64,000 bases of DNA from Salinigranum rubrum. Lineage in GTDB: Archaea > Halobacteriota > Halobacteria > Halobacteriales > Haloferacaceae. Below, in pieces: positions 1 through 64,000 of this stretch. The stretch is from contig NZ_CP026309.1 in NCBI RefSeq assembly GCF_002906575.1, positions 1,054,001-1,118,000 on the forward strand, in the 5' to 3' direction. The notes under the pieces were generated by a model, which saw nothing but the letters and a program-made list of their open reading frames with translations, was not told the origin of the DNA and did no database searches. The translations under genes were made by a program, and so were the position numbers. Each line of letters opens with the position of its first letter. Positions within the stretch are counted from its first letter, which is position 1.

Positions 1-102
1 CTCGTCTCATCTGCACCCACGTTTGCCACCGCCGCCTAAAACCGTTCCGCGAGCGGGGTGAAAGTGGAAGACGCGAACGGGACGCTCTGGACCGCGGGCG
101 GT

Positions 103-423
103 TCACGACTGTCCGCGCGGGCAGTCACGCGCGCCTTCGGAACCGTCGTCGACGGATTCGCCCGCGAGTGCCGCGTCTAGCGCCCGGAGCCTCCCCAGGA
201 CGTGTCGTCCGCGACGGACGCTCTCGGACTCGCCGTCGCGGACGGCCCGGACGACCGCCTCGGTCAGTCGAACCTCGCCGCCCTCGGCGAGAAACCGCGT
301 AGCCGACTCGACGGAGTCGAGCGTGGCGGCCGCCTCCTCGACGACCCGTTCGGGGTCTTTCCGCCGGGTTCCGTCCGCGAACGCGCGGAGGGTGCGTTTC
401 GTCCGCGCCGGTGGCGTGTTCAT
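103..423 (-). CDS. Hypothetical haloarchaeal protein, 106 aa
   Basis: Function not recognised. The protein is soluble and charged. It starts MNTPPARTKRTLRAFAD and has an amphipathic, Glu/Arg-rich helical middle with Val-Glu-Glu-Ala-Ala-type heptads and a hydrophilic tail. There is no signal peptide, membrane segment or metal motif. The ATG at 421-423 is the first good start, and the reading frame shows normal haloarchaeal third-position GC bias. It runs on the same strand as the HTH gene that follows at 558-821, but the gap of about 135 bp argues against tight coupling. A small DNA- or protein-binding role is possible, but nothing in the sequence proves it. Confidence 0.55.
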   Translation of the reverse strand: MNTPPARTKRTLRAFADGTRRKDPERVVEEAAATLDSVESATRFLAEGGEVRLTEAVVRAVRDGESESVRRGRHVLGRLRALDAALAGESVDDGSEGARDCPRGQS

Positions 424-520
424 GAGTCCACGTGGCCGCGGTCCCGTATTTGAAGCTAGGTGCCGGAGACGGTTCTCTCAGCAATCACCGAGGGGCACAC
501 GACTCCACTGCCCGACACGC

Positions 521-547
521 CCGAATCGCCCGAATCGCCCGAATCGC
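521..547. repeat. Short tandem repeat, 9-mer x3
   Basis: The 9-mer ccgaatcgc occurs three times in a row in the gap between the hypothetical gene and the HTH gene. It sits just past the stop of the HTH gene on the minus strand. No function is apparent; such tracts vary in length easily. Confidence 0.8.
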
Positions 548-557
548 AGACCGACGC

Positions 558-821
558 TCAGATAGTCAGCCGGTAGATCCGCTTTCGCGCGTCCGCGAAG
601 GAGAAGCGCGAGGTGACGGCGCCTTCCTCTTCGAGTCGCGTCAGCGCGTACCGAACGGTCCGCGCGGGCAGGAGCGTCTCCTCTGCGATTCCCTTCTGGG
701 TGAGCGAGTCCTCGTAGTCGAGCACCTTCGCGACCAGTTTCGCGCTGGGCGGGAGGTCCCGGACCGGCGCCCAGCGGTCCGCCTCTGTGCTCTGCTTCGT
801 GACGGCCTTCGACGTACTCAT
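558..821 (-). CDS. Small winged-helix transcriptional regulator (MarR/TrmB-like), 87 aa
   Basis: This is a stand-alone winged helix-turn-helix domain. Residues about 20-80 fit helix-helix-wing: LPPSAKLVAKVLDYED, then a helix with KGIAEETLLPARTVRYALTRL (recognition helix), then a wing ending in RIYRLTI. Length and pattern match the short haloarchaeal MarR-like regulators, which lack a ligand domain. It is divergent from PAN across 196 bp. A TATA-like tattat on the minus strand at about 849-856 lies about 30 nt before the ATG, which fits a leaderless mRNA. A perfect inverted repeat (824-844) lies between that box and the start codon and could be an autoregulatory operator. The target is unknown. 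Confidence 0.75.
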   Translation of the reverse strand: MSTSKAVTKQSTEADRWAPVRDLPPSAKLVAKVLDYEDSLTQKGIAEETLLPARTVRYALTRLEEEGAVTSRFSFADARKRIYRLTI

Positions 822-823
822 TC

Positions 824-844
824 GTATCTATCGTAGGGAGATAC
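824..844. promoter_or_regulatory. Inverted repeat, candidate operator of the HTH gene
   Basis: gtatct and agatac are perfect 6-bp arms around a 9-bp centre. The site lies immediately upstream of the regulator's start codon and downstream of its TATA-like box, where a bound dimer would block transcription. This is inference from position only. Confidence 0.4.
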
Positions 845-1017
845 AGAGTGATAATATTTGTTAATCTATTCTATAACCCACAAGCATCTCGCGTGCCGGA
901 GGAACGCCGTGTCTCACCCGGGGAAAACGCCCGCGAAACCGGTCCTATCGGCCGTCTGCCGGGTTCGAGATGTACCCAACCCGAAGCCTCTTAACGCCTT
1001 GCGCCTTATGCCGTGTG

Positions 1018-2235
1018 ATGACCGATACGGTCGACGACGTCGACCTCCCGTACGACGAGGAGGCTGCGTCGCAACAGGAGATGATCGAGGCGCTCGAAGA
1101 ACGCCTCGAAGTACTCGAACGGCAGAACGAGGAGATGCGGGACAAGCTCCTCGACGCGAACGCGGAGAACAACAAGTACCAGCAGAAGCTCGAACGGCTC
1201 ACGCACGAGAACAAGAAGCTGAAGCAGTCGCCGCTGTTCGTCGCCACCGTTCAGGAGATCAACGACGACGGCGTCGTGATCAAACAGCACGGGAACAACC
1301 AGGAGGCGCTCACCGAAGTGACGGAGGAGATGCGGGAGGAGCTCGAACCCGACGCCCGCGTCGCCGTCAACAACTCTCTCTCTATCGTCAAGCGGCTGGA
1401 CAACGAGACGGACGTCCGCGCCCGCGTGATGCAGGTCGAACACAGCCCGGACGTCACCTACGAGGACATCGGCGGCCTCGACGCCCAGCTTCAGGAGGTC
1501 CGCGAGACCGTCGAGATGCCGCTCGAACGCCCCGACATGTTCCGGGAAGTCGGTATCGACCCGCCGTCGGGCGTGTTGCTCTACGGGCCACCGGGGACCG
1601 GCAAGACGATGCTCGCGAAGGCCGTCGCCAACCAGACCGACGCGACGTTCATCAAGATGGCCGGCTCCGAACTCGTCCACAAGTTCATCGGCGAGGGGGC
1701 GAAGCTGGTGCGTGACCTCTTCGAGGTCGCCCGCGAGAACGAACCCGCCGTGCTCTTCATCGACGAGATCGACGCCATCGCCTCGAAGCGCACCGACTCG
1801 AAGACCTCCGGAGACGCGGAGGTCCAGCGGACGATGATGCAGCTTCTGTCCGAAATGGACGGCTTCGACGAGCGCGGCGAGATCAGAATCATCGCCGCGA
1901 CCAACCGCTTCGACATGCTCGACTCCGCCATCCTCCGCCCCGGGCGGTTCGACCGCCTCATCGAGGTGCCGAAGCCCGACGTCGAGGGACGGGAACTCAT
2001 CTTCAAGATCCATACCCGCAACATGAACGTCTCCGACGACGTCGACTTCGCGGAACTCGCGGAACTCTCCGAGGACGCCTCCGGAGCGGACATCAAAGCC
2101 GTCTGCACCGAGGCCGGCATGTTCGCCATCCGCGACGACCGCACGGAGATTTACATGGAGGACCTCATCGGTGCCTGGGAGAAGGTCCAGGCCGAGTCCG
2201 ACGAGGACAGCGACGTCTCCCGCGCGTTCGCGTAG
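1018..2235 (+). CDS. pan: Proteasome-activating nucleotidase PAN (AAA+ ATPase), 405 aa
   Basis: This hexameric ATPase unfolds substrates and feeds them to the archaeal 20S proteasome in the cytoplasm. The N-terminus (residues about 15-75) is a coiled coil rich in Glu/Leu heptads, followed by an OB-like domain. The AAA+ core has Walker A GPPGTGKT (Lys196), Walker B VLFIDEID, a second region of homology [21 protein letters not shown], and the C-terminal helical lid. The last residues AFA resemble the HbYX motif that docks into the proteasome, with Phe in place of Tyr. The ATG at 1018 is preferred over upstream in-frame starts because it gives the usual length and places the coiled coil correctly. 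It is transcribed alone, divergent from the HTH gene. Confidence 0.97.
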
Positions 2236-2256
2236 CGCGGCCGTTTTACTTTGCTA

Positions 2257-2336
2257 AGAGACGGCGAAGCCGTCTCTGCATCCCGAAAATCTCCGATTTT
2301 CAGAGACCTCGGGTGCGCTCGCTTCGCTCGCGCACC
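2257..2336. repeat. Three consecutive hairpin-forming inverted repeats downstream of pan
   Basis: Hairpin 1 (2257-2277) has perfect 9-bp arms agagacggc/gccgtctct with a gaa loop. Hairpin 2 (2285-2301) has arms gaaaatc/gattttc. Hairpin 3 (about 2311-2336) has outer arms ggtgcgc/gcgcacc. They follow a short T-rich stretch (2243-2252) just past the pan stop. A termination or mRNA 3'-end role is plausible, but it could also be a dispersed haloarchaeal intergenic element. Confidence 0.6.
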
Positions 2337-2425
2337 GCTCGTCGCAAAAAGCTCGGACAAAAACCCCCGCGAACGAGCGCCGCAGCGCTCGCTCGCGGTC
2401 GGTACGAGGTATCTCACCCCAACAA

Positions 2426-2662
2426 CTACTGTTCGCCTCGTGCCGCCTCGTGCCCTGCGAGCGACTCCTCGACGGCCCGGATCAGATCGAGCGCGTCGAC
2501 GCCGCAGACCACGAAGTCGAAGCCCGTCCCGGCGACGAGTTCCGGGACTACCGGGTCCGCGAACGTCGTCCAGTAGCCGACGACCGGGTCGCCGGCGGCG
2601 TATAACTGTCCGCGCCCCGACTGTCGGTGGAACCGACCGCGACGCCACCGACGGGGAGCCAC
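2426..2662 (-). pseudogene. Possible internally deleted remnant of an HpcH/HpaI-type aldolase
   Basis: A 78-codon frame contains AAGDPVVGYWTTFADP followed by a VAGTGFDFVV stretch. This resembles the N-terminal first strand and helix of HpcH/HpaI aldolases (a Trp-containing start, then a GFDFVV strand). It then passes straight into VDALDLIRAVEESLAG, which looks like a C-terminal helix. The family is normally about 250 residues, so nearly the whole TIM barrel with its metal Glu/Asp and catalytic Arg/His would be missing. The match rests on short motifs and was not aligned. It could instead be a fortuitous frame. Confidence 0.35.
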
Positions 2663-2699
2663 GTTCGGCCCGATCGCCGGATGGGTTTTTGACGGACGG

Positions 2700-2712
2700 T
2701 TGTATAGTACAA
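2700..2712 (+). promoter_or_regulatory. TATA-containing palindrome before the DJ-1/PfpI gene
   Basis: ttgta-tag-tacaa is a perfect 5-bp-arm palindrome containing tatagt. It ends 15 nt before the ATG at 2728, with the TATA core about 20-25 nt upstream, as for a leaderless or near-leaderless archaeal promoter. The symmetry could also serve a regulator. Confidence 0.5.
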
Positions 2713-2727
2713 TGTGGTGACACGGCT

Positions 2728-3327
2728 ATGCCAGCAAAAGACATTCTCGTGATCGTCGGCGATTTCAGCGAAGACTACGAAGTGATGGTCGCCTACCAGG
2801 CGTTGCAGATGGTCGGCCACGACGTCGACGTCGCGTGTCCAGACAAGGAAGCCGGTGACACGATCAAGACCGCGATCCACGACTTCCGGGGCGACCAGAC
2901 GTACATCGAGACACGGGGCCACGACTTCGAGTTGACCGCCTCGCTGAACGACGTCGACCCGAACGAGTACGACGTCCTACTCCTCCCCGGCGGGCGCGCG
3001 CCGGAATACCTCCGCACCCGCGAGGTCGTCCTTGAGACGGTCCGGCACTTCTTCGAGGAGGACAAACCCGTCGCCGCGATCTGTCACGGTCCGCAGATCC
3101 TCGCGGCCGCGGGCGTCCTTGACGGGTACGAACTGACGTCGCTTCCGGACGTCCGGACGGACGTCGAACACGCCGGTGCGGGCTGTACCTGGGTCGACGA
3201 GGTGACCCGCGACGGCAACCTCGTCACCGGTCAGACCTGGGAAGACCTCTCGGAGTGGCTCGCGGAACTCCTCGACCTGCTCGGGACCGAGATCAGCCAC
3301 GAGGAGCCGATTACGGCCGACGACTGA
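2728..3327 (+). CDS. DJ-1/PfpI family protein (type 1 glutamine amidotransferase-like), 199 aa
   Basis: Family members act as cysteine hydrolases, deglycases or stress chaperones. The fold markers are clear. There is an N-terminal strand DILVIVGDFSEDYE with the acidic residue that pairs with the active-site Cys. A central DVLLLPGGRAPEYLR loop follows, then the nucleophile elbow AAICHGPQIL with Cys119 followed by His. The length is typical of PfpI/YhbO. The annotated start is the ATG right after the TATA palindrome; a longer in-frame extension upstream has no protein character. It stands alone between the aldolase remnant and a small membrane protein. The exact substrate is not predictable. 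Confidence 0.9.
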   Translation: MPAKDILVIVGDFSEDYEVMVAYQALQMVGHDVDVACPDKEAGDTIKTAIHDFRGDQTYIETRGHDFELTASLNDVDPNEYDVLLLPGGRAPEYLRTREVVLETVRHFFEEDKPVAAICHGPQILAAAGVLDGYELTSLPDVRTDVEHAGAGCTWVDEVTRDGNLVTGQTWEDLSEWLAELLDLLGTEISHEEPITADD

Positions 3328-3554
3328 TCGGGGCTGTTGGACCCCGTCACCGGTCGGTCGACCGACGGAACGCGGCCGATCCCACCGCGACTCGCGACAG
3401 TTCCCGCGATCCGCTTGGACCCGGCCCCGCCGGTTCGCTCTCGACGGTGAACCGCCGGCGTGGAGTCGATCGCCGGGCGCTGGATGTCACGTTCGCGGCT
3501 GCTAGCGGCCGCGCTCGCGATCCTGACAGCGACGCCACCTCGCGCGTCCCCCGA

Positions 3555-3701
3555 TCAGAGGAGCAGGAAGACGAGGAACGGGAGGACGAACAGCGCGACG
3601 AACATGGCAACGAGGACGATTCCGTAGCCGACGCCGGTGCTCGCGAGCGTCAGCCAGGCGTCGTGGTCGAAGCCCTCCGTCTCCTCCGCGGATTCGGTCA
3701 T
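3555..3701 (-). CDS. Small single-pass membrane protein, 48 aa
   Basis: A short frame begins MTESAEETEGFDHDAWLTLA and ends in a long hydrophobic run: VGYGIVLVAMFVALFVLPFLV, then FLLL at the stop. The layout is an acidic cytoplasmic head of about 17 residues and one membrane segment of about 26 residues running to the C-terminus. It is below usual gene-caller length limits, but the composition contrast and the clean start and stop make it credible. It is divergent from endonuclease III. Function unknown; similar tail-anchored micro-proteins are common in haloarchaea. Confidence 0.7.
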   Translation of the reverse strand: MTESAEETEGFDHDAWLTLASTGVGYGIVLVAMFVALFVLPFLVFLLL

Positions 3702-3784
3702 ACGCGTGCGTCGGCGGCGGGCGAGAAAACGCTATCCCTCACCCGAACCACACCACTCATGTCTCCGCCATCGAACGTTCCCCC

Positions 3785-4468
3785 ATGGGCACCCCACGCG
3801 ACTCCAGGGAGGAACAGGTCACGGTCGTCCTCGACCGTCTGTACGAGGCGTACCCCGACACGACCATCTCGCTGAACTTCTCGAATCGACTCGAACTGCT
3901 CGTCGCCGTCGTCCTCTCCGCGCAGTGTACGGACGAGCGGGTCAACGACGTCACGGAGACACTGTTCGAGAAGTACCAGACGGCCGAGGACTACGCGAAC
4001 GCCGACGAGGCGGAACTCGCCGACGACATCTACGGCATCACGTTCCACAACAACAAGGCGGGCTACCTCACGTCGATGGGCGAGACGCTGGTCGAAGAAC
4101 ACGACGGCGAGGTGCCCGACACCATGTCCGCCCTGACCGACCTCTCGGGGGTCGGCCGCAAGACGGCGAACGTCGTCCTCCAGCACGGCCACGACGTCGT
4201 CGAGGGCATCGTCGTCGACACCCACGTGAGGCGGCTCTCGCGCCGACTCGGACTCACCGCCGAGGAGACCCCCGAAAAGATCGAACGCGACCTCATGGGC
4301 GTCGTCCCCGAGTCGGACTGGCAGCAGTTCACCCACCTGCTCATCAGCCACGGCCGGGCGGTGTGTGACGCCCGCAACCCCTCCTGCGACGACTGTGTGC
4401 TGGAGGACGTCTGTCCGTCGTCGAAACTCGACCACGACGTCGACCTCGCGAGCGGCGAGGCGTGGTGA
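3785..4468 (+). CDS. nth: Endonuclease III (DNA glycosylase/AP lyase), 227 aa
   Basis: This enzyme removes oxidised pyrimidines in base excision repair. It has the helix-hairpin-helix LSGVGRKTANVV with catalytic Lys126, the following VDTHVRRLSRRLGL with catalytic Asp145, and a C-terminal 4Fe-4S cluster loop with Cys spacing C-x6-C-x2-C-x5-C (CDARNPSC, DDC, VLEDVC). The length is normal for the family, with a short acidic tail after the cluster. The ATG at 3785 gives the conserved N-terminus (VLDRLYEAYPDT). Single gene; no operon partner is visible. Confidence 0.96.
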   Translation: MGTPRDSREEQVTVVLDRLYEAYPDTTISLNFSNRLELLVAVVLSAQCTDERVNDVTETLFEKYQTAEDYANADEAELADDIYGITFHNNKAGYLTSMGETLVEEHDGEVPDTMSALTDLSGVGRKTANVVLQHGHDVVEGIVVDTHVRRLSRRLGLTAEETPEKIERDLMGVVPESDWQQFTHLLISHGRAVCDARNPSCDDCVLEDVCPSSKLDHDVDLASGEAW

Positions 4469-4981
4469 GGACGGTTCGTCTTCGCTGCGGGTCCAGTTTG
4501 CATCCACCACGGTGAGAGCGGTGACCGGTCAGAGCGTGAGCGGAGAGTGTCTTGTGAGGACGTGAGCGGAGCGAGCGACCGGGCGGTACACGGACGCGGT
4601 GAGCCGTAGCCTCATCCCTCGCCCGAGTCGTTCACTCCCGCGCGCCGGCCGTACCCACACCCACAACTCGGCGGTGGCGCGTGACGGTCACGGCTCCGTC
4701 CGTGACCGACACGCGCGAGGGATGAGCCCCGGAGCCGCGAACGGATGTGAGCGGCGAGGAGCGCAGTCGGTTGGGGAGGGCGTGGTTGCGGGTCATCGCG
4801 CCCGTGTGTCGTGCGGTGTCCTCTCGTCTCTCGCGTTTTCCCATACCGTCCCATAGCTTATCTCTCGCATTTTCCATATCGACCCATAGCTGCGCCTCAC
4901 CTGCGCCTCTCACCGCTCGCTCCACTGTTCTGTCTCACACAGAGCAGTTACGGTCGGACTCGGCAACGCAGATCAACGCCG
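4469..4981. other. Gene-free stretch with an imperfect direct repeat
   Basis: No frame here has protein character. Between 4827 and 4891 a block of about 31 bp is repeated imperfectly with a period near 34. Both copies begin ctctcgc, contain a ttttcc core and end ccatagct. The copies are AT-richer than their surroundings. The left part carries the gagcgg/gagcgag sequences often found between haloarchaeal genes. No RNA gene was recognised. Confidence 0.6.
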
Positions 4982-5473
4982 CTAGAGCCCCGACCCGAGC
5001 ACGTACCCCGTGGCGAACCGGTACAGCCCCAGCAGCCACGCACCGAACCAGAACAGGACGTAGCCGAAGACGCCGACCCGCAGCCGCCCGCGCCACGCGC
5101 TCATGTTCTCGTGGAGTTCGTCGAGGTCGACGTCCGGGTCGGGGTCGCGGTAGAGGTTCGCCTGGTGTTTGGCCTGGAAGATGCGGACGATGCCGGTGAG
5201 CGCGAAGACGAGCATCGCGTACGCCTGCAGGCCGAGGATGGCGTGTAAGGCCGAGAGGCCGTTCAACTGTTGGAGCAACCGGGGTATCATCCACGTCACG
5301 ACGGGGACGGTGTTGAGAACCAGACCGGGGAAGATGTACGAGAGGTGATGAACGAGGACGTTCCACGTCACCGTCTCGGCGTCGATCATGATCTTCGCCC
5401 CGTAGAGGTAGAAGGGCAGACTCGACGTGACGAGGAGGGCCGCGACGGTCGCGTACGTCGACTCGCTCACCAT
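4982..5473 (-). CDS. Haloarchaeal multi-pass membrane protein of unknown function, 163 aa
   Basis: The protein has four predicted membrane segments: ATVAALLVTSSLPFYLYGAK, an IFPGLVLNTVPVVTW segment, ILGLQAYAMLVFALTGIVRI, and VGVFGYVLFWFGAWLLGLYR. His residues near the second and third segments (VHHLSY, LHAILG, KHQ) resemble the spacing of cytochrome b561-like or DUF420-like proteins, but heme binding is not shown. The ATG at 5471-5473 is the best start. It is the last gene of the minus-strand run that includes the peptide cluster; the 67-bp gap leaves open whether it belongs to it. Similar proteins occur as haloarchaeal DUFs. Confidence 0.7.
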   Translation of the reverse strand: MVSESTYATVAALLVTSSLPFYLYGAKIMIDAETVTWNVLVHHLSYIFPGLVLNTVPVVTWMIPRLLQQLNGLSALHAILGLQAYAMLVFALTGIVRIFQAKHQANLYRDPDPDVDLDELHENMSAWRGRLRVGVFGYVLFWFGAWLLGLYRFATGYVLGSGL

Positions 5474-5540
5474 TGCTATCGAGCGGGCTAGGGAGGGGAG
5501 GGGTGTAAAGGGCCCGACTTCGCCGTCGGGGAGGACGTCG

Positions 5541-6751
5541 TCACCCCTGCGGGCGGTTCTTCGGCCCGCGGCCGAGTTCGCGTCCCACGTCGGCGGAGAC
5601 GCGGACCGTCCGGGACAGGTAGTACAGCGGGTGGAGTCGTCGGGGAGCGGTCGCCACTCGTAGTCGCCCTCGGTGGGTCTGAAGGCGAGGCCGAGCGACA
5701 TCCGCGCCAGCGTGGACGCGTCGGTACACAGGAGGAGGTCGAACAGGAACCGCTCGTGTACCGACACCTCGTAGCACGGCATCGCCGGGTTCGCCGCGAG
5801 ACGGCGCTCGATGCGTCCGCAGAGCCAGTCGACTCGGCGGCTCGCCCGCGCCCGCCCGAGCAGCGACGCCGGCACCTCGACGTCGGTCAACTCGGCGACG
5901 AGACGCAGTCCGAGCAGGAGGTCACGCTCTGCCCCGGCGTCCCGTGCCCGGTCGAGGGTGACGCCCCAGTCGACTGCACAGGAGTGGACGAGCCTGGCGA
6001 CGTCCGACACCCAGCCGAGGCGTCCCCACGCGTGTTTCGCGCCGTGTCTCACGAGGGCGACGAGGCTGTCCTCGGGCGAGAGCGTCCGCACCGTCTCGCC
6101 GAAGAGCGACACCGGGTGACGCCGTGCCCAGAGCGACTCGAAGCCGTAGTCGACGGGGCGGTGCTTGCTCCCGAACAGCCAGCGCACCTCGACGCTTGTC
6201 CCGTCCGACGCCCGGTGAAAGGAGAACTCGCTGGGCGGCCGGATGACCGACGTGTCGTCCCTGATCTCCTCGACGCTCATCGACCAGTTCCGCTCCAGCG
6301 CGTACCCCATCGTCTCAAACGTCTCGACGACCGCTGGGAGGTCCGCCCGCCGAACGACGAAGTCGAGGTCGCCGTACTGCCGCGCGGTGACGTCGCCGTA
6401 GGCCATCTGCGCGAGGGCGGGTCCCTTGAACGGGACGATCGGCACCGCGGCGCGCTCGAACGCCTCGACGATTCGCGCCAGTTCGGTGGCGAGGTAGAGC
6501 CGCTCTCTCACCGCCGCCCGGTGGTCGTCGTCGAGTCGGTCCCGAACCCACGACGGCACCGAGACGTCGTCGCCGCTCACGAGCAGTCGGTGGAGGTGTG
6601 GCTCGACCGAGTGGGTCCACGCGATGTCACAGAGTGCTTCCCAGTCGGAGACCGAACCGACGAGCGATTCGATTGTCCCGCTCCGCTCCCGGGCGTGTGT
6701 GCCGGCCGCGGCCGCGACCACCCGGAGTTCGGGAGAGGCCGACCGCAGCAT
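5541..6751 (-). CDS. Nucleotidyltransferase-fold protein of a RiPP cluster (NTP_transf_5 type), needs one frameshift correction
   Basis: The central part shows the family signature VPFKGPALAQMAYGD followed by RQYGDLDFVV, the Gly-Asp-x-Asp metal site of the nucleotidyltransferase_5 family. Downstream is a helical domain with LVRHGAKHAWGRLGWVSDVARL. This family accompanies lasso-peptide operons with HPr-kinase-like genes; its reaction is not settled. The start ATG overlaps the kinase stop as TGATG, so the two are translationally coupled. After WRPLPD the frame breaks. Adding one base near 5639 restores RLHPLYYLSRTVRVSADVG and a stop at 5541, giving a protein of about 403 aa. This may be a sequencing error (see findings). 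Confidence 0.85.
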
Positions 6752-7722
6752 CAGTCCACCGCCACGTCGTCGAGGACAGCGTCCACCACTGCGGGGAGGT
6801 CGCTCCGACAGCGTCGTCGTCGCAGCGTCTTCACGGGGACCGACTGGGCGAGTCGGCCACACCGTTCGAGGTTGGCCCCCGCGCTGTCGACCCCTTCGAT
6901 CTCCAGGTCGGTGTACGTGTCCCGGATGAGCATCATGAGCGCCTCGCCCGACTGTAACGGCTCCAGTTCGATCCGCGAACCGGTCGCGAGGCTGTACAAC
7001 CGGCTGATGGGCAGCGGTTCCATCGACTCGCCGGGCACGCGGTAGAAGTGTCTGTCCAGCGTCGGCGACTGCGCCGGCAGCGGCTCCAGCGGAACCGACA
7101 GACCGGACACCGTCGCCGCGTCGAGCTTCAGGGCGGGAAAGCCCGGCTGAACGAGCGGCTTGTCGCCGTCGAACGTGATCGCCGCGACGTCGTCCGCGAG
7201 GACGCGGTAGCCCGCCCCGAGAAGCGCCAGTGCCGTCGTCGACTTCCCCGCCGTCGACTCGCCGAGGAAACACACCGCCCCGTCGCCGACCTGAACCGTA
7301 CTGGCGTGGAGGACCAGAAAGCCGCGCTGGTAGAGGAGGTGGTTGAACACCGAGCCGACCAGGTACCACCGCACCAGTTCGTCGTCGACGTCGGGTGCGC
7401 GGTCGAAGACGACCTCCGATCCGTTGCGAACGACGACGTCACCGACCTCCAGCGACAGGTAGAACTCCTCCCGGGACGCCACGGCGAGCCCGCGGTGGTC
7501 GTCTCCGGTCGGCCCCGGATGTGAGACGCTTCCCCGGCGAATCGTGACGTCCGCCGGCCCGTCGCTCGGCTCTCCCGGGAGGAACTCGGGGAGTTCGACG
7601 TCGGACCGAACCGACAGGCCGAACGCGACGTACCAGTGGGCGCCCGTCGTCGGCTCCGCTCGTGGTCCGACCGCCGTTTCGCGCTGCCCCCGAGAGGCGT
7701 GAGATGATATGTATTTGGACAT
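6751..7722 (-). CDS. HPr-kinase-like protein of the lasso-type cluster, 323 aa
   Basis: The C-terminal half carries the HPr kinase/phosphorylase fold. It has LVLHASTV, a P-loop GESTAGKST (Lys160), then GYRVLADDVAAI, the acidic pair after the P-loop typical of HprK. The N-terminal half (residues 1-130) is a beta-rich domain with little identity. In paeninodin-type lasso clusters such kinases phosphorylate the C-terminal Ser of the precursor; the precursor found just upstream here also ends in Ser. The ATG at 7722 is preferred to a GTG at 7761 because the GTG falls inside the promoter box. It is coupled by TGATG to the nucleotidyltransferase gene. Confidence 0.85.
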   Translation of the reverse strand: MSKYISSHASRGQRETAVGPRAEPTTGAHWYVAFGLSVRSDVELPEFLPGEPSDGPADVTIRRGSVSHPGPTGDDHRGLAVASREEFYLSLEVGDVVVRNGSEVVFDRAPDVDDELVRWYLVGSVFNHLLYQRGFLVLHASTVQVGDGAVCFLGESTAGKSTTALALLGAGYRVLADDVAAITFDGDKPLVQPGFPALKLDAATVSGLSVPLEPLPAQSPTLDRHFYRVPGESMEPLPISRLYSLATGSRIELEPLQSGEALMMLIRDTYTDLEIEGVDSAGANLERCGRLAQSVPVKTLRRRRCRSDLPAVVDAVLDDVAVD

Positions 7723-7758
7723 AGCTGACTCGTCCACGACCACCGGACGCGAGTTCGA

Positions 7759-7770
7759 CACATAGTAATT
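7759..7770 (-). promoter_or_regulatory. TATA-like box of the kinase gene
   Basis: Read on the minus strand this is aattactatgtg. It lies 37 nt or more before the kinase ATG (7722). The core TwACTATg is shared with the boxes before the precursor, B1 and the exporter leader ORF, which suggests coordinated expression. Confidence 0.45.
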
Positions 7771-8010
7771 CGACCGCTACTCCGACTGGCGGAGGCTCTC
7801 CTTCCGGTCGTCGGCCCACCGGAGCCGTGACGTGTCGAAACATCGGCCGACTCGGGTCGGGCCCGTCGGGTGTTCTCCTCGCTCAGCGTGGCAAAGTTCA
7901 CAGCGTCCGACAGTAGTCGCGTTCTCCCGTCCACCCCTCTTCACTCGGAAACGTCTCTCATCCGTCTGTTCGAGGTCAAAGAGACGGGTTTTCGGTCGTA
8001 GTGTGAGTGG

Positions 8011-8127
8011 TTAACTGCGATTGTACTTCCAGCCCCCTCCCCAGCGGCGGCGACGGCCCCACTGGGTGGCGTCCGCGACGGTTCCGTAGTGGTTCAGCTT
8101 CGGTTGTGTGTAGCTTTTCTGAGCCAT
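8011..8127 (-). CDS. Lasso-type RiPP precursor peptide without an acidic acceptor, 38 aa
   Basis: The translation starts MAQKSYTQPKLNHYG, continues TVADATQ, and ends in the core WGRRRRWGGGWKYNRS. The leader fits the B1-recognition motif YxxPxLxxxGxxxxxTx exactly: Tyr6, Pro9, Leu11, Gly15, Thr21, then one residue. Cleavage by B2 would fall after Gln22, with the conserved Thr at position -2. The core has five Arg, one Lys, three Trp and four Gly and no Asp or Glu. The Asp/Glu at core position 7-9 that closes a lasso ring is absent (positions 7-9 are Trp-Gly-Gly). The C-terminal Ser suits the adjacent HPr-kinase-like enzyme. It has its own palindromic TATA-like promoter 29 nt upstream and sits between B2 and the kinase, a usual place for the precursor. 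Confidence 0.85.
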   Translation of the reverse strand: MAQKSYTQPKLNHYGTVADATQWGRRRRWGGGWKYNRS

Positions 8128-8156
8128 GTCGCTCGGCTCCGACGACGCCTGTTTCG

Positions 8157-8170
8157 TACATAGTTATGTA
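8157..8170 (-). promoter_or_regulatory. Palindromic TATA-like promoter of the precursor gene
   Basis: tacata-gt-tatgta is a perfect 6-bp-arm palindrome ending 29 nt before the precursor ATG, the spacing expected for a TATA box on a leaderless transcript. The exporter's leader ORF has an equivalent palindrome gtata-gt-tatac at almost the same spacing. Confidence 0.6.
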
Positions 8171-8544
8171 TCCGAGTACGTCCGGTTAGCGAGGACGTGC
8201 GGACCGCCGCTGTCAGGTTACCCCGTCCGAAAATCCGACGCCCGGCGGTTATGCACACCACCCAGGTCAGCTCTGACGCGTTAGTGAGGACACATAACCC
8301 TGAATATTCCTGCCACCACCCGAAACAGTTCGACGACGGGCGGTTATGCGCACCCAACGCATCGCATGTGTCCGCCGTCGTGTCGAAACTCCGTCACGAC
8401 TCGGTCGCTCCCGTCGATGCACCGTCTCGACGTCCACTCGGGCGGCCGACACCGACGTCCGCGGCCTCTCGCTCCGCCGGGAGCGTCTTCGCCCCGAGCG
8501 GGGTCGGACGGGTGCTCGCGTTCTGACTCCCCTCACGGCCCGTT
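8171..8544. repeat. Gene-poor stretch with a 16-bp direct repeat (8244-8259 and 8340-8355)
   Basis: The gap between the precursor promoter and the B2 gene has no convincing gene. The sequence ggcggttatgc-cacc occurs at 8244-8259 (a at the variable position) and at 8340-8355 (g), 96 bp apart. The tract between the copies is AT-richer (cacataaccctgaatattcc), unlike the cluster genes. It could hold regulator sites or be the scar of a lost gene. I checked short minus-strand frames here for a second YxxPxL leader and found none. Confidence 0.55.
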
Positions 8545-9027
8545 TCACAGCACCGTTCGCCGCCGGAGTCCCGTCTCGTCGGTCGGGAGCGGCGTGTACT
8601 GCGAGAGGTCGTCCAGGTCGCCCAGCAGGACGCGCCCCTCGTGTTCGACCCACGCGTGTGCCCGGAACTCCGACCCGGCCTTCCTGACGCCGATGCGGAC
8701 GCGGGCGGGGTAGCCGTGGGAGGCGAGCATCGCCTGGGCCACGATGGCGCGTCTGAGACACGTCACCGACGCGGGGAGGTACGGCGACAGGACGTTGATC
8801 GACCACGTGACGTCGTCGCGGGTCGCGGTCGAGTCGGGGTCGGCCAGGAACCGACTCGCCCGTCCGACCGCGCTCTGTACGCTCCCGACGGGAACGAACG
8901 GGACGGCGAGCATGCCGTGGGTGACGAGCAGGAGGAGGTACGCCGACGCCAGCAGGCGCTGTCTCGTCCGCGAGTGGCGGGCGAACCGTCGAACCGAGCG
9001 GACGAATCGCCGCACCGAATCGATCAT
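8545..9027 (-). CDS. Lasso-peptide B2-type leader peptidase (transglutaminase-like), 160 aa
   Basis: B2 proteins cut the leader from the precursor after delivery by B1. The catalytic triad is present: Cys90 in SVTCLRRAIVAQAML, His124 in FRAHAWVEH, and Asp137 in LLGDLDD. RIGVRKAGSEF between them matches the family's conserved Gly-Val strand. The N-terminal hydrophobic stretch (AYLLLLVTHGMLAVPFVP) may attach it to the membrane near the exporter, as in many B2 homologues. Its ATG overlaps the B1 stop (ATGA), giving coupled translation. Length is slightly above the usual 140-150 residues. No cyclase gene follows it, unlike standard lasso operons. Confidence 0.92.
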   Translation of the reverse strand: MIDSVRRFVRSVRRFARHSRTRQRLLASAYLLLLVTHGMLAVPFVPVGSVQSAVGRASRFLADPDSTATRDDVTWSINVLSPYLPASVTCLRRAIVAQAMLASHGYPARVRIGVRKAGSEFRAHAWVEHEGRVLLGDLDDLSQYTPLPTDETGLRRRTVL

Positions 9028-9302
9028 TCGACCGTCGCGAGCCGTGCTGTCACCAGTTCGTCGACGAAGGCGACCAGGTCCCGGCGACACTCCTCGGCGC
9101 CGACGTCGTACTCTTCGAGGAGCAGTCTGTGAATCTCGGCGACCGACGCCGGTTCCTGGATGTGGGTCCAGATGGCGTACGCGACGTCCGACAGCCCGTG
9201 GTACTGGCCAGTCTCGGGGTGGAGGACGACCTGCTCGCCCCCGACGTCGGCCGAAACGTGGTTCTGGGTCGCCACGACGACGGAACGGTCCGTGATGCTC
9301 AT
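9024..9302 (-). CDS. Lasso-peptide B1-type protein (PqqD-like RiPP recognition element), 92 aa
   Basis: This is a stand-alone RRE: three strands followed by three helices that grip the precursor leader. The pattern is typical: VVLHPETGQYHGLSDVAYAI (strands plus the Leu-x-x-Val/Ala-x-x-Ile/Trp helix), then WTHIQEP and VAEIHRLLLEEYDV, and a last helix CRRDLVAFVDELVTARL. It would bind the Tyr/Pro/Leu/Gly part of the leader encoded at 8011-8127. Its stop overlaps the B2 start. A TATA-like box lies 28 nt before the ATG, so it heads a B1-B2 transcript. Confidence 0.92.
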   Translation of the reverse strand: MSITDRSVVVATQNHVSADVGGEQVVLHPETGQYHGLSDVAYAIWTHIQEPASVAEIHRLLLEEYDVGAEECRRDLVAFVDELVTARLATVE

Positions 9303-9330
9303 GACGATAGTCAGGGAGGCCCCTGTTCGA

Positions 9331-9340
9331 CATAGTTACT
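9331..9340 (-). promoter_or_regulatory. TATA-like box of the B1 gene
   Basis: Read on the minus strand this is agtaactatg, 28 nt before the start codon. It shares the TAACTAT core with the precursor and exporter promoters. Confidence 0.5.
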
Positions 9341-9458
9341 CAGTCGCTATCGGCCCACGCCGGTCCGTTCGTCCCCGCGTTCGCGCCGCTCGCGTCACTC
9401 TCGAAAACGCACACACTGCTCACCACGACGCCCACGCCACGACGACCCAACCCTGCGT

Positions 9459-11266
9459 TCAGGCCGTCGCCGCGTGCGCCGCGAACAGCGCGGCGTACGC
9501 CCCCTCGTTCCTCACGAGTTCCCCGTGTGTCCCCGATTCGACGACCTCCCCGTGGGACATCACGTGGATGCGGTCCGCGTCCGCGATTGTCGACAGCCGG
9601 TGGGCGATGACGACGGTCGCCCGGTCGCGGTCAGAGGCGGCGAGCGCGTCGTACACCGCCGCTTCGAGCGACGCGTCAAGATTGCTCGTCGCCTCGTCGA
9701 GCACGAGCACGTCGGCGTCCGTGAGCAGCGCCCGTGCCAGCGCGACCCGCTGTCGCTGGCCTCCCGAGAGGCGGACGCCGTCGTCGCCCAGGACCGTTTC
9801 GAGTCCGCTGGGGAGGTGCGGCAGGAACTCGGTTATCTGTGCCACCTCGCACGCGCGTTCGAGTTCTCTCTCCCCGACGTCGGGGTTCCCGACGGTGAGG
9901 TTGAACCGCAGGGTGTCGTTGAACAGGAAGGGGTCCTGCCGCACGACGGCGACCCGTGCGCGCCACGAGTCGACGTCGAACGACGTCACGTCGCGGCCGT
10001 CGGCGCGGACCGTCCCCTCGGTCGGGTCGAACAGCCCGGTCAGAAGGGAGACGATGGTCGACTTCCCAGCCCCCGACTGACCGACGAACGCGACGGTCTC
10101 GCCGCGGTCGACCGAAAACGAGAGGTCGCGGACGCCGACCGTCCCGTCCGGGTACGCGTACGTCACGCGGTCGAAGTCGACGCGGTCGACTCGACGGGGT
10201 GCGGGGACGTCGACGTCCACGCGCTCTCTGTCCCGTTCGAGCGCGGTGATCGTTCGCTCGGTGTTGACGAGGTGCGGTAGCTCGCCGTCGAGCCCGTACG
10301 CCACGTTGTTCAGCGAACTCACGACCGGTGCGAGTCGGAACATCGAGAACAGGAAGACCGCGAACGAACCGACCGAGAGCGCGTACACCTCGATGGAGAG
10401 GTAGACGAGCGCGAACACCGTCACGGCGCTCGCGAACAGGTAGGCGTTGCCGAGAAGCGAGTTGTTCCGCTGGAGGCGAACGTACGAGTCCGCGTGGCTG
10501 TCGACCGCGTCGGCGAACCGGTCGCGTATCCGCTGACGCATCGTGAACAGGCGCACGTCGCGCGCGCCCATGATTCCCGACTGTGCCGTCTCCTGGATGC
10601 GCGCGTTCGCATCGGCGACCGCCTCTCCGGTGGCGTACGCCGGCTGGATTACCCGGTGGAGCAGGACGGTCACCGCACCCATCACGACGACCGCCACCAC
10701 GGTCAACTGGGGGGCGAGCACCAGCGCCACGGCGAGATACACCGAGCCGAGGAACAGCCGCTGGGCGAACTGGACGGCCCCCCGACGACCGCGGAGTGGT
10801 ACTCCGTCTGCGTGATGATCGCGTTCAGCAGTTCGTCCGAGCCGAGTTCGTCCAGCCGCTCGACACGGGCGTCGAGCGCGGCGTCGAACACCCGGGTCCG
10901 GAGGTCGCGCACGTACCTCGTCTCGAGGACCGCGAGCAGCCACGCGACGAGGAACTGCACGCCGAACCGCGCGCCGACGACGAGGGTGATGCCGGCGAGA
11001 ACGGTGCCGAGGGTAAAGGGCACGCCGAGCAGGTCGGAGGCGGCGACGAACGCGGAGAGGACCCGGTCCCCGTCGGTCGGGGGCACCCCGCCGCTCGTCG
11101 CCATCTCGATGATCGGGAGCATGAAGCTCAGTCCGATGCCCTCCAGCACGGCGGCGAGCAGGCTGAGCAGGAGGACGGCCGTCGCCAGCGCCGTGTTCGT
11201 CCGAACGGCCGCCCACACGAGACGGAGTTTTCGCCGCGGCGAGAGCGGCGCCCCCGTCGGCTCCAT
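9459..11266 (-). CDS. ABC transporter, fused permease-ATPase (peptide exporter of the cluster), needs one frameshift correction
   Basis: This is a type I exporter with one membrane domain and one ATPase domain, probably the secretion/immunity (D) component. The permease half runs from about residue 15 to 330 with segments such as LATAVLLLSLLAAVLEGIG and VYLAVALVLAPQLTVVAVV. The ATPase half has Walker A GQSGAGKST, the LSGGQRQRVALARALL signature, Walker B VLVLDEATSNLD and switch His AHRLS. The frame breaks after SAVVGG at a run of six C (10778-10783); one added base continues into AVQFAQRLFLGSV and gives 602 aa. The ATG at 11266 overlaps the stop of a 25-codon ORF (TGATG). Confidence 0.9.
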
Positions 11267-11343
11267 CACCGCTCTCGCCTCCCGGTCCGCGCGCTCGTCT
11301 GCCCGTCGCGCGGGCGTACGGGCGTCGACTTCACGCGGCTCAT
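11266..11343 (-). CDS. Leader micro-ORF, 25 codons, coupled to the exporter gene
   Basis: The micro-ORF encodes MSRVKSTPVRPRDGQT followed by SARTGRRER and a stop that overlaps the exporter ATG as TGATG. Its own ATG is 27 nt behind a palindromic TATA box, so it is the leaderless first cistron. A GGGAGG sequence inside it lies about 10 nt before the exporter ATG and could act as a Shine-Dalgarno site. The peptide is basic but lacks the YxxPxL leader motif, so it is more likely a translational coupler than a second precursor. It could also be the true exporter N-terminus if another base is missing. Confidence 0.5.
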   Translation of the reverse strand: MSRVKSTPVRPRDGQTSARTGRRER

Positions 11344-11369
11344 GACGCCTTGGCTGAGGCGAGAACGGG

Positions 11370-11381
11370 GTATAGTTATAC
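11370..11381 (-). promoter_or_regulatory. Palindromic TATA-like promoter of the exporter
   Basis: gtata-gt-tatac is a perfect 5-bp-arm palindrome, 27 nt before the micro-ORF ATG. It closely matches the precursor promoter at 8157-8170 in sequence, symmetry and spacing. Confidence 0.6.
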
Positions 11382-11519
11382 AGTGCGTGCCACCGACGGC
11401 GACCGCCCGGTCGGCGAACCGGTCGTGGTTAGTTCGGCGTTTGTCTCCTCCGAGTTTCAGCCGACGTACACACACGTAAGACCGGAAGAATCGGCGCTGC
11501 GACGACGGCTCCCCAGCCG

Positions 11520-11861
11520 TCAGTTGACCGAGAGGACGCCGACTTCGTACAGTTCCCCCCGGTAGCTGACCGCGCGGTGGTCGGTCCACACCTCGGTGCT
11601 GACTCCTGTCACCTCGGCCCGGTTGTCCTCGTCCGCGAGGGCAGCCTCGAACGCGCGCTGTTGCGCCGGGGTCATCGACTCGAACGCGACCACCTCCTCG
11701 TGGGGGTAGATGGTGTCCGTCTCCTCGACGGAGAGGTACTTCGCGCTCTGGGACGTCAGTGTGAGGTACGCCAACGCGCCGCCCACACAGAGAACGACGA
11801 CGAGGACTCCGAGACCGACCAGGGCGAGGTCACGCTGGTAGGGCTCTTCGAACTCGAACAT
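11520..11861 (-). CDS. Small membrane-anchored hypothetical protein, 113 aa
   Basis: The N-terminus MFEFEEPYQRDLALVG leads into one membrane segment (LVGLGVLVVVLCVGGALAYL). It is followed by an extracytoplasmic domain of about 75 residues with YLSVEETDTIYPHEEVVAFE and a strand-rich end (WTDHRAVSYRGELYEVGVLSV). Residues EEVVAFESMTPAQQRAFEAAL form a helix with an acidic/Gln pattern. Function is unknown. It is divergent from the cytochrome b operon, with about 115 bp between, and similar proteins are found beside respiratory genes in haloarchaea, so an assembly role is possible but unproven. Confidence 0.65.
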   Translation of the reverse strand: MFEFEEPYQRDLALVGLGVLVVVLCVGGALAYLTLTSQSAKYLSVEETDTIYPHEEVVAFESMTPAQQRAFEAALADEDNRAEVTGVSTEVWTDHRAVSYRGELYEVGVLSVN

Positions 11862-11976
11862 GGGGACCGGTCGATGTGTCCTGTGCCGGGAAAGTAACGC
11901 TGTTGATTCGCAGGGCCGTGAACCCGCTCGTTTTCGGAGCGAACCGCTTAACGGGACCGAGACCTAATCTGCGACG

Positions 11977-12933
11977 ATGACCGACGCCTCGGACGAGCAG
12001 GTGGGTGAGGAACCGCCCGGACCGCCGACCGCTGACGGGTCGGTCCCGGCCGGCGACACCGACGACGCGGCCACGACCGCGACCGAGCGCGGAACCGAGG
12101 ACGGTGCCGACACCGCCGCGGACGCGGAACTCGAAGCCCTCCGGCAGGAGGTCGAAGAGAAGTACGACTTCGAGAACTTCGGCCCGAAGGACATGGCCGA
12201 GATGACCGTCGAGGAGTGGGAAGCGGCGTTCGACCCCGACTCGTGGGTCGTCGGTCCCGAACTGCTCGACAGGGTGGAGAAGGAACTGCACAACCGCGTC
12301 GCGATGCGGGAGGTGTTCGCCATCGTCGAGCGGTACACGAGCGAGGGCGAACCGCGGCTCGTCGCCTACTCCGACGAGGGGTACGCCATCGTCTACGCCG
12401 ACGGGAGCGTCGAGGGCGAGGGGACGGTCCTCCGCGACGTCACCCCGACCGTCGCGCTCTGTTCGATGGACGACTACGACGTCGCAGAGCCGCCGCAGAA
12501 CGTCGGCCTTCCCTCGCCGGACGAGGTTCCCGAGGGCTCGGGCGAGTTCGGCAACCTGATGCTGCAGGTGGTCGCGTTCGTCCAGGTCCTCGGCGGACTG
12601 GCGCTCCTCGTGGCGTGGCTCGTCACCGACCTGAACACCATCGTCGCGCCCGTAGCAGCGCTGTTCTTTCTGCTCATCGGCGTCTTCCTCTTCTTCGTCG
12701 TCGCCAACGCTCGGCTCTCGGACCGGTTCCGCTCCGAGGAGTACCGCAACCGGCTCCGGGCGGTCGGCATCGAGGACGGCCAGCGCCCCGACTTCCTCCC
12801 GCCGCTCGACGAGGACGCCGAACTCCTCGGTGGGGGGGTCGAGGGCGAACTCGACCCGGACGGGGAGACGGGCGAGACTGCGACCGAACCGGGGAGCGAA
12901 GACCCCGGCGAGGCCGGCGCACAGGGCGCCTGA
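11977..12933 (+). CDS. Haloarchaeal cytochrome b-operon protein of unknown function, 318 aa
   Basis: The protein has an acidic, low-complexity N-terminus (residues 1-50). A conserved soluble domain follows, with YDFENFGPKDMAEMTVEEWE and MREVFAIVERYTSEGEPRLV. Then come two membrane segments (LMLQVVAFVQVLGGLALLVAW and IVAPVAALFFLLIGVFLFFVV) and a second acidic tail. It is the first gene of the respiratory operon, 73 bp before the halocyanin, and is conserved in that place in haloarchaea (DUF7319-like, from memory). It has no heme or iron-sulfur motif, so it does not replace a Rieske protein. An assembly or structural role is an inference from position. Confidence 0.75.
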   Translation: MTDASDEQVGEEPPGPPTADGSVPAGDTDDAATTATERGTEDGADTAADAELEALRQEVEEKYDFENFGPKDMAEMTVEEWEAAFDPDSWVVGPELLDRVEKELHNRVAMREVFAIVERYTSEGEPRLVAYSDEGYAIVYADGSVEGEGTVLRDVTPTVALCSMDDYDVAEPPQNVGLPSPDEVPEGSGEFGNLMLQVVAFVQVLGGLALLVAWLVTDLNTIVAPVAALFFLLIGVFLFFVVANARLSDRFRSEEYRNRLRAVGIEDGQRPDFLPPLDEDAELLGGGVEGELDPDGETGETATEPGSEDPGEAGAQGA

Positions 12934-13006
12934 GTCCGGGGGATAAACCGACACGAGGCGGGTGAGTCGGTGGGTTTAAGCGCGTTCCATCCTGAGCCCA
13001 ATCTGT

Positions 13007-13660
13007 ATGAACAGGCGGGACTTTCTCCGGACGGCCGGGGGTGCGTCCGTCGCCGCGACAGCCGCTTCGGGCACCGCCGCCGCGCAGGAAGAAGGCGGTG
13101 GTGGTGGCGGGAACGTCCGCCCCGACTGGGGCGGTCACCTCGACGGCGTCGACGGCGGCTATCAGGACCTCCGTGGCTCCAGCGAGGTGACCGTGGAGGT
13201 CGGCGCCAGCGGCAACGGCGGCGCGCTCGCGTTCGCACCGGCAGGCATCTGGGTCGACCCCGGAACGACAGTCACGTGGGAGTGGACCGGCGAGGGCGGC
13301 GGCCACAACGTTGTCTCCAGCGAGGGCCCGGCGTCGCTCGACAGTGGCGCCGCCGTCGCCGAGGCGGGCGCGACGTACGAACACACCTTCGGCGAGGACC
13401 AGACCGGCATCACGAAGTACCACTGCGCCCCGCACGAATCGCTCGGGATGCTCGGCGCCGTCGCCGTCGGTGGCGACGTCGCGACGGTGTCGACGGGCGG
13501 CGGTGGCGAGAAGGAACTCGAGGAACTCGGTGTCGCCATCCAGGCGCACTGGGTCGGCTCGGCGACCATCCTCGGCATCATCGTCACCATCATCTACACC
13601 TTCTACATCCTGAAGTACGGCGAGTCGCCGAACACGGGCAACACGGGGGGTGGTGAGTGA
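13007..13660 (+). CDS. Halocyanin (type 1 copper protein) of the cytochrome b operon, 217 aa
   Basis: This membrane-anchored electron carrier faces the outside. The N-terminus MNRRDFLRTAGGASVAAT is a twin-arginine signal ending in AAAQ. The cupredoxin domain has the blue-copper ligands His (GGGHNVVSS) and Cys-x3-His-x4-Met in YHCAPHESLGM. A C-terminal membrane helix (ATILGIIVTIIYTFYILKY) anchors it. It probably takes electrons from the cytochrome b complex or replaces a c-type cytochrome. The stop overlaps the next start (TGATG). A close paralogue lies at 39648-40274 with long identical DNA blocks. Confidence 0.92.
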   Translation: MNRRDFLRTAGGASVAATAASGTAAAQEEGGGGGGNVRPDWGGHLDGVDGGYQDLRGSSEVTVEVGASGNGGALAFAPAGIWVDPGTTVTWEWTGEGGGHNVVSSEGPASLDSGAAVAEAGATYEHTFGEDQTGITKYHCAPHESLGMLGAVAVGGDVATVSTGGGGEKELEELGVAIQAHWVGSATILGIIVTIIYTFYILKYGESPNTGNTGGGE

Positions 13661-14046
13661 TGTCCTCGTCGGGAAGTACCTACGGTGACATCCACCGCTA
13701 CGAGTCCGCGCGGGAGTCGACCTCCGCCGCCATCGGCATCGTCCTCCTCACCGTGATCGAGGTGGTGTTCGTGTTCCTCTTCACGTACGGGCTGGTCTCC
13801 GGTTGGGGCCTGACCGACCTGGGGAACATGTTCCTCGGCGGCGTCTTGGCCGTGATATTCATCGACCTGGCGTTCATCCTCGCGCTCTATCGGAAGGAGT
13901 TCCTCCCGGACGTGATGATCGTCAAGAAGCGCCGGCGCAAGTGGGAGGACCTCTACATCCGCGAGGACCAGGTCGAGGGCGAGACGCTCGGTGACGGCGC
14001 CTGGGACACGGTGAAACGCGCGATTTACCCATACTACAAGCGATAA
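13660..14046 (+). CDS. Small two-helix membrane protein of the cytochrome b operon, 128 aa
   Basis: Two membrane segments (IGIVLLTVIEVVFVFLFTYG and NMFLGGVLAVIFIDLAFILA) are followed by a basic cytoplasmic patch (KKRRRKWEDLY) and an acidic/aromatic tail ending YPYYKR. It overlaps the halocyanin gene by TGATG and lies 2 bp before cytochrome b, so it is made with them. This DUF7318-like family is found only in this operon context as far as I recall. It is probably a small structural subunit. A GTG at 13657 would add one residue. Confidence 0.8.
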   Translation: MSSSGSTYGDIHRYESARESTSAAIGIVLLTVIEVVFVFLFTYGLVSGWGLTDLGNMFLGGVLAVIFIDLAFILALYRKEFLPDVMIVKKRRRKWEDLYIREDQVEGETLGDGAWDTVKRAIYPYYKR

Positions 14047-14048
14047 CC

Positions 14049-14846
14049 ATGAGTTTAGAAAAGAAAGACGAGTACGACCACAAGGCCTGGTTGAAGTCCA
14101 AGGAGGACCTCACGAAGGTCGAGCAGTTCTTCCTGCTCGGTCTCATCTACGTCGACAAGCGGCTGCGAATCGTCGACTACCTGGAGCTGATGGAGACGCT
14201 GTACTACCGGGTCAACCTCCAGATGCCGAAGAGCCACACCGAGCAGTACAACCTCGACAACAAGTTCTGGTACTGGTACCCCCTCTACACGCTGGGGCTG
14301 TTCTCGACGCTGGCGTACGTCGTCGCGGCCATCTCGGGGGCGCTCCTGGGCTTTTACTACAGCCCCGCGACGACGGGCGACCCCTCGACGGCGTACAACA
14401 GCATCGCGTTCATCATGCGTGACCTGCAGTTCGGGTTCATGCTCCGTTCCATCCACCGGTGGTCCGCACAGGTGATGGTCGCGGCCGTCTTCCTCCACAT
14501 GCTCCGCGTGTACTTCACCGGGGCGTACAAGGAGCCGCGCGAACTCAACTGGATCCTCGGCATCGTCCTCATCAGCCTGACGATGGTGTTCGGGTACACC
14601 GGGTACCTGCTGCCGTGGGACCAGCTAGCGTTCTGGGCCGGTCAGATCGGCGTCGAGATGTCGCTGTCCATCCCGCTCGCGGGTGAGTGGGTCGCCCAGC
14701 TGTTGTTCGGCGGCTTCACGCTGAGCCAGGCCACGCTCCAGCGGATGTACATCCTCCACGTGTTCCTGTTACCCTTCGTCGTGACGACCCTCATCGCCAT
14801 CCACATCGGCATCGTCTGGGTGCAGGGCATCGCGGAGCCACACTGA
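14049..14846 (+). CDS. Cytochrome b, N-terminal heme-binding subunit, 265 aa
   Basis: This is the four-helix heme-b subunit of a b6f/bc1-like quinol oxidoreductase with the subunit split as in b6f. Heme ligand pairs are visible: RSIHRWSAQVMVAAVFLHMLR (His pair on helix B, 14 residues apart), and LHVFLLPFVVTTLIAIHIGI (His pair on helix D). GYTGYLLPWDQLAFW carries the conserved Gly/Pro-Trp quinol-site loop. About 75 extra N-terminal residues precede the first helix, as usual in haloarchaea. It is followed within 9 bp by the C-terminal subunit gene. No Rieske gene is seen in this operon. Confidence 0.94.
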   Translation: MSLEKKDEYDHKAWLKSKEDLTKVEQFFLLGLIYVDKRLRIVDYLELMETLYYRVNLQMPKSHTEQYNLDNKFWYWYPLYTLGLFSTLAYVVAAISGALLGFYYSPATTGDPSTAYNSIAFIMRDLQFGFMLRSIHRWSAQVMVAAVFLHMLRVYFTGAYKEPRELNWILGIVLISLTMVFGYTGYLLPWDQLAFWAGQIGVEMSLSIPLAGEWVAQLLFGGFTLSQATLQRMYILHVFLLPFVVTTLIAIHIGIVWVQGIAEPH

Positions 14847-14855
14847 TACAGAACA

Positions 14856-15634
14856 ATGAGCGACAACGACACCACGAACGAGGACGCACAGGACGCGATG
14901 ACGGACGGCTCCGGCAGCCTCGCCGTCCCGCCGGACGACGAGACGCCCACGTGGGGCGAGCGCAAGGCCCGAAAGACGGGCCTCTCGCGGCTCACCTACG
15001 AGTACTTCGAGCGCGCCCGGCGTGAGGACCAGGACCTCCGCCAGGAGTCGACGTACGTCGAGCGCGACGTGCTCGGCTTCCCGACGTGGCCCCACGAAGT
15101 GATTCGAAACCTCTCTATCGCGTCGTTCTTCACCGGGATGATCCTGTTCCTCTCGGCGACGATGCCGCCGCACATCGGCCCGCCGGCCAACCCCTCTTCC
15201 ACCCCGGCGGTCATCCTGCCCGACTGGTATCTGTACTGGTCGTTCGGCCTGCTCAAGCTGAACCCGCTGAACCCGAGCTCGCCATCCTCGGCGGGCAGAA
15301 GATCATGGCCGACCGGACGTACGGCGTGCTCGCGAACCTCGTCGTCGTCGGGTTCATCGCCATCGTCCCGTTCCTGAACAAGGGGTCGGCGCGTCGGCCC
15401 GTCGAGCAGCCGTTCTGGGCCGCCGTCGGCGTGCTCGGCATCGTCTTCGCCTTCACCATCTCGCTGCTGTCGGTGAAGAACCTCATCCCGATGAACGTCG
15501 ACCTGCTGTTCGACCTGACGTTCCTCCTGCCCATCGTCGCCGGCGTCGTCACCTACGCGGTGTTGAAGACGATGCGCGAGGGGTACACCTACGACCTCAA
15601 CCGCCGGTACTACCGGCTCAGGCCGCCGAAGTAA
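14856..15634 (+). CDS. Cytochrome b, C-terminal subunit, needs one frameshift correction
   Basis: This is the subunit-IV-like partner of the preceding cytochrome b. An acidic N-terminus leads to [18 protein letters not shown], then the first membrane helix, and the quinol-site motif family [19 protein letters not shown] followed by [11 protein letters not shown]. The frame breaks at LNPLNP: one missing G near 15275 shifts it. Restoring the base gives [19 protein letters not shown] and two more helices, a protein of about 259 aa. The intact paralogue at 62168-62944 shows exactly this continuation. As written the protein would lose its last two helices, so a base-calling error is likely. Confidence 0.9.
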
Positions 15635-15715
15635 CTGCGCGCGGCCCCACCGTCCCGCCTGTCACCGACTCCACGAACCGTTCACGTTCTCACCGGCCTC
15701 GTTCACCACACGACG

Positions 15716-16141
15716 ATGACGACAGACACAGACACCACCCGCTCGACCAGTGACGCCACCACGACGGCCACACAGACGGATGCCCAGTCCTCGCCCCAGT
15801 CGGCGGGTCGGCGCGGTCGGCGCGACGTCGAGGTGCCGATGCGGCTGTACAAGACCGTCACGGTGTTCTCGACGCTCATCGCCGTCGTCACGGTCGTCGC
15901 CGGCTTCTTCCTCCTCGACGCCGCGACGCTGCAGGTGAGCTTCCTCAGGGCGATCATCGCGGGCGTCCTGCGTGCGGTGGGGCTGGCGGTCCCGACGGGT
16001 GTGCTGAGCACCGTCCTCGCCGTCTGTGGGCTGCTCGTCATCGCGTTCGGTGCCGGGGTCTACACCGTCTCCACCCGGTTCCGCGCGGAAGGGATGGGAA
16101 AGTCTCAAGAGGGCGCCGACGAAGAGTCAGACAATGGCTGA
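15716..16141 (+). CDS. Small membrane protein of the cytochrome b operon, 141 aa
   Basis: A Thr/Ser/Asp-rich N-terminus of about 45 residues is followed by RRDVEVPMRLYKTVTVFST and two membrane segments (FSTLIAVVTVVAGFFLLDAA and LSTVLAVCGLLVIAFGAGVY). The C-terminal tail is acidic. Its end overlaps the next start by 8 bp (ATGGCTGA), so the pair is translationally coupled. It corresponds to the DUF7315-type proteins of haloarchaeal cytochrome b operons, as best I recall. No cofactor motif is present, so a structural role is most likely. Confidence 0.75.
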   Translation: MTTDTDTTRSTSDATTTATQTDAQSSPQSAGRRGRRDVEVPMRLYKTVTVFSTLIAVVTVVAGFFLLDAATLQVSFLRAIIAGVLRAVGLAVPTGVLSTVLAVCGLLVIAFGAGVYTVSTRFRAEGMGKSQEGADEESDNG

Positions 16142-16409
16142 CGAATTCATCAAGGGGCTCGGCATCTTCACGGGCGGTGGTCTCGCCTGGCTGACCCTCG
16201 CGAGCTGGTACCGGACCCCTGGCTTCGAGAGCACCCAGCAGCTCGTCGCGCCGATCACCGTCTCCGGGGACAACCTGTTCAACGCGCTCGGGATCGTGCT
16301 GATGGACGTCTTCTTCTGGTTCACCCTCATCGGCGCGCTGACGTTCTGGGTGCTCATCCCGGGGACCCGAGAGCTGCGTAAGGCTATCGAGAACCGCCGC
16401 ACCGAGTAG
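16134..16409 (+). CDS. Small two-helix membrane protein of the cytochrome b operon, 91 aa
   Basis: It begins MADEFIKGLGIFTGGGLAWL and has hydrophobic segments IFTGGGLAWLTLASW and ALGIVLMDVFFWFTLIGALT, ending in a charged helix (ELRKAIENRRTE). The ATG inside the end of the preceding gene is chosen because this family normally begins MADEF-like and the overlap indicates coupling. It is the last plus-strand gene of the respiratory operon; a T-rich stretch at 16420-16425 follows. Function unknown; an accessory subunit is likely. Confidence 0.75.
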   Translation: MADEFIKGLGIFTGGGLAWLTLASWYRTPGFESTQQLVAPITVSGDNLFNALGIVLMDVFFWFTLIGALTFWVLIPGTRELRKAIENRRTE

Positions 16410-16964
16410 CTCGCCCGCGCTCTTTTCATCCCGTTCTCCTCTTCGGACCGGACCGTCTGTCGCCTCTCGCGCACCGAAGAGTGACGCCTCGGACGCACGG
16501 TCTCTCGTGAACGGGCACGGTCTCTCCCGAACGAGTCCGAGTTCACCCGTCTGCGGCATCCCCGGCACCTACTGCGAGTGTCTCCCGGCGCGAGTTCGTC
16601 GCCGGCGAGAGTCGGCGTGAACAGCGGCGGTGCACGGACGCGGCTGACCGTTGTCTCGTCCGCTCTCGGCCGGCGCCTCGCGCCGGCGCTGATGCGAGCG
16701 GGCCACGCTGTGTCTCGCTGGCCACGCGAGCGACTCGTGGGGTCCGCAGACGCAGACGAATCGGCCAGGGGCGCTTGTGGTCTCAGCGCGTCCGTACACC
16801 ACACGGTCGCTGCAGTACGCCCGTACACCACGCGGTCGCCGTCGCTGTTCGTATCCTCCCCGTCTTTCCCTCCCCTCGGTTCGCCGAATACACCCATTCC
16901 ACGCCGAACACGCCACGCTCTCGCGTCAGCAAACCCTGACCGCGAAATCGCGCGTCGAGCCGTC
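16410..16964. other. Gene-free stretch with a short direct repeat
   Basis: About 555 bp between two convergent genes. The several long open frames here are Arg/Ser/Pro-rich and lack protein character. A block cgtacaccac(a)cggtcgc occurs twice near 16790-16840. I see no RNA gene or mobile-element terminal repeat. Confidence 0.55.
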
Positions 16965-17411
16965 TCAGACGATGGCCGTCCAGATGGGCTCGATGATGAA
17001 AAAGAGGCTCTGGAAGCCGGCGTACAGCAGCGCGACGAGCGACGCCGTGAGGGCCGCCTTCGGTCGTTCCATCTGCATCTCGTTGCGGGCTTCGACCCTG
17101 CGGGCTTCGAACTCGAAGAAGTCCGCGAGGAACACCCCGAGGACGAGGACGGACATGACCATGCCGCCGTGCGGCGCGACGACGAGGAAGGCGAACGACG
17201 CGAGGACGAGGAGCACCGTCGTGACCGAGTGTGGGGTGTACCGTTCTATCTCGGCGTCGTCCTCAGCGTCCTCCGCCTGCTCGACGTGCTTTCGGTGCGC
17301 GAGGAGGCGCGTCACCATGTTCGCCAGCACCAGCACCAGCACGACGAACGGGATCACCGACGCCGCCGCGACCAGTGGGTCGAGCGGGACGAGGAACTGA
17401 AGCGGTTGCAT
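16965..17411 (-). CDS. Haloarchaeal three- to four-helix membrane protein, 148 aa
   Basis: The membrane segments are VAAASVIPFVVLVLVLANMV, VTTVLLVLASFAFLVVAPHG, GMVMSVLVLGVFLADFFEF and ALTASLVALLYAGFQSLFFI. Between the first two is a charged loop (RKHVEQAEDAEDDAEIERY). A conserved Pro-His (APHGGMV) starts the third helix. It is convergent with the cytochrome b operon and resembles DUF7313-type proteins that usually lie beside it. Likely a partner of the respiratory complex, but this rests on gene order only. Confidence 0.7.
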   Translation of the reverse strand: MQPLQFLVPLDPLVAAASVIPFVVLVLVLANMVTRLLAHRKHVEQAEDAEDDAEIERYTPHSVTTVLLVLASFAFLVVAPHGGMVMSVLVLGVFLADFFEFEARRVEARNEMQMERPKAALTASLVALLYAGFQSLFFIIEPIWTAIV

Positions 17412-17435
17412 ACCCGACGTTCGGGCAGGTACTCA

Positions 17436-18158
17436 TTAGAGTTTTTCCAATCTCCGCGCCCCGTCGGCGGGTGTCGGAGGCCGGAGGAGGTCGACCGTCC
17501 GGCCGACGGTCAACCGGACCGGGTCGTCGACCGTCACCCGTCGTCTGACTTGGCCGTCGACGACGAGCGAGACGGGCGACTCGTCGCGCTCGACGTCGAG
17601 GGCGACCGGGGCATCGACCACCCAGGTGCGCGGCTTCGTCGTGTACGGCGAGATGGGGACGACCGCGAGTCCCGCCCCGGCGGCGAGGAGCGGACCGCCG
17701 GTGGCGTGGCCGTAGCCGGCGCTTCCGGCAGGGGTGGCGACGACGACGCCGTCGGCGCGGAACGACCCCAGCACGCCCGACCCGTCGGCGACCGTGTACT
17801 CGGAGATGTGGGCGGGTTCGCTCGTCACGAGCGCGACGTCGAGGAGGCCCCGCACCTCGCGTCCGCTGACGTCGACCGACAGGACCGGGTGCGGGACGGT
17901 CCGCGCGTCGAGTTCGGTCGGGCTGAGGGCGGTGAGCGCCTCGTCGACCTGCTCCCGCGCGACGCCGTGTCGACCGACGCTCGTCGCGACGGGGAGCACC
18001 GGCACCGGGGCGGGGTCGTCGACCAGCGAGCGGAGCGCCTCGTCGCCAACCGCGAGGACGAGGTCGGCCGCCCCCTCGCGGTCGGTCAGCGTGACGTCGG
18101 GTTCGTCGTCGGAGAGGTCGGCCGCCCCCGGGGCGCGGACGGCAACCGTCACCGACAT
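17436..18158 (-). CDS. NAD kinase-like protein with degenerate GGDGT motif, 240 aa
   Basis: It is related to ATP-NAD kinases. The C-terminal half shows the family signature ATPAGSAGYGHATGGPLLA (normally TPTGSTAY...SAGG), followed by VVPISPYTTKPRTW, the beta-rich domain. In the N-terminal half the catalytic GGDGT motif is replaced by LVLAVGDEALRSLV. Loss of the double Gly and the Thr suggests weak or changed phosphate-donor binding. The ATG at 18158 starts a normal N-terminus (MSVTVAVRAPGA). Size is small for the family (about 270-300). It may be a paralogue that binds but does not phosphorylate NAD. Confidence 0.75.
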   Translation of the reverse strand: MSVTVAVRAPGAADLSDDEPDVTLTDREGAADLVLAVGDEALRSLVDDPAPVPVLPVATSVGRHGVAREQVDEALTALSPTELDARTVPHPVLSVDVSGREVRGLLDVALVTSEPAHISEYTVADGSGVLGSFRADGVVVATPAGSAGYGHATGGPLLAAGAGLAVVPISPYTTKPRTWVVDAPVALDVERDESPVSLVVDGQVRRRVTVDDPVRLTVGRTVDLLRPPTPADGARRLEKL

Positions 18159-18369
18159 CGGCGTCCCTCCCGCGTCACACGCATCACGGTCACCGCTTCG
18201 CCTGCACGGATAAAAGTCCCCGCGGTTCACGCCGGTTGGGACGACGCGGAGGACGCGTGCCGGCCGCCCGTCGACCCCTCGTCGATTCGTTCTCCCGCCG
18301 GCGGTCGGTTCGTCGTCCGGTCGTGGCTCGCCGGCGTCCACCCGTCGACACCAGCGTCACCGCTCGGAG

Positions 18370-19665
18370 TCAGAACGGCCAGTCGCCCGTCGCTCGCATC
18401 CCCGCCGCCTCGCCCTGATCTTCGAGCGCGTCGGCGATTCGCTCGCGGGGGTGGGATTCGAGGTCGGCGTCCGCGCGCGCGAGTTCGACGACCACCTCGG
18501 CGAGTAGCACGGCCTGCTCGCGGAACGTCCGCATCTCGAGTTTGTCCAGCGTGTCCGCCTCGGTGTGGCCCCAGCCGCGTCCGCGTTCGCCGGTCTCCGC
18601 CGACACCATACAGCCCGGGAGGCCGCGGGCGACGAACGGCCAGTGGTCCGAGTGCGGGAGGTGTTCGGGGACGACCGTGATGGGGTGGTCGTACCGCTCG
18701 CCCACGCGCTCGAACGCGTCCCCGAGGCCGTCGAAGCCGCCCACGTGCGTCTGGAGCGTGCGGCCCCCGCACACCCCGTCGAGGTTGCAGACGGCGCGAA
18801 CGTCGTCCGCGCGTTCGGCGTGATACCCCGACCCGACGAGGCCGACCTCCTCGCTGCCGAAACACGCGAGGTGAACCCGCGTGTCGAGTTCGTCTTCGCG
18901 CTCGGCGAGGACGCGCGCGACTTCGACCACCATCGCCGTCCCCGCGCCGTTGTCGAGCGCGCCCTCGGCGACGTCGTGAGCGTCGACGTGGCTCGTCAGG
19001 TAGACCGCCTCGTCGGTGTCGGGGCCGACGTCGGCGTGGACGTTTCCGCTCTCGGCGTCGGGCGTCTCACATCGGGTGCGGACGGTCACGTCCTCGTCGA
19101 CGTGCCGTCGGGCCAGTTGCGCGCCGACCTCCTTCGAGACACCCACCGCGGGAATCTCGCCGATCGGTGCGTCCTCGGTGCCGACACTCCCCGTCGGTGG
19201 AAGCTGACCCGGAACGTGGTTGCGGAAGACGAAGCCCGCGGCCCCCGCCTCGACGGCCCGGTAGTACTTCTCGCGACGGTGGATGAAACGGTCGACGTGG
19301 TCGGGGACGGTCGAGGAGACGAGGACGACCGTCCCGGAGAGGTCGCGGTCGAACGCCTCGGGGAGTCCGTCGCCTACGTCGACGAGCCGTCCCGTCGCGC
19401 TCCCGCTCGGACTCCGCGGGAGCGCGATGCACGAGAGCGTGCGTTCGCCGGCGTCGACCGCGCTGTCGCCGCGAACCCACCCCTGGATGGGGAACGGGTC
19501 GACGGTCGCGTCGCGCGCGCCGACCGCCGAGAGCGCCTCCCGGGTCGCCGCCAGCGCCTCGTCTTCGCCGGGCGTGCCGGCCATCCGGTTCCCGATGTCG
19601 ACCAGCCGTTCGAGGTGTGACCACCCGACGTCGCTCGTGAAGGTGTCTCCGATCCACGCGGTCAT
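18370..19665 (-). CDS. M28 family zinc metallopeptidase with PA domain, 431 aa
   Basis: This is an aminopeptidase-like enzyme with two zinc ions. The ligands are visible in order: His/Asp in LTSHVDAHD, Asp in GALDNGAGTAM, Glu pair in ACFGSEEVGLVG, Asp in AVCNLDGV and the final His in GWGHTEADTLDKLEMR. A protease-associated insert (residues about 95-190, with LSGTVVLVSSTVPDHVDRF) lies between the N-terminal helix region and the zinc core. No signal peptide is present, so it is likely cytoplasmic. The ATG at 19665 fits better than one 21 bp upstream (MAPPRGG). Gene stands alone. Confidence 0.9.
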   Translation of the reverse strand: MTAWIGDTFTSDVGWSHLERLVDIGNRMAGTPGEDEALAATREALSAVGARDATVDPFPIQGWVRGDSAVDAGERTLSCIALPRSPSGSATGRLVDVGDGLPEAFDRDLSGTVVLVSSTVPDHVDRFIHRREKYYRAVEAGAAGFVFRNHVPGQLPPTGSVGTEDAPIGEIPAVGVSKEVGAQLARRHVDEDVTVRTRCETPDAESGNVHADVGPDTDEAVYLTSHVDAHDVAEGALDNGAGTAMVVEVARVLAEREDELDTRVHLACFGSEEVGLVGSGYHAERADDVRAVCNLDGVCGGRTLQTHVGGFDGLGDAFERVGERYDHPITVVPEHLPHSDHWPFVARGLPGCMVSAETGERGRGWGHTEADTLDKLEMRTFREQAVLLAEVVVELARADADLESHPRERIADALEDQGEAAGMRATGDWPF

Positions 19666-19945
19666 GCCCCCACGTGGCGGGGCCATGCGGAAACCGTTTC
19701 GGTCACCTTCCGACCGCCCGTCGTGTCATGCGCGTCACTCGTCCGAAGAAACACCACTGAGCGGGGCTCGGTGGGCGAGAGGCCCCCGGAGTTCCGGCGG
19801 TCCGACGGCGACACGACTTCGATTTACGAACCATAGTAGTTCACCATTTGAATCCCTGATTATCCTTTCGATGGTCTGAAATTACTTCCTGTGTCGTCTG
19901 CTGCCATCGACAGGGTTTTATTCACAACCCCATGTATATTTGTGT

Positions 19946-21109
19946 ATGACAACTGTTCGCATCGCGGGCGCAACACTCACTCACTTCGGGAGTCACCCCG
20001 ACCGGACGGGGCGCGACCTGTTCGCCGAGGCCGCGCTCGGCGCCCGTGAGCAGGCCGGCGTCCCACGGGACGACATCGACGAGGTCGCCTACGGCAACTT
20101 CATGGGTGAACTCGCCGAGCGGCAGGGACACCAGGGTCCCATCATGGCCGAGGCGGCGGGCCTGAACTGCCCCGCGACCAGATACGAGGACGCCTGTGCC
20201 TCCGCGGGGGTCGCGGTCCGGGCCGGGGTGTCCGCGATTCGGTCGGGACGGGCCGACGTCGTCCTCGCCGGCGGGATGGAGCGAATGACGAACCAGGAGA
20301 CGGAGAACACGACGGAGTTCCTCGCCATCGCCGCCGACGAACTGTACGAGGTCCGCGCCGGCATGACGTTCCCCGGCGCGTACGCGCTGATGCAGCGCGC
20401 CTACATGAACGAGTTCGGCGGCGAGCGCGAGGACTTCGCGCACATCGCCGTGAAGAACCACGACCACGCGCTCCCGAACGAGTACGCACAGTACCGGAGC
20501 GCCATCTCGGTCGAGGACCACCTCGACGCGCCGATGATCTCCGACCCGGTCGGCCTGTACGACTCCTGTCCCATCACCGACGGCGCCGCGGCCGTGATTC
20601 TCGTGTCCGAGGAGTACGCCGCCGAACACGCTCTCGACGCCCCGGTCGCCATCACGGGGACCGGTCAGGGCGGGGACAACATCGCGCTCCAGGATCGAAC
20701 ACACCTCAACCGGACGCCCGCGACGGCGCGCGCGGCCGACGAGGCGTTCGCCGACGCCGGAATCACCCCCGACGACGTGGCCGCCGTCGAGGTCCACGAC
20801 TGTTTCACCGTCGCCGAGGTGCTCGCGCTCGAAGGGCTCGGCTTCTACGACCCCGGCGAGGCGGTCACGGCCGCCCGCGACGGCGAGACGACGAAACACG
20901 GCTCGCTCCCCGTAAACCTCTCCGGGGGGCTGAAGGCGAAGGGCCACCCCGTCGGCGCGACGGGCGCCTCGCAGATCACCGAGATGTACCGCCTCCTCAC
21001 GGGCGAGCACCCGAACAGCGAGTACGTCGACGGCCGCGTCGGCGTGACGCACAACGCCGGCGGGACGGTCGCGAGTGCGGTCGTCCACGTCCTGGAGGTG
21101 GACGCGTGA
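19946..21109 (+). CDS. Thiolase family protein (acetyl-CoA acetyltransferase-like), 387 aa
   Basis: It belongs to the thiolase superfamily, most like the SCP2/archaeal thiolases that work with a DUF35 partner. The nucleophile Cys is in EDACASAGVAVRAG (residue about 85). The His motif is NLSGGLKAKGHPVGATG. The final Cys/Gly motif is altered to HNAGGTVASAVVHVLE, lacking the second Cys of degradative thiolases, as is usual in this archaeal subgroup. It overlaps the DUF35 gene by GTGA. Archaeal HMG-CoA synthesis uses a thiolase-DUF35-synthase complex; no synthase lies here, so this pair may serve another acyl-CoA route. A TATA-like tttatt lies at 19917-19922. Confidence 0.9.
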   Translation: MTTVRIAGATLTHFGSHPDRTGRDLFAEAALGAREQAGVPRDDIDEVAYGNFMGELAERQGHQGPIMAEAAGLNCPATRYEDACASAGVAVRAGVSAIRSGRADVVLAGGMERMTNQETENTTEFLAIAADELYEVRAGMTFPGAYALMQRAYMNEFGGEREDFAHIAVKNHDHALPNEYAQYRSAISVEDHLDAPMISDPVGLYDSCPITDGAAAVILVSEEYAAEHALDAPVAITGTGQGGDNIALQDRTHLNRTPATARAADEAFADAGITPDDVAAVEVHDCFTVAEVLALEGLGFYDPGEAVTAARDGETTKHGSLPVNLSGGLKAKGHPVGATGASQITEMYRLLTGEHPNSEYVDGRVGVTHNAGGTVASAVVHVLEVDA

Positions 21110-21489
21110 ACCCGAAGGTCCGCGACGAGGGCTACGACGACCTCCTCGACGCCGCCGAGGAGGGGGAGGCGTACTACCTCGCGTGTGCGAACGGTCACGG
21201 GTCGCTCCCGCCGCGACGGACCTGTCCGCACTGTGGCTCTGTCGACCTCTCGGAGGAGTCGCTCCCCGACTCGGGCACCGTCGAGACCTACACCACGACA
21301 CAGGTCGCCGCGCCGTCGTTCGCGTCGAAGACGCCGTACACGACCGCCGTCGTCGACTTCGGTCCCGTCCGCCTGACCGGCATCGTCCGCGCCGACGCCG
21401 AAGACGTCGAGGTGGGGATGCGCGTCGGCCTCGCCGTCGGGCGGAACACGATGACGGGCAACCGGATGCTGACGTTCCACCCGCGGTAG
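21106..21489 (+). CDS. DUF35 Zn-ribbon/OB-fold protein, thiolase partner, 127 aa
   Basis: The N-terminal helix is followed by a zinc ribbon and an OB fold. The ribbon normally has two CxxC pairs; here CANGH...CPHCG shows CPHC intact, while the first pair is Cys-Ala-Asn-Gly, with only one Cys, so zinc binding may be incomplete. The OB fold includes VETYTTTQVAAP and VDFGPVRLTGIV. Such proteins bridge thiolase and the next enzyme, holding the CoA end of the intermediate. Starts at GTG overlapping the thiolase stop, so the two are made together. Confidence 0.88.
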   Translation: MNPKVRDEGYDDLLDAAEEGEAYYLACANGHGSLPPRRTCPHCGSVDLSEESLPDSGTVETYTTTQVAAPSFASKTPYTTAVVDFGPVRLTGIVRADAEDVEVGMRVGLAVGRNTMTGNRMLTFHPR

Positions 21490-21522
21490 CGTCACGGCGC
21501 GCGCCGGGTGGGACCGTTCGCG

Positions 21523-22473
21523 TTAGGCCGGGGCCGAAAGCGCCTCCCGAACCGTCCCGAGGAACGCCGACGGGTGCTCGACGTGCGGCAGGAGTTTCGC
21601 GTCGTCGATGACGACCAGCCGTGCGTCCGCCTCCTCCGCGAGTTCCCGTCCGTCAGAGAGCGGCGTGATGTCGGCCTCCCGCCCCCAGATGAAGGTGACG
21701 GGGACGTCGAGCCCCGCGAGCGCCTCGCCGAGGTCGACCTCCGAGTTCAAGAACCCCGAGATGAACGACGCGGGGGCGAACCGGGCGTTCGGCTGGTGGG
21801 CCGTCCGCCACTCGTACGCCATCCACTCCTCGGAGACCGACCCCATGTCGTAGTAGCCGTGGTCGGCGTTGAAGTACCGGATGGAGGGCTTCGAGGCGAG
21901 GAGGTTGAACAGCGCCGTCCCCACGACCGGCGCTCGAACGAGTTCACGCAGCCACGTCAGCCGGTCCGGGCCACCCGTGGCGGTGGGACAGACGGCGACG
22001 AGACGGGAGACGGAGACGTCGGTGTACGGGTCCGACAGCGCCGCCGCCACGTACGCCGTGGTGAGCGAGGAGACCACCACTGACGGCCGGTCGTACTCCG
22101 CGAGGAAGTCGGCGACGAAATCCTCGTACAGCGCCGCGGAGTACTGCAGCGACGGACGGTCCGAACAGCCGAACCCGGGGAGGTCGGGGGCGACGACGTG
22201 GTAGTCGTCCGCGAGTTCGTCGAACACCGTCCGGAACTCACCCGACGACCCCGCGGCGTTGATACCGTGCAAGAGCACGACCGTCGGGGCGTCCTCCGGG
22301 CCGGCCTCGGTGTAAGCGACGTCCATCCCGCGCCAGCGATACGTCCGATGGTCACCGGAGAGTGGCGGTTCGAGCGAGTCGGCGGACCCGGCGAGGAGTC
22401 GATTGAGTGCCGTGAGGCTTCCGACGGCGGCGAGACCGACGCCGGCGGCCTTCGCGAGGCTTCGCGCGTTCAT
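21523..22473 (-). CDS. Alpha/beta hydrolase with atypical nucleophile elbow, 316 aa
   Basis: It has the alpha/beta hydrolase fold with oxyanion HG motif VVLLHGINAAGSSGEF, the DLPGFGCSDRP loop, an acid after the sixth strand (VTFIWGREADITPLSD) and the catalytic His in KLLPHVEHP. The nucleophile elbow reads VVVSSLTTAYVAAAL, so Gly-x-Ser-x-Gly is replaced by Ser-Ser-Leu-Thr-Thr-like residues; the Ser at the turn is still available. The N-terminus (residues 1-30) has a weak hydrophobic stretch (KAAGVGLAAVGSLTALNRLL) that may be a membrane anchor. Substrate unknown. Convergent with the DUF35 gene. Confidence 0.85.
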   Translation of the reverse strand: MNARSLAKAAGVGLAAVGSLTALNRLLAGSADSLEPPLSGDHRTYRWRGMDVAYTEAGPEDAPTVVLLHGINAAGSSGEFRTVFDELADDYHVVAPDLPGFGCSDRPSLQYSAALYEDFVADFLAEYDRPSVVVSSLTTAYVAAALSDPYTDVSVSRLVAVCPTATGGPDRLTWLRELVRAPVVGTALFNLLASKPSIRYFNADHGYYDMGSVSEEWMAYEWRTAHQPNARFAPASFISGFLNSEVDLGEALAGLDVPVTFIWGREADITPLSDGRELAEEADARLVVIDDAKLLPHVEHPSAFLGTVREALSAPA

Positions 22474-22556
22474 ACACCCTCCTGCGGACGCGACCGACTT
22501 GACCCCCACGGCTGCACGCTCGGTCCGCTGTCGGTTCCGAGGGGTCGAACCGGTCT

Positions 22557-23249
22557 TCAGTCGCGTCCGCGCGCGGCCGCCCCGACCGCTGGTCGCCACA
22601 CCAGCAGGCCGACCGAGACGACGTACGCCAGCGTGGAGAGGTCGTACGACCACGCGCCCGCCGTCACGCCGACGGCCCCGACCGTCCCGCCGAGGAGCCC
22701 CGAGAGCGCGGCGGCGGCGACGGGTAGCGTACACGACACGCAAGAGAAGAAGCCGACGGCCCCGCCGACGACGCCAGCCCCCGCGCTCGCGACGTCGGCG
22801 ACGAGGCGGTAGACGAGGTACGCGAGGACGGCGTAGCCGACGGTCTTGAACGGCAACAGCACCACGCGCACCGTATCGTCGTATAGGAGCGCCGGGCCCC
22901 ACCCGGGCGGGAGGTCGAGCACGCGAAGCGTTCCCGCCCCCGTTCCCGCCCCGAGCGTCCCGTCGAGCCACGTCAACACGAGCAGGTAGCCGACGCCCAC
23001 CCCGAGCGCGAGGAGGCGACGCCGGCCCGTCACGCGGGGACGGTCGACGACGAGCAGCGCGAGGAGAGCGACGTTCACCCAGACGAACGGGTAGAGGACG
23101 TACCGCGGGGCCACCACGCTGTACGACGAGCGCGAGAAGTACGCGCCGAGGACGAGCAGTTCGCACGCGACGAGCGCGCCGGCGACGAGCACCAGTCGCC
23201 GCGCGTCGAGGTCGCTGTCGCGGCCGAGGAGGGCGAAGGGCGCGCTCAC
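22557..23249 (-). CDS. Multi-pass membrane protein with membrane CxxC, copper-supply neighbourhood, 230 aa
   Basis: Five to six membrane segments are visible, including LVLVAGALVACELLVLGAYF, LLALGVGVGYLLVLTWL and VGGAVGFFSCVSCTLPVAAA. The last contains a Cys-x2-Cys pair at the start of a helix, which could bind copper or be a redox pair. The ATG overlaps the P-type ATPase stop, and it is the last gene in the copper group. A DUF7546-like haloarchaeal family is possible. A role in copper delivery is inferred from gene order and the CxxC only. Confidence 0.65.
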   Translation of the reverse strand: MSAPFALLGRDSDLDARRLVLVAGALVACELLVLGAYFSRSSYSVVAPRYVLYPFVWVNVALLALLVVDRPRVTGRRRLLALGVGVGYLLVLTWLDGTLGAGTGAGTLRVLDLPPGWGPALLYDDTVRVVLLPFKTVGYAVLAYLVYRLVADVASAGAGVVGGAVGFFSCVSCTLPVAAAALSGLLGGTVGAVGVTAGAWSYDLSTLAYVVSVGLLVWRPAVGAAARGRD

Positions 23250-25684
23250 GCCGGTTCGCCCCCCGTTTCTTCGGTCGAGTCATACGCCCGCCGGGAGTTC
23301 ACGACGACGACGAGACTGCTCGTGGCCATCGCGACGGCGGCGAACAGCGGATTCAGGAGGCCGACCGCCGCGAGCGGGACGGCGACGACGTTGTAGAGGA
23401 ACGCCCAGCCGAGGTTCTCCCTGATGCGCCGCCGGGTGGCCCGCGTCACGTCGAAGACGGTTTCGACGGTGCGGAGGTCGTCGGTCGTGACGACGGCGTC
23501 GGCGGCGTCGACGGCGAGCGGCGTCCCCGATTCGAGGGCGATGCCGAGGTCCGCGGCGGCGAGCGCCGGGGCGTCGTTGCTCCCGTCGCCGACGAACACC
23601 ACGCCTCCCTCATCTCGGAGGCGCTCGACGAGCGCGACCTTCGCCTCGGGTCGGGTGTCCGCGAACACCTCGCTGACCCCGTCGTGGGCCGCGAACGGGG
23701 CCGTCGCCGCCTCGCCGTCGCCCGTGACGACGACGACACGGTGGTCGCGGGAGAGCGCGTCGACGACGGCTTCCCACTCGGGTCTGGGCTCGTCGCCCGC
23801 GACGACGAGTCCCCGCGCGTCCCCGTCCCAGCCGACGAGCGCCGGCACCGCCCCCGCCTCGCGTGTCTCTGTTGCTCGTCGGCCGAGTTCCTCGGGGACG
23901 CCCCATCCCCGGGCCGCGAAGAGGTCGGCGCTCCCGACGAGCGCCTCGCGTCCGCCGACGGTGCCCGAGACGCCCCGCCCGGGGTGGGTCTCGACGTCGG
24001 TGACCGTCCCCCGGCCGCCGTCCGGTGTTGCCGCCTGCTGCTCGCTCGGGGGTTCGGCCCGGTTCGCTCGTCCGTCGCGCTCCGCCCGCGCGACGATGGC
24101 GTCCGCGACGGGATGGTCCGCGAACCGTTCGAGCGCCGCCGCCACCGCGAGCGTCCCGTCGTCGCCCTCGACCGCGTGGACCGCCATCCGGCCGGTCGTC
24201 AGCGTCCCCGTCTTGTCGAATGCGACGGTCTCGGTCTCGTCGGCCCGCTCGAACAGTTCGCCCGAGCGGACGACGACGCCCCGCGAGAGCGCCTCTCGAA
24301 CCCCTCCGGCAACGGCCATCGGCGTCGCCAGCCCGAGCGCGCAGGGACAGGAGACGACGAGGACGGTGAGGCCGGTCAAAAGCGCGTTCGTGGGCGTGGC
24401 CCCGAGCGCGAGGTGTGCGCCCGCGGCGACGACGGCGAGCGCGAAGACCAGCGGGACGAACACGCCCGCGAGCCGGTCGGCGAGCCGCTGTGCGCCCGAC
24501 CGAGTCCGGAGGCTCCACTGGAGTTCGACGAGACGGTCGAGCGTCCGGGTCGCCTCGGCGTCCGCGGCGACGACCAGTCCCCCCTCTCTGAGGCGCGACC
24601 CCCCGAGGACGCTGTCACCGACCTCCCGGCGAACGGGGCGAGACTCGCCGGTGACGAGCGACTCGTCGACCGCGCCCGACCCCTCGCTGACGACGCCGTC
24701 GACCGGAACGGTCTCGCCCGCCCGGACGACCACCTCGTCGCCCTCTCCGATGCCGTCGAGCGACACCGTCTCGGTTCCCGTCGCCGTCCGCACCCGGGCT
24801 TCGGAAACGCGGCGCTCGGAGAGGTCCGCCAGGCTCCCCGCCGCGGCCTCGCGCAGTCGCTCCTCGTAGTAGCCGCCGATGGAGACGGCGAGCACGACCA
24901 CGACGGTGATGTCGAAGTACAGTTCGTTCGCGCCGGTGAGCGCGAGAAGCGTCGAGTAGACGTAGGCGGTCGTGGCCGCGGTGGCGACGAGGAGGTCCAT
25001 GTTCGGCGACGCCGCTCGGAGACTGACGTACGCACCCCGAAGGATGGGAAAGCCCGTGTAGACCAACACGATCGTCGCCATCACCCAGACGTTGGCGACG
25101 AGGTACGCTCCCGCCGGGGAAGAGACGTCGAACAGGAGGAGCGAGGCGTCGACGCCCAGGTAGGTCGGGTAGAGGAAGAGGACGTACCACAGCATCGTCA
25201 TCATGCCGAAGAAGCCGCCGACGAGGAGGCGACCGACCTGGTCGGAGCTGTCCCGCTCGCGCTCGTCGTCGACGTTCCGGGCGCGGTAGCCGAGGCCGTC
25301 GATTCGCTCGACGAGGTCGTCCGTGTCCGCTCCCGGTTCGTGCGTCACCTTCACCAGCCCCGAGGCGTAACTGGCGTCGGCGTCGTACACGCCGCCGCCT
25401 CGGAGCCGCGATTCGACGAACGCCTCGCAGGTGGCACAGTGCATCCCGTCCACGGCGAGGTACGACTCGACGGCGTCCGACGGCGTTCGCTCGTCGCCGC
25501 CCGCCCCGTCGGCGTCGTCGATTGCTGTGTCGACCTCCTCGGGGGCGAGGTCGGCCGCCGCGGCGTCGTCGAGCGTGCGGGCGACGACGAGACAGCCCTG
25601 ACAGCAGAACGCGCCGTCGACGTCCGGTCCGGTGACGGGTGGGTCGGGCGTCGGCAGGTCACAGAGGGTACAGCGGTCCGTCAT
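23246..25684 (-). CDS. Copper-transporting P-type ATPase, CcoI/FixI-like, 812 aa
   Basis: This is a P1B ATPase that exports or delivers Cu. N-terminal residues 1-35 have a Cys cluster (CTLCDLP, FCCQGCLVVA) as in CcoI/FixI, followed by an HMA domain with GMHCATCEAFVESRL. The membrane ion motif CPCALGLATP marks a Cu(I) pump. Catalytic motifs are DKTGTLTTG (phosphorylated Asp), the TGES-type VTGESRPV and the hinge GDGSNDAPALAAADLGIALE. CcoI-type pumps load copper into heme-copper oxidases. It is 3 bp from the SafE-like gene and about 1.2 kb from the ba3 oxidase operon, which needs CuA and CuB. Confidence 0.93.
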   Translation of the reverse strand: MTDRCTLCDLPTPDPPVTGPDVDGAFCCQGCLVVARTLDDAAAADLAPEEVDTAIDDADGAGGDERTPSDAVESYLAVDGMHCATCEAFVESRLRGGGVYDADASYASGLVKVTHEPGADTDDLVERIDGLGYRARNVDDERERDSSDQVGRLLVGGFFGMMTMLWYVLFLYPTYLGVDASLLLFDVSSPAGAYLVANVWVMATIVLVYTGFPILRGAYVSLRAASPNMDLLVATAATTAYVYSTLLALTGANELYFDITVVVVLAVSIGGYYEERLREAAAGSLADLSERRVSEARVRTATGTETVSLDGIGEGDEVVVRAGETVPVDGVVSEGSGAVDESLVTGESRPVRREVGDSVLGGSRLREGGLVVAADAEATRTLDRLVELQWSLRTRSGAQRLADRLAGVFVPLVFALAVVAAGAHLALGATPTNALLTGLTVLVVSCPCALGLATPMAVAGGVREALSRGVVVRSGELFERADETETVAFDKTGTLTTGRMAVHAVEGDDGTLAVAAALERFADHPVADAIVARAERDGRANRAEPPSEQQAATPDGGRGTVTDVETHPGRGVSGTVGGREALVGSADLFAARGWGVPEELGRRATETREAGAVPALVGWDGDARGLVVAGDEPRPEWEAVVDALSRDHRVVVVTGDGEAATAPFAAHDGVSEVFADTRPEAKVALVERLRDEGGVVFVGDGSNDAPALAAADLGIALESGTPLAVDAADAVVTTDDLRTVETVFDVTRATRRRIRENLGWAFLYNVVAVPLAAVGLLNPLFAAVAMATSSLVVVVNSRRAYDSTEETGGEPA

Positions 25685-25687
25685 GGG

Positions 25688-26494
25688 TCATCCGAGCGGC
25701 TGGTAGACGGGAATCTCGACGTGCGGGAGCACGTCGACCCCGAGCAGCATCAGTCCGTGTGCGAGCGGCACGTAGCCCAACAGGATGAACGCGACGCCGA
25801 GCACGCGGTGGAGCCGCGCGCGGTTCGCGGGCGCGACGTCGCCGAGCGCGCCCACGGCGAGTCCCGAGGCGAACAGCGTCGGGAACGTCCCGATGCCGAC
25901 CAGACCGAGCGAGACCGCACCGGCGACCGGCGACCCCCGAGCGAGCGCGTACAGGTAGACGGGGTAGAGGATGGGACAGGGGAGGAGGGCGTGGACCATC
26001 CCGAGCCCGACGATGCGCGGCCCGCCCACCCAGCGGTCGACCCGGGCGGTCAGCGCCGCCGACACGTGGGAGAAGACGCCGGTGAGGCCGGGAATCGAGG
26101 GCGTGTGCCCCCGGCCGGTGCGTCCGGAGACGTAGGTCGCGCCGGTGACGAGGATGAACGCGCCGGCGGCGACGCCGACGACGCCCCGGACCGGGGTGGC
26201 GACGCGCGCGAACGAGGCGGCGTCGAAGACGACCACCCCGACGCCGCCGAGGAGGAAGCCCGCGAGGGCGTAGCCGGCCGTCCGGCCCAGGTTGAACAGC
26301 GCGTGCTGGCGGACCTCTCTCCTCTTCGTCGACGAGTCCATCCGGTCGGCGTACAGCCCGACGAGCGGGCCGCACATCCCGAGACAGTGCGCCCCGCCGA
26401 GCAGACCGATGAGGAGGAAGATGACCAGTTCGGGGGCGGCGACGCCAGTCACGGCGACGAACTCACCGGCGAGGCTCCCACCGAGCGCGACCAC
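25688..26494 (-). CDS. SafE/DsbD-like membrane protein of the copper-supply group, 268 aa
   Basis: It has six membrane segments with Cys motifs GGAHCLGMCGPLVGLY in the first and MVHALLPCPILYPVYLY in the fourth, the paired-Cys pattern of the DsbD-core/SafE family next to ccoGHIS genes. Its partners are the CcoI-like ATPase downstream (3 bp) and a small membrane protein upstream (6 bp). The start is GTG at 26492-26494. Likely role: copper or redox handling for oxidase assembly; sulfite export is a family label, not evidence here. Confidence 0.85.
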   Translation of the reverse strand: MVALGGSLAGEFVAVTGVAAPELVIFLLIGLLGGAHCLGMCGPLVGLYADRMDSSTKRREVRQHALFNLGRTAGYALAGFLLGGVGVVVFDAASFARVATPVRGVVGVAAGAFILVTGATYVSGRTGRGHTPSIPGLTGVFSHVSAALTARVDRWVGGPRIVGLGMVHALLPCPILYPVYLYALARGSPVAGAVSLGLVGIGTFPTLFASGLAVGALGDVAPANRARLHRVLGVAFILLGYVPLAHGLMLLGVDVLPHVEIPVYQPLG

Positions 26495-26500
26495 CGAGCG

Positions 26501-26698
26501 TCACCCCTGTGACGGGCGGACGGTGTCCTCTGAGGGCGAGAACATCAAGAAGAGCGCGAGGCCGATGATGAGGACGCTCACCAGCGACAGCGCGACGACG
26601 AGCGTGTCGTTGAGGAGAATGAACACGGCCACGGGCAACAGCGCGAGCAGTGCGAGCACGACCGCGGTGCGAAGGTCCCAGTTCGTCGGGAGGCTCAT
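26501..26698 (-). CDS. Small two-helix membrane protein, 65 aa
   Basis: It has a short start (MSLPTNWDLRTA) and two hydrophobic segments (VVLALLALLPVAVFILLND and LVVALSLVSVLIIGLALFLM) with a polar tail (SPSEDTVRPSQG). It is the first gene of the copper-supply run and is divergent from the halocyanin-oxidase operon across 167 bp, which suggests shared regulation. It resembles the small CcoS/CcoQ-like accessory proteins by place and size only. Function unknown. Confidence 0.7.
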   Translation of the reverse strand: MSLPTNWDLRTAVVLALLALLPVAVFILLNDTLVVALSLVSVLIIGLALFLMFSPSEDTVRPSQG

Positions 26699-26865
26699 AC
26701 CCGTCGGTAACCCGCCACGGGCTAATAAAAGCCGCTCCGATTCCCAGCGCTCGGGAGCATCGTGGAGGAATTCCGACGACGGCAGCCCGCTTAAGCTCTT
26801 TGTCGGTTGTAGGGTGTTGGTAACCCCGGAAACACTTTAGGGGATTGTCTGTGGACTGCACGACT

Positions 26866-26925
26866 ATGGCACAGAACGCTGTCGATGTGTCGGGACCGTT
26901 CCTTCGGGGAGGTGGCAAGCGATGA
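26866..26925 (+). CDS. Leader micro-ORF, 19 codons, coupled to the oxidase halocyanin
   Basis: The micro-ORF encodes MAQNAVDVSGPFLRGGGKR with its stop overlapping the halocyanin ATG (ATGA). A TATA-like tttagg lies about 28 nt before its ATG, so it would be the leaderless first cistron. The sequence ggaggtgg within it lies about 8 nt before the next ATG as a Shine-Dalgarno site. It could support initiation on the internal cistron. It may alternatively be non-coding. Confidence 0.45.
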   Translation: MAQNAVDVSGPFLRGGGKR

Positions 26926-28109
26926 GTGGACAGACGCGCCGCGACGTGCTCCGCGGCGGCCTCGCCGCGGGCGCGACGGCGCTTGGAGCCGGTGCCGCAT
27001 CGACTCCCGCGGCCGCACAGGGAGGCGACTACGACGGCTGGCTCTCCGACGTCGACAACTACGACGGGACGACGGAGGACCTCACGGGGCAGGAGTCGGT
27101 CGAAATCGAGGTGGGCGCACAGGGCAACGGCGGCACCTTCGCGTTCGCTCCGCCGGCGGTGCGGGTGAGTCCGGGGACGACGGTGACGTTCAACTGGACG
27201 TCGAACACCCACAACGTCCTCCTCGAAGAGCAACCCGAGGCGTCCGGCTGGGAGGGGCACGCGCCCATCGAGAACACGGGCTTCACGCTCGAACACACGT
27301 TCGAGGTCGAAGGCGTCTACAAGTACTACTGCGAGCCACACCTCTCGCTCGGGATGAAGGGCGTCGTCGTCGTCGAAGAGAGCGCCGACGGCCCCGTGGT
27401 CGAAGCCGAGTACGGCGACTGGTTCGCCGACGTCGACAACTTCGACGGCACGACGGAGAACCTCACGGGCGAGGAGTCGGTCGAAGTCGAGGTGGGCGCA
27501 CAGGGCAACGGCGGCACCTTCGCGTTCGCTCCGCCGGCGGTGCGGGTGAGTCCGGGGACGACGGTGACGTTCAACTGGACGTCGAACACCCACAACGTCC
27601 TCGTCGAGCAACAGCCCGACGGCGGGGGCTGGGAGGGGCACGCGCCCATCGAGAACACGGGCTTCACGTACGAGCACACGTTCGAGACGCCCGGCGTCTA
27701 CACCTACTACTGCGAGCCGCACCTCTCGCTCGGGATGAAGGGCGCTGTCGTCGTCGGTGCCGCCCCGGGCGGCGGCGCGGAGGGCGAGGGCGAGGCTTCA
27801 GCGGGCGCTATTCGGCTGCTGCAGATCACGCAGGGCCTCCTCAGCGTGGTCTTCCTCGCCATCCTCGGCGTGGTCGCGTACGTCGCCATCAACCAGAACC
27901 GGTACCCGACGGCCGAACCCGACGTTCCCGACCGCGAACCGGTCGCGGAGGCGGCGTTCGAGGAGCCACAGGTCGAACTCGAACACGACGACTTCGACCC
28001 CGTCGGGACGTTCACGGTCATCCTGGGGTACTTCGCCATCCTCGTCCTGATGTGGGTGTTCATGTACTTCGTGGAGTTCCTCGGCAACGGTCCAACGGTG
28101 GTGGGATAA
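26922..28109 (+). CDS. Two-domain halocyanin with C-terminal membrane anchor (ba3 oxidase operon), 395 aa
   Basis: The Tat signal MSGQTRRDVLRGGLAAGA ends near AAAQ. Two cupredoxin domains (residues about 30-155 and 160-285) each have a His ligand (SNTHNVL) and the Cys-x3-His-x4-Met loop (YYCEPHLSLGM). Two membrane segments follow (ITQGLLSVVFLAILGVVAYV and VILGYFAILVLMWVFMYFV). It is likely the electron donor to the CuA subunit encoded 1 bp downstream. The two domains are nearly identical in protein and share 116 bp of identical DNA, a sign of recent duplication or gene conversion. Start overlaps a micro-ORF. Confidence 0.9.
   Translation: MSGQTRRDVLRGGLAAGATALGAGAASTPAAAQGGDYDGWLSDVDNYDGTTEDLTGQESVEIEVGAQGNGGTFAFAPPAVRVSPGTTVTFNWTSNTHNVLLEEQPEASGWEGHAPIENTGFTLEHTFEVEGVYKYYCEPHLSLGMKGVVVVEESADGPVVEAEYGDWFADVDNFDGTTENLTGEESVEVEVGAQGNGGTFAFAPPAVRVSPGTTVTFNWTSNTHNVLVEQQPDGGGWEGHAPIENTGFTYEHTFETPGVYTYYCEPHLSLGMKGAVVVGAAPGGGAEGEGEASAGAIRLLQITQGLLSVVFLAILGVVAYVAINQNRYPTAEPDVPDREPVAEAAFEEPQVELEHDDFDPVGTFTVILGYFAILVLMWVFMYFVEFLGNGPTVVG
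27106..27602. repeat. 116-bp perfect direct repeat inside the halocyanin gene (27106-27221 and 27487-27602)
   Basis: The blocks from tcgaggtgggcgcac to cacaacgtcctc are identical in both copies, with a period of 381 bp (127 codons, one domain). A second shorter shared block starts tgggaggggcacgcg. Recombination between them would delete exactly one copper domain in frame. Confidence 0.9.
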
Positions 28110-28110
28110 G

Positions 28111-28686
28111 ATGGAGATACACCGATTCGAGAAGCTCTGGGTCGCACTGGCACTCCTGCTCATCGTCGGCTTCATCGGCACCGTCACGTACGGCGCCGTC
28201 GGGGCCGGGGTGAAGATGGTCGACGAGAGCGGCGGAACCGTCGACGCCAACGCGCTGAACGACCACCCGCGCTTCGGCGAGCCCGGAACGTATCAGGTGG
28301 GAGAGAACGAGTACGAGGTGTACGTCGTCGCCCGGCAGTTCCTCTTCGAGCCCGGAACGAACGAGCCGATCCGCGTGCCGGCGGGGTCGACGGTGACGTT
28401 CCACATCACGTCGAGCGACGTCATCCACGGCTTCGAGGTCGCCGGAACGAACATCAACACGATGGTGATTCCCGGGCAGGTGACGCAGATCACTGTCCGG
28501 TTCGAAGAGTCGAGAAGCTACGGGATCATCTGCCACGAGTACTGCGGGGCGGCCCACCACACGATGGAGGGACAGCTCCAGGTCGTACCGCCGTCGGACT
28601 TCTCCAGCGCCGACCTGCAGAACCCCGCGGTCGCCGACCGGGACGCCCCCGTGAACGATGCGGACACCGAGGAGGAAGACGAATAA
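28111..28686 (+). CDS. Cytochrome c oxidase subunit II, CuA protein (ba3 type), 191 aa
   Basis: It has one N-terminal membrane helix (WVALALLLIVGFIGTVTYG) and an outside cupredoxin domain. CuA ligands are visible: His in DVIHGFEVAG, then Cys-x3-Cys-x3-His...Met in IICHEYCGAAHHTMEG. A single helix and short length fit ba3-type subunit II. It accepts electrons from the halocyanin upstream (1 bp gap) and passes them to subunit I, whose ATG overlaps its stop (TAATG). A low-complexity acidic tail ends the protein. Confidence 0.94.
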   Translation: MEIHRFEKLWVALALLLIVGFIGTVTYGAVGAGVKMVDESGGTVDANALNDHPRFGEPGTYQVGENEYEVYVVARQFLFEPGTNEPIRVPAGSTVTFHITSSDVIHGFEVAGTNINTMVIPGQVTQITVRFEESRSYGIICHEYCGAAHHTMEGQLQVVPPSDFSSADLQNPAVADRDAPVNDADTEEEDE

Positions 28687-30413
28687 TGGCTTTCGCAGAC
28701 GAGTACAAAGAGACGGCCGGTGAAGCGATTCCGATAGACAGAGAGGCGTTCGTCGACCAGTACCCCCACGACGCGTTCATCGTCCGGCTGAACCTCGCGG
28801 TGGCGTTCGGCGCGCTCGGCGTCGGTGGCCTCTTCGGCCTCATCCAGGCGCTCCACCGGACGGGCATCTACCGCGGGTTCGTCTCGTCGGCGGACTACTA
28901 CACCCTCTTGACGGGCCACGGCGTCCTGCTCGCGCTGGTGTTCACGACGTTCTTCATCACCGGTATCTTCTCGTGGGCGGTCGTCGCGAGCCTCGACGAG
29001 AAACTGAGCGAGCGGCTGTCGAAACTGTGGTTCGGCACGATGTTCGTCGGCACGCTCCTGGCCGGGTTCGCCATCGTCGGCGGACTGACGGGAGGGCCGG
29101 TGAGCGCCGACGTCCTCTTCACGTTCTACGCGCCGATGGCGGCGAGCCCGATTTTCTACCTCGGGGCGGCGCTGCTCATCGTCGGCTCGTGGGTCGCCGG
29201 GGTCGACTGGTTCCTCGCCTACCGCAGGTGGCGCGCGGAACACCCCGACGAGCGCATCCCGCTCCGGACGTTCATGGTGCTGTCCACGATGCTCATGTGG
29301 TACATCTCCACCCTGGGGGTGGCCATCGAGGTGGTCGTCTTCCTCCTGCCGTGGTCGCTCGGGCTCATCCCCGCCGTCGACCCCCTCCTGACGAGAACGC
29401 TGTTCTGGTACTTCGGCCACCCGGTCGTGTACTTCTGGCTGATGCCCGCGTACCTGGTGTGGTACACTATTCTCCCCAAACTCTCGGGCGGGCGGCTCTT
29501 CTCGGACCCGCTCGCGCGGGTGGTGTTCATCCTCTTCGTCATCCTCTCGACGCCGGTCGGCTTCCACCACCAGTACGTCGACCCCGGCATCGCCGAGGGC
29601 TTCAAGTTCATCGCGATGACGAACACGATGTTCCTGCTTCTCCCCTCGTTGCTGACCGCGTTCACCGTCGTCGCCTCCATGGAACACGGCGCGAGACAGC
29701 GCGGCGGGACCGGTCGGCTGGGCTGGCTCCGCGCGCTCCCGTGGGACAACCCCGCGTTTTCGGGCTGTGCGCTCGCGGGGCTGATGTTCGCCGCCGGCGG
29801 CTTCTCCGGGATGATCAACGCCGGGATGAACATCAATTACCTCATCCACAACACGCTGTGGGTGCCCGGCCACTTCCACCTCACCGTGGGGACGGCCGCG
29901 GCGCTGACGTTCATGGCCATCACCTACTGGCTCCTCCCACAGGTGACGGGCAAGAACCTCAAACTGAAGACGGTCGCGATGGTCCAGCCGTTCACCTGGT
30001 TCGTCGGCATGACGCTCATGTCGAACGCGATGCACCGCGCGGGGCTCGCGGGCGTCCCCCGGCGCACCGCCGAACCGCAGTACGCGAACGTCGAGTTCGA
30101 GAACGTCATCGGCGGTATCGCGGAGATGCGCCTCCAGATCGCCATCGGCGGGACCATCCTCTTCATCGCCCTCCTGATGTTCCTCGCCGTCGTCGTCGCG
30201 ACGTGGTTCGGCGAGCGGAGCGCGAAACTGGAGGTCAACAGCGAACTCCCGAAGCCGCTGTCGGGGCCCGAACACAGCCCGGTCGTCCTCGACGACCTGC
30301 GCATCTGGGCGCTCATCGCCATCGTCCTCGTCGCCATCGCCTACGGCCCGCCGCTGTGGTCGATGGTCGCTGACGGCCTCTTCGCGCCGGGGAGCCCGCC
30401 GATACCGGTCTGA
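28686..30413 (+). CDS. Cytochrome c oxidase subunit I, heme-copper oxidase (ba3 type), 575 aa
   Basis: It reduces O2 to water and pumps protons. The six His ligands are visible: helix II LLTGHGVLLALVF, the CuB His and cross-link Tyr in FGHPVVYFWLMPAYLVWY, the His pair GFHHQYVDPG, and HFHLTVGTAAAL for the high- and low-spin hemes. The missing K-channel-type Glu (GHPEV replaced by GHPVV) marks the B-family (ba3). Length is normal. It ends about 60 bp before a small membrane protein gene. Copper supply genes are on the other side of the divergent promoter. Confidence 0.95.
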   Translation: MAFADEYKETAGEAIPIDREAFVDQYPHDAFIVRLNLAVAFGALGVGGLFGLIQALHRTGIYRGFVSSADYYTLLTGHGVLLALVFTTFFITGIFSWAVVASLDEKLSERLSKLWFGTMFVGTLLAGFAIVGGLTGGPVSADVLFTFYAPMAASPIFYLGAALLIVGSWVAGVDWFLAYRRWRAEHPDERIPLRTFMVLSTMLMWYISTLGVAIEVVVFLLPWSLGLIPAVDPLLTRTLFWYFGHPVVYFWLMPAYLVWYTILPKLSGGRLFSDPLARVVFILFVILSTPVGFHHQYVDPGIAEGFKFIAMTNTMFLLLPSLLTAFTVVASMEHGARQRGGTGRLGWLRALPWDNPAFSGCALAGLMFAAGGFSGMINAGMNINYLIHNTLWVPGHFHLTVGTAAALTFMAITYWLLPQVTGKNLKLKTVAMVQPFTWFVGMTLMSNAMHRAGLAGVPRRTAEPQYANVEFENVIGGIAEMRLQIAIGGTILFIALLMFLAVVVATWFGERSAKLEVNSELPKPLSGPEHSPVVLDDLRIWALIAIVLVAIAYGPPLWSMVADGLFAPGSPPIPV

Positions 30414-30476
30414 GGTGCTCTCCGGCCTGACGAACCGTTTCCGAACGACGCTGACGCCGCACGTGTCCGTGCGGAC

Positions 30477-31139
30477 GTGACTTCACCCGTGTCAGACGAC
30501 GTGACCACAGAGACGACCGACGCCGACGCCGCCACCGACACCAGCGCCGCCACCGAGGAGGCCGAGGCTCACCGTCGACGGACCATCATCCGACTCCTCG
30601 TCGGTTTCGGCATCGGCATCCCCGTCCTCATCGAACTGGCGACGTTCGCCGGCCTCATCGAGCAGTCGCTGCTCGGCGGCGACGACGGCGACGGTGACGA
30701 AAACGGGAGCGACAGCGAGGCGGCGGACGGGTCGGCCGACGGTGGCTCCGGGACGGCGGCGCCCGGCGAGACGGGCGTCGGCGTCGGCGACGAACTCCTC
30801 CCCGAGACCTCCCAGCGGGAGACGCTGACCGTCGCGTCGTTCCGCGCTGGCGACGACCGGTGGGTGCTCACGCTCGCCGCCGAAGTCGAGAACACCGGGT
30901 CGGAGCCGTACACCGTTCAGTTCGCGTCGCTCCGCTCCCGAGAGGGCCGGCGCGTCGAGGGGGCGCACCAACCCGTGACGGTCCCGTCGGGCGAGACGGG
31001 GCAGGTCACCGGCACCTGGCAGCTTCAGCCCGGGACCCGTCCGGACCGCGTCGTCGTCCGGACGGCGGTCGGCGACGCCGACGCGACCGACCACGAGGTC
31101 GACCTCGGCCGCATCCCGCTGGAGGGGACCAGGCCGTGA
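30477..31139 (+). CDS. Membrane-anchored hypothetical protein downstream of the oxidase, 220 aa
   Basis: A Thr/Asp/Ala-rich start is followed by one membrane segment (IIRLLVGFGIGIPVLIELAT), an acidic Gly/Asp linker and a beta-sandwich domain (RWVLTLAAEVENTGSEPYTV) resembling FxLYD/DUF4352-type repeats. It is probably outside. The starts at 30477 and 30489 are both GTG and equally possible. Placement after cbaA in the same direction suggests a link to oxidase function, but function is unknown. Confidence 0.65.
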   Translation: MTSPVSDDVTTETTDADAATDTSAATEEAEAHRRRTIIRLLVGFGIGIPVLIELATFAGLIEQSLLGGDDGDGDENGSDSEAADGSADGGSGTAAPGETGVGVGDELLPETSQRETLTVASFRAGDDRWVLTLAAEVENTGSEPYTVQFASLRSREGRRVEGAHQPVTVPSGETGQVTGTWQLQPGTRPDRVVVRTAVGDADATDHEVDLGRIPLEGTRP

Positions 31140-31167
31140 CACCGTTCGACTCGACGCGCCGTCGCGT

Positions 31168-32229
31168 TCACCCGTCGTCCGTCTCTTCGAGGCAGGCGCG
31201 CACGGGGGCGACCACCTCGTCAGCGACGGTGTAGGGGTCGGTCTCGCGGTCGGCGACTGCGGCCGCAAAGGCATCGACGCCGCCGCGGGCGTCGAACTCC
31301 CGCTCGACGAGGTCCGAGAGGTCCGACTGGACGAGCCGGCGGATCTCCTCGGCGTAGCGGGTCTGTGCCTTCTCGCGGAGGCGACCCGACTCCTCCAGGA
31401 AGGTGCGGTGGGCCGCGAGCGACTCGGCGAGGTCGTCGATGCCGTCGCCGGAGGTGGCGACCGTCTCGACGACCTCGGGCGTCCAGGTCGCCGCTTCTTC
31501 CTCCTGCTCGCCGTTCACGACCGACGCGCCCTGCGCCTCGTCGACACGGTGGTGGCCGGTGTCGAGGTTCTTCCTCGGGTTGCTGCGGAGGTGGATCATC
31601 TCCTCCAGTTCGGCGACCGTCCGGGCGGTCCCGTCCATGTCGGCCTTGTTGACGACGAAGACGTCGCCGATTTCGAGGATGCCCGCCTTGAGCATCTGGA
31701 CGTCGTCGCCCGACCCCGGCTGGACGAGGACGACGACGGAGTCGGCGGTGCGGACGATGTCTATCTCGTTCTGCCCCGCCCCGACCGTCTCGATGACGAC
31801 CCTGTCCTTGCCGAAGGCGTCGAGGGCGGTCACCGCGTCGGAGGTGGCCGTCGAGAGGCCGCCGAGTCGACCGCGGGCGGACATCGACCGGAAGAACACG
31901 TCCATGTCGCCGACGTTCGACGCCATCCGGATGCGGTCGCCGAGGACGGCACCGCCCGTGTACGGCGAGGAGGGGTCGACGGCGATGACGCCGACCGTCT
32001 CTCCGCGGTCGCGGTACCGCTTCACGAGTTTGTCGACGAGCGTCGACTTCCCCGCGCCGGGGCTACCCGTGATACCGATGACCTCGGCGCTCCCGGCGTG
32101 TTCGTGCAGCGCCGAGACGATGTCGCGGTAGCCCGGCGAGCGGTTCTCGATCTTCGTGATGGCCCGCGCCAGTGCGCGGTGTGAACCGCCGAGGAGGTCC
32201 TCGACGAGGTCGAGTTCGGCCTGGCTCAT
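31168..32229 (-). CDS. meaB: Methylmalonyl-CoA mutase-associated G-protein MeaB (ArgK-like), 353 aa
   Basis: This P-loop GTPase protects and loads B12 into methylmalonyl-CoA mutase. Motifs: Walker A GITGSPGAGKSTLVDKL, the switch VIAVDPSSPYTGGAVLGDRI, the G3-like FVIETVGAGQNE type sequence (VVIETVGAGQ), and NKAD for guanine binding (FVVNKADMDG). It lies 3 bp after the B12-binding subunit gene, so both form one operon; the large mutase subunit is not in this window. Known role: propionate and branched-chain metabolism, and the methylaspartate cycle in some haloarchaea. The C-terminal region is longer than in bacterial homologues. Confidence 0.95.
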   Translation of the reverse strand: MSQAELDLVEDLLGGSHRALARAITKIENRSPGYRDIVSALHEHAGSAEVIGITGSPGAGKSTLVDKLVKRYRDRGETVGVIAVDPSSPYTGGAVLGDRIRMASNVGDMDVFFRSMSARGRLGGLSTATSDAVTALDAFGKDRVVIETVGAGQNEIDIVRTADSVVVLVQPGSGDDVQMLKAGILEIGDVFVVNKADMDGTARTVAELEEMIHLRSNPRKNLDTGHHRVDEAQGASVVNGEQEEEAATWTPEVVETVATSGDGIDDLAESLAAHRTFLEESGRLREKAQTRYAEEIRRLVQSDLSDLVEREFDARGGVDAFAAAVADRETDPYTVADEVVAPVRACLEETDDG

Positions 32230-32231
32230 CG

Positions 32232-32648
32232 TTATCGTTCGGGCGCGTTCTCGCGGACGAAGTCGATGGTCTCCTGCATCGGCGTGCCCGGGCCGAACAC
32301 CTCGGCGACGCCCATCTCTTTCAACTGCTCGCGGTCCTCGTCGGGGATGATACCCCCCACGAGGATGAGGGTGTCCTCGAACGCGTCGTACTCCTTCAGA
32401 CCGTCGACGATCTTCGGCACCAGCGTGTTGTGCGCTCCCGAGAGGATAGAGATGCCGATGACGTCGACGTCCTCCTGGACGGCGGCCTGGACGATTTCGG
32501 CCGGCGCGCGGTGGAGTCCCGAGTAGATGACCTCGAAACCGGCGTCGCGGAACGCCCGGGCGATGACGTGTGCGCCCCGGTCGTGGCCGTCGAGACCGAC
32601 CTTGGCGATGAGACACCGGATGGTCCGCTGCTCTGCGTCTGCGCTCAT
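32232..32648 (-). CDS. Methylmalonyl-CoA mutase, B12-binding small subunit, 138 aa
   Basis: This is the stand-alone cobalamin-binding domain of the mutase. The B12 motif is present: KVGLDGHDRGAHVIARAF (DxHxxG-type Asp-Gly-His ligand), the GISILSGAHNTLV strand and LVGGIIPDEDREQLKEMGVAEVFGPG at the nucleotide loop. Length is right for the separate archaeal subunit. The ATG at 32648 gives the usual N-terminus (MSADAEQRTIRCLIA). The partner catalytic subunit is encoded elsewhere. It is followed at 3 bp by meaB. Confidence 0.95.
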   Translation of the reverse strand: MSADAEQRTIRCLIAKVGLDGHDRGAHVIARAFRDAGFEVIYSGLHRAPAEIVQAAVQEDVDVIGISILSGAHNTLVPKIVDGLKEYDAFEDTLILVGGIIPDEDREQLKEMGVAEVFGPGTPMQETIDFVRENAPER

Positions 32649-32763
32649 ACCCCCTTCTTTGCTTGGGGGTCGTTTGACTCTAACGACTCTCACGGACGAC
32701 CGTGAGAGACGCGCGGCCGGCGGTATGCTTATTCCGGTCTCCGGTGTGATGCGAAACAGACCA

Positions 32764-33192
32764 ATGGAACGTCCACGGCCGCAGTTGGGAACGGAGAACA
32801 GTGTCGTCGTCAAACGGGTGCTCGCGTTCGTCATCGACGTGGTCCTGCTCGCGGTCGTCGTCGGGATCGCCGGCGCGATCTTCGGGGCCCTACTCGGGCG
32901 ACTGGGGGGGATACTCACGCCGCTTCTCAGTCTCGTCGGCGTCGTCTACTTCATCTACATGGAGGGGACGTACGGGCAGACGCTCGGCAAGCGCCTCGTG
33001 GGTATCGTCGTCGTCGACGAGGACGGCGGTGCGTGCGACATGACGGCTTCCGCGATCCGAAACGTCCTCCGCCTCGTCGACGCCCTCCCCACGCTCTACA
33101 TCGTCGGATTCGCCGTGATGTACCTGGTATCGGACCGGAAGCAGCGGGTCGGTGACCTCGTCGGCGACACCGTCGTGGTCGAGGCCGCCTGA
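32764..33192 (+). CDS. RDD family membrane protein, 142 aa
   Basis: It has three membrane segments: KRVLAFVIDVVLLAVVVGIA, GILTPLLSLVGVVYFIYMEG, and VDALPTLYIVGFAVMYLVSD. The RDD-type motifs are KRVLAFVIDVV at the start and GQTLGKRLVGIVVVDEDG in the middle. The ATG at 32764 is chosen because the family starts about 15 residues before the first helix. Related members transport ions or help stress survival, but the substrate is unknown. A TATA-like atgctta lies upstream at about 32724. Divergent from the mutase genes. Confidence 0.85.
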   Translation: MERPRPQLGTENSVVVKRVLAFVIDVVLLAVVVGIAGAIFGALLGRLGGILTPLLSLVGVVYFIYMEGTYGQTLGKRLVGIVVVDEDGGACDMTASAIRNVLRLVDALPTLYIVGFAVMYLVSDRKQRVGDLVGDTVVVEAA

Positions 33193-33255
33193 GTCGAGAG
33201 GCCCGTCGAACCTCTCGGTGTATTTATTGTTTGTGGCCATGATGTCCGAACGCTC

Positions 33256-33960
33256 ATGGCTCTCGACATCGAGGCGACAGCGAAGTACCCGCTCGCGTCG
33301 GACGACTGGATAAAAACCATCGGAATCGGGGGGGTGCTGACCCTCTTTGCGGTCCTGTTCGTCCCGCTCCTCCTCGTCTACGGCTACCTCGTGCGCGTCC
33401 TCCGAGCGGGGATGCGCGACAGCCCCGAGCCACCCGTTTTCGACGAGTGGGGGTCGCTCCTTCGCGAAGGCGTCATGGCGTTCGTCGTCATCTTCGTCTA
33501 CCAGTTGATTCCCCTCATCGTCTTCGCGGTGACCGTCGGTGGCTCCATCGCGGCGATGGCGACCGGGTCGCGCGCCGGGGCGGGCCTCGGTCTCGCCGGT
33601 CTGTTCGGCGGGATGATGATCTCGGGCCTGCTCGCGCTCGTCTTCGGTTACTTCGGGCTCGTGGGACTCGCCAACTTCGCCCACGAGGGAACGCTCGGTT
33701 CGGCCTTCGACGTGGCCGTCATCAAGGACGTCGCGCTCAGCCGGGAGTACGCGATCCCGTGGCTCTACGGCGTCGGGTTCGTCTTCGTCGCGGGGGTCGT
33801 GACGAGCGTCCTCAACGTCGTCCCGGTCCTGGGTGCGATCGTCGGGGTGTTCGTGGTCTTCTACGCCCAGATCTGCGCGTTCAAGCTCTGGGGCATGGGG
33901 TTTTCGGCCGCCACCGGCGTGGGCGACACTCCGGAAACGGGCGCGACAGTGGCCGTGTAG
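33256..33960 (+). CDS. DUF4013-type membrane protein, 234 aa
   Basis: It has five to six membrane segments, such as IGIGGVLTLFAVLFVPLLLV, VMAFVVIFVYQLIPLIVF, GMMISGLLALVFGYFGLVG and IPWLYGVGFVFVAGVVTSVL. A Tyr-Pro-x-x-Ser-Asp-Asp-Trp start (YPLASDDWIKTIGIG) and Pro/Asp-rich loop PEPPVFDEWGSLLREG match the DUF4013 family. Function is unknown. It follows the RDD gene by 63 bp in the same direction. A TATA-like tatttattg at 33219-33227 lies about 30 nt before its ATG, so it probably has its own promoter. Confidence 0.85.
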   Translation: MALDIEATAKYPLASDDWIKTIGIGGVLTLFAVLFVPLLLVYGYLVRVLRAGMRDSPEPPVFDEWGSLLREGVMAFVVIFVYQLIPLIVFAVTVGGSIAAMATGSRAGAGLGLAGLFGGMMISGLLALVFGYFGLVGLANFAHEGTLGSAFDVAVIKDVALSREYAIPWLYGVGFVFVAGVVTSVLNVVPVLGAIVGVFVVFYAQICAFKLWGMGFSAATGVGDTPETGATVAV

Positions 33961-34089
33961 GGATTGCACGCCACGTTCGCGCTGCCCTCGACCGCGGCCG
34001 CGACCGTGGCCGTGGCGGTTCGTCACGCACGCTGAGTCACGCGTTCCTCGGTACGTTCGGCGACGCTCGGACCCACTCCACGAACGCAC

Positions 34090-35957
34090 TCAGACGTGCT
34101 CGTCGAGGAACTCCACGATCGCGCGGTAGGCTTCGATTCGGTTCTCCAGCTTCGAGAAGCCGTGGCCCTCGTCCTCGAAGACGAGTTCGCGGACGGGGAC
34201 GCCCTGTTCGCGGGCCTCCTCGACGATCTGGTGGGCCTCGCTCACCGGGACGCGCGGGTCGTTCTCCCCGTGGAGGACGAACAGCGGGGCCGCGATGCGT
34301 TCGATGTTGTTGGTGGGCGAGATGGACTGGAGAAAGTCGCGGTCGTCCTCTAAGGAACCGTACTCCGCCTCCCTCAGTTTCCGGCGCCAGTCGCCCGTGT
34401 TTTCGAGGAACGTGACGAAGTTGGCGATGCCGACGATGTCGACGCCGGCGGCCCACCGGTCGGGGTACTCCGTGAGCGCGGCGAGCACCATGAACCCGCC
34501 GTAGGAGCCGCCCATCGCGACGACCCGGTCGGGGTCGACGGCGGGGTGGTCACAGAGCCAGTCGACGGCGGCCTCGATATCTCGGACCGAGTCCATGCGG
34601 TTCTCGACGTCGTCGAGGTGGCCGTAGGCCTTGCCGTACCCCGACGACCCGCGGACGTTCGGCTCGAAGACGGCGTAGCCGTGGTTGAGGAAGTACTGCT
34701 TCGTCGCCGAGAAGGAGGGGCGGCGCTGGGACTCGGGGCCGCCGTGGATGTCGACGATGACGGGGACTTCCCCCTCGACTTCGGGCACCGAGAAGTACGC
34801 GGGGATCTCCCTCCCGTCGAAGGTCGGGTAGTGGACGAGTTCGGGCGCGACGAACGTGTCGCGGGGGATACCCGCCGTCGCCGCTTTCGTCCACCGCTCC
34901 GTCTCGCCCGTCTTGACGTCGACGACGTGGACGTTCGTGTTGTCCGCGGCCGCGGACGCCGAGAGGGCAAAGCGGTCGCCGTCGTCGTCGAAGCTCACGC
35001 CGCCGGCCGTCCCGCGAGGGAGGTCGGGGGTCGTGAGCGGGTCGACCCGGCCGGGGGCGGTGAGTTCACCCACGGTGAGTTCGGTGTAGCCGTCGACGTT
35101 GCGCGAGAACACCAGCCGTCGCGACTCCTGGTCGACCGCGACCCCGTCGACCTCCCAGCCGCCGTCGGGCGAGTTGCGGTTCTCCGGCGTGTCGGACTCG
35201 CCCTCGACCGCGACGGGTTCGAGGTCGCCCGTCGCGAGGTCGATTCGCGCGAGATACAGCGTGTCCGCGTCGCCCGCGTCGGTGACGAGGTAGACGTTCT
35301 TACCGTCGGGTCCCCACGAGGCGCTCTGGTAGCGGACGGTGCCCTCGTGGGGGGTGAGGTGTCGGAGTTCCCCCGACTCGACGTCGAGCACGGAGACGTC
35401 CTGGTCGAAGTTCGAATACGCCTCGTTCACCAGGAGTCGAGAGTCGTCGGGCGACCACCCCCGAGGGTGAGCCAGCCGTCTCCCTCGACGACCATCCGGG
35501 CGTCGTCGCCCCGTTCGTCGCGCCCCTGGACGTACACGTCGAACACCGACTCGTCCCTCCGATTAGAGGTGAACGCCACGCGCTCGCCGTCGTGGCTCCA
35601 GCCGCCCCAGCGGTGTTTCGCGTCGGGCATCGCCGTCAGGTCCCGTATCTCACCCGTACCGGGAGTGAGCAAGAACAGTTGCTGGCGCTCGTTGCCGCCT
35701 TCGTCCATGCCGAAGACGAGTTCGGGCCGTTCGGGCGACCACGAAAGGAACGTGACGCGCTCGTCGTAGAAGGTGTGTTGGTCGGGCCAGCTACCCGGAG
35801 AATCGAGCGTCCACACCTGTGGGACGCCCGTCGTGTCCATCAGGAACGCGAGCGTCCCGTCGGCGGAGAGAGAGGCGCCGTACGCGCTCCGGATGTTCAG
35901 GTACCGTTCGATGTCGAACGCGGGGACGGGAGACGTCTGTCCGTCGGGGTCGGTCAT
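34090..35957 (-). CDS. S9 family prolyl oligopeptidase-type serine peptidase, needs one frameshift correction
   Basis: An N-terminal beta-propeller (first about 380 residues, blades with the pattern LSWSPERPELVFG) precedes the alpha/beta hydrolase domain. The catalytic Ser is in VVAMGGSYGGFMVLAAL, the Asp in FVLHGENDPRVPV, and the His in FEDEGHGFSKLEN. The reading frame breaks at GDGWLTLGG: five C at 35458-35462 are one short of the run needed for GWSPDDSRLLVNEAYS. With one base added the protein is 622 aa, normal for the family, starting at the ATG at 35955-35957 (MTDPDGQTSPVPAFD). It is probably an error of sequencing, not decay. Confidence 0.88.
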
Positions 35958-36382
35958 TATCCCCCGTTGACCCGGTGGGGGTATACCCCTTTCCACGGGA
36001 GGGAGTGGTGTTCGGCGAGGAGGTGCGTCGCGGTGGGAGTGGTCACACCGCCCTGGCGACGCCGCGGTCTCCTCTTCTCGACGCCGACGCTGACGACGAC
36101 GGGTCGGATCCCAGCCACCGCTACGCACACGCTTCGTAAACACACGACGCCACAGCCGGACACCCGAGTTGAAATGCGAAGACGCGGCCAGCCCGGACCG
36201 TGACGTGACCGTCGCCGCGCGGCGTGAGCGGGTGTCCGGCACGACGCCGCGCGGACGAGGAGTTGCCGGTGCCGGCTGTCCGCAGTGCGTGAGCCACGGC
36301 TGCCGCCGTCGAGTGTTACGTGTCGCAGAATCGGCCGCGTCGAACCGTCAGTTCGCGTCGCCCCGGGGTCAGCCTGGTCGGC
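35958..36382. repeat. Gene-free stretch holding copy A of a ~97-bp repeated element (36177-36273)
   Basis: No convincing gene is present. The block from cgaagacgcggccagc to about 36273 is about 80% identical to 42535-42630, including cgggtgtccggcacg. Both copies sit in minus-strand intergenic space. The element is not part of any gene called here. It could be a non-coding RNA or a dispersed element. Confidence 0.65.
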
Positions 36383-36640
36383 TCAGAGCATCCCTTCGCT
36401 CTTCAGCGCGGCCATCACGTCGTCGACGAGTTCGTCGAGCGAGTGGTAGGGGAACTCCTGGTGGCCGCTGAGCTTCGTCGCGAGCTCCATCGCCGAGAAG
36501 GAGACGTCGCCTGCCTCGAACGTCGTCCCCGGGCCGTTGGGCAGCGCGGGGACGAGGTCCATCTGGTTCTCTACGGGGAAATCGGCGGCGCCGAACGCGT
36601 CTTCGAACTGTGCGCGGAGTTCGGCCTCAACGTCGGTCAT
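36383..36640 (-). CDS. MTH865-like small protein, 85 aa
   Basis: It begins MTDVEAELRAQFEDAFGAA and has a pattern of short helices (DELVDDVMAALKSEGML at the end) with VENQMDLVPALPNGPGTTFE in the middle, typical of the MTH865 family (small EF-hand-like archaeal proteins, one structure known). No metal-site residue set is certain. The ATG at 36640 fits. Nothing near it hints at function; it precedes the repeated element on the minus strand. Confidence 0.7.
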   Translation of the reverse strand: MTDVEAELRAQFEDAFGAADFPVENQMDLVPALPNGPGTTFEAGDVSFSAMELATKLSGHQEFPYHSLDELVDDVMAALKSEGML

Positions 36641-36691
36641 GGGTTGACACAGCCCGAAGAAGTGCAAAAGCGTTCCGGAACCGCTATTCGC

Positions 36692-37378
36692 TCAGAGCGG
36701 CGTCCACGCAGGCGTTTGGCCGGGGACCCCGTCGACACGGACCTCCCGCTGACCGCGCTCCCCGACTCGCACGTCGACTGCCGCGTCGAACGGTCGGGAG
36801 GTGACCCTCGCGACGCGCGGGTCGTGCACCTCGGGGTTGAACACGAAGACACCGAGCCGTCCGCTCGTCCGGATACGCCCGGTGAACGCGTGGAGGAAGC
36901 GGTACACGGCCTGGACGTCGTCACAGTACAGCAGGAGCGTCGAGACGGAGTCGAGGCCGACGCGCAGCCGACCGCGCGGCCCGTCGACGAACGAGCGCGC
37001 GACCTCCGCGCACTTGATCCCGATGCCGGTCAGGTCGCTCGGCCGTGAGACGTAGCCGGCCCCTCCGAGGCCGTCTGGTGAATCGCGCCGCTCACCGTTA
37101 CAGTCGACGACAGCCAGCCGCGAGCGGGGGACGTTCGTCCCCGCGGCCCATCGGGCAGTGACGCCCCGCTGTGTGTCGTCCGTCTCGACGAGCAACGCGC
37201 CGACGTCCCGCTCTGTGACCGGTGCGAGGAGCCGCATCGCCAGCGCGCTCGGGTCGGCTTCGGCGCTTCCCCGCACGACGAGCGAGGTGCCACGCGCGAC
37301 CGGACTGACCGGGAGGTTCGGTGCGAACCCGTAGCCGTCGACGGGCGCTCCGCCGTCCGGGTGAGGTTCGACGCTCAC
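36692..37378 (-). CDS. RecA/KaiC-like haloarchaeal protein (DUF7504-type), 228 aa
   Basis: The pattern resembles the haloarchaeal proteins with a RecA-like fold but no full Walker A: GTSLVVRGSAEADPSALAM, then GALLVETDD, LAVVDCNG, GIKCAEVARSFVDGP and LRVGLDSVSTLLLYCDDVQA. They pair with bat-type or sensor genes. The start is a GTG overlapping the stop of the upstream GAF protein (GTGA), showing coupling. No catalytic P-loop is visible, so nucleotide hydrolysis is doubtful. Likely a signalling partner. Confidence 0.7.
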   Translation of the reverse strand: MSVEPHPDGGAPVDGYGFAPNLPVSPVARGTSLVVRGSAEADPSALAMRLLAPVTERDVGALLVETDDTQRGVTARWAAGTNVPRSRLAVVDCNGERRDSPDGLGGAGYVSRPSDLTGIGIKCAEVARSFVDGPRGRLRVGLDSVSTLLLYCDDVQAVYRFLHAFTGRIRTSGRLGVFVFNPEVHDPRVARVTSRPFDAAVDVRVGERGQREVRVDGVPGQTPAWTPL

Positions 37379-38343
37379 GTGCAGCCCCCCGTGGCCGAGA
37401 GTCGACGTCGGAGTTCGAGCTGTTCGGCCGCCTCCGCCGCGAACAGTCGGAGCGACTCGCGCTCGTCCTCGGTGTAGCTCCGCGGCTCGTCGTCGAGCAC
37501 GCAGAACATCCCGACCGGCTCGCCCGCCGGCGTTTCGAGCGTCGCTCCGGCGTACGAGCGGATGCCGCGCGACGAGAGCACCTCGTTCGCGGCGAACCGG
37601 GGGTCGTCCGCGACGTCCTCGACCACCGTCACGTCGTCTTCGAGGATGGCGTACGTGCAGATGGTGTCCTCCCGAGAGAGGGCGTCCCACTCGGCGCCGT
37701 AACAGGCGAGGAACCGCTCCTCGTGGGCGTCGACGAGGCCGACGAAGGCGAACGAGACTTCGAACTGCCGTGACGCGAGCGCGGTCAGGCGGTCGAACGA
37801 GTCGATTGCGGTGAGGCCGTCGAGGTCGTACGCGGCGAGCGCAGCCACCCGCTCGCTCTCGTTGGACGGGAGGGGGTACGACGCGTGCGTCCGCGCGGTG
37901 GCCACGTGTTGGACGAGCCGTGGCAGATACTCGTAGTCGGCCTCGCTCTCTCTCGTGAGATGGTCGACGACGGCGTGTGGCGTCTCACCCGTGTCGATGT
38001 CGGCGAAGGGCGTGTCGGTGAAGAGGACACAGCCGATGTCGGGACGAACCTCGCGTGCCGCCGCGACCACGTCGAGACCGGTCCCGTCCGGGAGAGCGTA
38101 GTCCGTGACGAGACAGTCGAACGGTTCGCTGGCGAGCAACCGGACGGCCACCTCGACGGAACCGCACGGCGTCGGGACCAGTCCTTCGACGGCCGAGAGC
38201 GCCGCAGTCGTTCGCTCTCGTTCCCTCTCGTCGGCGTCGACACAGAGCACGGCCGTCTCCGTCACGTCGGCCCCCTCCGTTTCTCGACGCCGAACCGTCG
38301 GTCGCCGAGCGGCGGACCGCTTCGCCCGCCCGACGCCCACCAT
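37375..38343 (-). CDS. Response-regulator receiver plus GAF sensor protein, 322 aa
   Basis: A receiver domain (residues about 30-140) has the phospho-Asp motif FDCLVTDYALPDGTGLDVV and the first-strand acidic pair in LCVDADERER. A GAF domain follows (about 175-305) with ERFLACYGAEWDALSREDTI and ICTYAILEDDVTVVED, which in this group has FAANEVLSSRGIRSYAGATL and an SDP-like end. No kinase or DNA-binding domain follows, so it acts through a partner, presumably the RecA-like protein encoded by the overlapping next gene. A GTG at 38265 would give a start nearer the receiver. Confidence 0.82.
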   Translation of the reverse strand: MVGVGRAKRSAARRPTVRRRETEGADVTETAVLCVDADERERERTTAALSAVEGLVPTPCGSVEVAVRLLASEPFDCLVTDYALPDGTGLDVVAAAREVRPDIGCVLFTDTPFADIDTGETPHAVVDHLTRESEADYEYLPRLVQHVATARTHASYPLPSNESERVAALAAYDLDGLTAIDSFDRLTALASRQFEVSFAFVGLVDAHEERFLACYGAEWDALSREDTICTYAILEDDVTVVEDVADDPRFAANEVLSSRGIRSYAGATLETPAGEPVGMFCVLDDEPRSYTEDERESLRLFAAEAAEQLELRRRLSATGGCT

Positions 38344-38496
38344 CGCCCCTGCTCGGTCATGTACGGCTCAGGAGAGAGCGGTCGAGCCGATAAACGTTCG
38401 GTGCTCGCTATCAGCGTCGAAACCTCAGTAGCCGCATCGAACCGGGCGCTCCGGGAGGAAGTGAGAGTTATACACGGCGCGGTCCATCCGACGGAC

Positions 38497-39555
38497 ATGG
38501 GCGACTCTGATCTCGAATTCGACTTCGAACTCCTCCGCGAACTCACCGAGACCGACGGGGTTCCCGGGTACGAGGAGGACGTCCGTGCCGCGGTTCGACG
38601 CGAACTGACGGCGGCGACGGACGAGGTACGGACGGACGCGATGGGGAACGTCGTCGGGACCGTCGAGGGAGGCGACTACGAAGTCGTCGTCGCGGCGCAC
38701 ATGGACGAGATCGGCTTCATGGTGCGGCACGTCACCGACGAGGGGTTCCTTCGGCTGGACGCGCTCGGCGGGTGGGATCCGCGAATCCTGCGGGCTCAGC
38801 GGGTCCGCATCCACACGCGGGAAGAGTCGCTCACGGGTGTCATCGGCTCCGTCCCGCCGCACACACTGACCGACGAACAGAAAGAGAAAGAACAGCAGGT
38901 CTCCGACGTCCACGTCGACCTCGGCCTCCCGTCGGAGACGGTCGAGGAACGGGTCGACGTCGGCGACCTCGTGACGATGCAGCAGACGACGGTGCGGATG
39001 GGCGACCTCGTCACCGGAAAGGCGCTCGACGACCGCGTCTGCCTGTTCGCGATGCTCGAAGCCGCACACAGACTCGACGACCCCGCCGTGACGGTTCACT
39101 TCGTCGCGACGGTCCAAGAGGAGGTCGGCCTCCGCGGTGCCCAGGCCGTCGGCGTCGACCTCGACCCGGACCTCGCGCTGGCGCTCGACGTCACCGTCGC
39201 GAACGACGTCCCGGGGTTCGACGCGGCCGACCACGTGACGGAACTGGGCGAGGGCGTCGCGGTGAAGCTGAAGGATTCGAGCGTCATCACGACGCCGAAG
39301 GTGAACCGTCGCCTCCGCGACGTGGCCGATTCCGAGGGAATCTCTCACCAGCTAGAGGTCCTGCCCGCCGGCGGGACGGACACGGCGAACCTCCAGCGTG
39401 CCGGCGGTGCCGTCCCGGTCGGGGCGCTGTCGGTTCCGACGCGGTACCTCCACACACCGACCGAGTGCGCGCACGTCACCGACGTGGCCGCGATGGTCGA
39501 CCTGCTCTCGGCGTTCGTCGAGAGCGAAACCGGCGAGCACGACTACTCTCTGTAG
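38497..39555 (+). CDS. M42 family glutamyl aminopeptidase/endoglucanase-type metallopeptidase, 352 aa
   Basis: This is a TET-like dodecameric aminopeptidase family member. Metal ligands fit: His in VVAAHMDEIGFMV, Asp in GKALDDRVCLFAML, catalytic Glu pair in FVATVQEEVGLRGAQ, Asp in ALALDVTVANDVPG and the C-terminal His in TRYLHTPTE. The inserted PDZ-like domain is at about 90-180 with QRVRIHTREESLTGVIGS. A TATA-like agttata (38467-38472) sits about 26-30 nt before the ATG, supporting a leaderless transcript. Length is typical. It ends about 90 bp before a halocyanin gene. Confidence 0.92.
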   Translation: MGDSDLEFDFELLRELTETDGVPGYEEDVRAAVRRELTAATDEVRTDAMGNVVGTVEGGDYEVVVAAHMDEIGFMVRHVTDEGFLRLDALGGWDPRILRAQRVRIHTREESLTGVIGSVPPHTLTDEQKEKEQQVSDVHVDLGLPSETVEERVDVGDLVTMQQTTVRMGDLVTGKALDDRVCLFAMLEAAHRLDDPAVTVHFVATVQEEVGLRGAQAVGVDLDPDLALALDVTVANDVPGFDAADHVTELGEGVAVKLKDSSVITTPKVNRRLRDVADSEGISHQLEVLPAGGTDTANLQRAGGAVPVGALSVPTRYLHTPTECAHVTDVAAMVDLLSAFVESETGEHDYSL

Positions 39556-39647
39556 CCCGCTGAGGGACGGGCAGAGTCGTCGTCGAAACGGCGACCCGGC
39601 GGACACGAACCAAAGTATTCACTACAGGCGACCCCCAAGGCGCGAGC

Positions 39648-40274
39648 ATGAGCGACACGCAGATGTCGCGGCGGGCGTTCCTGACAGCCGCGGGTGGGAC
39701 GGCGGCCGTCGCGGCCGGGTCAGGGAACGCCGCGGCACAGACGACGGAGCCGGACTGGGGCGGCCACCTCGATGGCGTCGACGGCGGTTACCAGGACATG
39801 CGCGGACAGAGCGAAGTGACCGTGGAGGTCGGTGCAGAGGGCAACGGCGGCGCGCTCGCGTTCGCCCCGGCGGGCATCTGGGTCGACCCCGGAACGACAG
39901 TCACGTGGGAGTGGACCGGCGAGGGCGGCGGTCACAACGTCGTCTCCAGCGAGGGACCGGCGTCGCTCGACAGCGGCGCTCCCGTCTCCGAGGCCGGCAC
40001 GACGTACGAGCATACGTTCGGAGAAGATCAGGTGGGAATCACGAAGTACCACTGTGCCCCGCACGAGGCACTCGGGATGCTCGGCGCAGTCGCCGTCGGG
40101 AGCGACATCCCCACCGTCGAAGTCGGCGGTGGTGGCGGCGGGAGCAGTGCGCCACAGGTCCCCGAGAGCGCCAAGACGCTCGGCGTCGCAACCACGTTCG
40201 CGATGGTCGCCACGCTCGGCCTCGCGTTCTTCTTCATGAAGTACGGCGGCGACTACGAGACGCCCGAGGAGTAG
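39648..40274 (+). CDS. Halocyanin, paralogue of the operon copy, 208 aa
   Basis: The Tat signal MSDTQMSRRAFLTAAGGT ends at AAAQ. The copper domain has His in GGGHNVVSSEG and Cys-His-Met in YHCAPHEALGML. A C-terminal helix (VATTFAMVATLGLAFFFMKY) anchors it outside. Its cupredoxin part is nearly identical to 13007-13660, with long identical DNA (for example around 39870-39940), so the two share recent ancestry or exchange sequence. It lies alone, not in a respiratory operon, and may be an alternative electron carrier. Confidence 0.92.
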   Translation: MSDTQMSRRAFLTAAGGTAAVAAGSGNAAAQTTEPDWGGHLDGVDGGYQDMRGQSEVTVEVGAEGNGGALAFAPAGIWVDPGTTVTWEWTGEGGGHNVVSSEGPASLDSGAPVSEAGTTYEHTFGEDQVGITKYHCAPHEALGMLGAVAVGSDIPTVEVGGGGGGSSAPQVPESAKTLGVATTFAMVATLGLAFFFMKYGGDYETPEE

Positions 40275-40310
40275 CGGCAGCGTCTCACCCTCCGTTTTCG
40301 CGTCGACCGC

Positions 40311-41378
40311 TCAGAACAGCCCGAGCGAGAAGCCGCGCTCGTCGATGGCTTCCCGATAGACGTCGAGGTAGCGGTCGAGGACGGCGTCGTGGTCGTACGC
40401 CGCGTAGTTCTCGCTCCGGGTGCGGGGCGGTTCGTCGGCGGCGTCCGAGATGGCCGTCGCCAGTTCCTGCGGCGAGGTGACCCGCCGCCCCCGCCCCGTA
40501 CCGGTGACGAGTTCGTGCGCGCTCGACCCGGCCTGGTACTCGACGAGGCCGATACAGCCACACGCGAGCGCCCAGAGGAGTTCCGTCGCGAACGGCTCGT
40601 GTTCGGCCGTCTGAGCGAACACTCGCGCTCCCTTCAGGATCGGAACGAACTCCTCGGGAGGGAGGTCGCCGAGGAACGCGACCCGGTCGTCGATACGGAG
40701 GTCCGCCGCGGTTTCCTCTGTCGTCTCGCGCAGCGGCCCGTCCCCGATGACGGCCGCGCGCCACGTCTGCGTCCGCAGTTCGGCGAGCGCGAGGAGGAAC
40801 GACTCCACGTTGCAGCCCTCGTCGAGGTCGTTGGCGTAGACGATGTCCGCCCGCCGGTCGACCGGAGCGTCGCGGACGAGGTCGACGTCGATGCTCTCGG
40901 GGACCGTCTCGATTCGCTCCTCGGCCGCGCCGTGTTCGCGAACCTGCGTCCGGACGAGTTCCGAGGGGACGAGGACCCGATTCGCCGCCCGGGCGGCGCG
41001 TTTGTACCCGACCCAGTCGTCGCCAGCGTCCTGCCACCAGTCGACGACGAGCGGGACGCGGAGGAGCCGACAGGCTCGCTTCGCCGCGACGACGTGCCCC
41101 GGCGGGCTGTTGACCGCCTGAACGACGTCGGGTTTCGTCTTCAGGAGGCGAAACGGGAGCTTCGAACCGAACGAGCCCGCTGCCGGCTCGTCGGTGACCG
41201 CGCGGTAGGTGACGTCGTTCTGGTCGAACGCCGGGAGGGTGCCGCCCCACCACCGCGCACAGCAGACCGTCACCTCGTGACCGCGGGCCGCGAGCGCCTC
41301 GGCGACCCGTCGTGTTCGTTCGGTCGCGCCGGTCTCGTGGTGCTGTGCCGTCCGCATCGAGACGAACGCGACGTGCAT
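40311..41378 (-). CDS. Glycosyltransferase family 4 (GT-B fold), 355 aa
   Basis: The N-terminal domain starts MHVAFVSMRTAQHHETGATERTR-like, with the Gly-rich sugar loop ETGATERTR, and has DVVQAVNSPPGH. The C-terminal donor domain has ERIETVPESIDVDLV, AAVIGDGPLRE, and a EPFATELLWALACG loop with the Glu of the E-x7-E motif (TAEHEPFATELLWALA). Typical for GT4 enzymes, which pass sugars to lipids or proteins from UDP or GDP. The partner genes are not nearby; it may act in S-layer glycosylation or exopolysaccharide. ATG at 41378; convergent with the halocyanin gene. Confidence 0.85.
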   Translation of the reverse strand: MHVAFVSMRTAQHHETGATERTRRVAEALAARGHEVTVCCARWWGGTLPAFDQNDVTYRAVTDEPAAGSFGSKLPFRLLKTKPDVVQAVNSPPGHVVAAKRACRLLRVPLVVDWWQDAGDDWVGYKRAARAANRVLVPSELVRTQVREHGAAEERIETVPESIDVDLVRDAPVDRRADIVYANDLDEGCNVESFLLALAELRTQTWRAAVIGDGPLRETTEETAADLRIDDRVAFLGDLPPEEFVPILKGARVFAQTAEHEPFATELLWALACGCIGLVEYQAGSSAHELVTGTGRGRRVTSPQELATAISDAADEPPRTRSENYAAYDHDAVLDRYLDVYREAIDERGFSLGLF

Positions 41379-41512
41379 GCTCGCGGAGCGTGCGGCCGGC
41401 GTAATAAATCCTGCTAGAGCCCGAAGGCGGGCGGTTCGTACTGTCGGTCGTCCCCGTGTGCGGGACCGAGGACGGCCACACGCGTTATGTCTGCGCACTC
41501 GAAGACGGTGGT

Positions 41513-41760
41513 ATGGACACCGACGCCGAGAGCGCCGCGACGGAGGCCGACACCAGACGACGGTTCGTCGCCTGGTACGAGGCGTGGTATCTGCGCGTCT
41601 ACGCCGCCCTCGCCGTCGTCATCGTCGTCGCCGCCGGCTACGGCTACGCGACGGGTGCGCTCAGTTGGTGGAACGCGGGGGCATGGTCGCGACGCTCGCG
41701 GCGCTCTCTGGTTTCATCGCGTGGCGAGCGAGGGTCGACCCCGGATTCGGGGGAGGGTGA
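41513..41760 (+). CDS. Small membrane protein, needs one frameshift correction
   Basis: An acidic N-terminus (MDTDAESAATEADTRRRF) precedes two membrane segments: YLRVYAALAVVIVVAAGYGY and, after correction, MVATLAALSGFIAWRARV. The run of five G at 41677-41681 is one short; adding one G joins ALSWWNAG to GMVATLAALSG and gives an 82-residue protein. Without it the frame leads into a long Arg/Glu tail with no protein character. Function unknown. It is convergent with the DUF420 gene. Confidence 0.65.
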
Positions 41761-41767
41761 CCACGAG

Positions 41768-42385
41768 TCAGGGGACGACCGGGAGGAGGAGCGCCTCGAC
41801 GAACTGCCAGTCGTAGACGTGGTTGAGGAGCACGTAGGCGACGACGCCGAGCGACAGGGAGAGAATCCACGCGCTGGCGGCGACGCGCCCGACCTTTCGG
41901 TGGGTCCCCCCGGCGCGGAGTTCCTCGGGCGTGTGAGTGATTCCGAGGACGAGCGCGTGCAACACGACGGGGACGGAGACCACGGAGAGGACGATGTGAA
42001 CCGCGAGCATCGCGAGGTACGCGTAGTACGGGAGGGTGGGGCCGACGAACTCCTTGGTGCCACCGCCGCCGATCTTCGTCAGGTAGAGCACGAGGAAGAC
42101 GAGGATGAGGGCGAACGCGCCGACCATCGACGCGGCGTGTCTGCGAACCTCGCCGCGCCGGATGAAGCGCCAGCCGGCGACGAGGAGGAGGGTCGCTGCC
42201 GTGTTGATGACGGCGATGGCATCGGCGATGCGGTTGACCTCCGAGAGCGTGAGTTCCGGGAACACCGAGTCGGGGACGTACCCCAGAAAGGTCCCGATGA
42301 CGAGCGCGTACCCCACCACGGAGAGCACGGCCGTCACGGCGGCCGGGTGTTCTTTGAGTGGACCACGCACGCTGGCTGTTGCCAT
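41768..42385 (-). CDS. DUF420 family membrane protein (heme-copper oxidase assembly-like), 205 aa
   Basis: Six membrane segments, including VTAVLSVVGYALVIGTFLGY, ADAIAVINTAATLLLVAGW, SMVGAFALILVFLVLYLTKI and HIVLSVVSVPVVLHALVLGI. His pairs on helices (RRHAASM, LAVHIVLSV, VLHALVL, THRKVGR) match the DUF420/CtaM-like family tied to terminal oxidases. A conserved GPTLPYYAYLAMLAVHI motif follows the GGGGTKEF loop. It lies apart from the oxidase operon but probably serves it. No partner gene is adjacent. Confidence 0.85.
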   Translation of the reverse strand: MATASVRGPLKEHPAAVTAVLSVVGYALVIGTFLGYVPDSVFPELTLSEVNRIADAIAVINTAATLLLVAGWRFIRRGEVRRHAASMVGAFALILVFLVLYLTKIGGGGTKEFVGPTLPYYAYLAMLAVHIVLSVVSVPVVLHALVLGITHTPEELRAGGTHRKVGRVAASAWILSLSLGVVAYVLLNHVYDWQFVEALLLPVVP

Positions 42386-42534
42386 ATTCGTCCGTTGGGA
42401 GCGGGTGGATATCCGTGTTCGGGTTTATCGATAGAGGTCGCCCACGAGGTACCTCAGCCCCGTGTCGCACGCGACGGTGGCTACGGCGTCGTCGGGGGAT
42501 GTCACCGTCGGCACCCCCTACAAGGGTTCATGTA

Positions 42535-42630
42535 CGAAGACGCGGCCAGCGCGACCGATGCGCTGACCGAGACCGCACGGCGTTCCGCGGGTGTCCGGCA
42601 CGTCGCCGTGTGGACGAGTCGTGCCGGCTG
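42535..42630. repeat. Copy B of the ~97-bp repeated intergenic element
   Basis: It starts cgaagacgcggccagc and includes cgggtgtccggcacg and ggacgag, aligned with 36177-36273 at about 80% identity. It lies between the egsA stop and the DUF420 start on the minus strand, just as copy A lies between a stop and a start. No gene covers it. Confidence 0.65.
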
Positions 42631-42647
42631 TTCGCCACTCCCCGCCG

Positions 42648-43703
42648 TTACCCCTCAATGACGCCGGTCACCCGTGCGACTTCGCGCGCCGCGTCCTCGC
42701 TCATCCCGTCGCCCAGGATGGTGTAGCGGTCGCGGATCGTGTGTGCCGTGGTGAGCGCCTCGATCACCACCTCGTCGTCGACGCCGAGTTCCCGCGCGGT
42801 CGTCGGTGCGTCGATGCGTTCGAGCGCGTCGCGGATGTTCCGCCACCGGCCCTTCTCGCCGCTGTGGAGGTACTCGGTCATGATGGAGCCGACGCCGACC
42901 TGATGGCCGTGCAGTGCGGTGTTCGGGATGAGTCGGTCGAGTTGATGCGAGAAGAGGTGTTCCGCCCCCGACGCGGGTCGTGAGGAGCCGGCGATGCTCA
43001 TCGCCACCCCGGAGGAGACGAGCGCCTTCACGACGATCCAGGCGGCCTCCTCCAGCCCAGGCTTGATCGAGTCGGCGCTGTCCACGAGCATCTCGGCCGT
43101 CATCTCCGAGAGCGCCCCGGCGTACTCGGAGTACTCGACGTTCTTGAGCCGATGGGCCAGTTGCCAGTCCTTGACGGCGGTGTAGTTCGAGATGATGTCC
43201 GCACAGCCGGCCGTGGTGAGTTCCCACGGCGCCTGCGCGAGGAGTTCAGTGTCGGCAACGACCGCGAGCGGCGGGTCCGCCGCGACCGAGTGACGGGTGT
43301 CGCCCTCGGGGATGGACGACCGACCCGAGACGATGCCGTCGTGGCTCGCCACTGTCGGAACGGAGACGAAGCCGCAGTCGACTCGCTCGGCGGCCATCTT
43401 CGCGATGTCGATGGCCTTCCCGCCGCCGAGGGCGATGATGTAGTCGGTCCCCTCCGCCTGAGCGGTTTCGGCGACCGCCTCGACGGAGGCGAAGCTCGCC
43501 CGCTCGACGGTCACCGTGTGCGGTTCGACGGGGAACTGCGCGCGGAGCCGATCGCCGGCCAGCCGCTCGGGCGTCGGGCTCGTCACCAGCAGGGGCTGCC
43601 CCGAGAGGTAGAGGTCGTCGACGGCCGCCCCGACCTGGCCGAGGACGCCGTGACCGATGACGACGTTTCGCGGGAGCCTGATCCACGTCGACTTGTCGAA
43701 CAT
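42648..43703 (-). CDS. egsA: sn-Glycerol-1-phosphate dehydrogenase, NAD(P), 351 aa
   Basis: This enzyme makes the sn-glycerol-1-phosphate backbone of archaeal lipids, using zinc and NAD(P)H. Motifs: ALGGGKAIDIAKMAAER (nucleotide-binding GGG), the SVPTVASHDGIVSGRSSI metal region, ASGAEHLFSHQLDRL with metal His, and ALHGHQVGVGSIMTEYLHSG with the second metal His. Length and order are normal. It is the defining enzyme of archaeal membranes, consistent with the host. The ATG at 43701-43703 fits. Confidence 0.96.
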   Translation of the reverse strand: MFDKSTWIRLPRNVVIGHGVLGQVGAAVDDLYLSGQPLLVTSPTPERLAGDRLRAQFPVEPHTVTVERASFASVEAVAETAQAEGTDYIIALGGGKAIDIAKMAAERVDCGFVSVPTVASHDGIVSGRSSIPEGDTRHSVAADPPLAVVADTELLAQAPWELTTAGCADIISNYTAVKDWQLAHRLKNVEYSEYAGALSEMTAEMLVDSADSIKPGLEEAAWIVVKALVSSGVAMSIAGSSRPASGAEHLFSHQLDRLIPNTALHGHQVGVGSIMTEYLHSGEKGRWRNIRDALERIDAPTTARELGVDDEVVIEALTTAHTIRDRYTILGDGMSEDAAREVARVTGVIEG

Positions 43704-43787
43704 GCTCAGCTATCGACGGGGGCGGGTCATATGGCTTCGCACTGCGTTTTCGCTCCCCAGTGCGGTCGACGACCGCGCGCCCGTCGC

Positions 43788-44480
43788 TCAGAGGAACGTC
43801 CCGGCGGCGTCCGCGAGGAACAGCAGACCGAATCCGACGAGCACGAGCGCCGAGAGCGCCGTCACCGCCGGGGCGAACGCCTCGACCCGCCGTTCGGCAG
43901 TGACGAGCGCCGCCGGGAACCCGGTGACCCACACGAGGATACCGCCGAAGAAGCCGACGATGAGCGCCGGGCTCCCCTTTTCGACGACGAGGAGCCCCGC
44001 GAGGTCGCCACCCACGTACGGCGTCTGTGCGAGCACGTCGAACTGCCCCGATTCGAGCAGGGCGACGCCGATGGTGAGCCAAAAGAGGATCTGGTAGGGA
44101 TTCGCGATGGCGAGGAGGAACGCCTTCCGGAAGCCCGCGCCGGTCTCCCCGCCGTCGGCGGCCGCCTCCTCGGCCGGCGTGAACGACTCGCCGATCTCCC
44201 GAGCGGCGCCGTACGCGAAGTACAGCATGAGCAGGCCGCCCGCGCCGATCATCGCCCCACGAACCGTCGGGAACCGGTCGACGAACGCGACGACACCCAG
44301 CAGGGAGAGGACGAAGAACACCGCGTCAGCCGTCATCGCACCGAGGCCGGTCCGGAACCCGGCCGTCCAGCCGCGAAGGACGCTCTCCTCTGCGATGACG
44401 GCGTTCATCGGGCCAGGCGGGGCGGCGAGTGCGAGCCCGAACACCACGCCGGCACCGAGCGAGACGAGCGCGTCCTGCAT
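43788..44480 (-). CDS. LysE family transporter, 230 aa
   Basis: It has six membrane segments of the LysE exporter superfamily. The conserved start APPGPMNAVIAEESVLRGW matches the LysE GPN/Q motif, and the middle YQILFWLTIGVALLES is the second signature (usually NP...W). Acidic loop TPAEEAAADGGETGAG separates them. The family exports amino acids or cations; the substrate is unknown. It is followed after 60 bp by the GDT1-type gene on the same strand, but no direct coupling is seen. Confidence 0.85.
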   Translation of the reverse strand: MQDALVSLGAGVVFGLALAAPPGPMNAVIAEESVLRGWTAGFRTGLGAMTADAVFFVLSLLGVVAFVDRFPTVRGAMIGAGGLLMLYFAYGAAREIGESFTPAEEAAADGGETGAGFRKAFLLAIANPYQILFWLTIGVALLESGQFDVLAQTPYVGGDLAGLLVVEKGSPALIVGFFGGILVWVTGFPAALVTAERRVEAFAPAVTALSALVLVGFGLLFLADAAGTFL

Positions 44481-44541
44481 CGCTCCTGCGTAGTGGCACC
44501 GAAGATAAAAACGCTCCCTTGTCTTGCGCCCCGAGGCCCGT

Positions 44542-45267
44542 TCAGATCAGCGCGAGAATCGCCTGGGAGACCGTCGAGACGACCGTCTCCCACACCGAGA
44601 AGCCGGTGACGAGTGCGAGGACCGTGTCGGCGGCGAAGAACGCGAAGAGCGCCGCGCCCGCGAGATGAGCCTTCCGCACGTCGAAGCGGTGAGAGAACCG
44701 GTGGAAGACGTACGCGTTCGCGATGCTCACCGGCAGGATGGCGAGCATCTCGCCGGCCCAGATACCCGGGTGGGCACCGTACTGGACGGCGAGGCCGATA
44801 GTCACGAGTTGGGTCTTGTCGCCGAACTCGCCGGCGGCCATCATCGCGAAGATGGGGACGAAGCTCCCGAACCGGTCGACGTCGAGACCGAAGTCGCGTT
44901 CGAACACCGACGGGGCGTCGACGTCGAGCGTCAGCCCCCCGTCGGTTTCCATCGACGCGCTCTCATCGGGTCCGACGCTCGTTTCACCCGGTTCGGGTGC
45001 CGCGCGGACGAGCAACACGGCGAAGAGCGCGAAGAGGACGGCGGTGATGCCGTCGAGAATCGCCGGGGGGAGGGCGCCCCTCAGCGCCGCCCCGAACCAG
45101 ATTTCGAGGGCGGTCCAGCCGGCGAACGCCGTTCCGGCGGCCGCGACGACCACCTTCGGGTCGTACCGCGTCGAGAGCCCGGCGATGATGAACTGGACCT
45201 TCTCTCCGGGGAGGACGGCGAGCTGGGCGACGAACGCCACCGCGGCGACTTCGACCAGCCCGACCAT
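44542..45267 (-). CDS. TMEM165/GDT1 family cation transporter, 241 aa
   Basis: These transporters move Mn/Ca/H ions. The second repeat has the intact EFGDKTQ motif (AAGEFGDKTQLVTIGLAVQY). In the first repeat the motif is changed to LPGEKVQFIIAGL, with the Glu kept in a different setting. Six membrane segments are visible. It overlaps the DtxR-type gene by TGATG, so metal-dependent control of its own expression is likely; manganese export is the best guess. Confidence 0.88.
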   Translation of the reverse strand: MVGLVEVAAVAFVAQLAVLPGEKVQFIIAGLSTRYDPKVVVAAAGTAFAGWTALEIWFGAALRGALPPAILDGITAVLFALFAVLLVRAAPEPGETSVGPDESASMETDGGLTLDVDAPSVFERDFGLDVDRFGSFVPIFAMMAAGEFGDKTQLVTIGLAVQYGAHPGIWAGEMLAILPVSIANAYVFHRFSHRFDVRKAHLAGAALFAFFAADTVLALVTGFSVWETVVSTVSQAILALI

Positions 45268-45983
45268 CAGCCCTCGACCTCCGTTCCGTACTCGGTACCG
45301 TCCTCGGTGGCGGGGACGACCCGGATGGAGCGGGCGACCGCTTCGGGGAGCGACTGCTCACGGTCCCCCTCTCCCACCCGGACAGTCACCATCCCGAACG
45401 GCGCGACGTCGACGATTTCCAGACGGGTTCCGGGCGTGATGCCCGCGTCGGAGAGGTACTGCAGTTCCTCCTCGTCGCGGTCAGAGACGCGCGTGACGAC
45501 GACCTGCTCGCCGACGGCGTGGTCGTCGAGCCGCGTCGAGTCGTCGACGTCGAGCGGGGTGAGGTCGGCGCTCGGGATGGGGTCGCCGTGGGGGTCGACC
45601 TCCGGGTCGCCGAGCGCCTCGGCGACGCGACGCTCGAACTCCTCGGAGATGTGGTGTTCGAGCGCGTCGGCCTCGTCGTGGACCTCGCTCCAGTCGTAGT
45701 CGAGGTGTTCTGCGAGGTACGCCTCCAGGAGTCGATGGTGCCGGATGACTTCGAGCGCGACCGTCTCTCCTTCGGGGGTGAGTTCGACGCCCTTGTACTT
45801 CTCGCGCGCGACGAGCCCGCGCTCTTCGAGCTTGCCGAGCATGCTCGTCACTGTCGGCGGCGTCTTCGCCAGCGCGTCGGCGATAGCCGACGTCGACACC
45901 GGCGGTCCCTGCTCCGTCTGCAGCGTGTAGATGGCCTTCAAGTAGTCTTCCATCACGTCGCTGAGCACGTCGGACTTCGCCAT
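45267..45983 (-). CDS. DtxR/MntR family metal-dependent regulator, 238 aa
   Basis: The N-terminal winged helix has SDVMEDYLKAIYTL, VSTSAIADALAKTPPTVTSML and a dimerisation/metal-binding domain with EAYLAEHLDYDWSEVHDEADALEHHISEEFERRVAEAL, the Glu/His metal residues. A C-terminal FeoA/SH3-like domain follows. It is the first gene of a TGATG-coupled pair with the GDT1-type transporter, so it probably senses Mn or Fe and controls that transporter. An inverted repeat at 46014-46036 upstream is the candidate operator. Confidence 0.92.
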   Translation of the reverse strand: MAKSDVLSDVMEDYLKAIYTLQTEQGPPVSTSAIADALAKTPPTVTSMLGKLEERGLVAREKYKGVELTPEGETVALEVIRHHRLLEAYLAEHLDYDWSEVHDEADALEHHISEEFERRVAEALGDPEVDPHGDPIPSADLTPLDVDDSTRLDDHAVGEQVVVTRVSDRDEEELQYLSDAGITPGTRLEIVDVAPFGMVTVRVGEGDREQSLPEAVARSIRVVPATEDGTEYGTEVEG

Positions 45984-46013
45984 CTCATCGGTGGATACTG
46001 TCCCGACGAGAAA

Positions 46014-46036
46014 GAAGTTTGGGGTATCTAAACTTC
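46014..46036. promoter_or_regulatory. Inverted repeat, candidate operator of the DtxR-type gene
   Basis: Perfect 7-bp arms gaagttt and aaacttc around a 9-bp centre (ggggtatct) lie about 30-50 bp before the regulator's ATG. AT-rich arms and position suit a dimeric DtxR-type regulator or an overlapping TATA element. Inference from position. Confidence 0.5.
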
Positions 46037-46067
46037 GATGTGTACGCTTCGAAACGTGGGGCCGAAC

Positions 46068-47228
46068 TCAGATACCCTGGCCCATCAGATGCGACCGGAG
46101 GATGTCCGCCGTCTTCACGCCCGCCTCCGTGTTGACGACGACGAGCCTCGCGTCGTCGTCGAACTCGTCCTGTAACCCGTCGGCGGCGGCGAATGCGGCG
46201 CCTCCGGCCGCGCCGACGTCGACCGCGGTGGTCTGTGCGGCGGCGACGGCACTCCCGAGAATCGCGTCGTCGTCGACAGTCACGACCCTCCCATCCGTCC
46301 CCTCGACCGCCTCTCTCACGAGGTCGCCGCCCCTCGGGTCGGGAATCTCCAGTTCGCCGACGATGGTGTCCGGCTGGTTCCACGCTTCGACCTCCCGTCC
46401 GGATTCGAACGCCGTCGCGATAGGCGCACAACCGGTCGGCTGGACCGCGATTATTCGCGGCAGGTCGTCGACGAGTCCTAATTCGTGGAGTTCGCGGAAG
46501 CCCTTCGTCAAGCCGTAGACGACCTCGCCGGTGCTCGCGGGGACGAACACCGCGTCCGGGACTCCGGCTTGTCCGACGAGTTCGTACGCGACGGTCTTGT
46601 ACCCCTCGTGGCGAACGGGGTTGTCGAACTCCTGGAGGGTGAACCACTCCGATTTCAGTTGTGTGTGGAGCGCCTCGACCGCGTCGGGGTACCGGCCGCC
46701 AGCGACCCGCATGTCGCCACCGTGGACGTTGGTCATCGCCTTGTTGGGGAACGGCGCCCGCGAGGGGACGAACGCGTACGACCGAATGTCGGCACGTCCG
46801 GCGTACGCCGCCCCCGACTGTCCGCTGTTACCCGGTGAGGCGTGCGCGAGGAGGTCGGCGTCGGCAGCGCTGGCGGCCGTGACCGCGAGCGAGAGGCCGC
46901 GGTCGAGCACCGTCCCGGTGGGGTTCCGCCCCTCGTCCTTGATGTGGAGCGAGTCGACACCGAGTTCGTCGGCGAGCGCCGGAGCGTCGACGAGCGGCGT
47001 CCCACCCTCGTCGGCGCTCACGCCCGACTCGAAGGGGAGGAGGGCGGCGAAGTCCCACATCGAGCGGGCGTCGGCGAGGTCGGCGTGGTCCCAGTCGACG
47101 TGGGCGAGGTCGTAGACGGGGTCGACCGGCGCCCCGGCCTCGCTCGGTCCGGTCCGCGTCGGGTCGGCGGGGAGTTCCTCGCCAGTCGCCGTACAGCGCA
47201 ACGCACAGAACGCGTCGCTCGGGTTCAT
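46068..47228 (-). CDS. Threonine synthase-like PLP fold protein lacking the catalytic lysine, 386 aa
   Basis: It has the fold-type II PLP architecture of threonine synthases: LHIKDEGRNPTG, HASPGNSGQSGAAYAG (substrate loop), and AFVPSRAPFPNK. The Schiff-base motif, normally TG-S-F-K-D-R, reads TGTVLDRGLSLAV: Leu108 stands where the catalytic Lys should be. Other PLP contacts (EVVYGLTKGF, GVKTADIL) remain. The N-terminus has Cys residues (FCALRCTATGEELP) as in the archaeal zinc-ribbon lead. Either another Lys takes over or it is a catalytically dead regulator. Full length, no break; ATG at 47228 fits. Confidence 0.82.
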   Translation of the reverse strand: MNPSDAFCALRCTATGEELPADPTRTGPSEAGAPVDPVYDLAHVDWDHADLADARSMWDFAALLPFESGVSADEGGTPLVDAPALADELGVDSLHIKDEGRNPTGTVLDRGLSLAVTAASAADADLLAHASPGNSGQSGAAYAGRADIRSYAFVPSRAPFPNKAMTNVHGGDMRVAGGRYPDAVEALHTQLKSEWFTLQEFDNPVRHEGYKTVAYELVGQAGVPDAVFVPASTGEVVYGLTKGFRELHELGLVDDLPRIIAVQPTGCAPIATAFESGREVEAWNQPDTIVGELEIPDPRGGDLVREAVEGTDGRVVTVDDDAILGSAVAAAQTTAVDVGAAGGAAFAAADGLQDEFDDDARLVVVNTEAGVKTADILRSHLMGQGI

Positions 47229-47423
47229 ACCCGAGGGTACGACCCGACGGGGGTATCCCTTCCGGTCCCGTGGTGACGTTCCGCTGGTGTCCCCGCGTCG
47301 CCAGCGACGTGACACGAGACGACGGGTCGTGAGAGGGCGTGACGCGTGGCACCCGTACCCGCCAGTCGTGGTATCACCTCTCGCGCAAGCGTTATCCGGC
47401 GGTGTCGTCTGTGTTCGAGCACA

Positions 47424-47618
47424 ATGGCGAAAGGGAAGGTCGACTTCTTCAACGACACGGGCGGTTACGGTTTCATCGAGACTGACGACGCTGACGACGA
47501 CGTCTTCTTCCACATGGAAGACGTCGGCGGGCCGGACCTCGAAGAGGGCCAGGAGGTCGAGTTCGAGATTCAGGACTCGCCGAAGGGTCCCCGCGCGGCG
47601 AACCTCGTCCGCCTCTAA
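47424..47618 (+). CDS. Cold-shock protein (CspA type), 64 aa
   Basis: This OB-fold RNA/DNA chaperone has RNP1 GGYGFIET and RNP2 DVFFHMEDV, with the usual start MAKGKVDFFND. Length is typical. The acidic surface (EGQEVEFEIQDSPKGPR) is the haloarchaeal form. It is alone, between the threonine-synthase-like gene and an FAD enzyme, with its own short upstream region. Confidence 0.95.
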   Translation: MAKGKVDFFNDTGGYGFIETDDADDDVFFHMEDVGGPDLEEGQEVEFEIQDSPKGPRAANLVRL

Positions 47619-47734
47619 GGCGGTCGTTCTTCAGCGTTTCTCACATTCTTTCACCGGCGAGCGACGCGTCCGCGCACCGACCCTGCCGCGTCGAACGCAC
47701 AGTCTCTTTGTAACCGCCACCCCAAGCCGCGTCC

Positions 47735-49012
47735 ATGAACGAGGAGCGATCCGTCGTGGTGTGCGGTGCGGGGCTGGCCGGACTCGTGGCCGCCCGACGA
47801 CTCGCCGCCGCCGGCGCCGACGTCACGGTGTACGAACAGCGCGAGACCGTCGGGGGCAGGGTCCGGTCACGAGAGCGGGAGGGGTTCACGCTCGACCGTG
47901 GCTTCCAGGTGCTGTTCACCGCCTACCCGGCGGTCCGTCGGGAACTCGACCTCGACGCGCTCGACCTCCGACCCTTCTCCCCGGGAGCAGTCATCGCCCG
48001 CGAGGGGGAGCGTTCGGTCCTCTCGGACCCGCTCAGAGACCCGTTCTCGGTCTTCGAGTCGCTGTTCAACCGCGAGGTGACGACGAGCGACAAACTCCGC
48101 ACGCTGGCGCTGCGGCAGGACCTCGCGAGCAAGCCGCTCGACGCGCTCTTCAGGGGACCGGACACGACCATCGAGGAGTACCTCTCCGACTGGGGCTTCT
48201 CATCGCGGTTCGCCGAGAACTTCGTCGCGCCCTTCTACGGGGGCATCACCCTCGACCGGTCGCTCTCTACCTCCAAGCGCGTCTTCGAGTACACCTTTCG
48301 GATGCTGAGCGACGGGCGGACGGCGGTCCCCGCCGACGGCATGGGTGCCATCGCCGACCAGCTAGCGGACAGGGCCGAGGCCGTCGGCGTCGACATCCAC
48401 ACCGACTCGGTGGTCTACGAGGTTTCCGGGGACGCAGACGGTGCGACGCTCGACGTCGACGGGGCGACGGTCGAAGCCGACGCCGTCGTCGTCGGCACCG
48501 ACCCGCGCACGGCCGCCGAGTTGACGGACGTCGACGCGATTCCGACCCGCGCCAGACCGTCGACGACACAGTACTATCGGCTCCCCGAGGGAACCGACCT
48601 CGGTACGAAGAAGCGTATCCTCCTCAACGCCGAGTCGGCGACGCCGAACGCCGTCGTCCCGCTCTCGGCAGTCGCGCCCGAGTACGCCCCCGACGACGCC
48701 GAACTGCTGAACGCGACGTTTCTGGGGGAGACACCGCTCTCGATGGACGACGAGGCGTTGGCGGACGCGACGCGCGACGCGCTGGCGGCGTGGTATCCCG
48801 AGCGCCAGTTCGGCGCGCTGGAACCGATTGCGACCGACCGCATCGAGTTCGCACAGTTCGACCAGCCACCGGGTATCCACGATAGCCTCCCCGACGTGCG
48901 AGCACCCGCGGGACGGGTGTACCTCGCGGGCGACTACACGCAGTGGTCGTCGATCCAGGGCGCGCTGGAGAGCGGGCGCGTCGCGGCGCAGGCGGTCGGA
49001 GACGACTTCTGA
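47735..49012 (+). CDS. FAD-dependent oxidoreductase (protoporphyrinogen-oxidase/phytoene-desaturase-like), 425 aa
   Basis: The N-terminal Rossmann motif is VVVCGAGLAGLVAARRLA and VTVYEQRETVGGRVRSRE, the GG-R-x(R/S) of this superfamily. The C-terminal motif AGRVYLAGDYTQWSSIQGALESG is the second FAD contact. The middle holds a substrate-binding domain (SDWGFSSRFAENFVAPFYGG). Similar proteins desaturate carotenoids or act on amines; none of the carotenoid partners is nearby, so the substrate is unknown. Confidence 0.87.
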   Translation: MNEERSVVVCGAGLAGLVAARRLAAAGADVTVYEQRETVGGRVRSREREGFTLDRGFQVLFTAYPAVRRELDLDALDLRPFSPGAVIAREGERSVLSDPLRDPFSVFESLFNREVTTSDKLRTLALRQDLASKPLDALFRGPDTTIEEYLSDWGFSSRFAENFVAPFYGGITLDRSLSTSKRVFEYTFRMLSDGRTAVPADGMGAIADQLADRAEAVGVDIHTDSVVYEVSGDADGATLDVDGATVEADAVVVGTDPRTAAELTDVDAIPTRARPSTTQYYRLPEGTDLGTKKRILLNAESATPNAVVPLSAVAPEYAPDDAELLNATFLGETPLSMDDEALADATRDALAAWYPERQFGALEPIATDRIEFAQFDQPPGIHDSLPDVRAPAGRVYLAGDYTQWSSIQGALESGRVAAQAVGDDF

Positions 49013-49055
49013 GCCCCCGTCTCCGTCGTCACACCGCAACCTCACTCCGTAGTTG

Positions 49056-50141
49056 TCACTCCCGAAGGAACGAGTCGCGGCCGTGCTTCTCCAGCGCGCG
49101 CTCGAACGATTCGCGCTGTGCCTCGATTCCGGACGTGGACTCGGCGAACGCGTGGTCGAACATCTCCGGGGGCGAGGGCTCGAACGCCTCCGCCTCGTCG
49201 ATGACGGTCGCGACCGTCTCGCGCGCCTCGGCCTCGATCTCCTCGGCGACCGTGTCGTCGACGAGGTCTCGGTCGCGCAGGAACGCCTCGTACCGGTCGA
49301 GGGGGTCGCGTTCGCGCCACCGCTCGACCTCCTCCTCTTCCCGATAGGCCGTGGGGTCGTCCGCGGTGGTGTGGGCGCCGTAGCGGTACTGGACGGCCTC
49401 CACGAGCGTCGGTCCGTCGCCGCGGCGGGCGCGCTCCACAGCCTCCTGGGTGACTCGGTAGGTCGCCAGCGGGTCCATCCCGTCGACTCGAACGCCAGGA
49501 AAACCGTAGGCGTCGGCCTTCTGGGCGAACGTTTCGGCGGCGGTTTGCCGCTCGGCCGGGTGGGAGATGGCCCAGCCGTTGTTGTTGCAGAAGAGGACAC
49601 ACGGCGTCTCGAACACGCCGGCGAAGTTGGCCGCCTCGTGGAAGTCGCCCTCGGAGGTGGCGCCGTCGCCGAAGTGACAGACGACGACCGTGTCGTCGCC
49701 CTTCAGCTTCGCGCCCCACGCCATCCCGACCGCGTGGGGAATCTGGTCCGCGATGGTGATGTTGAGCGGGGCGATGTGCTGTTCGACGAGCGACGCGTTG
49801 CCGTGTTCGTGGCCCATCCAGTAGGTGAGGTAGTCGGACGAGAGGCCGCGGACGGCGACGGTCCCGTGTTCGCGGTACTGGTAGACGAGCCAGTCCTCGT
49901 CCTCCAGCGCGTGGGTCGACCCGACCTGCGAGGCTTCCTGTCCGACGGCGGGGGCGTACGTCCCCACCCGTCCCTGTCGCTGGAGGCTCACCATCCGCTC
50001 GTCGAAGTGCCTTGTTAACTTCATGTCGCGGTAGATGGCGAGCAGGCGGTCGTCGGAGAGGTCGGGGACGTCGCCGACCACGTTACCCTCGGCGTCGAGC
50101 GTCCGTACGAAGTCGGCCTCGTCGTAGTGGTCCACGCGCAC
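49056..50141 (-). CDS. 2-Oxoacid dehydrogenase E1 component, alpha subunit, 361 aa
   Basis: It is the TPP-dependent alpha subunit of a pyruvate/branched-chain 2-oxoacid dehydrogenase. The TPP motif GDGATSEGDFHEAANFAG...CNNNGW has the usual GDG...NN spacing. RYGAHTTADDPTAYREEEEV is the phosphorylation-loop region, and YAPAVGQEASQVGS is the N-terminal contact. Normally the beta subunit, E2 and E3 follow; none is here, so it is an orphan or its partners lie elsewhere. Haloarchaea often carry such complexes with unclear roles. Confidence 0.9.
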   Translation of the reverse strand: MRVDHYDEADFVRTLDAEGNVVGDVPDLSDDRLLAIYRDMKLTRHFDERMVSLQRQGRVGTYAPAVGQEASQVGSTHALEDEDWLVYQYREHGTVAVRGLSSDYLTYWMGHEHGNASLVEQHIAPLNITIADQIPHAVGMAWGAKLKGDDTVVVCHFGDGATSEGDFHEAANFAGVFETPCVLFCNNNGWAISHPAERQTAAETFAQKADAYGFPGVRVDGMDPLATYRVTQEAVERARRGDGPTLVEAVQYRYGAHTTADDPTAYREEEEVERWRERDPLDRYEAFLRDRDLVDDTVAEEIEAEARETVATVIDEAEAFEPSPPEMFDHAFAESTSGIEAQRESFERALEKHGRDSFLRE

Positions 50142-50219
50142 GTGTGTGAGTGAGAGCCGTGGGTATTGAACGTTCGGCTCTCAGGCGATGTTCCCGCTGG
50201 CGGACGGGCCGAGACGGAT

Positions 50220-50720
50220 TCAGAGTCGCTTTCGCATCTCGACGACCGTCCCGGTCACGCCCGTCTCCTCGTGGGCGGAGAATTCGTGGAACCGCTCTCC
50301 GAAGTGCTCGTACCCACGCGCTTCGTAGAACGGGACCGCGTTGAGCGACGACGAGAGCCCGAGCGACTGGGCTCCGTGCGCTCGTGCTCGCCTCTCTAGC
50401 TCGGCGTGTATCGCGGTTCCGACACCCTGCCGAACGACAGACGGGTGGACGTAGACGGCGGTGACTTCGGCGTCGGAGTCACTTTCGGATGTTTCGAAAC
50501 GCAGTGATCCGAATCCCACGATCTGACCCTCTTTTTCTGCAACGATGAACGTCAGGTCGTCGCTTTCGATTGCCGACGCGTAGTCTGCCGACTCACACCC
50601 CTGCACCCACGCGTCGACCTGTTCTGGGCTGTACGCCTGTCGCCCGAGTTCGGTGATCGAACGAGCGTGGACCTCCCGGATGGCTTCGGCGTCGGACGGG
50701 TCCGCGTCGCGGACGTCCAT
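50220..50720 (-). CDS. GNAT family N-acetyltransferase, 166 aa
   Basis: It has the acetyl-CoA motif (V)RQGVGTAIHAELERRARAHG with the conserved Q/R-x-x-G-x-G/A loop, preceded by strand VTAVYVHPSVV. A LSSSLNAVPFYEARGYEHF end is the usual Tyr-containing motif B. The substrate is unknown. ATG at 50720 is the best start; an upstream in-frame ATG is absent (ATC/ACC codons only). Single gene, convergent with none, same strand as the E1 alpha gene. Confidence 0.88.
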   Translation of the reverse strand: MDVRDADPSDAEAIREVHARSITELGRQAYSPEQVDAWVQGCESADYASAIESDDLTFIVAEKEGQIVGFGSLRFETSESDSDAEVTAVYVHPSVVRQGVGTAIHAELERRARAHGAQSLGLSSSLNAVPFYEARGYEHFGERFHEFSAHEETGVTGTVVEMRKRL

Positions 50721-50908
50721 GGTCTCGATGGGGGGTGACCCTCGATAAAACGGGGTGACTACTCGCGCCTCGGTGCGACGTGTATTCAGCCGAAAGAAGA
50801 GACGGACGCCCTGGCGACCGCTCTTCGTGTCCTCTCGTTCGCTCGTCCGTCGACGATTCTCCGCTCGGACTCTATCGACGACTCCCGCCACGTCCGACCC
50901 TGCACGGT

Positions 50909-51625
50909 TTACAACATCTTCCGAAACCGTCCCAGTGGCGGGAACGTCAGCGCCTCCTCCCTCCCGCGGTCCCACACGATTGGCCGGAGCGCGTTCGCAT
51001 CCGAAACGAGCGGCGACTGGAAGTCCCGCGCGCGCATCCCGTTGACGCTGACGCCGCTCGCCACCCGTGAGAACGCGGGCAGCATCAGCAGGTCGCCTCC
51101 GTCGTACACCCCTTCGCCGGCGAGAAAGCAGGGTCGCTTCTGCCCCTCGATGGTAATCGTGGGGTGGTCGTGGCCGACGACGTAGCAGTCCGCCTCCGCT
51201 CTGGGCTCCTCGTGCCCGTGACAGACGAGCACCTCCCGGTCGCCGGCGTCGACCCGATACTGGTCGTGGACCTCCCCGTCCCACACGCTCTCTAACATCC
51301 GGTCGTGATTCCCGGCCACGAGCACCAGTTCGGCACCCGCCTCGCGGCACACCTCGTCGAGCAGAGCGAGCGTCTCCGCTGCCCGATGAGAGACCCGCCC
51401 GAACTCGTGGAGGACGTCGCCGGCGACGACGACCGTCTCGGGCGCGAGGCGGTCGACCGCCTCTCCCAAGCGCTCCGTGAGGTCCGCTCGCTCGCCCAGC
51501 GGGACCTCGACGTCGGAGGCCTCGGCGCGCCCGACGTGGAGGTCGGCGACGACGAGCGCCTTTGACCCGAACGAGACCGCTCGGTCGGCGAAGACGGCGT
51601 CGAACACGGCTTCTCGTTCGGCCAC
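50909..51625 (-). CDS. Calcineurin-like metallophosphoesterase, 238 aa
   Basis: The five metal motifs are in order: ALVVADLHVGR, VVVAGDVLHEFG, LVAGNHDRML, LVCHGHEEP, and VVGHDHPTI. GNHD and GHDH mark a phosphodiesterase of the YkuE/SbcD-like archaeal type. A C-terminal extension (SVNGMRARDFQSPLVSDANAL) is usual for this archaeal group. It may work on DNA, nucleotides or phospholipids. Starts at GTG 51623-51625; no partner gene is evident. Confidence 0.88.
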   Translation of the reverse strand: MAEREAVFDAVFADRAVSFGSKALVVADLHVGRAEASDVEVPLGERADLTERLGEAVDRLAPETVVVAGDVLHEFGRVSHRAAETLALLDEVCREAGAELVLVAGNHDRMLESVWDGEVHDQYRVDAGDREVLVCHGHEEPRAEADCYVVGHDHPTITIEGQKRPCFLAGEGVYDGGDLLMLPAFSRVASGVSVNGMRARDFQSPLVSDANALRPIVWDRGREEALTFPPLGRFRKML

Positions 51626-51715
51626 GAGGGTAAAAGCGGTACTCTCTCGTTCTCGCTCTCGACGACGTCGTCGCGCGACGGCACCGTTTTATCGCCGCCG
51701 TCCATCACTCCCTTC

Positions 51716-52510
51716 ATGAGCAGGGCTCTGGAGGACAAGCGCACCGCGACGCGCCTCCGCGTGCTCGTCGAGATCGCCGACCGCCAGCCGGCGGTGAGCC
51801 AGGGCGAAATCGCCGAGGCCGTCGGCGTCACCTCCCAGGCGGTGAGCGAGTACATCAGAGAGCTCGTCGCCGACGGCTACGTCGAGAAGGAGGGTCGCTC
51901 GCGGTACCGAACGACCAAGGAAGGGGTCGACTGGCTCTTCCGCGAGGTCAAGTCCATCCGGCAGTTCACCGACCACGTCACCGAGGACGTCCTCCAGTCG
52001 GTGCAGGAGGACGCCGCGTTGGCCACGGACCGTATCGAGGCGGGCGACACGGTGTCGCTCTCGTTGCGCGAGGGACTCCTCCACGCGACGCCGGGCGAGG
52101 AGGGGCCGGCGACGGGCACCGCCACCACGACGGCCGAGGTCGGACAGGACGTTTCAGTCACCGGCTTCGAGGGCGTCATCGACATGTCTCCCGGGACCGT
52201 GACCGTCTGTCAGGTGCCGCGCGCCCGCAACGGGGGGAGCCGCGCCGTCGACGTCGAGGCGCTCTGCACCGCCCTCGACGCGGCCGACCTGGTCGTCGCC
52301 GTCGGCGTCGAGGCCGTCGCGGCGCTCCGCCGTCTCGACCGCGAACCGGCGGTGAGTCTCGCGGGCGGGGCCGTCGCGGCCGAAGCGGCGACGAAGGGAC
52401 AGAACGCCGTCGTCGTCGCGAGCGTCGACGAGGCGGGCCGCGTTGCCGACACGCTCCGCGACCGGAACGTGACGTACGAACTGGCGCCCATCGGAACGAA
52501 CGACGAGTGA
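51716..52510 (+). CDS. Winged-helix transcriptional regulator with a C-terminal sensing domain, 264 aa
   Basis: Residues 1-75 are a winged helix: RLRVLVEIADRQPAVSQG, recognition helix VTSQAVSEYIRELVADGYV and wing KEGRSRYRTTKEG. A helix joins it to a domain of about 180 residues (EDAALATDRIEAGDTVSLSL) with Val/Ala-rich strands like VVAVGVEAVAALRRLD that may bind a ligand. Similar haloarchaeal proteins are MarR-like with an added domain (DUF7839-like, from memory). The signal is unknown. The gene is divergent from the metallophosphoesterase. Confidence 0.8.
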   Translation: MSRALEDKRTATRLRVLVEIADRQPAVSQGEIAEAVGVTSQAVSEYIRELVADGYVEKEGRSRYRTTKEGVDWLFREVKSIRQFTDHVTEDVLQSVQEDAALATDRIEAGDTVSLSLREGLLHATPGEEGPATGTATTTAEVGQDVSVTGFEGVIDMSPGTVTVCQVPRARNGGSRAVDVEALCTALDAADLVVAVGVEAVAALRRLDREPAVSLAGGAVAAEAATKGQNAVVVASVDEAGRVADTLRDRNVTYELAPIGTNDE

Positions 52511-52640
52511 ACACAGAAGGCGAGCGAACGGGCGGACGACGAGGGACGAACGAACGGCGAGTGACGGACGGGCGAACGAGCGAACGAGGAAGGCGAGAGA
52601 CGAACCAAAAAGGCGAGCGAACCGACGAACGAACGAGTGA
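52511..52640. repeat. Low-complexity GAACGA-type repeat tract
   Basis: Many copies of gaacga, cgaacg and gacgaacg fill the gap between two convergent genes (about 130 bp). The pattern is imperfect and shows no protein signal. It may have formed by slippage. Confidence 0.75.
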
Positions 52641-52649
52641 GCGGTCTTC

Positions 52650-53273
52650 TCAGGCGGTCACCACGTCGGCTTTGGCCTCTGTGTACGCGGCGTGGTCTCG
52701 CGCCGTCGCGTACGCCTCCTGGAGCCGCTGGAACTCCTCGGTGTCGCCGCCGTGGTCGGGGTGAGCCTCCTTGATCTTCGAGCGATACGCCGACTTCACC
52801 TCGTCCGGGGAGGCCGCCGGGTCGAGTTCGAGCGCCGCGAAGGCCGTGCTGATGGGGTCCGGGGTGAGGTCGGGTTCGAGTTCGGGCACGTCGAACGGGA
52901 GGCGTCGACCCAGCCCACGCCCCGGCATCTCGTGTTCACACAGCACCGTGTACGTCCCCGCCTCCTCGATGCGGAAGTACGCCTTCGCGTCGAAGGTGAT
53001 GGCGACGTCCCGTTCGGGGAGGTAGAAGGCGACCGTCTCGCCGTGGACGGTGAAGTCCTCACGGAAGCGTTCGTCGATGTCGACGAGATACTGCCGAATC
53101 TCCTGACGCCGGCGGACCGTCCCGTCGATGTGGCGGCTCCGGTCGACCGGGGCCGTCGGGAACAGACGGTCGCCGACGAAGAAGACGACGGCGACGCAGC
53201 ACGAGGCGACGGACCCGAGGATAACTCCGGTCAGCAGCCACGGCGGGAGCAGAGACAGCCACTCCGGTAGCAC
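52650..53273 (-). CDS. Membrane-anchored J-domain protein, 207 aa
   Basis: One N-terminal membrane segment (PPWLLTGVILGSVASCCVAVV) is followed by a beta-rich domain (TVHGETVAFYLPERDVAITF) and a C-terminal J-like domain ending near LELDPAASPDEVKSAYRSKI, with the essential HPD in EAHPDHGGDTEEFQRLQEAY. The HPD recruits Hsp70 (DnaK) to the membrane. The J domain at the C-terminus is the reverse of classical DnaJ. Starts at GTG 53271-53273 (MLPEWLSLLP); function unknown beyond Hsp70 contact. Confidence 0.85.
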   Translation of the reverse strand: MLPEWLSLLPPWLLTGVILGSVASCCVAVVFFVGDRLFPTAPVDRSRHIDGTVRRRQEIRQYLVDIDERFREDFTVHGETVAFYLPERDVAITFDAKAYFRIEEAGTYTVLCEHEMPGRGLGRRLPFDVPELEPDLTPDPISTAFAALELDPAASPDEVKSAYRSKIKEAHPDHGGDTEEFQRLQEAYATARDHAAYTEAKADVVTA

Positions 53274-53460
53274 ACCTGAGGCTTGGTGCGCACGCTAAAG
53301 AACTTCTCGGCGTCGACAACCCGACCGCCTCAGCGTCGCGTCCCGACACCGACACCGGCGACCGCTCCCCTCGTACGTGAAGAGGAGAGCGAGAGTAACG
53401 AAGTCGGCGACCACAGCGGATTTGTCCGCTCGCGTCCAACGCCCGCCCGAGCACGTGACG

Positions 53461-53712
53461 ATGTCACTCATCCGATTCGAGGCCGCGGACACGGCGACCC
53501 ACACCCAGATCGGCGAGGGACTCACCCGGGTCGCCCGCGCGACCGGACGGCTGGAGACCGGCCACTCGGTCGGCAAGTACGCGTTACGGCACGACGACGG
53601 CTGTGCGGACTGCGGTCGGGACCTGGCGGCGGGCGACACGTTCTTCCTCGACACCGACGCCGGCGACGTCTACTGTGAGGCTCACGGCGCGCCGCGCCGC
53701 GACGAGGGGTAG
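53461..53712 (+). CDS. Small zinc-ribbon-like protein, 83 aa
   Basis: It begins MSLIRFEAADTATHTQIGE and has a C-terminal cluster: CADCGRDLAAGDTFFLDTD, then YCEAHG. These Cys/His pairs (CxxC plus CxxH) could bind one zinc. The start at ATG 53461 is preferred because the upstream extension (MKRRARVTKSATTAD) lacks conservation-like pattern. Function unknown. It lies about 80 bp before PEP synthase in the same direction. Confidence 0.7.
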   Translation: MSLIRFEAADTATHTQIGEGLTRVARATGRLETGHSVGKYALRHDDGCADCGRDLAAGDTFFLDTDAGDVYCEAHGAPRRDEG

Positions 53713-53793
53713 TACTCGCCCCCGAGTGAATATCATATCAACCTTGACAGGTCCGGAACCTTCTTTACGCATACTCGGGACGCAAAAGACACT

Positions 53794-56106
53794 ATGGCAG
53801 TGCTCTGGTTGGACGAGGTTCGGTCCGACGATCTAGAGACCGTTGGGGGGAAAGCGGCCTCGCTGGGCGAACTCACGGCGGCGGGGCTCCCGGTGCCGCC
53901 GGGCTTTGTCGTCACCGCCGGGACCTATCGGACCTTCATCGAGGAGGCCGAAATCGACGAGGAACTGTTCGAGGCGGTCGACGTCGATTCGGAGGACTCC
54001 AAGGCGCTCGCGGGCGCTCACGAGCGGGCGCACGAACTCATCATGGAGACGCCGTTCCCCGAGGACGTCGCCCAAGAGATCCTCGAAGCGTACCGCTCTA
54101 TCGACGACGGCGAGGCGTTCGTCGCCGTTCGGTCGTCAGCGACCGCGGAAGACCTCCCCGACGCCTCCTTCGCCGGCCAGCAGGAGACGTTCCTCAACGT
54201 CCGCGAGGACGACCTCCTCCAGCGCGTCAAAGAGTGCTGGGCCTCGCTGTTCTCCCAGCGCGCCATCTACTACCGGAACCAGAAGGGGTTCGCCCACGAC
54301 AAGGTCGACATCGCCGTCGTCGTCCAGCGGATGGTCGACGCCGAGAAGTCGGGCGTGATGTTCACCTCCCACCCTTCGACGGGCGAGCCACGAATCATCA
54401 TCGAGGCCGCGTGGGGACTGGGTGAGGCGGTCGTCTCCGGTGCGGTGTCCCCGGACAACTACGTCGTGAACCGCGCGACCCAGCGGACGGAGGACGTCAC
54501 GGTCGCGGACAAGAAGCTGATGCACGTGAAGGACGCCGAGACGGGCGAGACCGTCGAACGGGCGGTACCGGACGAACGCCGCGAGGAGCGCGTGCTCTCC
54601 GACGAGGAGATCGCCCGCCTCGTCGACCTCGGAGAGGAGGTCGAACGCCACTACGGCCAGCCACAGGACGTCGAGTGGGCCATCTACGACGGCGAGGTGT
54701 ACATGCTCCAGTCGCGGCCGATCACGACCATCTCCGACACCGCCGTCTCGAACGTCGAGAACGTCTCGGGGTCGGGGACGAGCGACGCCGCGGTGGACGG
54801 CGAGGGGGGCAGCGGCAACGGCCAGGCGGCGGTCGGCGAGGTCGTCGTCCGCGGGTTGGGTGCGAGCCCCGGCATCGCCTCCGGTCCCGCCCGCGTCGTG
54901 ACGAAACTCGACCACCTCGACCAGGTCGCCGAGGGCGACATCATCGTCACCGAGATGACGATGCCGGACATGGTGCCCGCGATGAAACGCGCCGCCGGCA
55001 TCGTCACCGACGAAGGCGGGATGACCTCCCACGCGGCCATCGTCTCCCGGGAACTCGGCGTGCCCGCCGTCGTCGGCTGTGGGTCGGCCACCCGCCAGTT
55101 AGAGGACGGCCAGCCCATCACCATCGACGGCGACAAGGGCACCATCAGGGAGGGGGTCGAATCGAAGGAGAAACAGCGTCAGCCCGTCGAGGACGCCCGC
55201 CCGAAAACGCCGGTAAAACCGATGACCGCGACGGAGGTCAAGGTGAACGTCTCCATCCCCGAGGCGGCCGAACGGGCCGCGGCGACCGGCGCGGACGGCG
55301 TCGGCCTCCTGCGCATCGAGCACATGGTGCTCTCGTTGGGCAAGACGCCCGAGCGGTTCATCTCCGACAACGGCGAGCGCGCGTACGTCGACGAGATCAT
55401 CGAGGGGGTTCGGACCGTCGCCGACGAGTTCTATCCCCGGCCGGTGCGGGTTCGAACGCTCGACGCGCCCTCCGACGAGTTCCGCCAGCTGCAGGGTGGG
55501 GAGGACGTCCCCCGCGAACACAATCCGATGCTCGGCTACCGGGGGATTCGGCGCTCGCTGGGGAACCCCTCGGTGTTCAAGCTCGAACTCGAAGCGTTCC
55601 GTCGGCTGTACGACATGGGCTACGACAACCTCGAAGTGATGTTCCCGCTCGTCAACGACGCCGAAGAGGTGATTCGCGCCCGCCAGCACATGAAGGAGGC
55701 GGGCATCGACCCCGAGAAGCGCGAGTGGGGCGTGATGATCGAGACGCCCGCCTCCGCGCTGCAGGTCGGGGCGATGGCGGAGGCCGGCATCGACTTCGCG
55801 TCGTTCGGCACCAACGACCTGACGCAGTACACGCTGGCGGTCGACCGGAACAACGAGAACGTCGCGAGCGTCTACGACGAACTCCACCCCGCCGTGTTGG
55901 AACTCATCGGCTCGACCATCGAGACCTGCCGCGAACACGGGGTGAAGACGAGCATCTGCGGGCAGGCGGGCTCGAAACCCAAGATGGTGCAGTACCTCGT
56001 CGAGTCGGGCGTCTCCTCGATATCGGCGAACATCGACGCCGTCCGCGACGTCCAACACGAGGTCAAACGCGTCGAACAGCGCCTGCTGTTGGACTCCGTC
56101 CGCTAG
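53794..56106 (+). CDS. ppsA: Phosphoenolpyruvate synthase, 770 aa
   Basis: It converts pyruvate + ATP to PEP + AMP + Pi, for gluconeogenesis. The N-terminal ATP-binding domain has RSSATAEDLPDASFAGQQET and AEKSGVMFTSHP. The swinging phospho-His domain has GGMTSHAAIVSRELGVPAVV (His413). The C-terminal TIM barrel has FGTNDLTQYTLAVDRNNE and the catalytic Cys in TSICGQAGS. An Asp/Gly/Ser-rich insertion (about residues 330-350) joins the domains. The stop overlaps that of the convergent histidine kinase by two bases (CTAG). A TATA-like ctttacgc lies about 22-30 nt upstream. Confidence 0.97.
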   Translation: MAVLWLDEVRSDDLETVGGKAASLGELTAAGLPVPPGFVVTAGTYRTFIEEAEIDEELFEAVDVDSEDSKALAGAHERAHELIMETPFPEDVAQEILEAYRSIDDGEAFVAVRSSATAEDLPDASFAGQQETFLNVREDDLLQRVKECWASLFSQRAIYYRNQKGFAHDKVDIAVVVQRMVDAEKSGVMFTSHPSTGEPRIIIEAAWGLGEAVVSGAVSPDNYVVNRATQRTEDVTVADKKLMHVKDAETGETVERAVPDERREERVLSDEEIARLVDLGEEVERHYGQPQDVEWAIYDGEVYMLQSRPITTISDTAVSNVENVSGSGTSDAAVDGEGGSGNGQAAVGEVVVRGLGASPGIASGPARVVTKLDHLDQVAEGDIIVTEMTMPDMVPAMKRAAGIVTDEGGMTSHAAIVSRELGVPAVVGCGSATRQLEDGQPITIDGDKGTIREGVESKEKQRQPVEDARPKTPVKPMTATEVKVNVSIPEAAERAAATGADGVGLLRIEHMVLSLGKTPERFISDNGERAYVDEIIEGVRTVADEFYPRPVRVRTLDAPSDEFRQLQGGEDVPREHNPMLGYRGIRRSLGNPSVFKLELEAFRRLYDMGYDNLEVMFPLVNDAEEVIRARQHMKEAGIDPEKREWGVMIETPASALQVGAMAEAGIDFASFGTNDLTQYTLAVDRNNENVASVYDELHPAVLELIGSTIETCREHGVKTSICGQAGSKPKMVQYLVESGVSSISANIDAVRDVQHEVKRVEQRLLLDSVR

Positions 56107-57619
56107 TCGCCGTCGGACTCGGGCGTCGCGCTCGGGAACGTCATCGTGACCACGCTCCCCCGCGGGGTGCGGGGTTCGACCGCCACGGTCCCGTTGAGAG
56201 AGGTGACGAGGCTGCTGACGACCCAGACGCCGAGCTGTGACCCGTGACGGATGGGGTGTTCCTCTAGCCCGCCGGTGAGGAGCCGTCGGTCCTCGGGGGG
56301 ATGCCGGGGCCGTCGTCGGCGACGCGGATCGACACCCGTTCGTCGCCACCTTCGTGGACGCGGACCACCTCGACACGGACCCACGGCTGGGGGCGGTCGT
56401 TGTGGACGATGGCGTTCTCGATCACCTCGTGGACGACGAGCGAGAGCGACTGCGTGGCCTGGACGACCGCCGCCACGGGGAGGGAGGTCTCGATGACCGC
56501 CCGCGAGTGCTTCCGACTCAGCCGCTCTGCCACCTCCGAGACGACCGAGACGACGTCGATCGGTGTCGTCGGTCGGTCGTCGGTGCTGACCTCCCGGTAG
56601 CGGCGGGCCTGCTCGCTCAGGGAGAGCAGTTCGCGCGCGGCCGCGCCGATGGTCGTCGCCGCCGTCGCCGTCTCGTCGTCGCGGTCGCTCGCCAGCGCGG
56701 CCGCGTGGCCGAGGATGATGTTGGCCTTGTTCCGCAGGTTGTGTCGGAGCACCCGGTCGAGGACGTTGATGTGTTGTCGGTACTGGGAGATGTCCTGATG
56801 GACGAGCGCCACCTCGACGGGGCCGTCACCCCCCGCGGGGATGACGGCCATCGAGTACCACCGGCGCTCGCCCCCGCCGTGACAGGGGTACTCGACCCGT
56901 TCGCCGTCGATCTCGCCGGCGAGCACGCGTTCTATCGCCTTCGTCGCCGCGGACGCGAAGGCGTCGTCGAGCCCTTCACACACCTCGAAGTAGTTGACTC
57001 CGACGTCGCTTTCGATGCGATTTCGTCCGTTCTCGCGGCCGAACTCGACCCATGCCCGATTGACGAACCGGATCACCCCGTCGCCGTCGAGCAGGGCGAC
57101 CGGGAACGGGATGACTGAGAGCGGTTCGAACGAGTCGTCGGCGTCGCCCTCACCCCCGCCCGACTCGGTCGCCGGAGACGGCCCGACAGAGCCGTCACGC
57201 ACCGTCTCTCCGTAGTCGCTCGCCGCGTCGCCGCCGTCGAACTGCGCGCCGTCCCAGGTGTCGGTGCGCACCTCGTCGTCGAGGTGCGTACCGCTTCGGC
57301 CCCCGACCGACCCCGTCAGAAGCGTCACCAGCGAGGGGTCCAGCACCGACAGGTCGGCGCTCGTCACCCAGTCGGGGAACTTGGTATCCGATGCTGCGAG
57401 CACGTAGACGTCTCCTGGGAAGGCGTCGAGCCACGTCGGTGGGTCGGGGTCGAGGACGGCGGCGTCGATGACAGCGCAGTCCGCGACGGGAACGTTCTCC
57501 GCCGTGAGCGCCTCCGCCGACCGTGTCAGGACCCGTGCGGCCCCACCGTCGAACGCCGTAGCCCGACCGTTCCGGTCGGAGACGTACAACAAGACGCCCT
57601 GGCGCGTCGACGGAAACAT
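56103..57619 (-). CDS. Sensor histidine kinase with PAS domain, needs one frameshift correction
   Basis: A PAS domain (about residues 165-285, with VALLDGDGVIRFVNRAWVEF) precedes the kinase core. The phospho-acceptor helix reads LDRVLRHNLRNKANIILGH, and the N box is VVHEVIENAIVHNDRP. At the G box the frame breaks: VADDGPGIPP is followed by RTDGSSPAG and a stop. Adding one C at 56295-56300 restores EDRRLLTGGLEEHPIRHGSQ and the last strands to the stop at 56103, giving 505 aa. The error is in a run of six G/C. No membrane helix is seen, so it is cytoplasmic. Confidence 0.87.
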
Positions 57620-57692
57620 ACCTGAATCGCCTCTCGGTAACTGACTTCCCCCGCAGACATAATGATGCCGGAAATAACACGAAATAAAGACA

Positions 57693-57707
57693 GTATTCTA
57701 TGAATAC
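57693..57707. promoter_or_regulatory. Palindrome before the histidine kinase gene
   Basis: gtattc-tat-gaatac is a perfect 6-bp-arm palindrome in an AT-rich tract, 74 nt or more upstream of the kinase start at 57619 on the minus strand. It could bind a dimeric regulator or contain a TATA element. Position-based inference only. Confidence 0.4.
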
Positions 57708-57860
57708 ACGTTTTCGGGCCGGACGAGCGTCGATGGGATTCCCCGAATCCAGTGGATTCGGCTTCGTTCGCTGGCTTCTACGACGACGCCGGTTCCGTCG
57801 TCGGCCTCTCGTCCGGGGTGAATCTCAAGATTTACGTCATCGGCTCACCCACCTTCACTC

Positions 57861-58433
57861 GTGTCACTCGCGGGTCCGGTGTCGGTCCTCGTCGACGTCC
57901 CCCTTGCCCTCCTGTTCACCGAGAGCGGGTGGTTCGCCTCGCTGGTGCGGACGGCGACCGGATGGCCCGGACTCGGTATCATCTTCGGGTACTCCTTCCT
58001 CATCGCCTTCGCGCTCCCGGGCGTGAGCGAGATCGTCCTCCTCGCGCCGCTGAACCTCGGCCTGCCCGGGTGGGCGCACACCGTGATCATCATCCTCACC
58101 TCCGGCCTCGGCAAGGCCGCCGGGAGCGTCTTCGCCTTCCACATCGGACAGGAGGCGAAGGAGTCGGGGCCCGTCATCCGCGCCCTCCGGCGCTCGCCGG
58201 TCGACGTCGTCGCCTGGTCCGAGAAGAAGACCGTCCAACTCGCCCAGCGCTACGGCTACGGCGGCCTCGCGCTCGCGCTCTGTGTCCCGGGCTTTCCCGA
58301 CACGCTCTCCATCTACGCGTTCTCGGTGCTGGAGGAGGACTACGCGAAGTTCGCGCTGGCGACGTTCATCGGGAGCGTGGGCCGACTCGTCGTGACCATC
58401 GTCGGCGTCGAGGCGTTCTTCTATCTGTTTTGA
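57861..58433 (+). CDS. YqaA/VTT-type membrane protein, 190 aa
   Basis: It has four to five membrane segments with the VTT (SNARE-associated/DedA) motifs: FALPGVSEIVLLAPLNLGLPG, then SGLGKAAGSVFAFHIGQ, and RYGYGGLALALCVPGFPDTL. DedA relatives act in membrane homeostasis and lipid transport, and the YqaA subgroup lacks a clear role. The start is GTG at 57861 (MSLAGPVSVLV); an alternative frame upstream is Arg-rich and unlike a protein. Single gene. Confidence 0.8.
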   Translation: MSLAGPVSVLVDVPLALLFTESGWFASLVRTATGWPGLGIIFGYSFLIAFALPGVSEIVLLAPLNLGLPGWAHTVIIILTSGLGKAAGSVFAFHIGQEAKESGPVIRALRRSPVDVVAWSEKKTVQLAQRYGYGGLALALCVPGFPDTLSIYAFSVLEEDYAKFALATFIGSVGRLVVTIVGVEAFFYLF

Positions 58434-58481
58434 TACTGTGGGCGAAACACACATGTAAGCTCGTCACCGTTTTGCAGTGGA

Positions 58482-60029
58482 ATGACGTGCTCTCGTCGCG
58501 TGGTACACCTCCACGACGACGACGCATTCGAGGGGTTCGGAACGACACTCGCCGACCGGGAGGGGTTCGAGGTCTTGTCCACGACGGACACGGACGCGGC
58601 GGTCGACCGGCTCGGCACTGAACCGGTCGACTGCGTCGTCGTGGCGTGCTCTGCCCCCGGCGAGTGGGCTCTCCGGGCCCTCCGGGACGTCCGGGGGACC
58701 GACCCCGACGTCCCCTGTCTCTTGCTCACTGCCGCGCCGACGGTTCCGGTCGAAGTCGTCGACTTCGACCTGACGACCGTCGTTCGGGTCGACGCCGACG
58801 CTGGCCCCGACGGGTCGACGGCGCTCGCCCGCCGGGTCGCGGAGGCGCTCGACGAGTCTCATCGGACGACCGGTCACGAACGCGAGCGACAGCGACTCCG
58901 GCAGTACGAGTCCATCGTCGAGGGCATGACCGACGTGGTCTACACGGTCGACGAGTCGCTCGTCGTCACCTACACGAACGACCGCGCGCTGGCGTACGCC
59001 GAGGTCCCGCGCGAGGCGGTCGTCGGACGATCCATTCGAGCACTGAGCGAGCAGATGCTCGTCGAGGAGCCGCAGGTCGACCGCTTCGTCGCCGCTCTCG
59101 AACGCGTCATCACGGGGGAGACGGACAGCGAGCGACTCGAACTCGAACTCGACCTCCCCTGTGGCCTGGTGGTCGCCGGCCTCCGGGTGACGCCGCTGTG
59201 GACCGACGGGGACGACGGTCCGGCCGGTGCGGTCGTCATCTCCCGTGACATCACCGACCGGGTCACCCGCGAGCGGACCCTGAAACGACAGAACGAACGG
59301 CTCGACACGTTCTCCAGCGTCGTCTCGCACGACCTCCGCGCGCCGCTCTCCGTCGCCCACGGGAACCTCGACCTGGCGCGTCTCGACTGCGCCGAGGGCG
59401 ACTTCGACGCGGTCGAGGAGCGCCTCGACGCGGTCGAACGGGCACACGACCGGATGGACACGCTCATCGACGACCTCCTGACCGTCGCCCGACAGGGAAC
59501 GCGCGCCGAGAACCGCTCCGTGGTCGATATCGACGCTCTCGCCACGGAGTCGTGGACGTTCGTCGGCAGCGACGCGGCGACCCTCGACGCCGACACTGGA
59601 CTCGCCGTCCACGCGGACGAGTCGCGGCTCCGGCAGTTCTTCGAGAACCTCTTTCGGAATAGCGTGGAGCATGGCTCCACGAACAGCCGGCCGCAGGCCG
59701 GCGATTCGGTCGAACACGGCTCGACGGGCGACGGGGGCGACACGGCCGGTGACAGCAGCGCCGCACCGGATGCGAGCGTCCACGTCCGCGTCGGTGCGCT
59801 CGACGGCGGCGACGGCTTCTTCGTCGAGGACGACGGTCCGGGGATTCCGCCCGACGCGCGCGAGACGGTGTTCGAGGGCGGTTACTCGACGAAGTCCGGT
59901 GGGACGGGGTTCGGGCTCATGATCGTCCGCGAAATCGCCGACACGCACGGCTGGGACGTCACCGTCACCGACGGGTCGCGGGGCGGGGCACGCTTCGAGG
60001 TCAGGGGCGTGCAGGTCGAGTCGGCGTAG
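58482..60029 (+). CDS. Histidine kinase with degenerate receiver and PAS domains, 515 aa
   Basis: The N-terminal receiver-like domain (about 1-120) has the first-strand acids VVHLHDDDAFEGFG but the phospho-Asp position is lost (DCVVVACSAPGEWALRALR). A PAS domain follows (about 140-255, VDESLVVTYTNDRALAYAE). The kinase core has the H box SVVSHDLRAPLSVAHGNLDL, N box FFENLFRNSVEHG, G1 VEDDGPGIPPD and G2 STKSGGTGFGLMI. Between N and G1 is an insertion with two SVEHGST repeats (codons around 59660-59730). It is a soluble sensor; the pseudo-receiver probably regulates it without phosphorylation. Confidence 0.88.
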   Translation: MTCSRRVVHLHDDDAFEGFGTTLADREGFEVLSTTDTDAAVDRLGTEPVDCVVVACSAPGEWALRALRDVRGTDPDVPCLLLTAAPTVPVEVVDFDLTTVVRVDADAGPDGSTALARRVAEALDESHRTTGHERERQRLRQYESIVEGMTDVVYTVDESLVVTYTNDRALAYAEVPREAVVGRSIRALSEQMLVEEPQVDRFVAALERVITGETDSERLELELDLPCGLVVAGLRVTPLWTDGDDGPAGAVVISRDITDRVTRERTLKRQNERLDTFSSVVSHDLRAPLSVAHGNLDLARLDCAEGDFDAVEERLDAVERAHDRMDTLIDDLLTVARQGTRAENRSVVDIDALATESWTFVGSDAATLDADTGLAVHADESRLRQFFENLFRNSVEHGSTNSRPQAGDSVEHGSTGDGGDTAGDSSAAPDASVHVRVGALDGGDGFFVEDDGPGIPPDARETVFEGGYSTKSGGTGFGLMIVREIADTHGWDVTVTDGSRGGARFEVRGVQVESA

Positions 60030-60088
60030 AGCGACGCGGACGAGGAAACCAGCGGCCTTTAGACGCCCACGCGACTGACTGTTCACAC

Positions 60089-62155
60089 ATGAGCCACGAG
60101 GACTTCCCCACGGACCGTCCCGCGGTGGTGACGTGTGGCCTGCCGTACGCCAACGGCGACCTCCACATCGGTCACCTGCGGACGTACGTCGGGGGCGACG
60201 TCTACGCACGGGCCCTCAGGAAACTCGGCCAGCAGACCGCCTTCGTCTCCGGGTCGGACATGCACGGCACCCCCGTGGCCGTCAACGCCGAGAAGGAGGG
60301 CGTCACGCCCGAGGAGTTCGCGCTCTCGTACCACGAAACGTACGAGGAGACGTTCCCGAAGTTCAACGTCGCGTTCGACAACTACGGACACACCCACGAC
60401 GAGACCAACGCCGAGATGACGACCGAGATCGTCAGCCGGCTCATCGACGGCGGCCACGTCTACGAGAAGGAGATCAAGGTCGCGTTCGACCCGGTCGAAG
60501 AACAGCCCCTTCCGGATAGATACGTCGAGGGGACCTGCCCGTACTGCGGTGCACACGCCCGCGGCGACGAGTGCGACGAGGGCTGTGGTCGGCACCTCGA
60601 ACCCGGCGAGATCGAAGAGCCGACCTCCACCCTGACGGGGAACCCCGCCGAGTACCGCGACCGGAAACACAAGTTCTTCCGCGTCTCGGACTTCCAGGAG
60701 TACCTCCAGTCGTTCATCTCCCGATTGGAGGGCACGTCGAACGCCCGCAACCAGCCGCGCGAGTGGATCGAAGGGGAGCTACAGGACTGGTGTATCACCC
60801 GCGACCTCGACTGGGGCATCGACTACCCCGAGGAGGAGACCGACCTCGTTCTCTACGTCTGGGTCGACGCGCCAATCGAGTACATCTCCTCGACGAAGCA
60901 GTACACCGAACGCGTCGGGAGCGAGGCGTTCGACTGGGAGGAGGCGTGGAAGGTCGACGGCGACATCGTCCACGTCATCGGACGGGACATCATCCAGCAC
61001 CACACCGTCTTCTGGCCGGCGATGCTCCGCGGGGCCGACTTCGACGAACCGCGTGCGGTGATGGCGAGCGGGTTCATCACGCTCAACGGCAAGGGCTTCT
61101 CGACCTCCCGGGACCGCGCCGTGTGGGCCGACGAGTACCTCGACGAGGGCTTCCACCCCGACCTCCTCCGCTACTACCTGGCGACGAACGGCGGCTTCCA
61201 GCAGGACGTCGACTTCTCGTGGGAGCGCTTTCGGGAGCGAGTCAACAACGAACTCGTCGGTACCGTGGGCAACTTCCTCTACCGGTCGCTCCTCTTTGCG
61301 TACCGGGAGTTCGGCGGCACGCCCGACGCGGACCTCTCCAGCGAGGTCCGCGAGCGCATCGACGAGGCCATCGAGACCTTCGGGGCGGGCGTCAACGACT
61401 ACTCCATCCGACAGGCGGGCGACGCGGCCGTCCGCCTCGCGGGGTTCGGCAACGAGTACATCCAGCGCAACGAGCCGTGGAAACTGGACGACGAGGACCC
61501 ACAGAAGGCACAGGTCATCCGCGACTGCGTCCAGATCGCCAAGGCGGTCGGCGTGCTGTTCGAACCGGTCGCCCCCGAGAAGGCGGAACGGCTCTGGGAG
61601 AGCCTGGGCGAGAGCGGGTCGGTCCACGACGTCGAGGTCGCGGCCGCGCTCGAACCGCCCGAACGGGAGTTCGGCGAGCCCACCGAACTGTTCGAGAAGA
61701 TCCCCGACGAGCGGGTCGAGGAACTGAACGCGAAGCTCCGGGCGCGGGTCGAAGAGAGCGAGGCGGACCGCGACGGGGACGACGAGTCGGGCGACGGGGA
61801 CGAGGACGCCGCGGCCGAACTCGAACCGCTCGCCGACGAGCGCATCAGCTTCGAGGACTTTCAGGAACTGGACATCCGCGTCGGGCGCATCCTCGGCGCG
61901 GAGGGAATCGACGGCGCGGACAAACTCGCCCGCCTCGACGTGGACATCGGCGTCGAAGAGCGGCAGGTCGTCGCCGGCATCAAACAGTTACACGACCTCG
62001 ACGCGCTCGTCGGGGAGAAGGTCATCATCCTCGCGAACCTCGAGAAGGCCGAACTGTTCGGCGTCGAGTCGAACGGGATGCTCCTCGCGGCGGGCGAGGA
62101 GGCGGACCTCCTGACGACGCTGGGCGACGCGGAACCCGGCGAGACGGTTCGGTAG
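60089..62155 (+). CDS. metG: Methionyl-tRNA synthetase, 688 aa
   Basis: It charges tRNA-Met. The class I signatures are the HIGH box NGDLHIGHLRTYVGG and KMSKS-like GKGFSTSRDRAVW. A zinc knuckle is CPYCGAHARGDECDEGCG. The tRNA-anticodon domain follows, and an acidic linker (ESEADRDGDDESGDGDEDAA) leads to the C-terminal EMAP/Trbp111-type tRNA-binding domain (FQELDIRVGRILGAEG). Length is typical for archaea. Starts at ATG 60089, next to a cytochrome b gene on the other strand. Confidence 0.97.
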   Translation: MSHEDFPTDRPAVVTCGLPYANGDLHIGHLRTYVGGDVYARALRKLGQQTAFVSGSDMHGTPVAVNAEKEGVTPEEFALSYHETYEETFPKFNVAFDNYGHTHDETNAEMTTEIVSRLIDGGHVYEKEIKVAFDPVEEQPLPDRYVEGTCPYCGAHARGDECDEGCGRHLEPGEIEEPTSTLTGNPAEYRDRKHKFFRVSDFQEYLQSFISRLEGTSNARNQPREWIEGELQDWCITRDLDWGIDYPEEETDLVLYVWVDAPIEYISSTKQYTERVGSEAFDWEEAWKVDGDIVHVIGRDIIQHHTVFWPAMLRGADFDEPRAVMASGFITLNGKGFSTSRDRAVWADEYLDEGFHPDLLRYYLATNGGFQQDVDFSWERFRERVNNELVGTVGNFLYRSLLFAYREFGGTPDADLSSEVRERIDEAIETFGAGVNDYSIRQAGDAAVRLAGFGNEYIQRNEPWKLDDEDPQKAQVIRDCVQIAKAVGVLFEPVAPEKAERLWESLGESGSVHDVEVAAALEPPEREFGEPTELFEKIPDERVEELNAKLRARVEESEADRDGDDESGDGDEDAAAELEPLADERISFEDFQELDIRVGRILGAEGIDGADKLARLDVDIGVEERQVVAGIKQLHDLDALVGEKVIILANLEKAELFGVESNGMLLAAGEEADLLTTLGDAEPGETVR

Positions 62156-62167
62156 GCTCCGCTGTCT

Positions 62168-62944
62168 CTACCGCGGGGGCCGCAGCCGGTAGTACCGGCG
62201 GTTGAGGTCGTAGGTGTACCCCTCGCGCATCGTCTTCAACACCGCGTAGGTGACGACGCCGGCGACGACGGGCAGGAGGAACGTCAGGTCGAACAGCAGG
62301 TCGACGTTCATCGGGACGAGGTTCTTCACCGACAGCAGCGAGATGGTGAAGGCGAAGACCACCCCGCCGACACCGACGGCGGCCCAGAACGGTTGCTCGA
62401 CGGGACGGCGCGCCGACCCCTTGTTCAGGAACGGGACGATGGCGATGAACCCGACGACGACGAGGTTCGCGAGCACGCCGTACGTCCGGTCGGCCATGAT
62501 CTTCTGTCCGCCGAGGATGGCGAGTTCCGGATTGAGGGGGTCGAGCTTGAGCAGGCCGAACGACCAGTACAGATACCAGTCGGGCAGGATGACCGCCGGG
62601 GTGGAAGAGGGGTTGGCCGGCGGGCCGATGTGCGGCGGCATCGTCGCCGAGAGGAACAGAATCATCCCGACGAAGAACGACGCGATGGAGGCGTTCCTGA
62701 CCGTTTCGTGGGGCCACGTCGGGAAGCCGAGCACGTCGCGCTCGACGTACGTCGACTCGCTCCTGAGGACCTGGTCCTCGTAGCGTGCCCGCTCGAAGTA
62801 CTCGTACGTGAGACGCGCGAGTCCGGTCGTTCGCGCCTTCCGTTCGCGCCACGTCGGAGTCGAGTCGCCGGGTGGGACCGCGGGGACTCCCGCCACGCTT
62901 CCGCCGTCGGACCGAGGCTCCGGGGACGAACCGTCCACATCCAT
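62168..62944 (-). CDS. Cytochrome b, C-terminal subunit (orphan paralogue), 258 aa
   Basis: The same family as the operon gene at 14856-15634. From TWRERKAR onward it is almost identical: [57 protein letters not shown] and three helices, while its first about 30 residues differ. It is intact where the operon copy needs correction. No cytochrome b N-terminal gene or halocyanin lies beside it; the neighbours are metG and pyruvate kinase. It may replace the operon subunit under other conditions, or be a donor for gene conversion. Confidence 0.92.
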
Positions 62945-63082
62945 ACCAACCTGGAGGGCTCGGGCGGAGATAAGCCGCGCGCGGACGGGATATATAGACT
63001 CGCGAGCGGTACCGTGTGCCGTTTACTCGGTCGGGAGTTCCATCGCCGGTCTTTTTACCGCGTTCGGGCGTATCGACTTCGC

Positions 63083-64000
63083 ATGAGAAACGCGAAGATC
63101 GTCTGTACGCTGGGGCCGGCGTCGGACGACAAGGAGACGATCGGCGCGCTCGCCGGGGCCGGGATGTCCGTCGCCCGACTCAACGCGAGTCACGGATCGG
63201 TCGAACACCGCTCGGAGATGATCGACCGAATCCGCACGGTCGACCGCGGGACGGACTCCCCGCTCGCGGCGATGCTCGACCTCAAGGGCCCCGAGGTACG
63301 CACCGCACCGCTCGACCACCCTATCGTCTTGGAGACGGGGAGCGAGGTCCGCTTCGTCCGCGGGGAGGAGGCGACGCCCGAGGAGATCGGCCTGTCGTAC
63401 TCCATCGCGGCGGTCGGGGAAGGAGACACGGTCCTCCTCGACGACGGGCGCATCGAGGCGACCGTCCGCCGGGTGGAGGGCGACGCCGTCGTCGCCCGCA
63501 TCGACTCCGGCGGCGAACTGGGCGGGCGGAAAGGGGTCAACGTCCCCGGCGTCAGCCTCGACATCGACCTCATCACCGAGAGCGACGACCGCAACCTCGA
63601 ACTCGCCGCGGAGAAGGAGGTCGACTTCGTCGCCGCCTCCTTCATCCGGACGGCGGGCGACATCTACGCCATCTCCGACCGCTTGGAGGAGTACGGCGGC
63701 GACATCCCCGTCATCGCGAAGATCGAACGGGCGGGTGCGGTCGAGAACCTCGACGAGATCATCGACGCCGCGTACGGCGTGATGGTCGCCCGCGGCGACC
63801 TCGGGGTCGAGTGCCCGCTGGAGGACGTCCCGATGGTCCAGAAGCGGGTGATCCGGAAGTGCCAGGCCGCGGGCGTGCCGGTCATCACGGCGACCGAGAT
63901 GCTCGACTCGATGGTCCACGCGCGCCGCCCGACGCGCGCGGAGGCGTCCGACGTGGCGAACGCGGTGCTCGACGGCACCGACGCGGTCATGCTCTCGGGC
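63083..64000 (+). CDS. pyk: Pyruvate kinase, N-terminal 306 residues (cut by window end)
   Basis: It catalyses PEP + ADP to pyruvate + ATP. The motifs are [45 protein letters not shown], the catalytic Lys/Glu region [18 protein letters not shown] and the metal/ADP loop [20 protein letters not shown], then [20 protein letters not shown]. The reading frame is open to the last base, so the B- and C-domains continue outside. The ATG at 63083 is preceded by a T-rich TATA-like stretch (ggtctttttacc, about 63047-63058). It is divergent from the orphan cytochrome b gene. Confidence 0.96.

Follow-up and report, generated by a model that had tools for sequence, protein, structure and literature searches.

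A lasso-type gene cluster of Salinigranum rubrum that probably belongs to a stable, cyclase-free haloarchaeal branch of lasso-peptide machinery

In lasso-peptide biosynthesis, the cyclase works on the core peptide once the leader has been cleaved. What might be made by a gene set that carries the leader-processing genes of this pathway and no cyclase gene? We asked this of a lasso-type RiPP cluster in Salinigranum rubrum, which lies on the minus strand at positions 5541-11269 of the window (the whole stretch of 64,000 nucleotides that was analyzed) and comprises an exporter, B1, B2, a precursor, a kinase and an NTP_transf_5 protein. We consider it likely that this cluster represents a stable cyclase-free branch of lasso-peptide machinery, whose core would be decorated and exported as a linear peptide.

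The minus-strand gene order and identities proposed by the first-pass annotation were borne out by profile search. The ABC exporter (9459..11269) is MsbA/HepA-like, with membrane and ATPase domains (PF00664 and PF00005; NCBIfam MsbA-type). B1 (9024..9302) is a stand-alone PqqD-type RiPP recognition element, or RRE (PF05402, 71.9 bits), that scores 64 bits against the NCBIfam model lasso_PqqD_Bac, below its 80-bit cut-off, and has 9x90_B (PbaB1) as its nearest solved structure (E=2.8e-13). At the site where LppB forms a hydrogen bond with the leader Tyr (PMC13381572), this B1 has an Asp and PbaB1 has Gln79. The reading frame of B2 (8545..9027), a transglutaminase-like Cys leader peptidase (lasso_biosyn_B2 NF033537, 95.1 bits with a cut-off of 33; PF13471, 82.9 bits), overlaps the stop codon of B1; the catalytic Cys (VTCLRRA), His (RAHAWVE) and Asp (LGDLDD) are kept, and comparison by sequence with solved structures matched none. 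The HprK-like peptide kinase (6751..7761) scores 27.2 bits against the HPr kinase C domain (PF07475, E=3e-6), under the Pfam cut-off of 33.3, with membership clear from the family alignment, in which His152, Lys173, Asp190 and Asp191 are conserved; its profile matches the HPr kinase structures 1jb1 and 2qmh. The same His-Lys-Asp-Asp set has been reported for lasso kinases (PMC9266682). The last gene encodes a nucleotidyltransferase-like NTP_transf_5 protein (5541..6751; PF14907, 185.7 bits).

While these identities stood, intact frames for the exporter and the nucleotidyltransferase did not, as each is divided over two frames: the exporter changes frame at a run of six G (10779-10784), and the C-terminal part of the NTP_transf_5 protein sits in a different frame after a change near 5690. 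Both breaks are likely assembly indels, because a cytochrome-b-type gene at ~15280 is broken in the same manner, and such an error could also have changed the reading frame of the core.

The absence of an asparagine-synthetase-like gene from the locus, noted at first pass, was upheld: a PF00733 (Asn_synthase) profile search gave no match near the window cluster or near a second cluster in the same genome. Extending the check genome-wide yielded five PF00733 matches, all more than 250 kb from the window cluster and belonging to other families, and together with a lasso-cyclase profile it recovered no lasso-type cyclase. Could a cyclase encoded elsewhere nonetheless work in trans and give an ordinary lasso peptide? 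The genome does hold, away from the cluster, two asparagine-synthetase-like proteins of 617 and 623 aa, and the substrate of a lasso cyclase is the already cleaved core. However, the lasso-cyclase profile gives these proteins 81 and 94 bits, compared with 747-883 bits for cluster-linked cyclases, and close relatives (35-41% identity) are common in haloarchaea for which our B2 survey lists no B2; both were dropped as candidates on these grounds. Moreover, two 99%-complete Haloarcula genomes with cyclase-free clusters (G091 and G202) have no long asparagine-synthetase-like protein of the cyclase kind anywhere, and the cores described below either offer no acceptor for a ring or are too short for threading. 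We therefore regard a trans-acting cyclase as extremely improbable.

The second cluster (L016), 0.6 Mb from the window cluster, is intact and likewise without cyclase C, and encodes six precursors, a kinase, a nucleotidyltransferase, an ABC exporter, B1 and B2. When related genomes were searched for the gene set, the same cyclase-free arrangement was found in 11 Haloarcula genomes, in G043 (another genus) and in the halobacterial MAG CSSed162cmA_512 (L063/L078), with Natronococcus pandeyae (L116) as an additional, separate case. The clusters of S. rubrum, the Haloarcula genomes, G043 and the MAG form one clade in a tree of concatenated B1, B2, kinase and nucleotidyltransferase (bootstrap 92, SH-aLRT 99), which has a support of 88 with the kinase alone. 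All five genes are under purifying selection, with dN/dS of 0.08-0.27 when close Haloarcula pairs are compared and of 0.18-0.32 when the partner is L058, a more distant Haloarcula. Comparison of the cyclase-free loci revealed no further biosynthetic enzyme common to them, nearly all shared pairs being shadow frames of the known genes; the few remaining shared pairs show no apparent connection with the pathway. In a cyanobacterium, one locus (L085) has a kinase, B2 and B1 and no cyclase on a 10-kb contig, and a precursor search there found none.

These relatives also bear on whether the window cluster is a lasso cluster in decay, its cyclase deleted and its exporter and nucleotidyltransferase turning into pseudogenes. 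The two frame breaks would fit such a history, as would the finding that the other three genomes from this genus have no B2. Yet the second cluster and the Haloarcula clusters are intact (exporter orthologues included) and, without a cyclase, under purifying selection, and the similarly broken cytochrome-b-type gene points to assembly error, so that decay appears improbable. The view that the locus is a genuine cyclase-free variant and not an annotation gap was instead strengthened by the second cluster, the clade, several near-complete genomes of this clade that lack a lasso cyclase throughout, and the absence of ring-and-tail precursors from the clade.

The precursor of the window cluster (8011..8127, minus strand) is a 38-residue peptide, recognized as an open reading frame with a weak leader match to the lasso precursor profile NF033528 (E = 3.7e-4, below cut-off). 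It consists of a 22-aa leader, MAQKSYTQPKLNHYGTVADATQ, and a predicted 16-aa core, WGRRRRWGGGWKYNRS; cleavage is placed, provisionally, after Gln22 because of the penultimate Thr. As first described, Asp and Glu are absent from the core, which carries a net charge of +6 and a single Ser, at its C-terminus. The lasso-type leader layout YxxPxL...G...T with its Thr-x end is present (YTQPKLNHYGTVADATQ), whereas the leader YTQPKLNHYGTVADAT does not fit the motif YxxPxVLxHQxIxFETxxS in the precursors of linear polyphosphorylated peptides, or LPPs (PMC13381572). The pattern Y..P.[LIVMF]..YG occurs seven times in the 4.97-Mb genome, against once for the reversed pattern, and all seven sites are precursors (one in the window cluster, six in the second), which places it beyond chance. 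A CATAACTA box at 8161..8168 (minus strand), a putative promoter element upstream of the precursor, also precedes every one of the six precursors of the second cluster. Also upstream, a 24-nt direct repeat occurs twice, with 95 bp between the copies (8236..8354), and each copy contains a related GCATAACC box.

Precursors differ sharply between clusters with and without a cyclase. A ring-plus-tail layout, with an Asp at a distance of eight residues from a plausible start of the ring and at least seven residues left as a tail, was found in 25 of 26 precursors from cyclase-bearing haloarchaeal clusters and in none of the 13 from cyclase-free ones, and core lengths are 15-32 and 8-17 residues, respectively. 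Homologous loci that combine an Asp core with a cyclase, whose possible existence had been raised at first pass, do occur outside the clade as a separate group; within it there are none. Each of the six cores of the second cluster has one Ser, in an S-E-P motif. A Haloarcula cluster is predicted to yield the core WWDHDDGYGKWS, and across this genus the C-terminal core residue alternates between Ser and Asp. Ser and Thr are absent from 4 of 13 distinct cyclase-free cores (two Asp-ending Haloarcula variants, the MAG and N. pandeyae), so Ser phosphorylation cannot be universal. Core charge also varies greatly, making a single shared function hard to name.

What the sequence shows is the gene set with its leader motif, the catalytic residues in B2 and in the kinase, the lack of a cyclase, and a clade held under purifying selection; on this footing we propose a pathway of cleavage, phosphorylation and export that would end in a linear peptide. 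The stand-alone RRE (B1) would capture the YxxPxL leader of a short precursor, and B2 would remove it by a cut that follows Thr-x. Phosphorylation of the core by the HprK-like kinase would come next, most likely at Ser (the C-terminal one in the window core, that of S-E-P in the second cluster), the NTP_transf_5 protein may elaborate the phosphate, and the ABC transporter would send out an uncyclized peptide of 8-17 residues. A phosphorylated or nucleotidylated product is expected by analogy with the nearest tested precedents, which are the Bacillota LPPs (PMC13381572) and kinases of the paeninodin type (PMC9266682). Alternatively, the kinase or nucleotidyltransferase might activate a carboxylate, as an acyl phosphate or acyl adenylate, to form an unusual ring or conjugate without a classical cyclase; several cores lack Ser and Thr yet have acidic residues, and the Ser/Asp alternation in Haloarcula is compatible with this. 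Nevertheless, the tested relatives phosphorylate Ser (PMC13381572, PMC9266682) and the sole carboxylate of the window core is its C-terminus, leaving such activation with a very small chance. Another possibility, of rather low probability, is a separate archaeal RiPP class in which B1 and B2 release hypervariable linear peptides of 8-17 aa and the kinase and NTP_transf_5 protein modify them without need of a Ser, at a Tyr, an Asp or the C-terminus; the six-precursor family would then supply exported peptides for recognition or antagonism. Under the pathway that we favor, the cell probably exports short linear peptides that bear phosphate; they would be the archaeal counterpart of a bacterial family reported in 2026 and probably serve as hypervariable signals or antagonists. 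The term lasso-type fits the machinery and not the product.

These findings suggest that B1 and B2, the module by which lasso systems recognize and cleave the leader, operate without a cyclase in a stable archaeal lineage, in which case such clusters escape genome mining that relies on the cyclase. Their cores, at 8-17 aa, are small, testable substrates for the kinase and NTP_transf_5 enzymes, which are poorly understood, and the clusters supply candidate short exported archaeal peptides, of which the field knows few examples.

How do these clusters compare with known systems? Cyclase-bearing haloarchaeal clusters (for example L048, L067, L069, L074 and L157) have homologous B1, B2, kinase, nucleotidyltransferase and ABC genes and a similar leader, but in them C adjoins B2 and they occupy a separate branch of the tree. 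With lasso peptides in general, the B1 RRE, the B2 Cys-peptidase and the leader are shared, while the macrolactam cyclase C and a core with an Asp/Glu acceptor at about position 7-9 and a tail of threading length are absent here. Paeninodin-type phosphorylated lasso peptides resemble the window cluster in their A, K, B1, B2, N and D genes, the His-Lys-Asp-Asp kinase, the C-terminal Ser and the lasso-type leader; unlike them, the window cluster lacks a cyclase and an Asp/Glu acceptor, its leader has Tyr in place of Trp (WxxP in Bacillota paeninodins), and the RRE pocket of its B1 differs from that of PbaB1 by the Asp noted above. An "RRE-dependent RiPP" region with B1, B2 and a kinase was noted in Haloarcula hispanica Boch-4 (PMC10093198) and is probably one of the cyclase-free Haloarcula clusters; the missing cyclase, the precursor and the product are not reported there. 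The overall design is also close to that of the LPPs (Popov et al., 2026; PMC13381572), found by their authors in Bacillota only, which combine an RRE, an HprK kinase, an NTP transferase and an MsbA transporter, without a cyclase, to give a polyphosphorylated linear product. The haloarchaeal clusters match them in the discrete RRE, HprK-like kinase, NTP transferase, MsbA-like exporter, YxxP leader, missing macrolactam cyclase and predicted linear phospho-peptide. However, the LPP peptidase is a SipW-like signal peptidase (LppS), whereas the haloarchaeal clusters have B2; no SipW-like (archaeal-type SpI) peptidase lies near the cyclase-free clusters, all TIGR02228 matches in those genomes being far away, and an LPP-like signal peptidase role was ruled out for these loci. 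LPP precursors are also longer (35-200 aa, with a 45-aa core in the tested case, against cores of 8-17 aa), and their leader motif differs from the lasso-like YxxPxLxxYGxVxxxT. Because peptidases and leaders differ, the two groups may have lost, or never had, a cyclase separately; if so, linear phospho-peptides built from lasso parts would be a recurring design.

The cluster in the window, on the minus strand at 5541-11269, has the gene order read in the first-pass annotation: ABC exporter, B1, B2, precursor, HprK-like kinase and NTP_transf_5 protein (NTase). B1 (9024-9302), a PqqD-type RRE whose closest solved relative is the lasso RRE PbaB1 (9x90), is overlapped at its stop by the leader peptidase gene B2 (8545-9027), which scores well above the lasso-specific cut-off; the 38-residue precursor (8011-8127), the kinase (6751-7761) and the NTase (6751 down to 5541) follow on the same strand. 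The kinase retains His152, Lys173, Asp190 and Asp191, all invariant across 11 relatives, a His-Lys-Asp-Asp set reported in lasso-tailoring kinases (PMC9266682). Additionally, B1 has an Asp at the site equivalent to LppB Asp70, which hydrogen-bonds a leader Tyr (PMC13381572), in agreement with the YxxP leader of the window precursor.

Three genes of the window, the exporter (at the G6 run 10779-10784), the NTase (near 5690) and a cytochrome-b-type (petD-like) gene (at about 15280), are split by what look like single-base frame breaks. These suggest residual assembly indels in this genome, with uncorrected homopolymer errors as the simplest cause. Because of its frame break, the NTase appears as a single long open frame with the gene immediately downstream, which encodes a DUF7321 membrane protein (5473-4982). 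The precursor's core codons are G-rich and could be hit by such errors too, so its exact core is to be treated with care, and the case for a cyclase-free variant rests on a second cluster and on Haloarcula as much as on the window copy. Elsewhere in the window (57723-57814), ARAGORN calls a tRNA-Thr of 92 nt (anticodon AGT), which would be unusual in an archaeon and is possibly a bacterial-mode artefact.

Searches of the same genome with B1 and B2 located this second cluster (L016) on contig 1 at ~1.662 Mb, with six precursors, kinase, NTase, ABC, B1 and B2, every gene in frame and a cyclase again absent. Its precursors share the leader MTYEKPTLETYGRVESLTQ at ~90% nucleotide identity and end in tails (GEYYGSEPTY, EATGSEPVYDIT, VYDNGSYPVKVE, GGDYNGSEPTYF, LEKYSEPL and VKIIGSEPF) that vary except for a Ser-Glu/Tyr-Pro motif. 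A CATAACTA box lies upstream of each of them and of the window precursor, and a genome pattern search found the leader pattern nowhere else. The six stand in tandem (L016:14726-18468), their near-identical leaders followed by hypervariable 8-12-aa tails around S-E-P, with GNAT-like ORFs among and beyond them (16991-17308 and 18580 onward).

A lasso cyclase might instead be encoded elsewhere and act in trans, and the genome does hold five Asn_synthase-domain matches. As the first-pass annotation had claimed a missing cyclase, none of the five lies within 250 kb of the window cluster. Two are proteins of 617-623 aa that reach 81-94 bits on the lasso-cyclase profile, against 747-883 for true members, and whose relatives at 35-41% identity are common among haloarchaea without B2 listed in the survey; the third strong match is a 376-aa protein whose type, at comparable domain scores, turns up in almost every surveyed genome. 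The low scores and wide occurrence of such proteins make a cyclase in trans unlikely.

Among 394 sampled genomes of the order, 29 have B2 above the curated cut-off, and in the cyclase-bearing ones the cyclase gene is located within the cluster. The set ABC, B1, B2, precursor, kinase and NTase without a cyclase was found in eleven Haloarcula genomes, in one genome of another genus (G043) and in the halobacterial MAG CSSed162cmA_512, on whose contig no ABC gene was found. Together with the second cluster, this recurrence supports the earlier reading of a real variant rather than an annotation gap. No long Asn-synthetase-like protein was found anywhere in two of the Haloarcula genomes (G091 and G202, both 99% complete). 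The twelfth B2-holding Haloarcula (G397) has a cluster of the cyclase-bearing type, which makes the two types distinct from each other and patchy in distribution; any B2 is present in 12/32 Haloarcula genomes, and three further genomes from the genus of the window have none. Related haloarchaeal clusters with a cyclase and Asp-bearing cores do exist, but they group separately from the cyclase-free clade. A cyanobacterial contig (Aphanothece MAG, L085:2344-4046) carries kinase, B2 and B1, with no cyclase within 10 kb and no precursor found. In the openly licensed literature, a Haloarcula hispanica genome paper lists B1, B2 and a kinase in a region it classes as an RRE-dependent RiPP (PMC10093198) and does not remark on cyclase absence, and an archaeal RiPP survey names lasso peptides only in passing (PMC12144867); the cyclase-free clusters may have been noticed earlier outside that literature.

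Core layout and cyclase presence go together. An Asp placed eighth in an [N/D/E]KxGxxxD or Gx6D stretch and followed by at least seven residues occurs in 25/26 precursors of cyclase-bearing haloarchaeal clusters and in 0/13 cyclase-free precursors, an exact count that is descriptive, the pattern having been composed after the sequences were seen. Independent of that definition, core length is 15-32 in the former and 8-17 in the latter (Mann-Whitney P = 7e-7, related precursors not being independent). One cyclase-bearing cluster (L066:8252-8419) has an Arg-Gly repeat core (GSKGKGRGRGRGRGRGASRGDGLGGGR) with no Asp at the ring position. Two other loci (L048:12269-18270 and L052:3945-7999) each hold two cyclases and two or three kinases, with two precursor kinds adjoining, a DEYS type and an xxHFSxVDGNSGTTGNRG type.

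On a tree of concatenated B1, B2, kinase and NTase, a branch (bootstrap 92, SH-aLRT 99) sets the seven loci that represent the main cyclase-free group apart from the rest; the window cluster and the second cluster are sisters (98/92), and the group appears again on a kinase-only tree (support 88). These sequences point to one clade, with support that is good but short of maximal. The cyclase-free locus of Natronococcus pandeyae (L116) groups apart, outside the main clade; its precursor (9857-9976) has a proline-rich predicted core, QMYRPDVPPRPPGPPWR, that recalls proline-rich antimicrobial peptides. For all five genes, dN/dS is 0.08-0.27 in close Haloarcula pairs; it is 0.18-0.32 to a more distant Haloarcula locus (L058) and 0.31-0.61 in a between-genus pair with synonymous sites near saturation. 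These values speak against decay, and suggest that the cyclase-free clusters are kept by selection.

Most likely, the RRE would guide leader cleavage by B2, the kinase (and perhaps the NTase) would decorate the core, and the ABC transporter would export a linear peptide; linearity, phosphorylation and function of the haloarchaeal product are what we infer. Both Ser and Thr are missing from 4/13 cyclase-free cores, which counts against simple Ser phosphorylation. A precedent is the experimentally studied family of linear polyphosphorylated peptides (LPPs) of Bacillota, in which a single Ser of the linear core carries between one and four phosphates (PMC13381572). Whereas the LPP leader is taken off by a SipW-like peptidase (PMC13381572), none was found near the haloarchaeal cyclase-free loci, which have B2 instead; the two systems are alike in gene set, and both do without a cyclase.

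Follow-up and report, generated by a model that had tools for sequence, protein, structure and literature searches.

The window, by which we mean the whole 64-kb stretch of Salinigranum rubrum DNA analysed here (genome G000), holds a gene cluster in the order B1-B2-A-K-N together with an ABC exporter (Table 1). A is a small frame of 38 codons between B2 and the HPr-kinase-like gene K, with the translation MAQKSYTQPKLNHYGTVADATQWGRRRRWGGGWKYNRS, which an earlier note, made from the DNA letters, had proposed as a precursor peptide with a lasso-type leader. The frame is real. A search for short frames with a nearby start codon that match YxxPxLxxxGxxxxxT gives a single hit in the window, whereas 100 first-order Markov sequences of equal length yield none; this places the leader motif beyond chance. 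A looser form of the motif occurs twice in the window against a mean of 0.21 in random sequence. Placing the core boundary by the Thr(-2) rule, with Thr21 taken as residue -2, gives the predicted core WGRRRRWGGGWKYNRS, whose 5 Arg, 1 Lys, 3 Trp and lack of any Asp or Glu (net +6) agree with the description given earlier of six positive charges, three Trp and no acid.

Compared with a lasso system, A has the YxxPxL leader with Thr at -2 and stands beside both a B1 RRE and a B2 leader peptidase; the two neighbours named in the earlier note are genuine by their domain matches (Table 1). It lacks a macrolactam cyclase of the Asn_synthase family and an Asp or Glu at core positions 7-9. The claim that an isopeptide ring is impossible here holds, there being no acid in the core, and the absence of a cyclase independently agrees with it. 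The kinase, the NTP_transf_5 gene, the ABC exporter and the missing cyclase are additions to what had been observed before. A similarity search with the whole 38-mer in 391 genomes returned only A itself as significant (next best E 0.02), and weak 33-aa matches in one genus became meaningful only after a B2 search had placed them beside B2.

Table 1. Features of the cluster and its surroundings in the 64-kb window.
Feature	Position	Strand	Evidence or remark
DUF7321 protein	4982-5460	-	E 4.9e-78
N, NTP_transf_5 protein	about 5541..6751	-	E 7.6e-55; frame break near 5640
K, HPr-kinase-like peptide kinase	6751..7722	-	Hpr_kinase_C E 3.2e-6, below family cut-off
TTACTATGT element upstream of K	7760..7768	-	
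Precursor A	8011..8127	-	leader MAQKSYTQPKLNHYGTVADATQ + predicted core WGRRRRWGGGWKYNRS
Upstream element of A, CATAACTATGT	8158..8168	-	CATAACTA 8161-8168, TAACTATGT 8158-8166
Two GCATAACCGCC-containing repeats in B2-A gap	8236-8259, 8331-8354	-	
B2, transglutaminase-like leader peptidase	8545..9027	-	Transglut_core3 E 1.7e-23; NCBIfam lasso_biosyn_B2 E 4.5e-27
B1, PqqD-type RiPP recognition element	9024..9302	-	PqqD E 5.6e-20
TAACTATGT element upstream of B1	9330..9338	-	
ABC exporter	9459..11269	-	ABC_tran E 1e-33, MsbA-like E 8.7e-96; in two frames, 10703-11269 and 9459 to about 10790 (three-frame translation)
Cytochrome b-like housekeeping gene	14856-15634	+	frame-broken

The ATG of B2 overlaps the stop codon of B1. 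In B2 a Cys and a His, which we take to be the catalytic residues of the family, are present in 28 of 28 haloarchaeal proteins. The closest solved structure to B1 is PbaB1 (9x90, E 2.8e-13), and in a gap-free alignment, with the residue mapping our own, B1 Asp75, a residue shared by all 28 haloarchaeal B1 proteins compared, falls on PbaB1 Gln79. The Tyr-reading LppB is described as having Asp70 at that same position, four residues before a Phe (PMC13381572), and Asp75 of B1 likewise lies four residues ahead of a Phe. The active-site residues of K are intact (H-x14-G-x4-GKS...DD), with the spacing from the His to GKS and to the Asp pair seen in the lasso kinase BsfK, and the residues reported to matter in BsfK are kept (PMC10368454). 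The exporter is split between frames, and N shares one open frame with the DUF7321 protein that follows it because of the frame break within N. Together with the cytochrome b-like gene this makes three frame-split genes in some 10 kb of the window; breakage of that housekeeping gene points to the assembly, and the breaks are probably single-base assembly indels.

We then surveyed 391 Halobacteria genomes, drawn evenly from the larger class, and found B2 in 27 at a threshold of E 1e-8. Fifteen of these 27 have no cyclase near B2 and hold 16 clusters between them (G000 with two, G318, G036, G390 and 11 of the genus Haloarcula); they represent five or more genus codes. In eleven others the locus itself includes a cyclase. 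G002 keeps B1, B2 and N in one place, with a cyclase and K about 20 kb away; it was placed in neither locus group, but its core was counted with the cyclase-bearing cores. A precursor profile added four cyclase-bearing clusters (G062, G064, G105 and G313); a weak profile match in G229 had no cluster. B1, B2, K and N occur together in all 16 cyclase-less clusters and the ABC gene in 15, with none found in G318. At least one small leader-bearing frame is likewise present in 16 of 16, so the proposal of a precursor survived the comparison that the earlier note had named as a possible refutation, a loss of the small frame where B1 and B2 are kept.

Profiles and trees bear on how these clusters are related. 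A leader profile matched 14 of the 391 genomes at E 4e-11 or better, all of them with B2, and the next matches (E 4e-6 and worse) were mostly cyclase-bearing clusters and G390; because the 14 supplied or resemble the profile rows, only the absence elsewhere counts as independent evidence. A K profile matched 31 of 391 genomes, with the main cyclase-less group at 434-512 bits versus at most 242 for all others including G390, and a scan of genome contigs with the K alignment returned 7 loci. The cyclase-less label requires 2 changes on the K, B2 and B1 trees and 3 on the N tree, versus 7.7-9.3 on shuffled labels. On the K tree, from which G051 (K intact) was left out over a wrongly cut frame, all cyclase-less rows except G390 form one group (98/93), a grouping less clear on the B1 tree. 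As the trees are unrooted, cyclase loss and a cyclase never present look the same on them. G390, which branches apart from the others and reaches only 185 bits with the K profile, may be an independent cyclase-less case. Three precursors lie beside B2 in G390 (L072, 9732-11180, plus strand); of these, one has an extended stretch of Gly and two are rich in Gly, Lys and Arg.

A tblastn search for the cyclase itself, with a haloarchaeal lasso cyclase from locus L093 as query, gave no match across the window and the other 15 cyclase-less loci. The same query did match 16 loci, counting L093 itself, with E values no worse than 2e-78. Elsewhere in the 98%-complete G000 there is no cyclase match of lasso strength, the best reaching 37 bits over partial length. 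Among 20 whole genomes the query scored 291-940 bits in the five cyclase-bearing ones and at most 59 bits in G318, G390, G185 and G036, and it found no match in G154 and G055, in which the cluster is kept. The best matches in the other eight Haloarcula-genus genomes, at 126-147 bits, are to full-length proteins that score 307-322 bits against Pfam Asn_synthase versus 131-186 for the best cluster cyclases; we read these as ordinary asparagine synthetases, a view also favoured by their absence from G154, G055 and G185, which do keep the cluster. A cyclase acting in trans is therefore unlikely.

The second cyclase-less cluster of G000, at 1.66 Mb on contig C1 (L009), contains six intact short precursors and two decayed ones in an array at 15728-19488 on the minus strand (C1 about 1.667-1.670 Mb; for example MTYEKPTLETYGRVESLTQLEKYSEPL). 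Their leaders are nearly identical and their cores variable, at 8-12 aa, with G-S-[EY]-P in five of six and Y-S-E-P in the sixth, and the array resembles a gene family evolving by birth and death.

This array shares upstream elements with A. In the window, TWACTATGT precedes each of K, A and B1, giving three occurrences versus 0.01 expected; genome-wide it has 8 sites versus 7 for a reversed control, and a fourth site abuts the second-cluster B1 and, as some others do, overlaps an ATG. CATAACTA is not enriched overall, with 14 sites in the genome versus 22 for its reversed control, and 8 of the 14 precede precursor frames: A, 41 nt upstream of its ATG, and seven second-cluster copies, of which six are intact (57-73 nt) and one has lost its start codon. 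No precursor-like frame was found at the other six sites. Both patterns were chosen after reading these upstream regions, and the counts are given without probabilities because of that choice. These shared elements argue for A as a gene with a putative promoter of the type found at the second-cluster precursors. A longer promoter pattern, ACTATGTNCGAAC, was rejected as being at chance level (3 found versus 2.2 expected).

To compare cores, we counted from the residue after Thr-x in 15 distinct cyclase-less precursors and 26 beside a cyclase. Core length ranges over 8-26 aa in the cyclase-less set (median 12; range 8-16 aa once G390 is set aside), with precursors of 27-38 aa (without G390), and over 15-32 aa (median 26) beside a cyclase. 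The pattern for a ring motif, written after viewing the sequences and loosely K-x-G-x-x-x-D or GxHFSxVD, matches 23 of 26 cores beside a cyclase versus 1 of 15 cyclase-less ones. The acid at core positions 7-9 separates the groups less sharply (15/26 versus 5/15), and a strict rule equating a cyclase with a ring acid there was rejected; a missing acid alone is a weak marker, because five cyclase-less cores have one, and in G086 a cyclase stands beside a Gly/Arg-repeat precursor with no acid at 7-9. Cyclase-less cores are mostly rich in Gly and in Tyr or Trp. Their net charge runs from -5 to +6, as in WWDHDDGYGKWS (net -2) and DEHYGHDEEY (net -5), with the A core at the extreme and the other 14 distinct cores between -5 and +3.

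The core WWDHDDGYGKWS belongs to a 32-aa precursor that is identical in nine Haloarcula-genus genomes. In G055 and G185 (L092 and L073) its terminal Ser is replaced by Asp with the kinase intact, and the G185 precursor is shorter. Over the 45 pairs among ten Haloarcula-genus genomes, G185 being left out for its length, mean divergence is 2.6% within the 96-nt frame compared to 17% and 23% in the 99-nt flanks, with a pN/pS of 0.046, which bears the mark of a translated, constrained peptide. The A core and WWDHDDGYGKWS have in common Trp1, a charged block (of opposite sign), Gly and aromatics, a Lys-aromatic pair and a terminal Ser.

We propose, with a probability of roughly 70%, that A is the precursor of a linear RiPP, produced by a lasso-type enzyme set from which the macrolactam cyclase is absent, and that the peptide is delivered by the RRE, cut by B2, probably phosphorylated and exported. 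The product would be straight and decorated rather than knotted, because there is no ring-closing enzyme and the ring-less arrangement is kept in related archaea. In this scheme, for which we infer transcription, modification, cleavage site, export and product function, B1 would bind the YxxPxL leader and present the precursor to K, which would phosphorylate it, in A most likely on Ser38, the C-terminal residue and only Ser of the core; N may afterwards decorate the phosphate, possibly with a sugar or a nucleotide; B2 would remove the leader after Gln22; and the ABC protein would export the short core. Related chemistry has been shown by others. The HPr-type kinase BsfK, helped by the RRE, phosphorylates Ser in a lasso precursor (PMC10368454), PsmN, annotated as a nucleotidyltransferase, is needed for the addition of one or two hexoses to the phospho-Ser of pseudomycoidin (PMC9266682), and a cyclase-less cluster of Bacillota source with an RRE, a kinase, an NTP transferase and an exporter yields a linear phosphorylated peptide (PMC13381572). 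The target of K is the weak point of the proposed mechanism, as the G318, G055 and G185 cores contain no Ser or Thr and K is intact in all three.

The cluster could instead be the relic of a true lasso cluster that recently lost its cyclase and whose core has drifted and yields no product. The frame breaks in the exporter and N, the two decayed precursor copies of the second cluster and the absence of any B2 or K match in the same-genus genome G349 would fit such decay. However, the cytochrome b-like gene is broken as well, which turns the frame breaks towards assembly indels, the active sites of K and B2 are intact, 15 genomes from no fewer than five genus codes share the cyclase-less state, and the Haloarcula frame is under strong constraint, so that we regard decay as an unlikely account of the locus.

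The earlier note had favoured a cationic, membrane-active peptide, perhaps an archaeocin, and the net charge of +6 and three Trp of the A core do invite that reading. It finds no support among the cyclase-less relatives, which keep the leader and the cluster yet vary in charge, A alone being strongly cationic. In addition, nothing resembling an immunity gene was recognised when the genes common to 8 of the 16 cyclase-less loci were compared, and near-invariance in Haloarcula is unlike a fast-evolving toxin. A Trp/Arg-rich archaeocin acting on membranes is therefore distinctly improbable. A single near-invariant peptide in Haloarcula (WWDHDDGYGKWS) together with a variable array in G000 may point to a function in signalling or at the cell surface more than to killing, and a signal role is possible for A.

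The leader might be right and the true C-terminus altered by an assembly indel, given that three frame breaks fall in about 10 kb of the window and that the G-rich DNA of the A core contains GGGGAGGGGG. At that rate, however, we estimate a chance of only about 3-4% for a 117-nt frame, and the core as read is close to that of Haloarcula (WWDHDDGYGKWS), having Trp directly behind Thr-x and Lys-aromatic-x-x-Ser at its end, making such an error very improbable. That A is a lasso closed by a cyclase encoded elsewhere is scarcely credible: Asn_synthase-family proteins do exist in G000, but the best match there is the partial one of 37 bits versus 291-940 in the five cyclase-bearing genomes, G154 and G055 keep the cluster with no match at all, there is no acid in the A core, and sister cores can measure only 8 aa.

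For a linear RiPP of this kind the nearest published class is that of the linear polyphosphorylated peptides (LPPs; Popov et al. 2026), which its authors call restricted to Bacillota (PMC13381572). The haloarchaeal clusters and LPPs have in common a discrete RRE, an HprK-like kinase, an NTP transferase, an MsbA-like exporter, a YxxP leader, the lack of a cyclase and a linear product, which in our case we infer. They differ in peptidase, leader, precursor length and host. LPP clusters encode a SpI-like peptidase and 35-200-aa precursors with the leader YxxPxVLxHQxIxFETxxS (PMC13381572), whereas the haloarchaeal clusters have B2, with no further gene common to most of the 8 cyclase-less loci compared, and the shorter precursors carry Y-x-x-P-x-[LV]-x-x-[YH]-G-x-V-x-x-x-[TS]; the A leader, YTQPKLNHYGTVADAT, does not fit the LPP pattern. 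The system is best read as an archaeal counterpart of the LPPs in which B2 takes the place of the signal-peptidase-like protease. We see as evenly balanced the stronger proposal that haloarchaea have their own lasso-derived, ring-less RiPP class, separate from Bacillota LPPs, in which 8-16-aa cores would be freed by B2, phosphorylated, possibly further decorated, and exported.

Prior reports touch on parts of this system. A cluster of RRE type with B1, B2 and a kinase has been reported in a Haloarcula hispanica strain (PMC10093198), so the enzymes had been flagged earlier; the accessible portion of that account gives no precursor, remark on a missing cyclase or product class. Lassopeptides are counted among archaeal RiPP classes (PMC12144867), and the accessible text of a further paper (PMC10105419) makes no mention of lasso peptides. 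Among the open-access papers that our literature searches listed, no title or displayed abstract describes these haloarchaeal precursors. The clusters suggest that lasso machinery can persist with no lasso product, in another domain and with the original peptidase. Mining rules that demand a cyclase or a ring acid would overlook such precursors, and frames of 27-38 aa tend to escape gene callers. The scheme predicts a modified peptide of 12-13 aa in culturable Haloarcula species, and the system would also test whether HPr-type kinases and NTP_transf_5 proteins alone define a peptide class.

Phosphorylated lasso peptides (paeninodin, pseudomycoidin and Bsf) likewise come from clusters with B1, B2, an HPr-type kinase, an NTP transferase and an exporter, and paeninodin precursors end in Ser as the A core does. 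Unlike the A cluster, all three have a cyclase and a ring acid, and paeninodin leaders have Trp where the A leader has Tyr. Cyclase-bearing haloarchaeal lasso clusters (for example in G309, G119 and G104) share the leader type and B1, B2, K, N and ABC with A and differ in their cores, which are mostly of the K-x-G-x-x-x-D type and 22-32 aa long. Textbook lasso cores of the form G-[RN]-H-F-S-x-V-D, with Gly1 and Asp8, occur in the cyclase-bearing clusters of G344 (L074, about 15220, minus strand) and G104 (L081, about 6629, plus strand).
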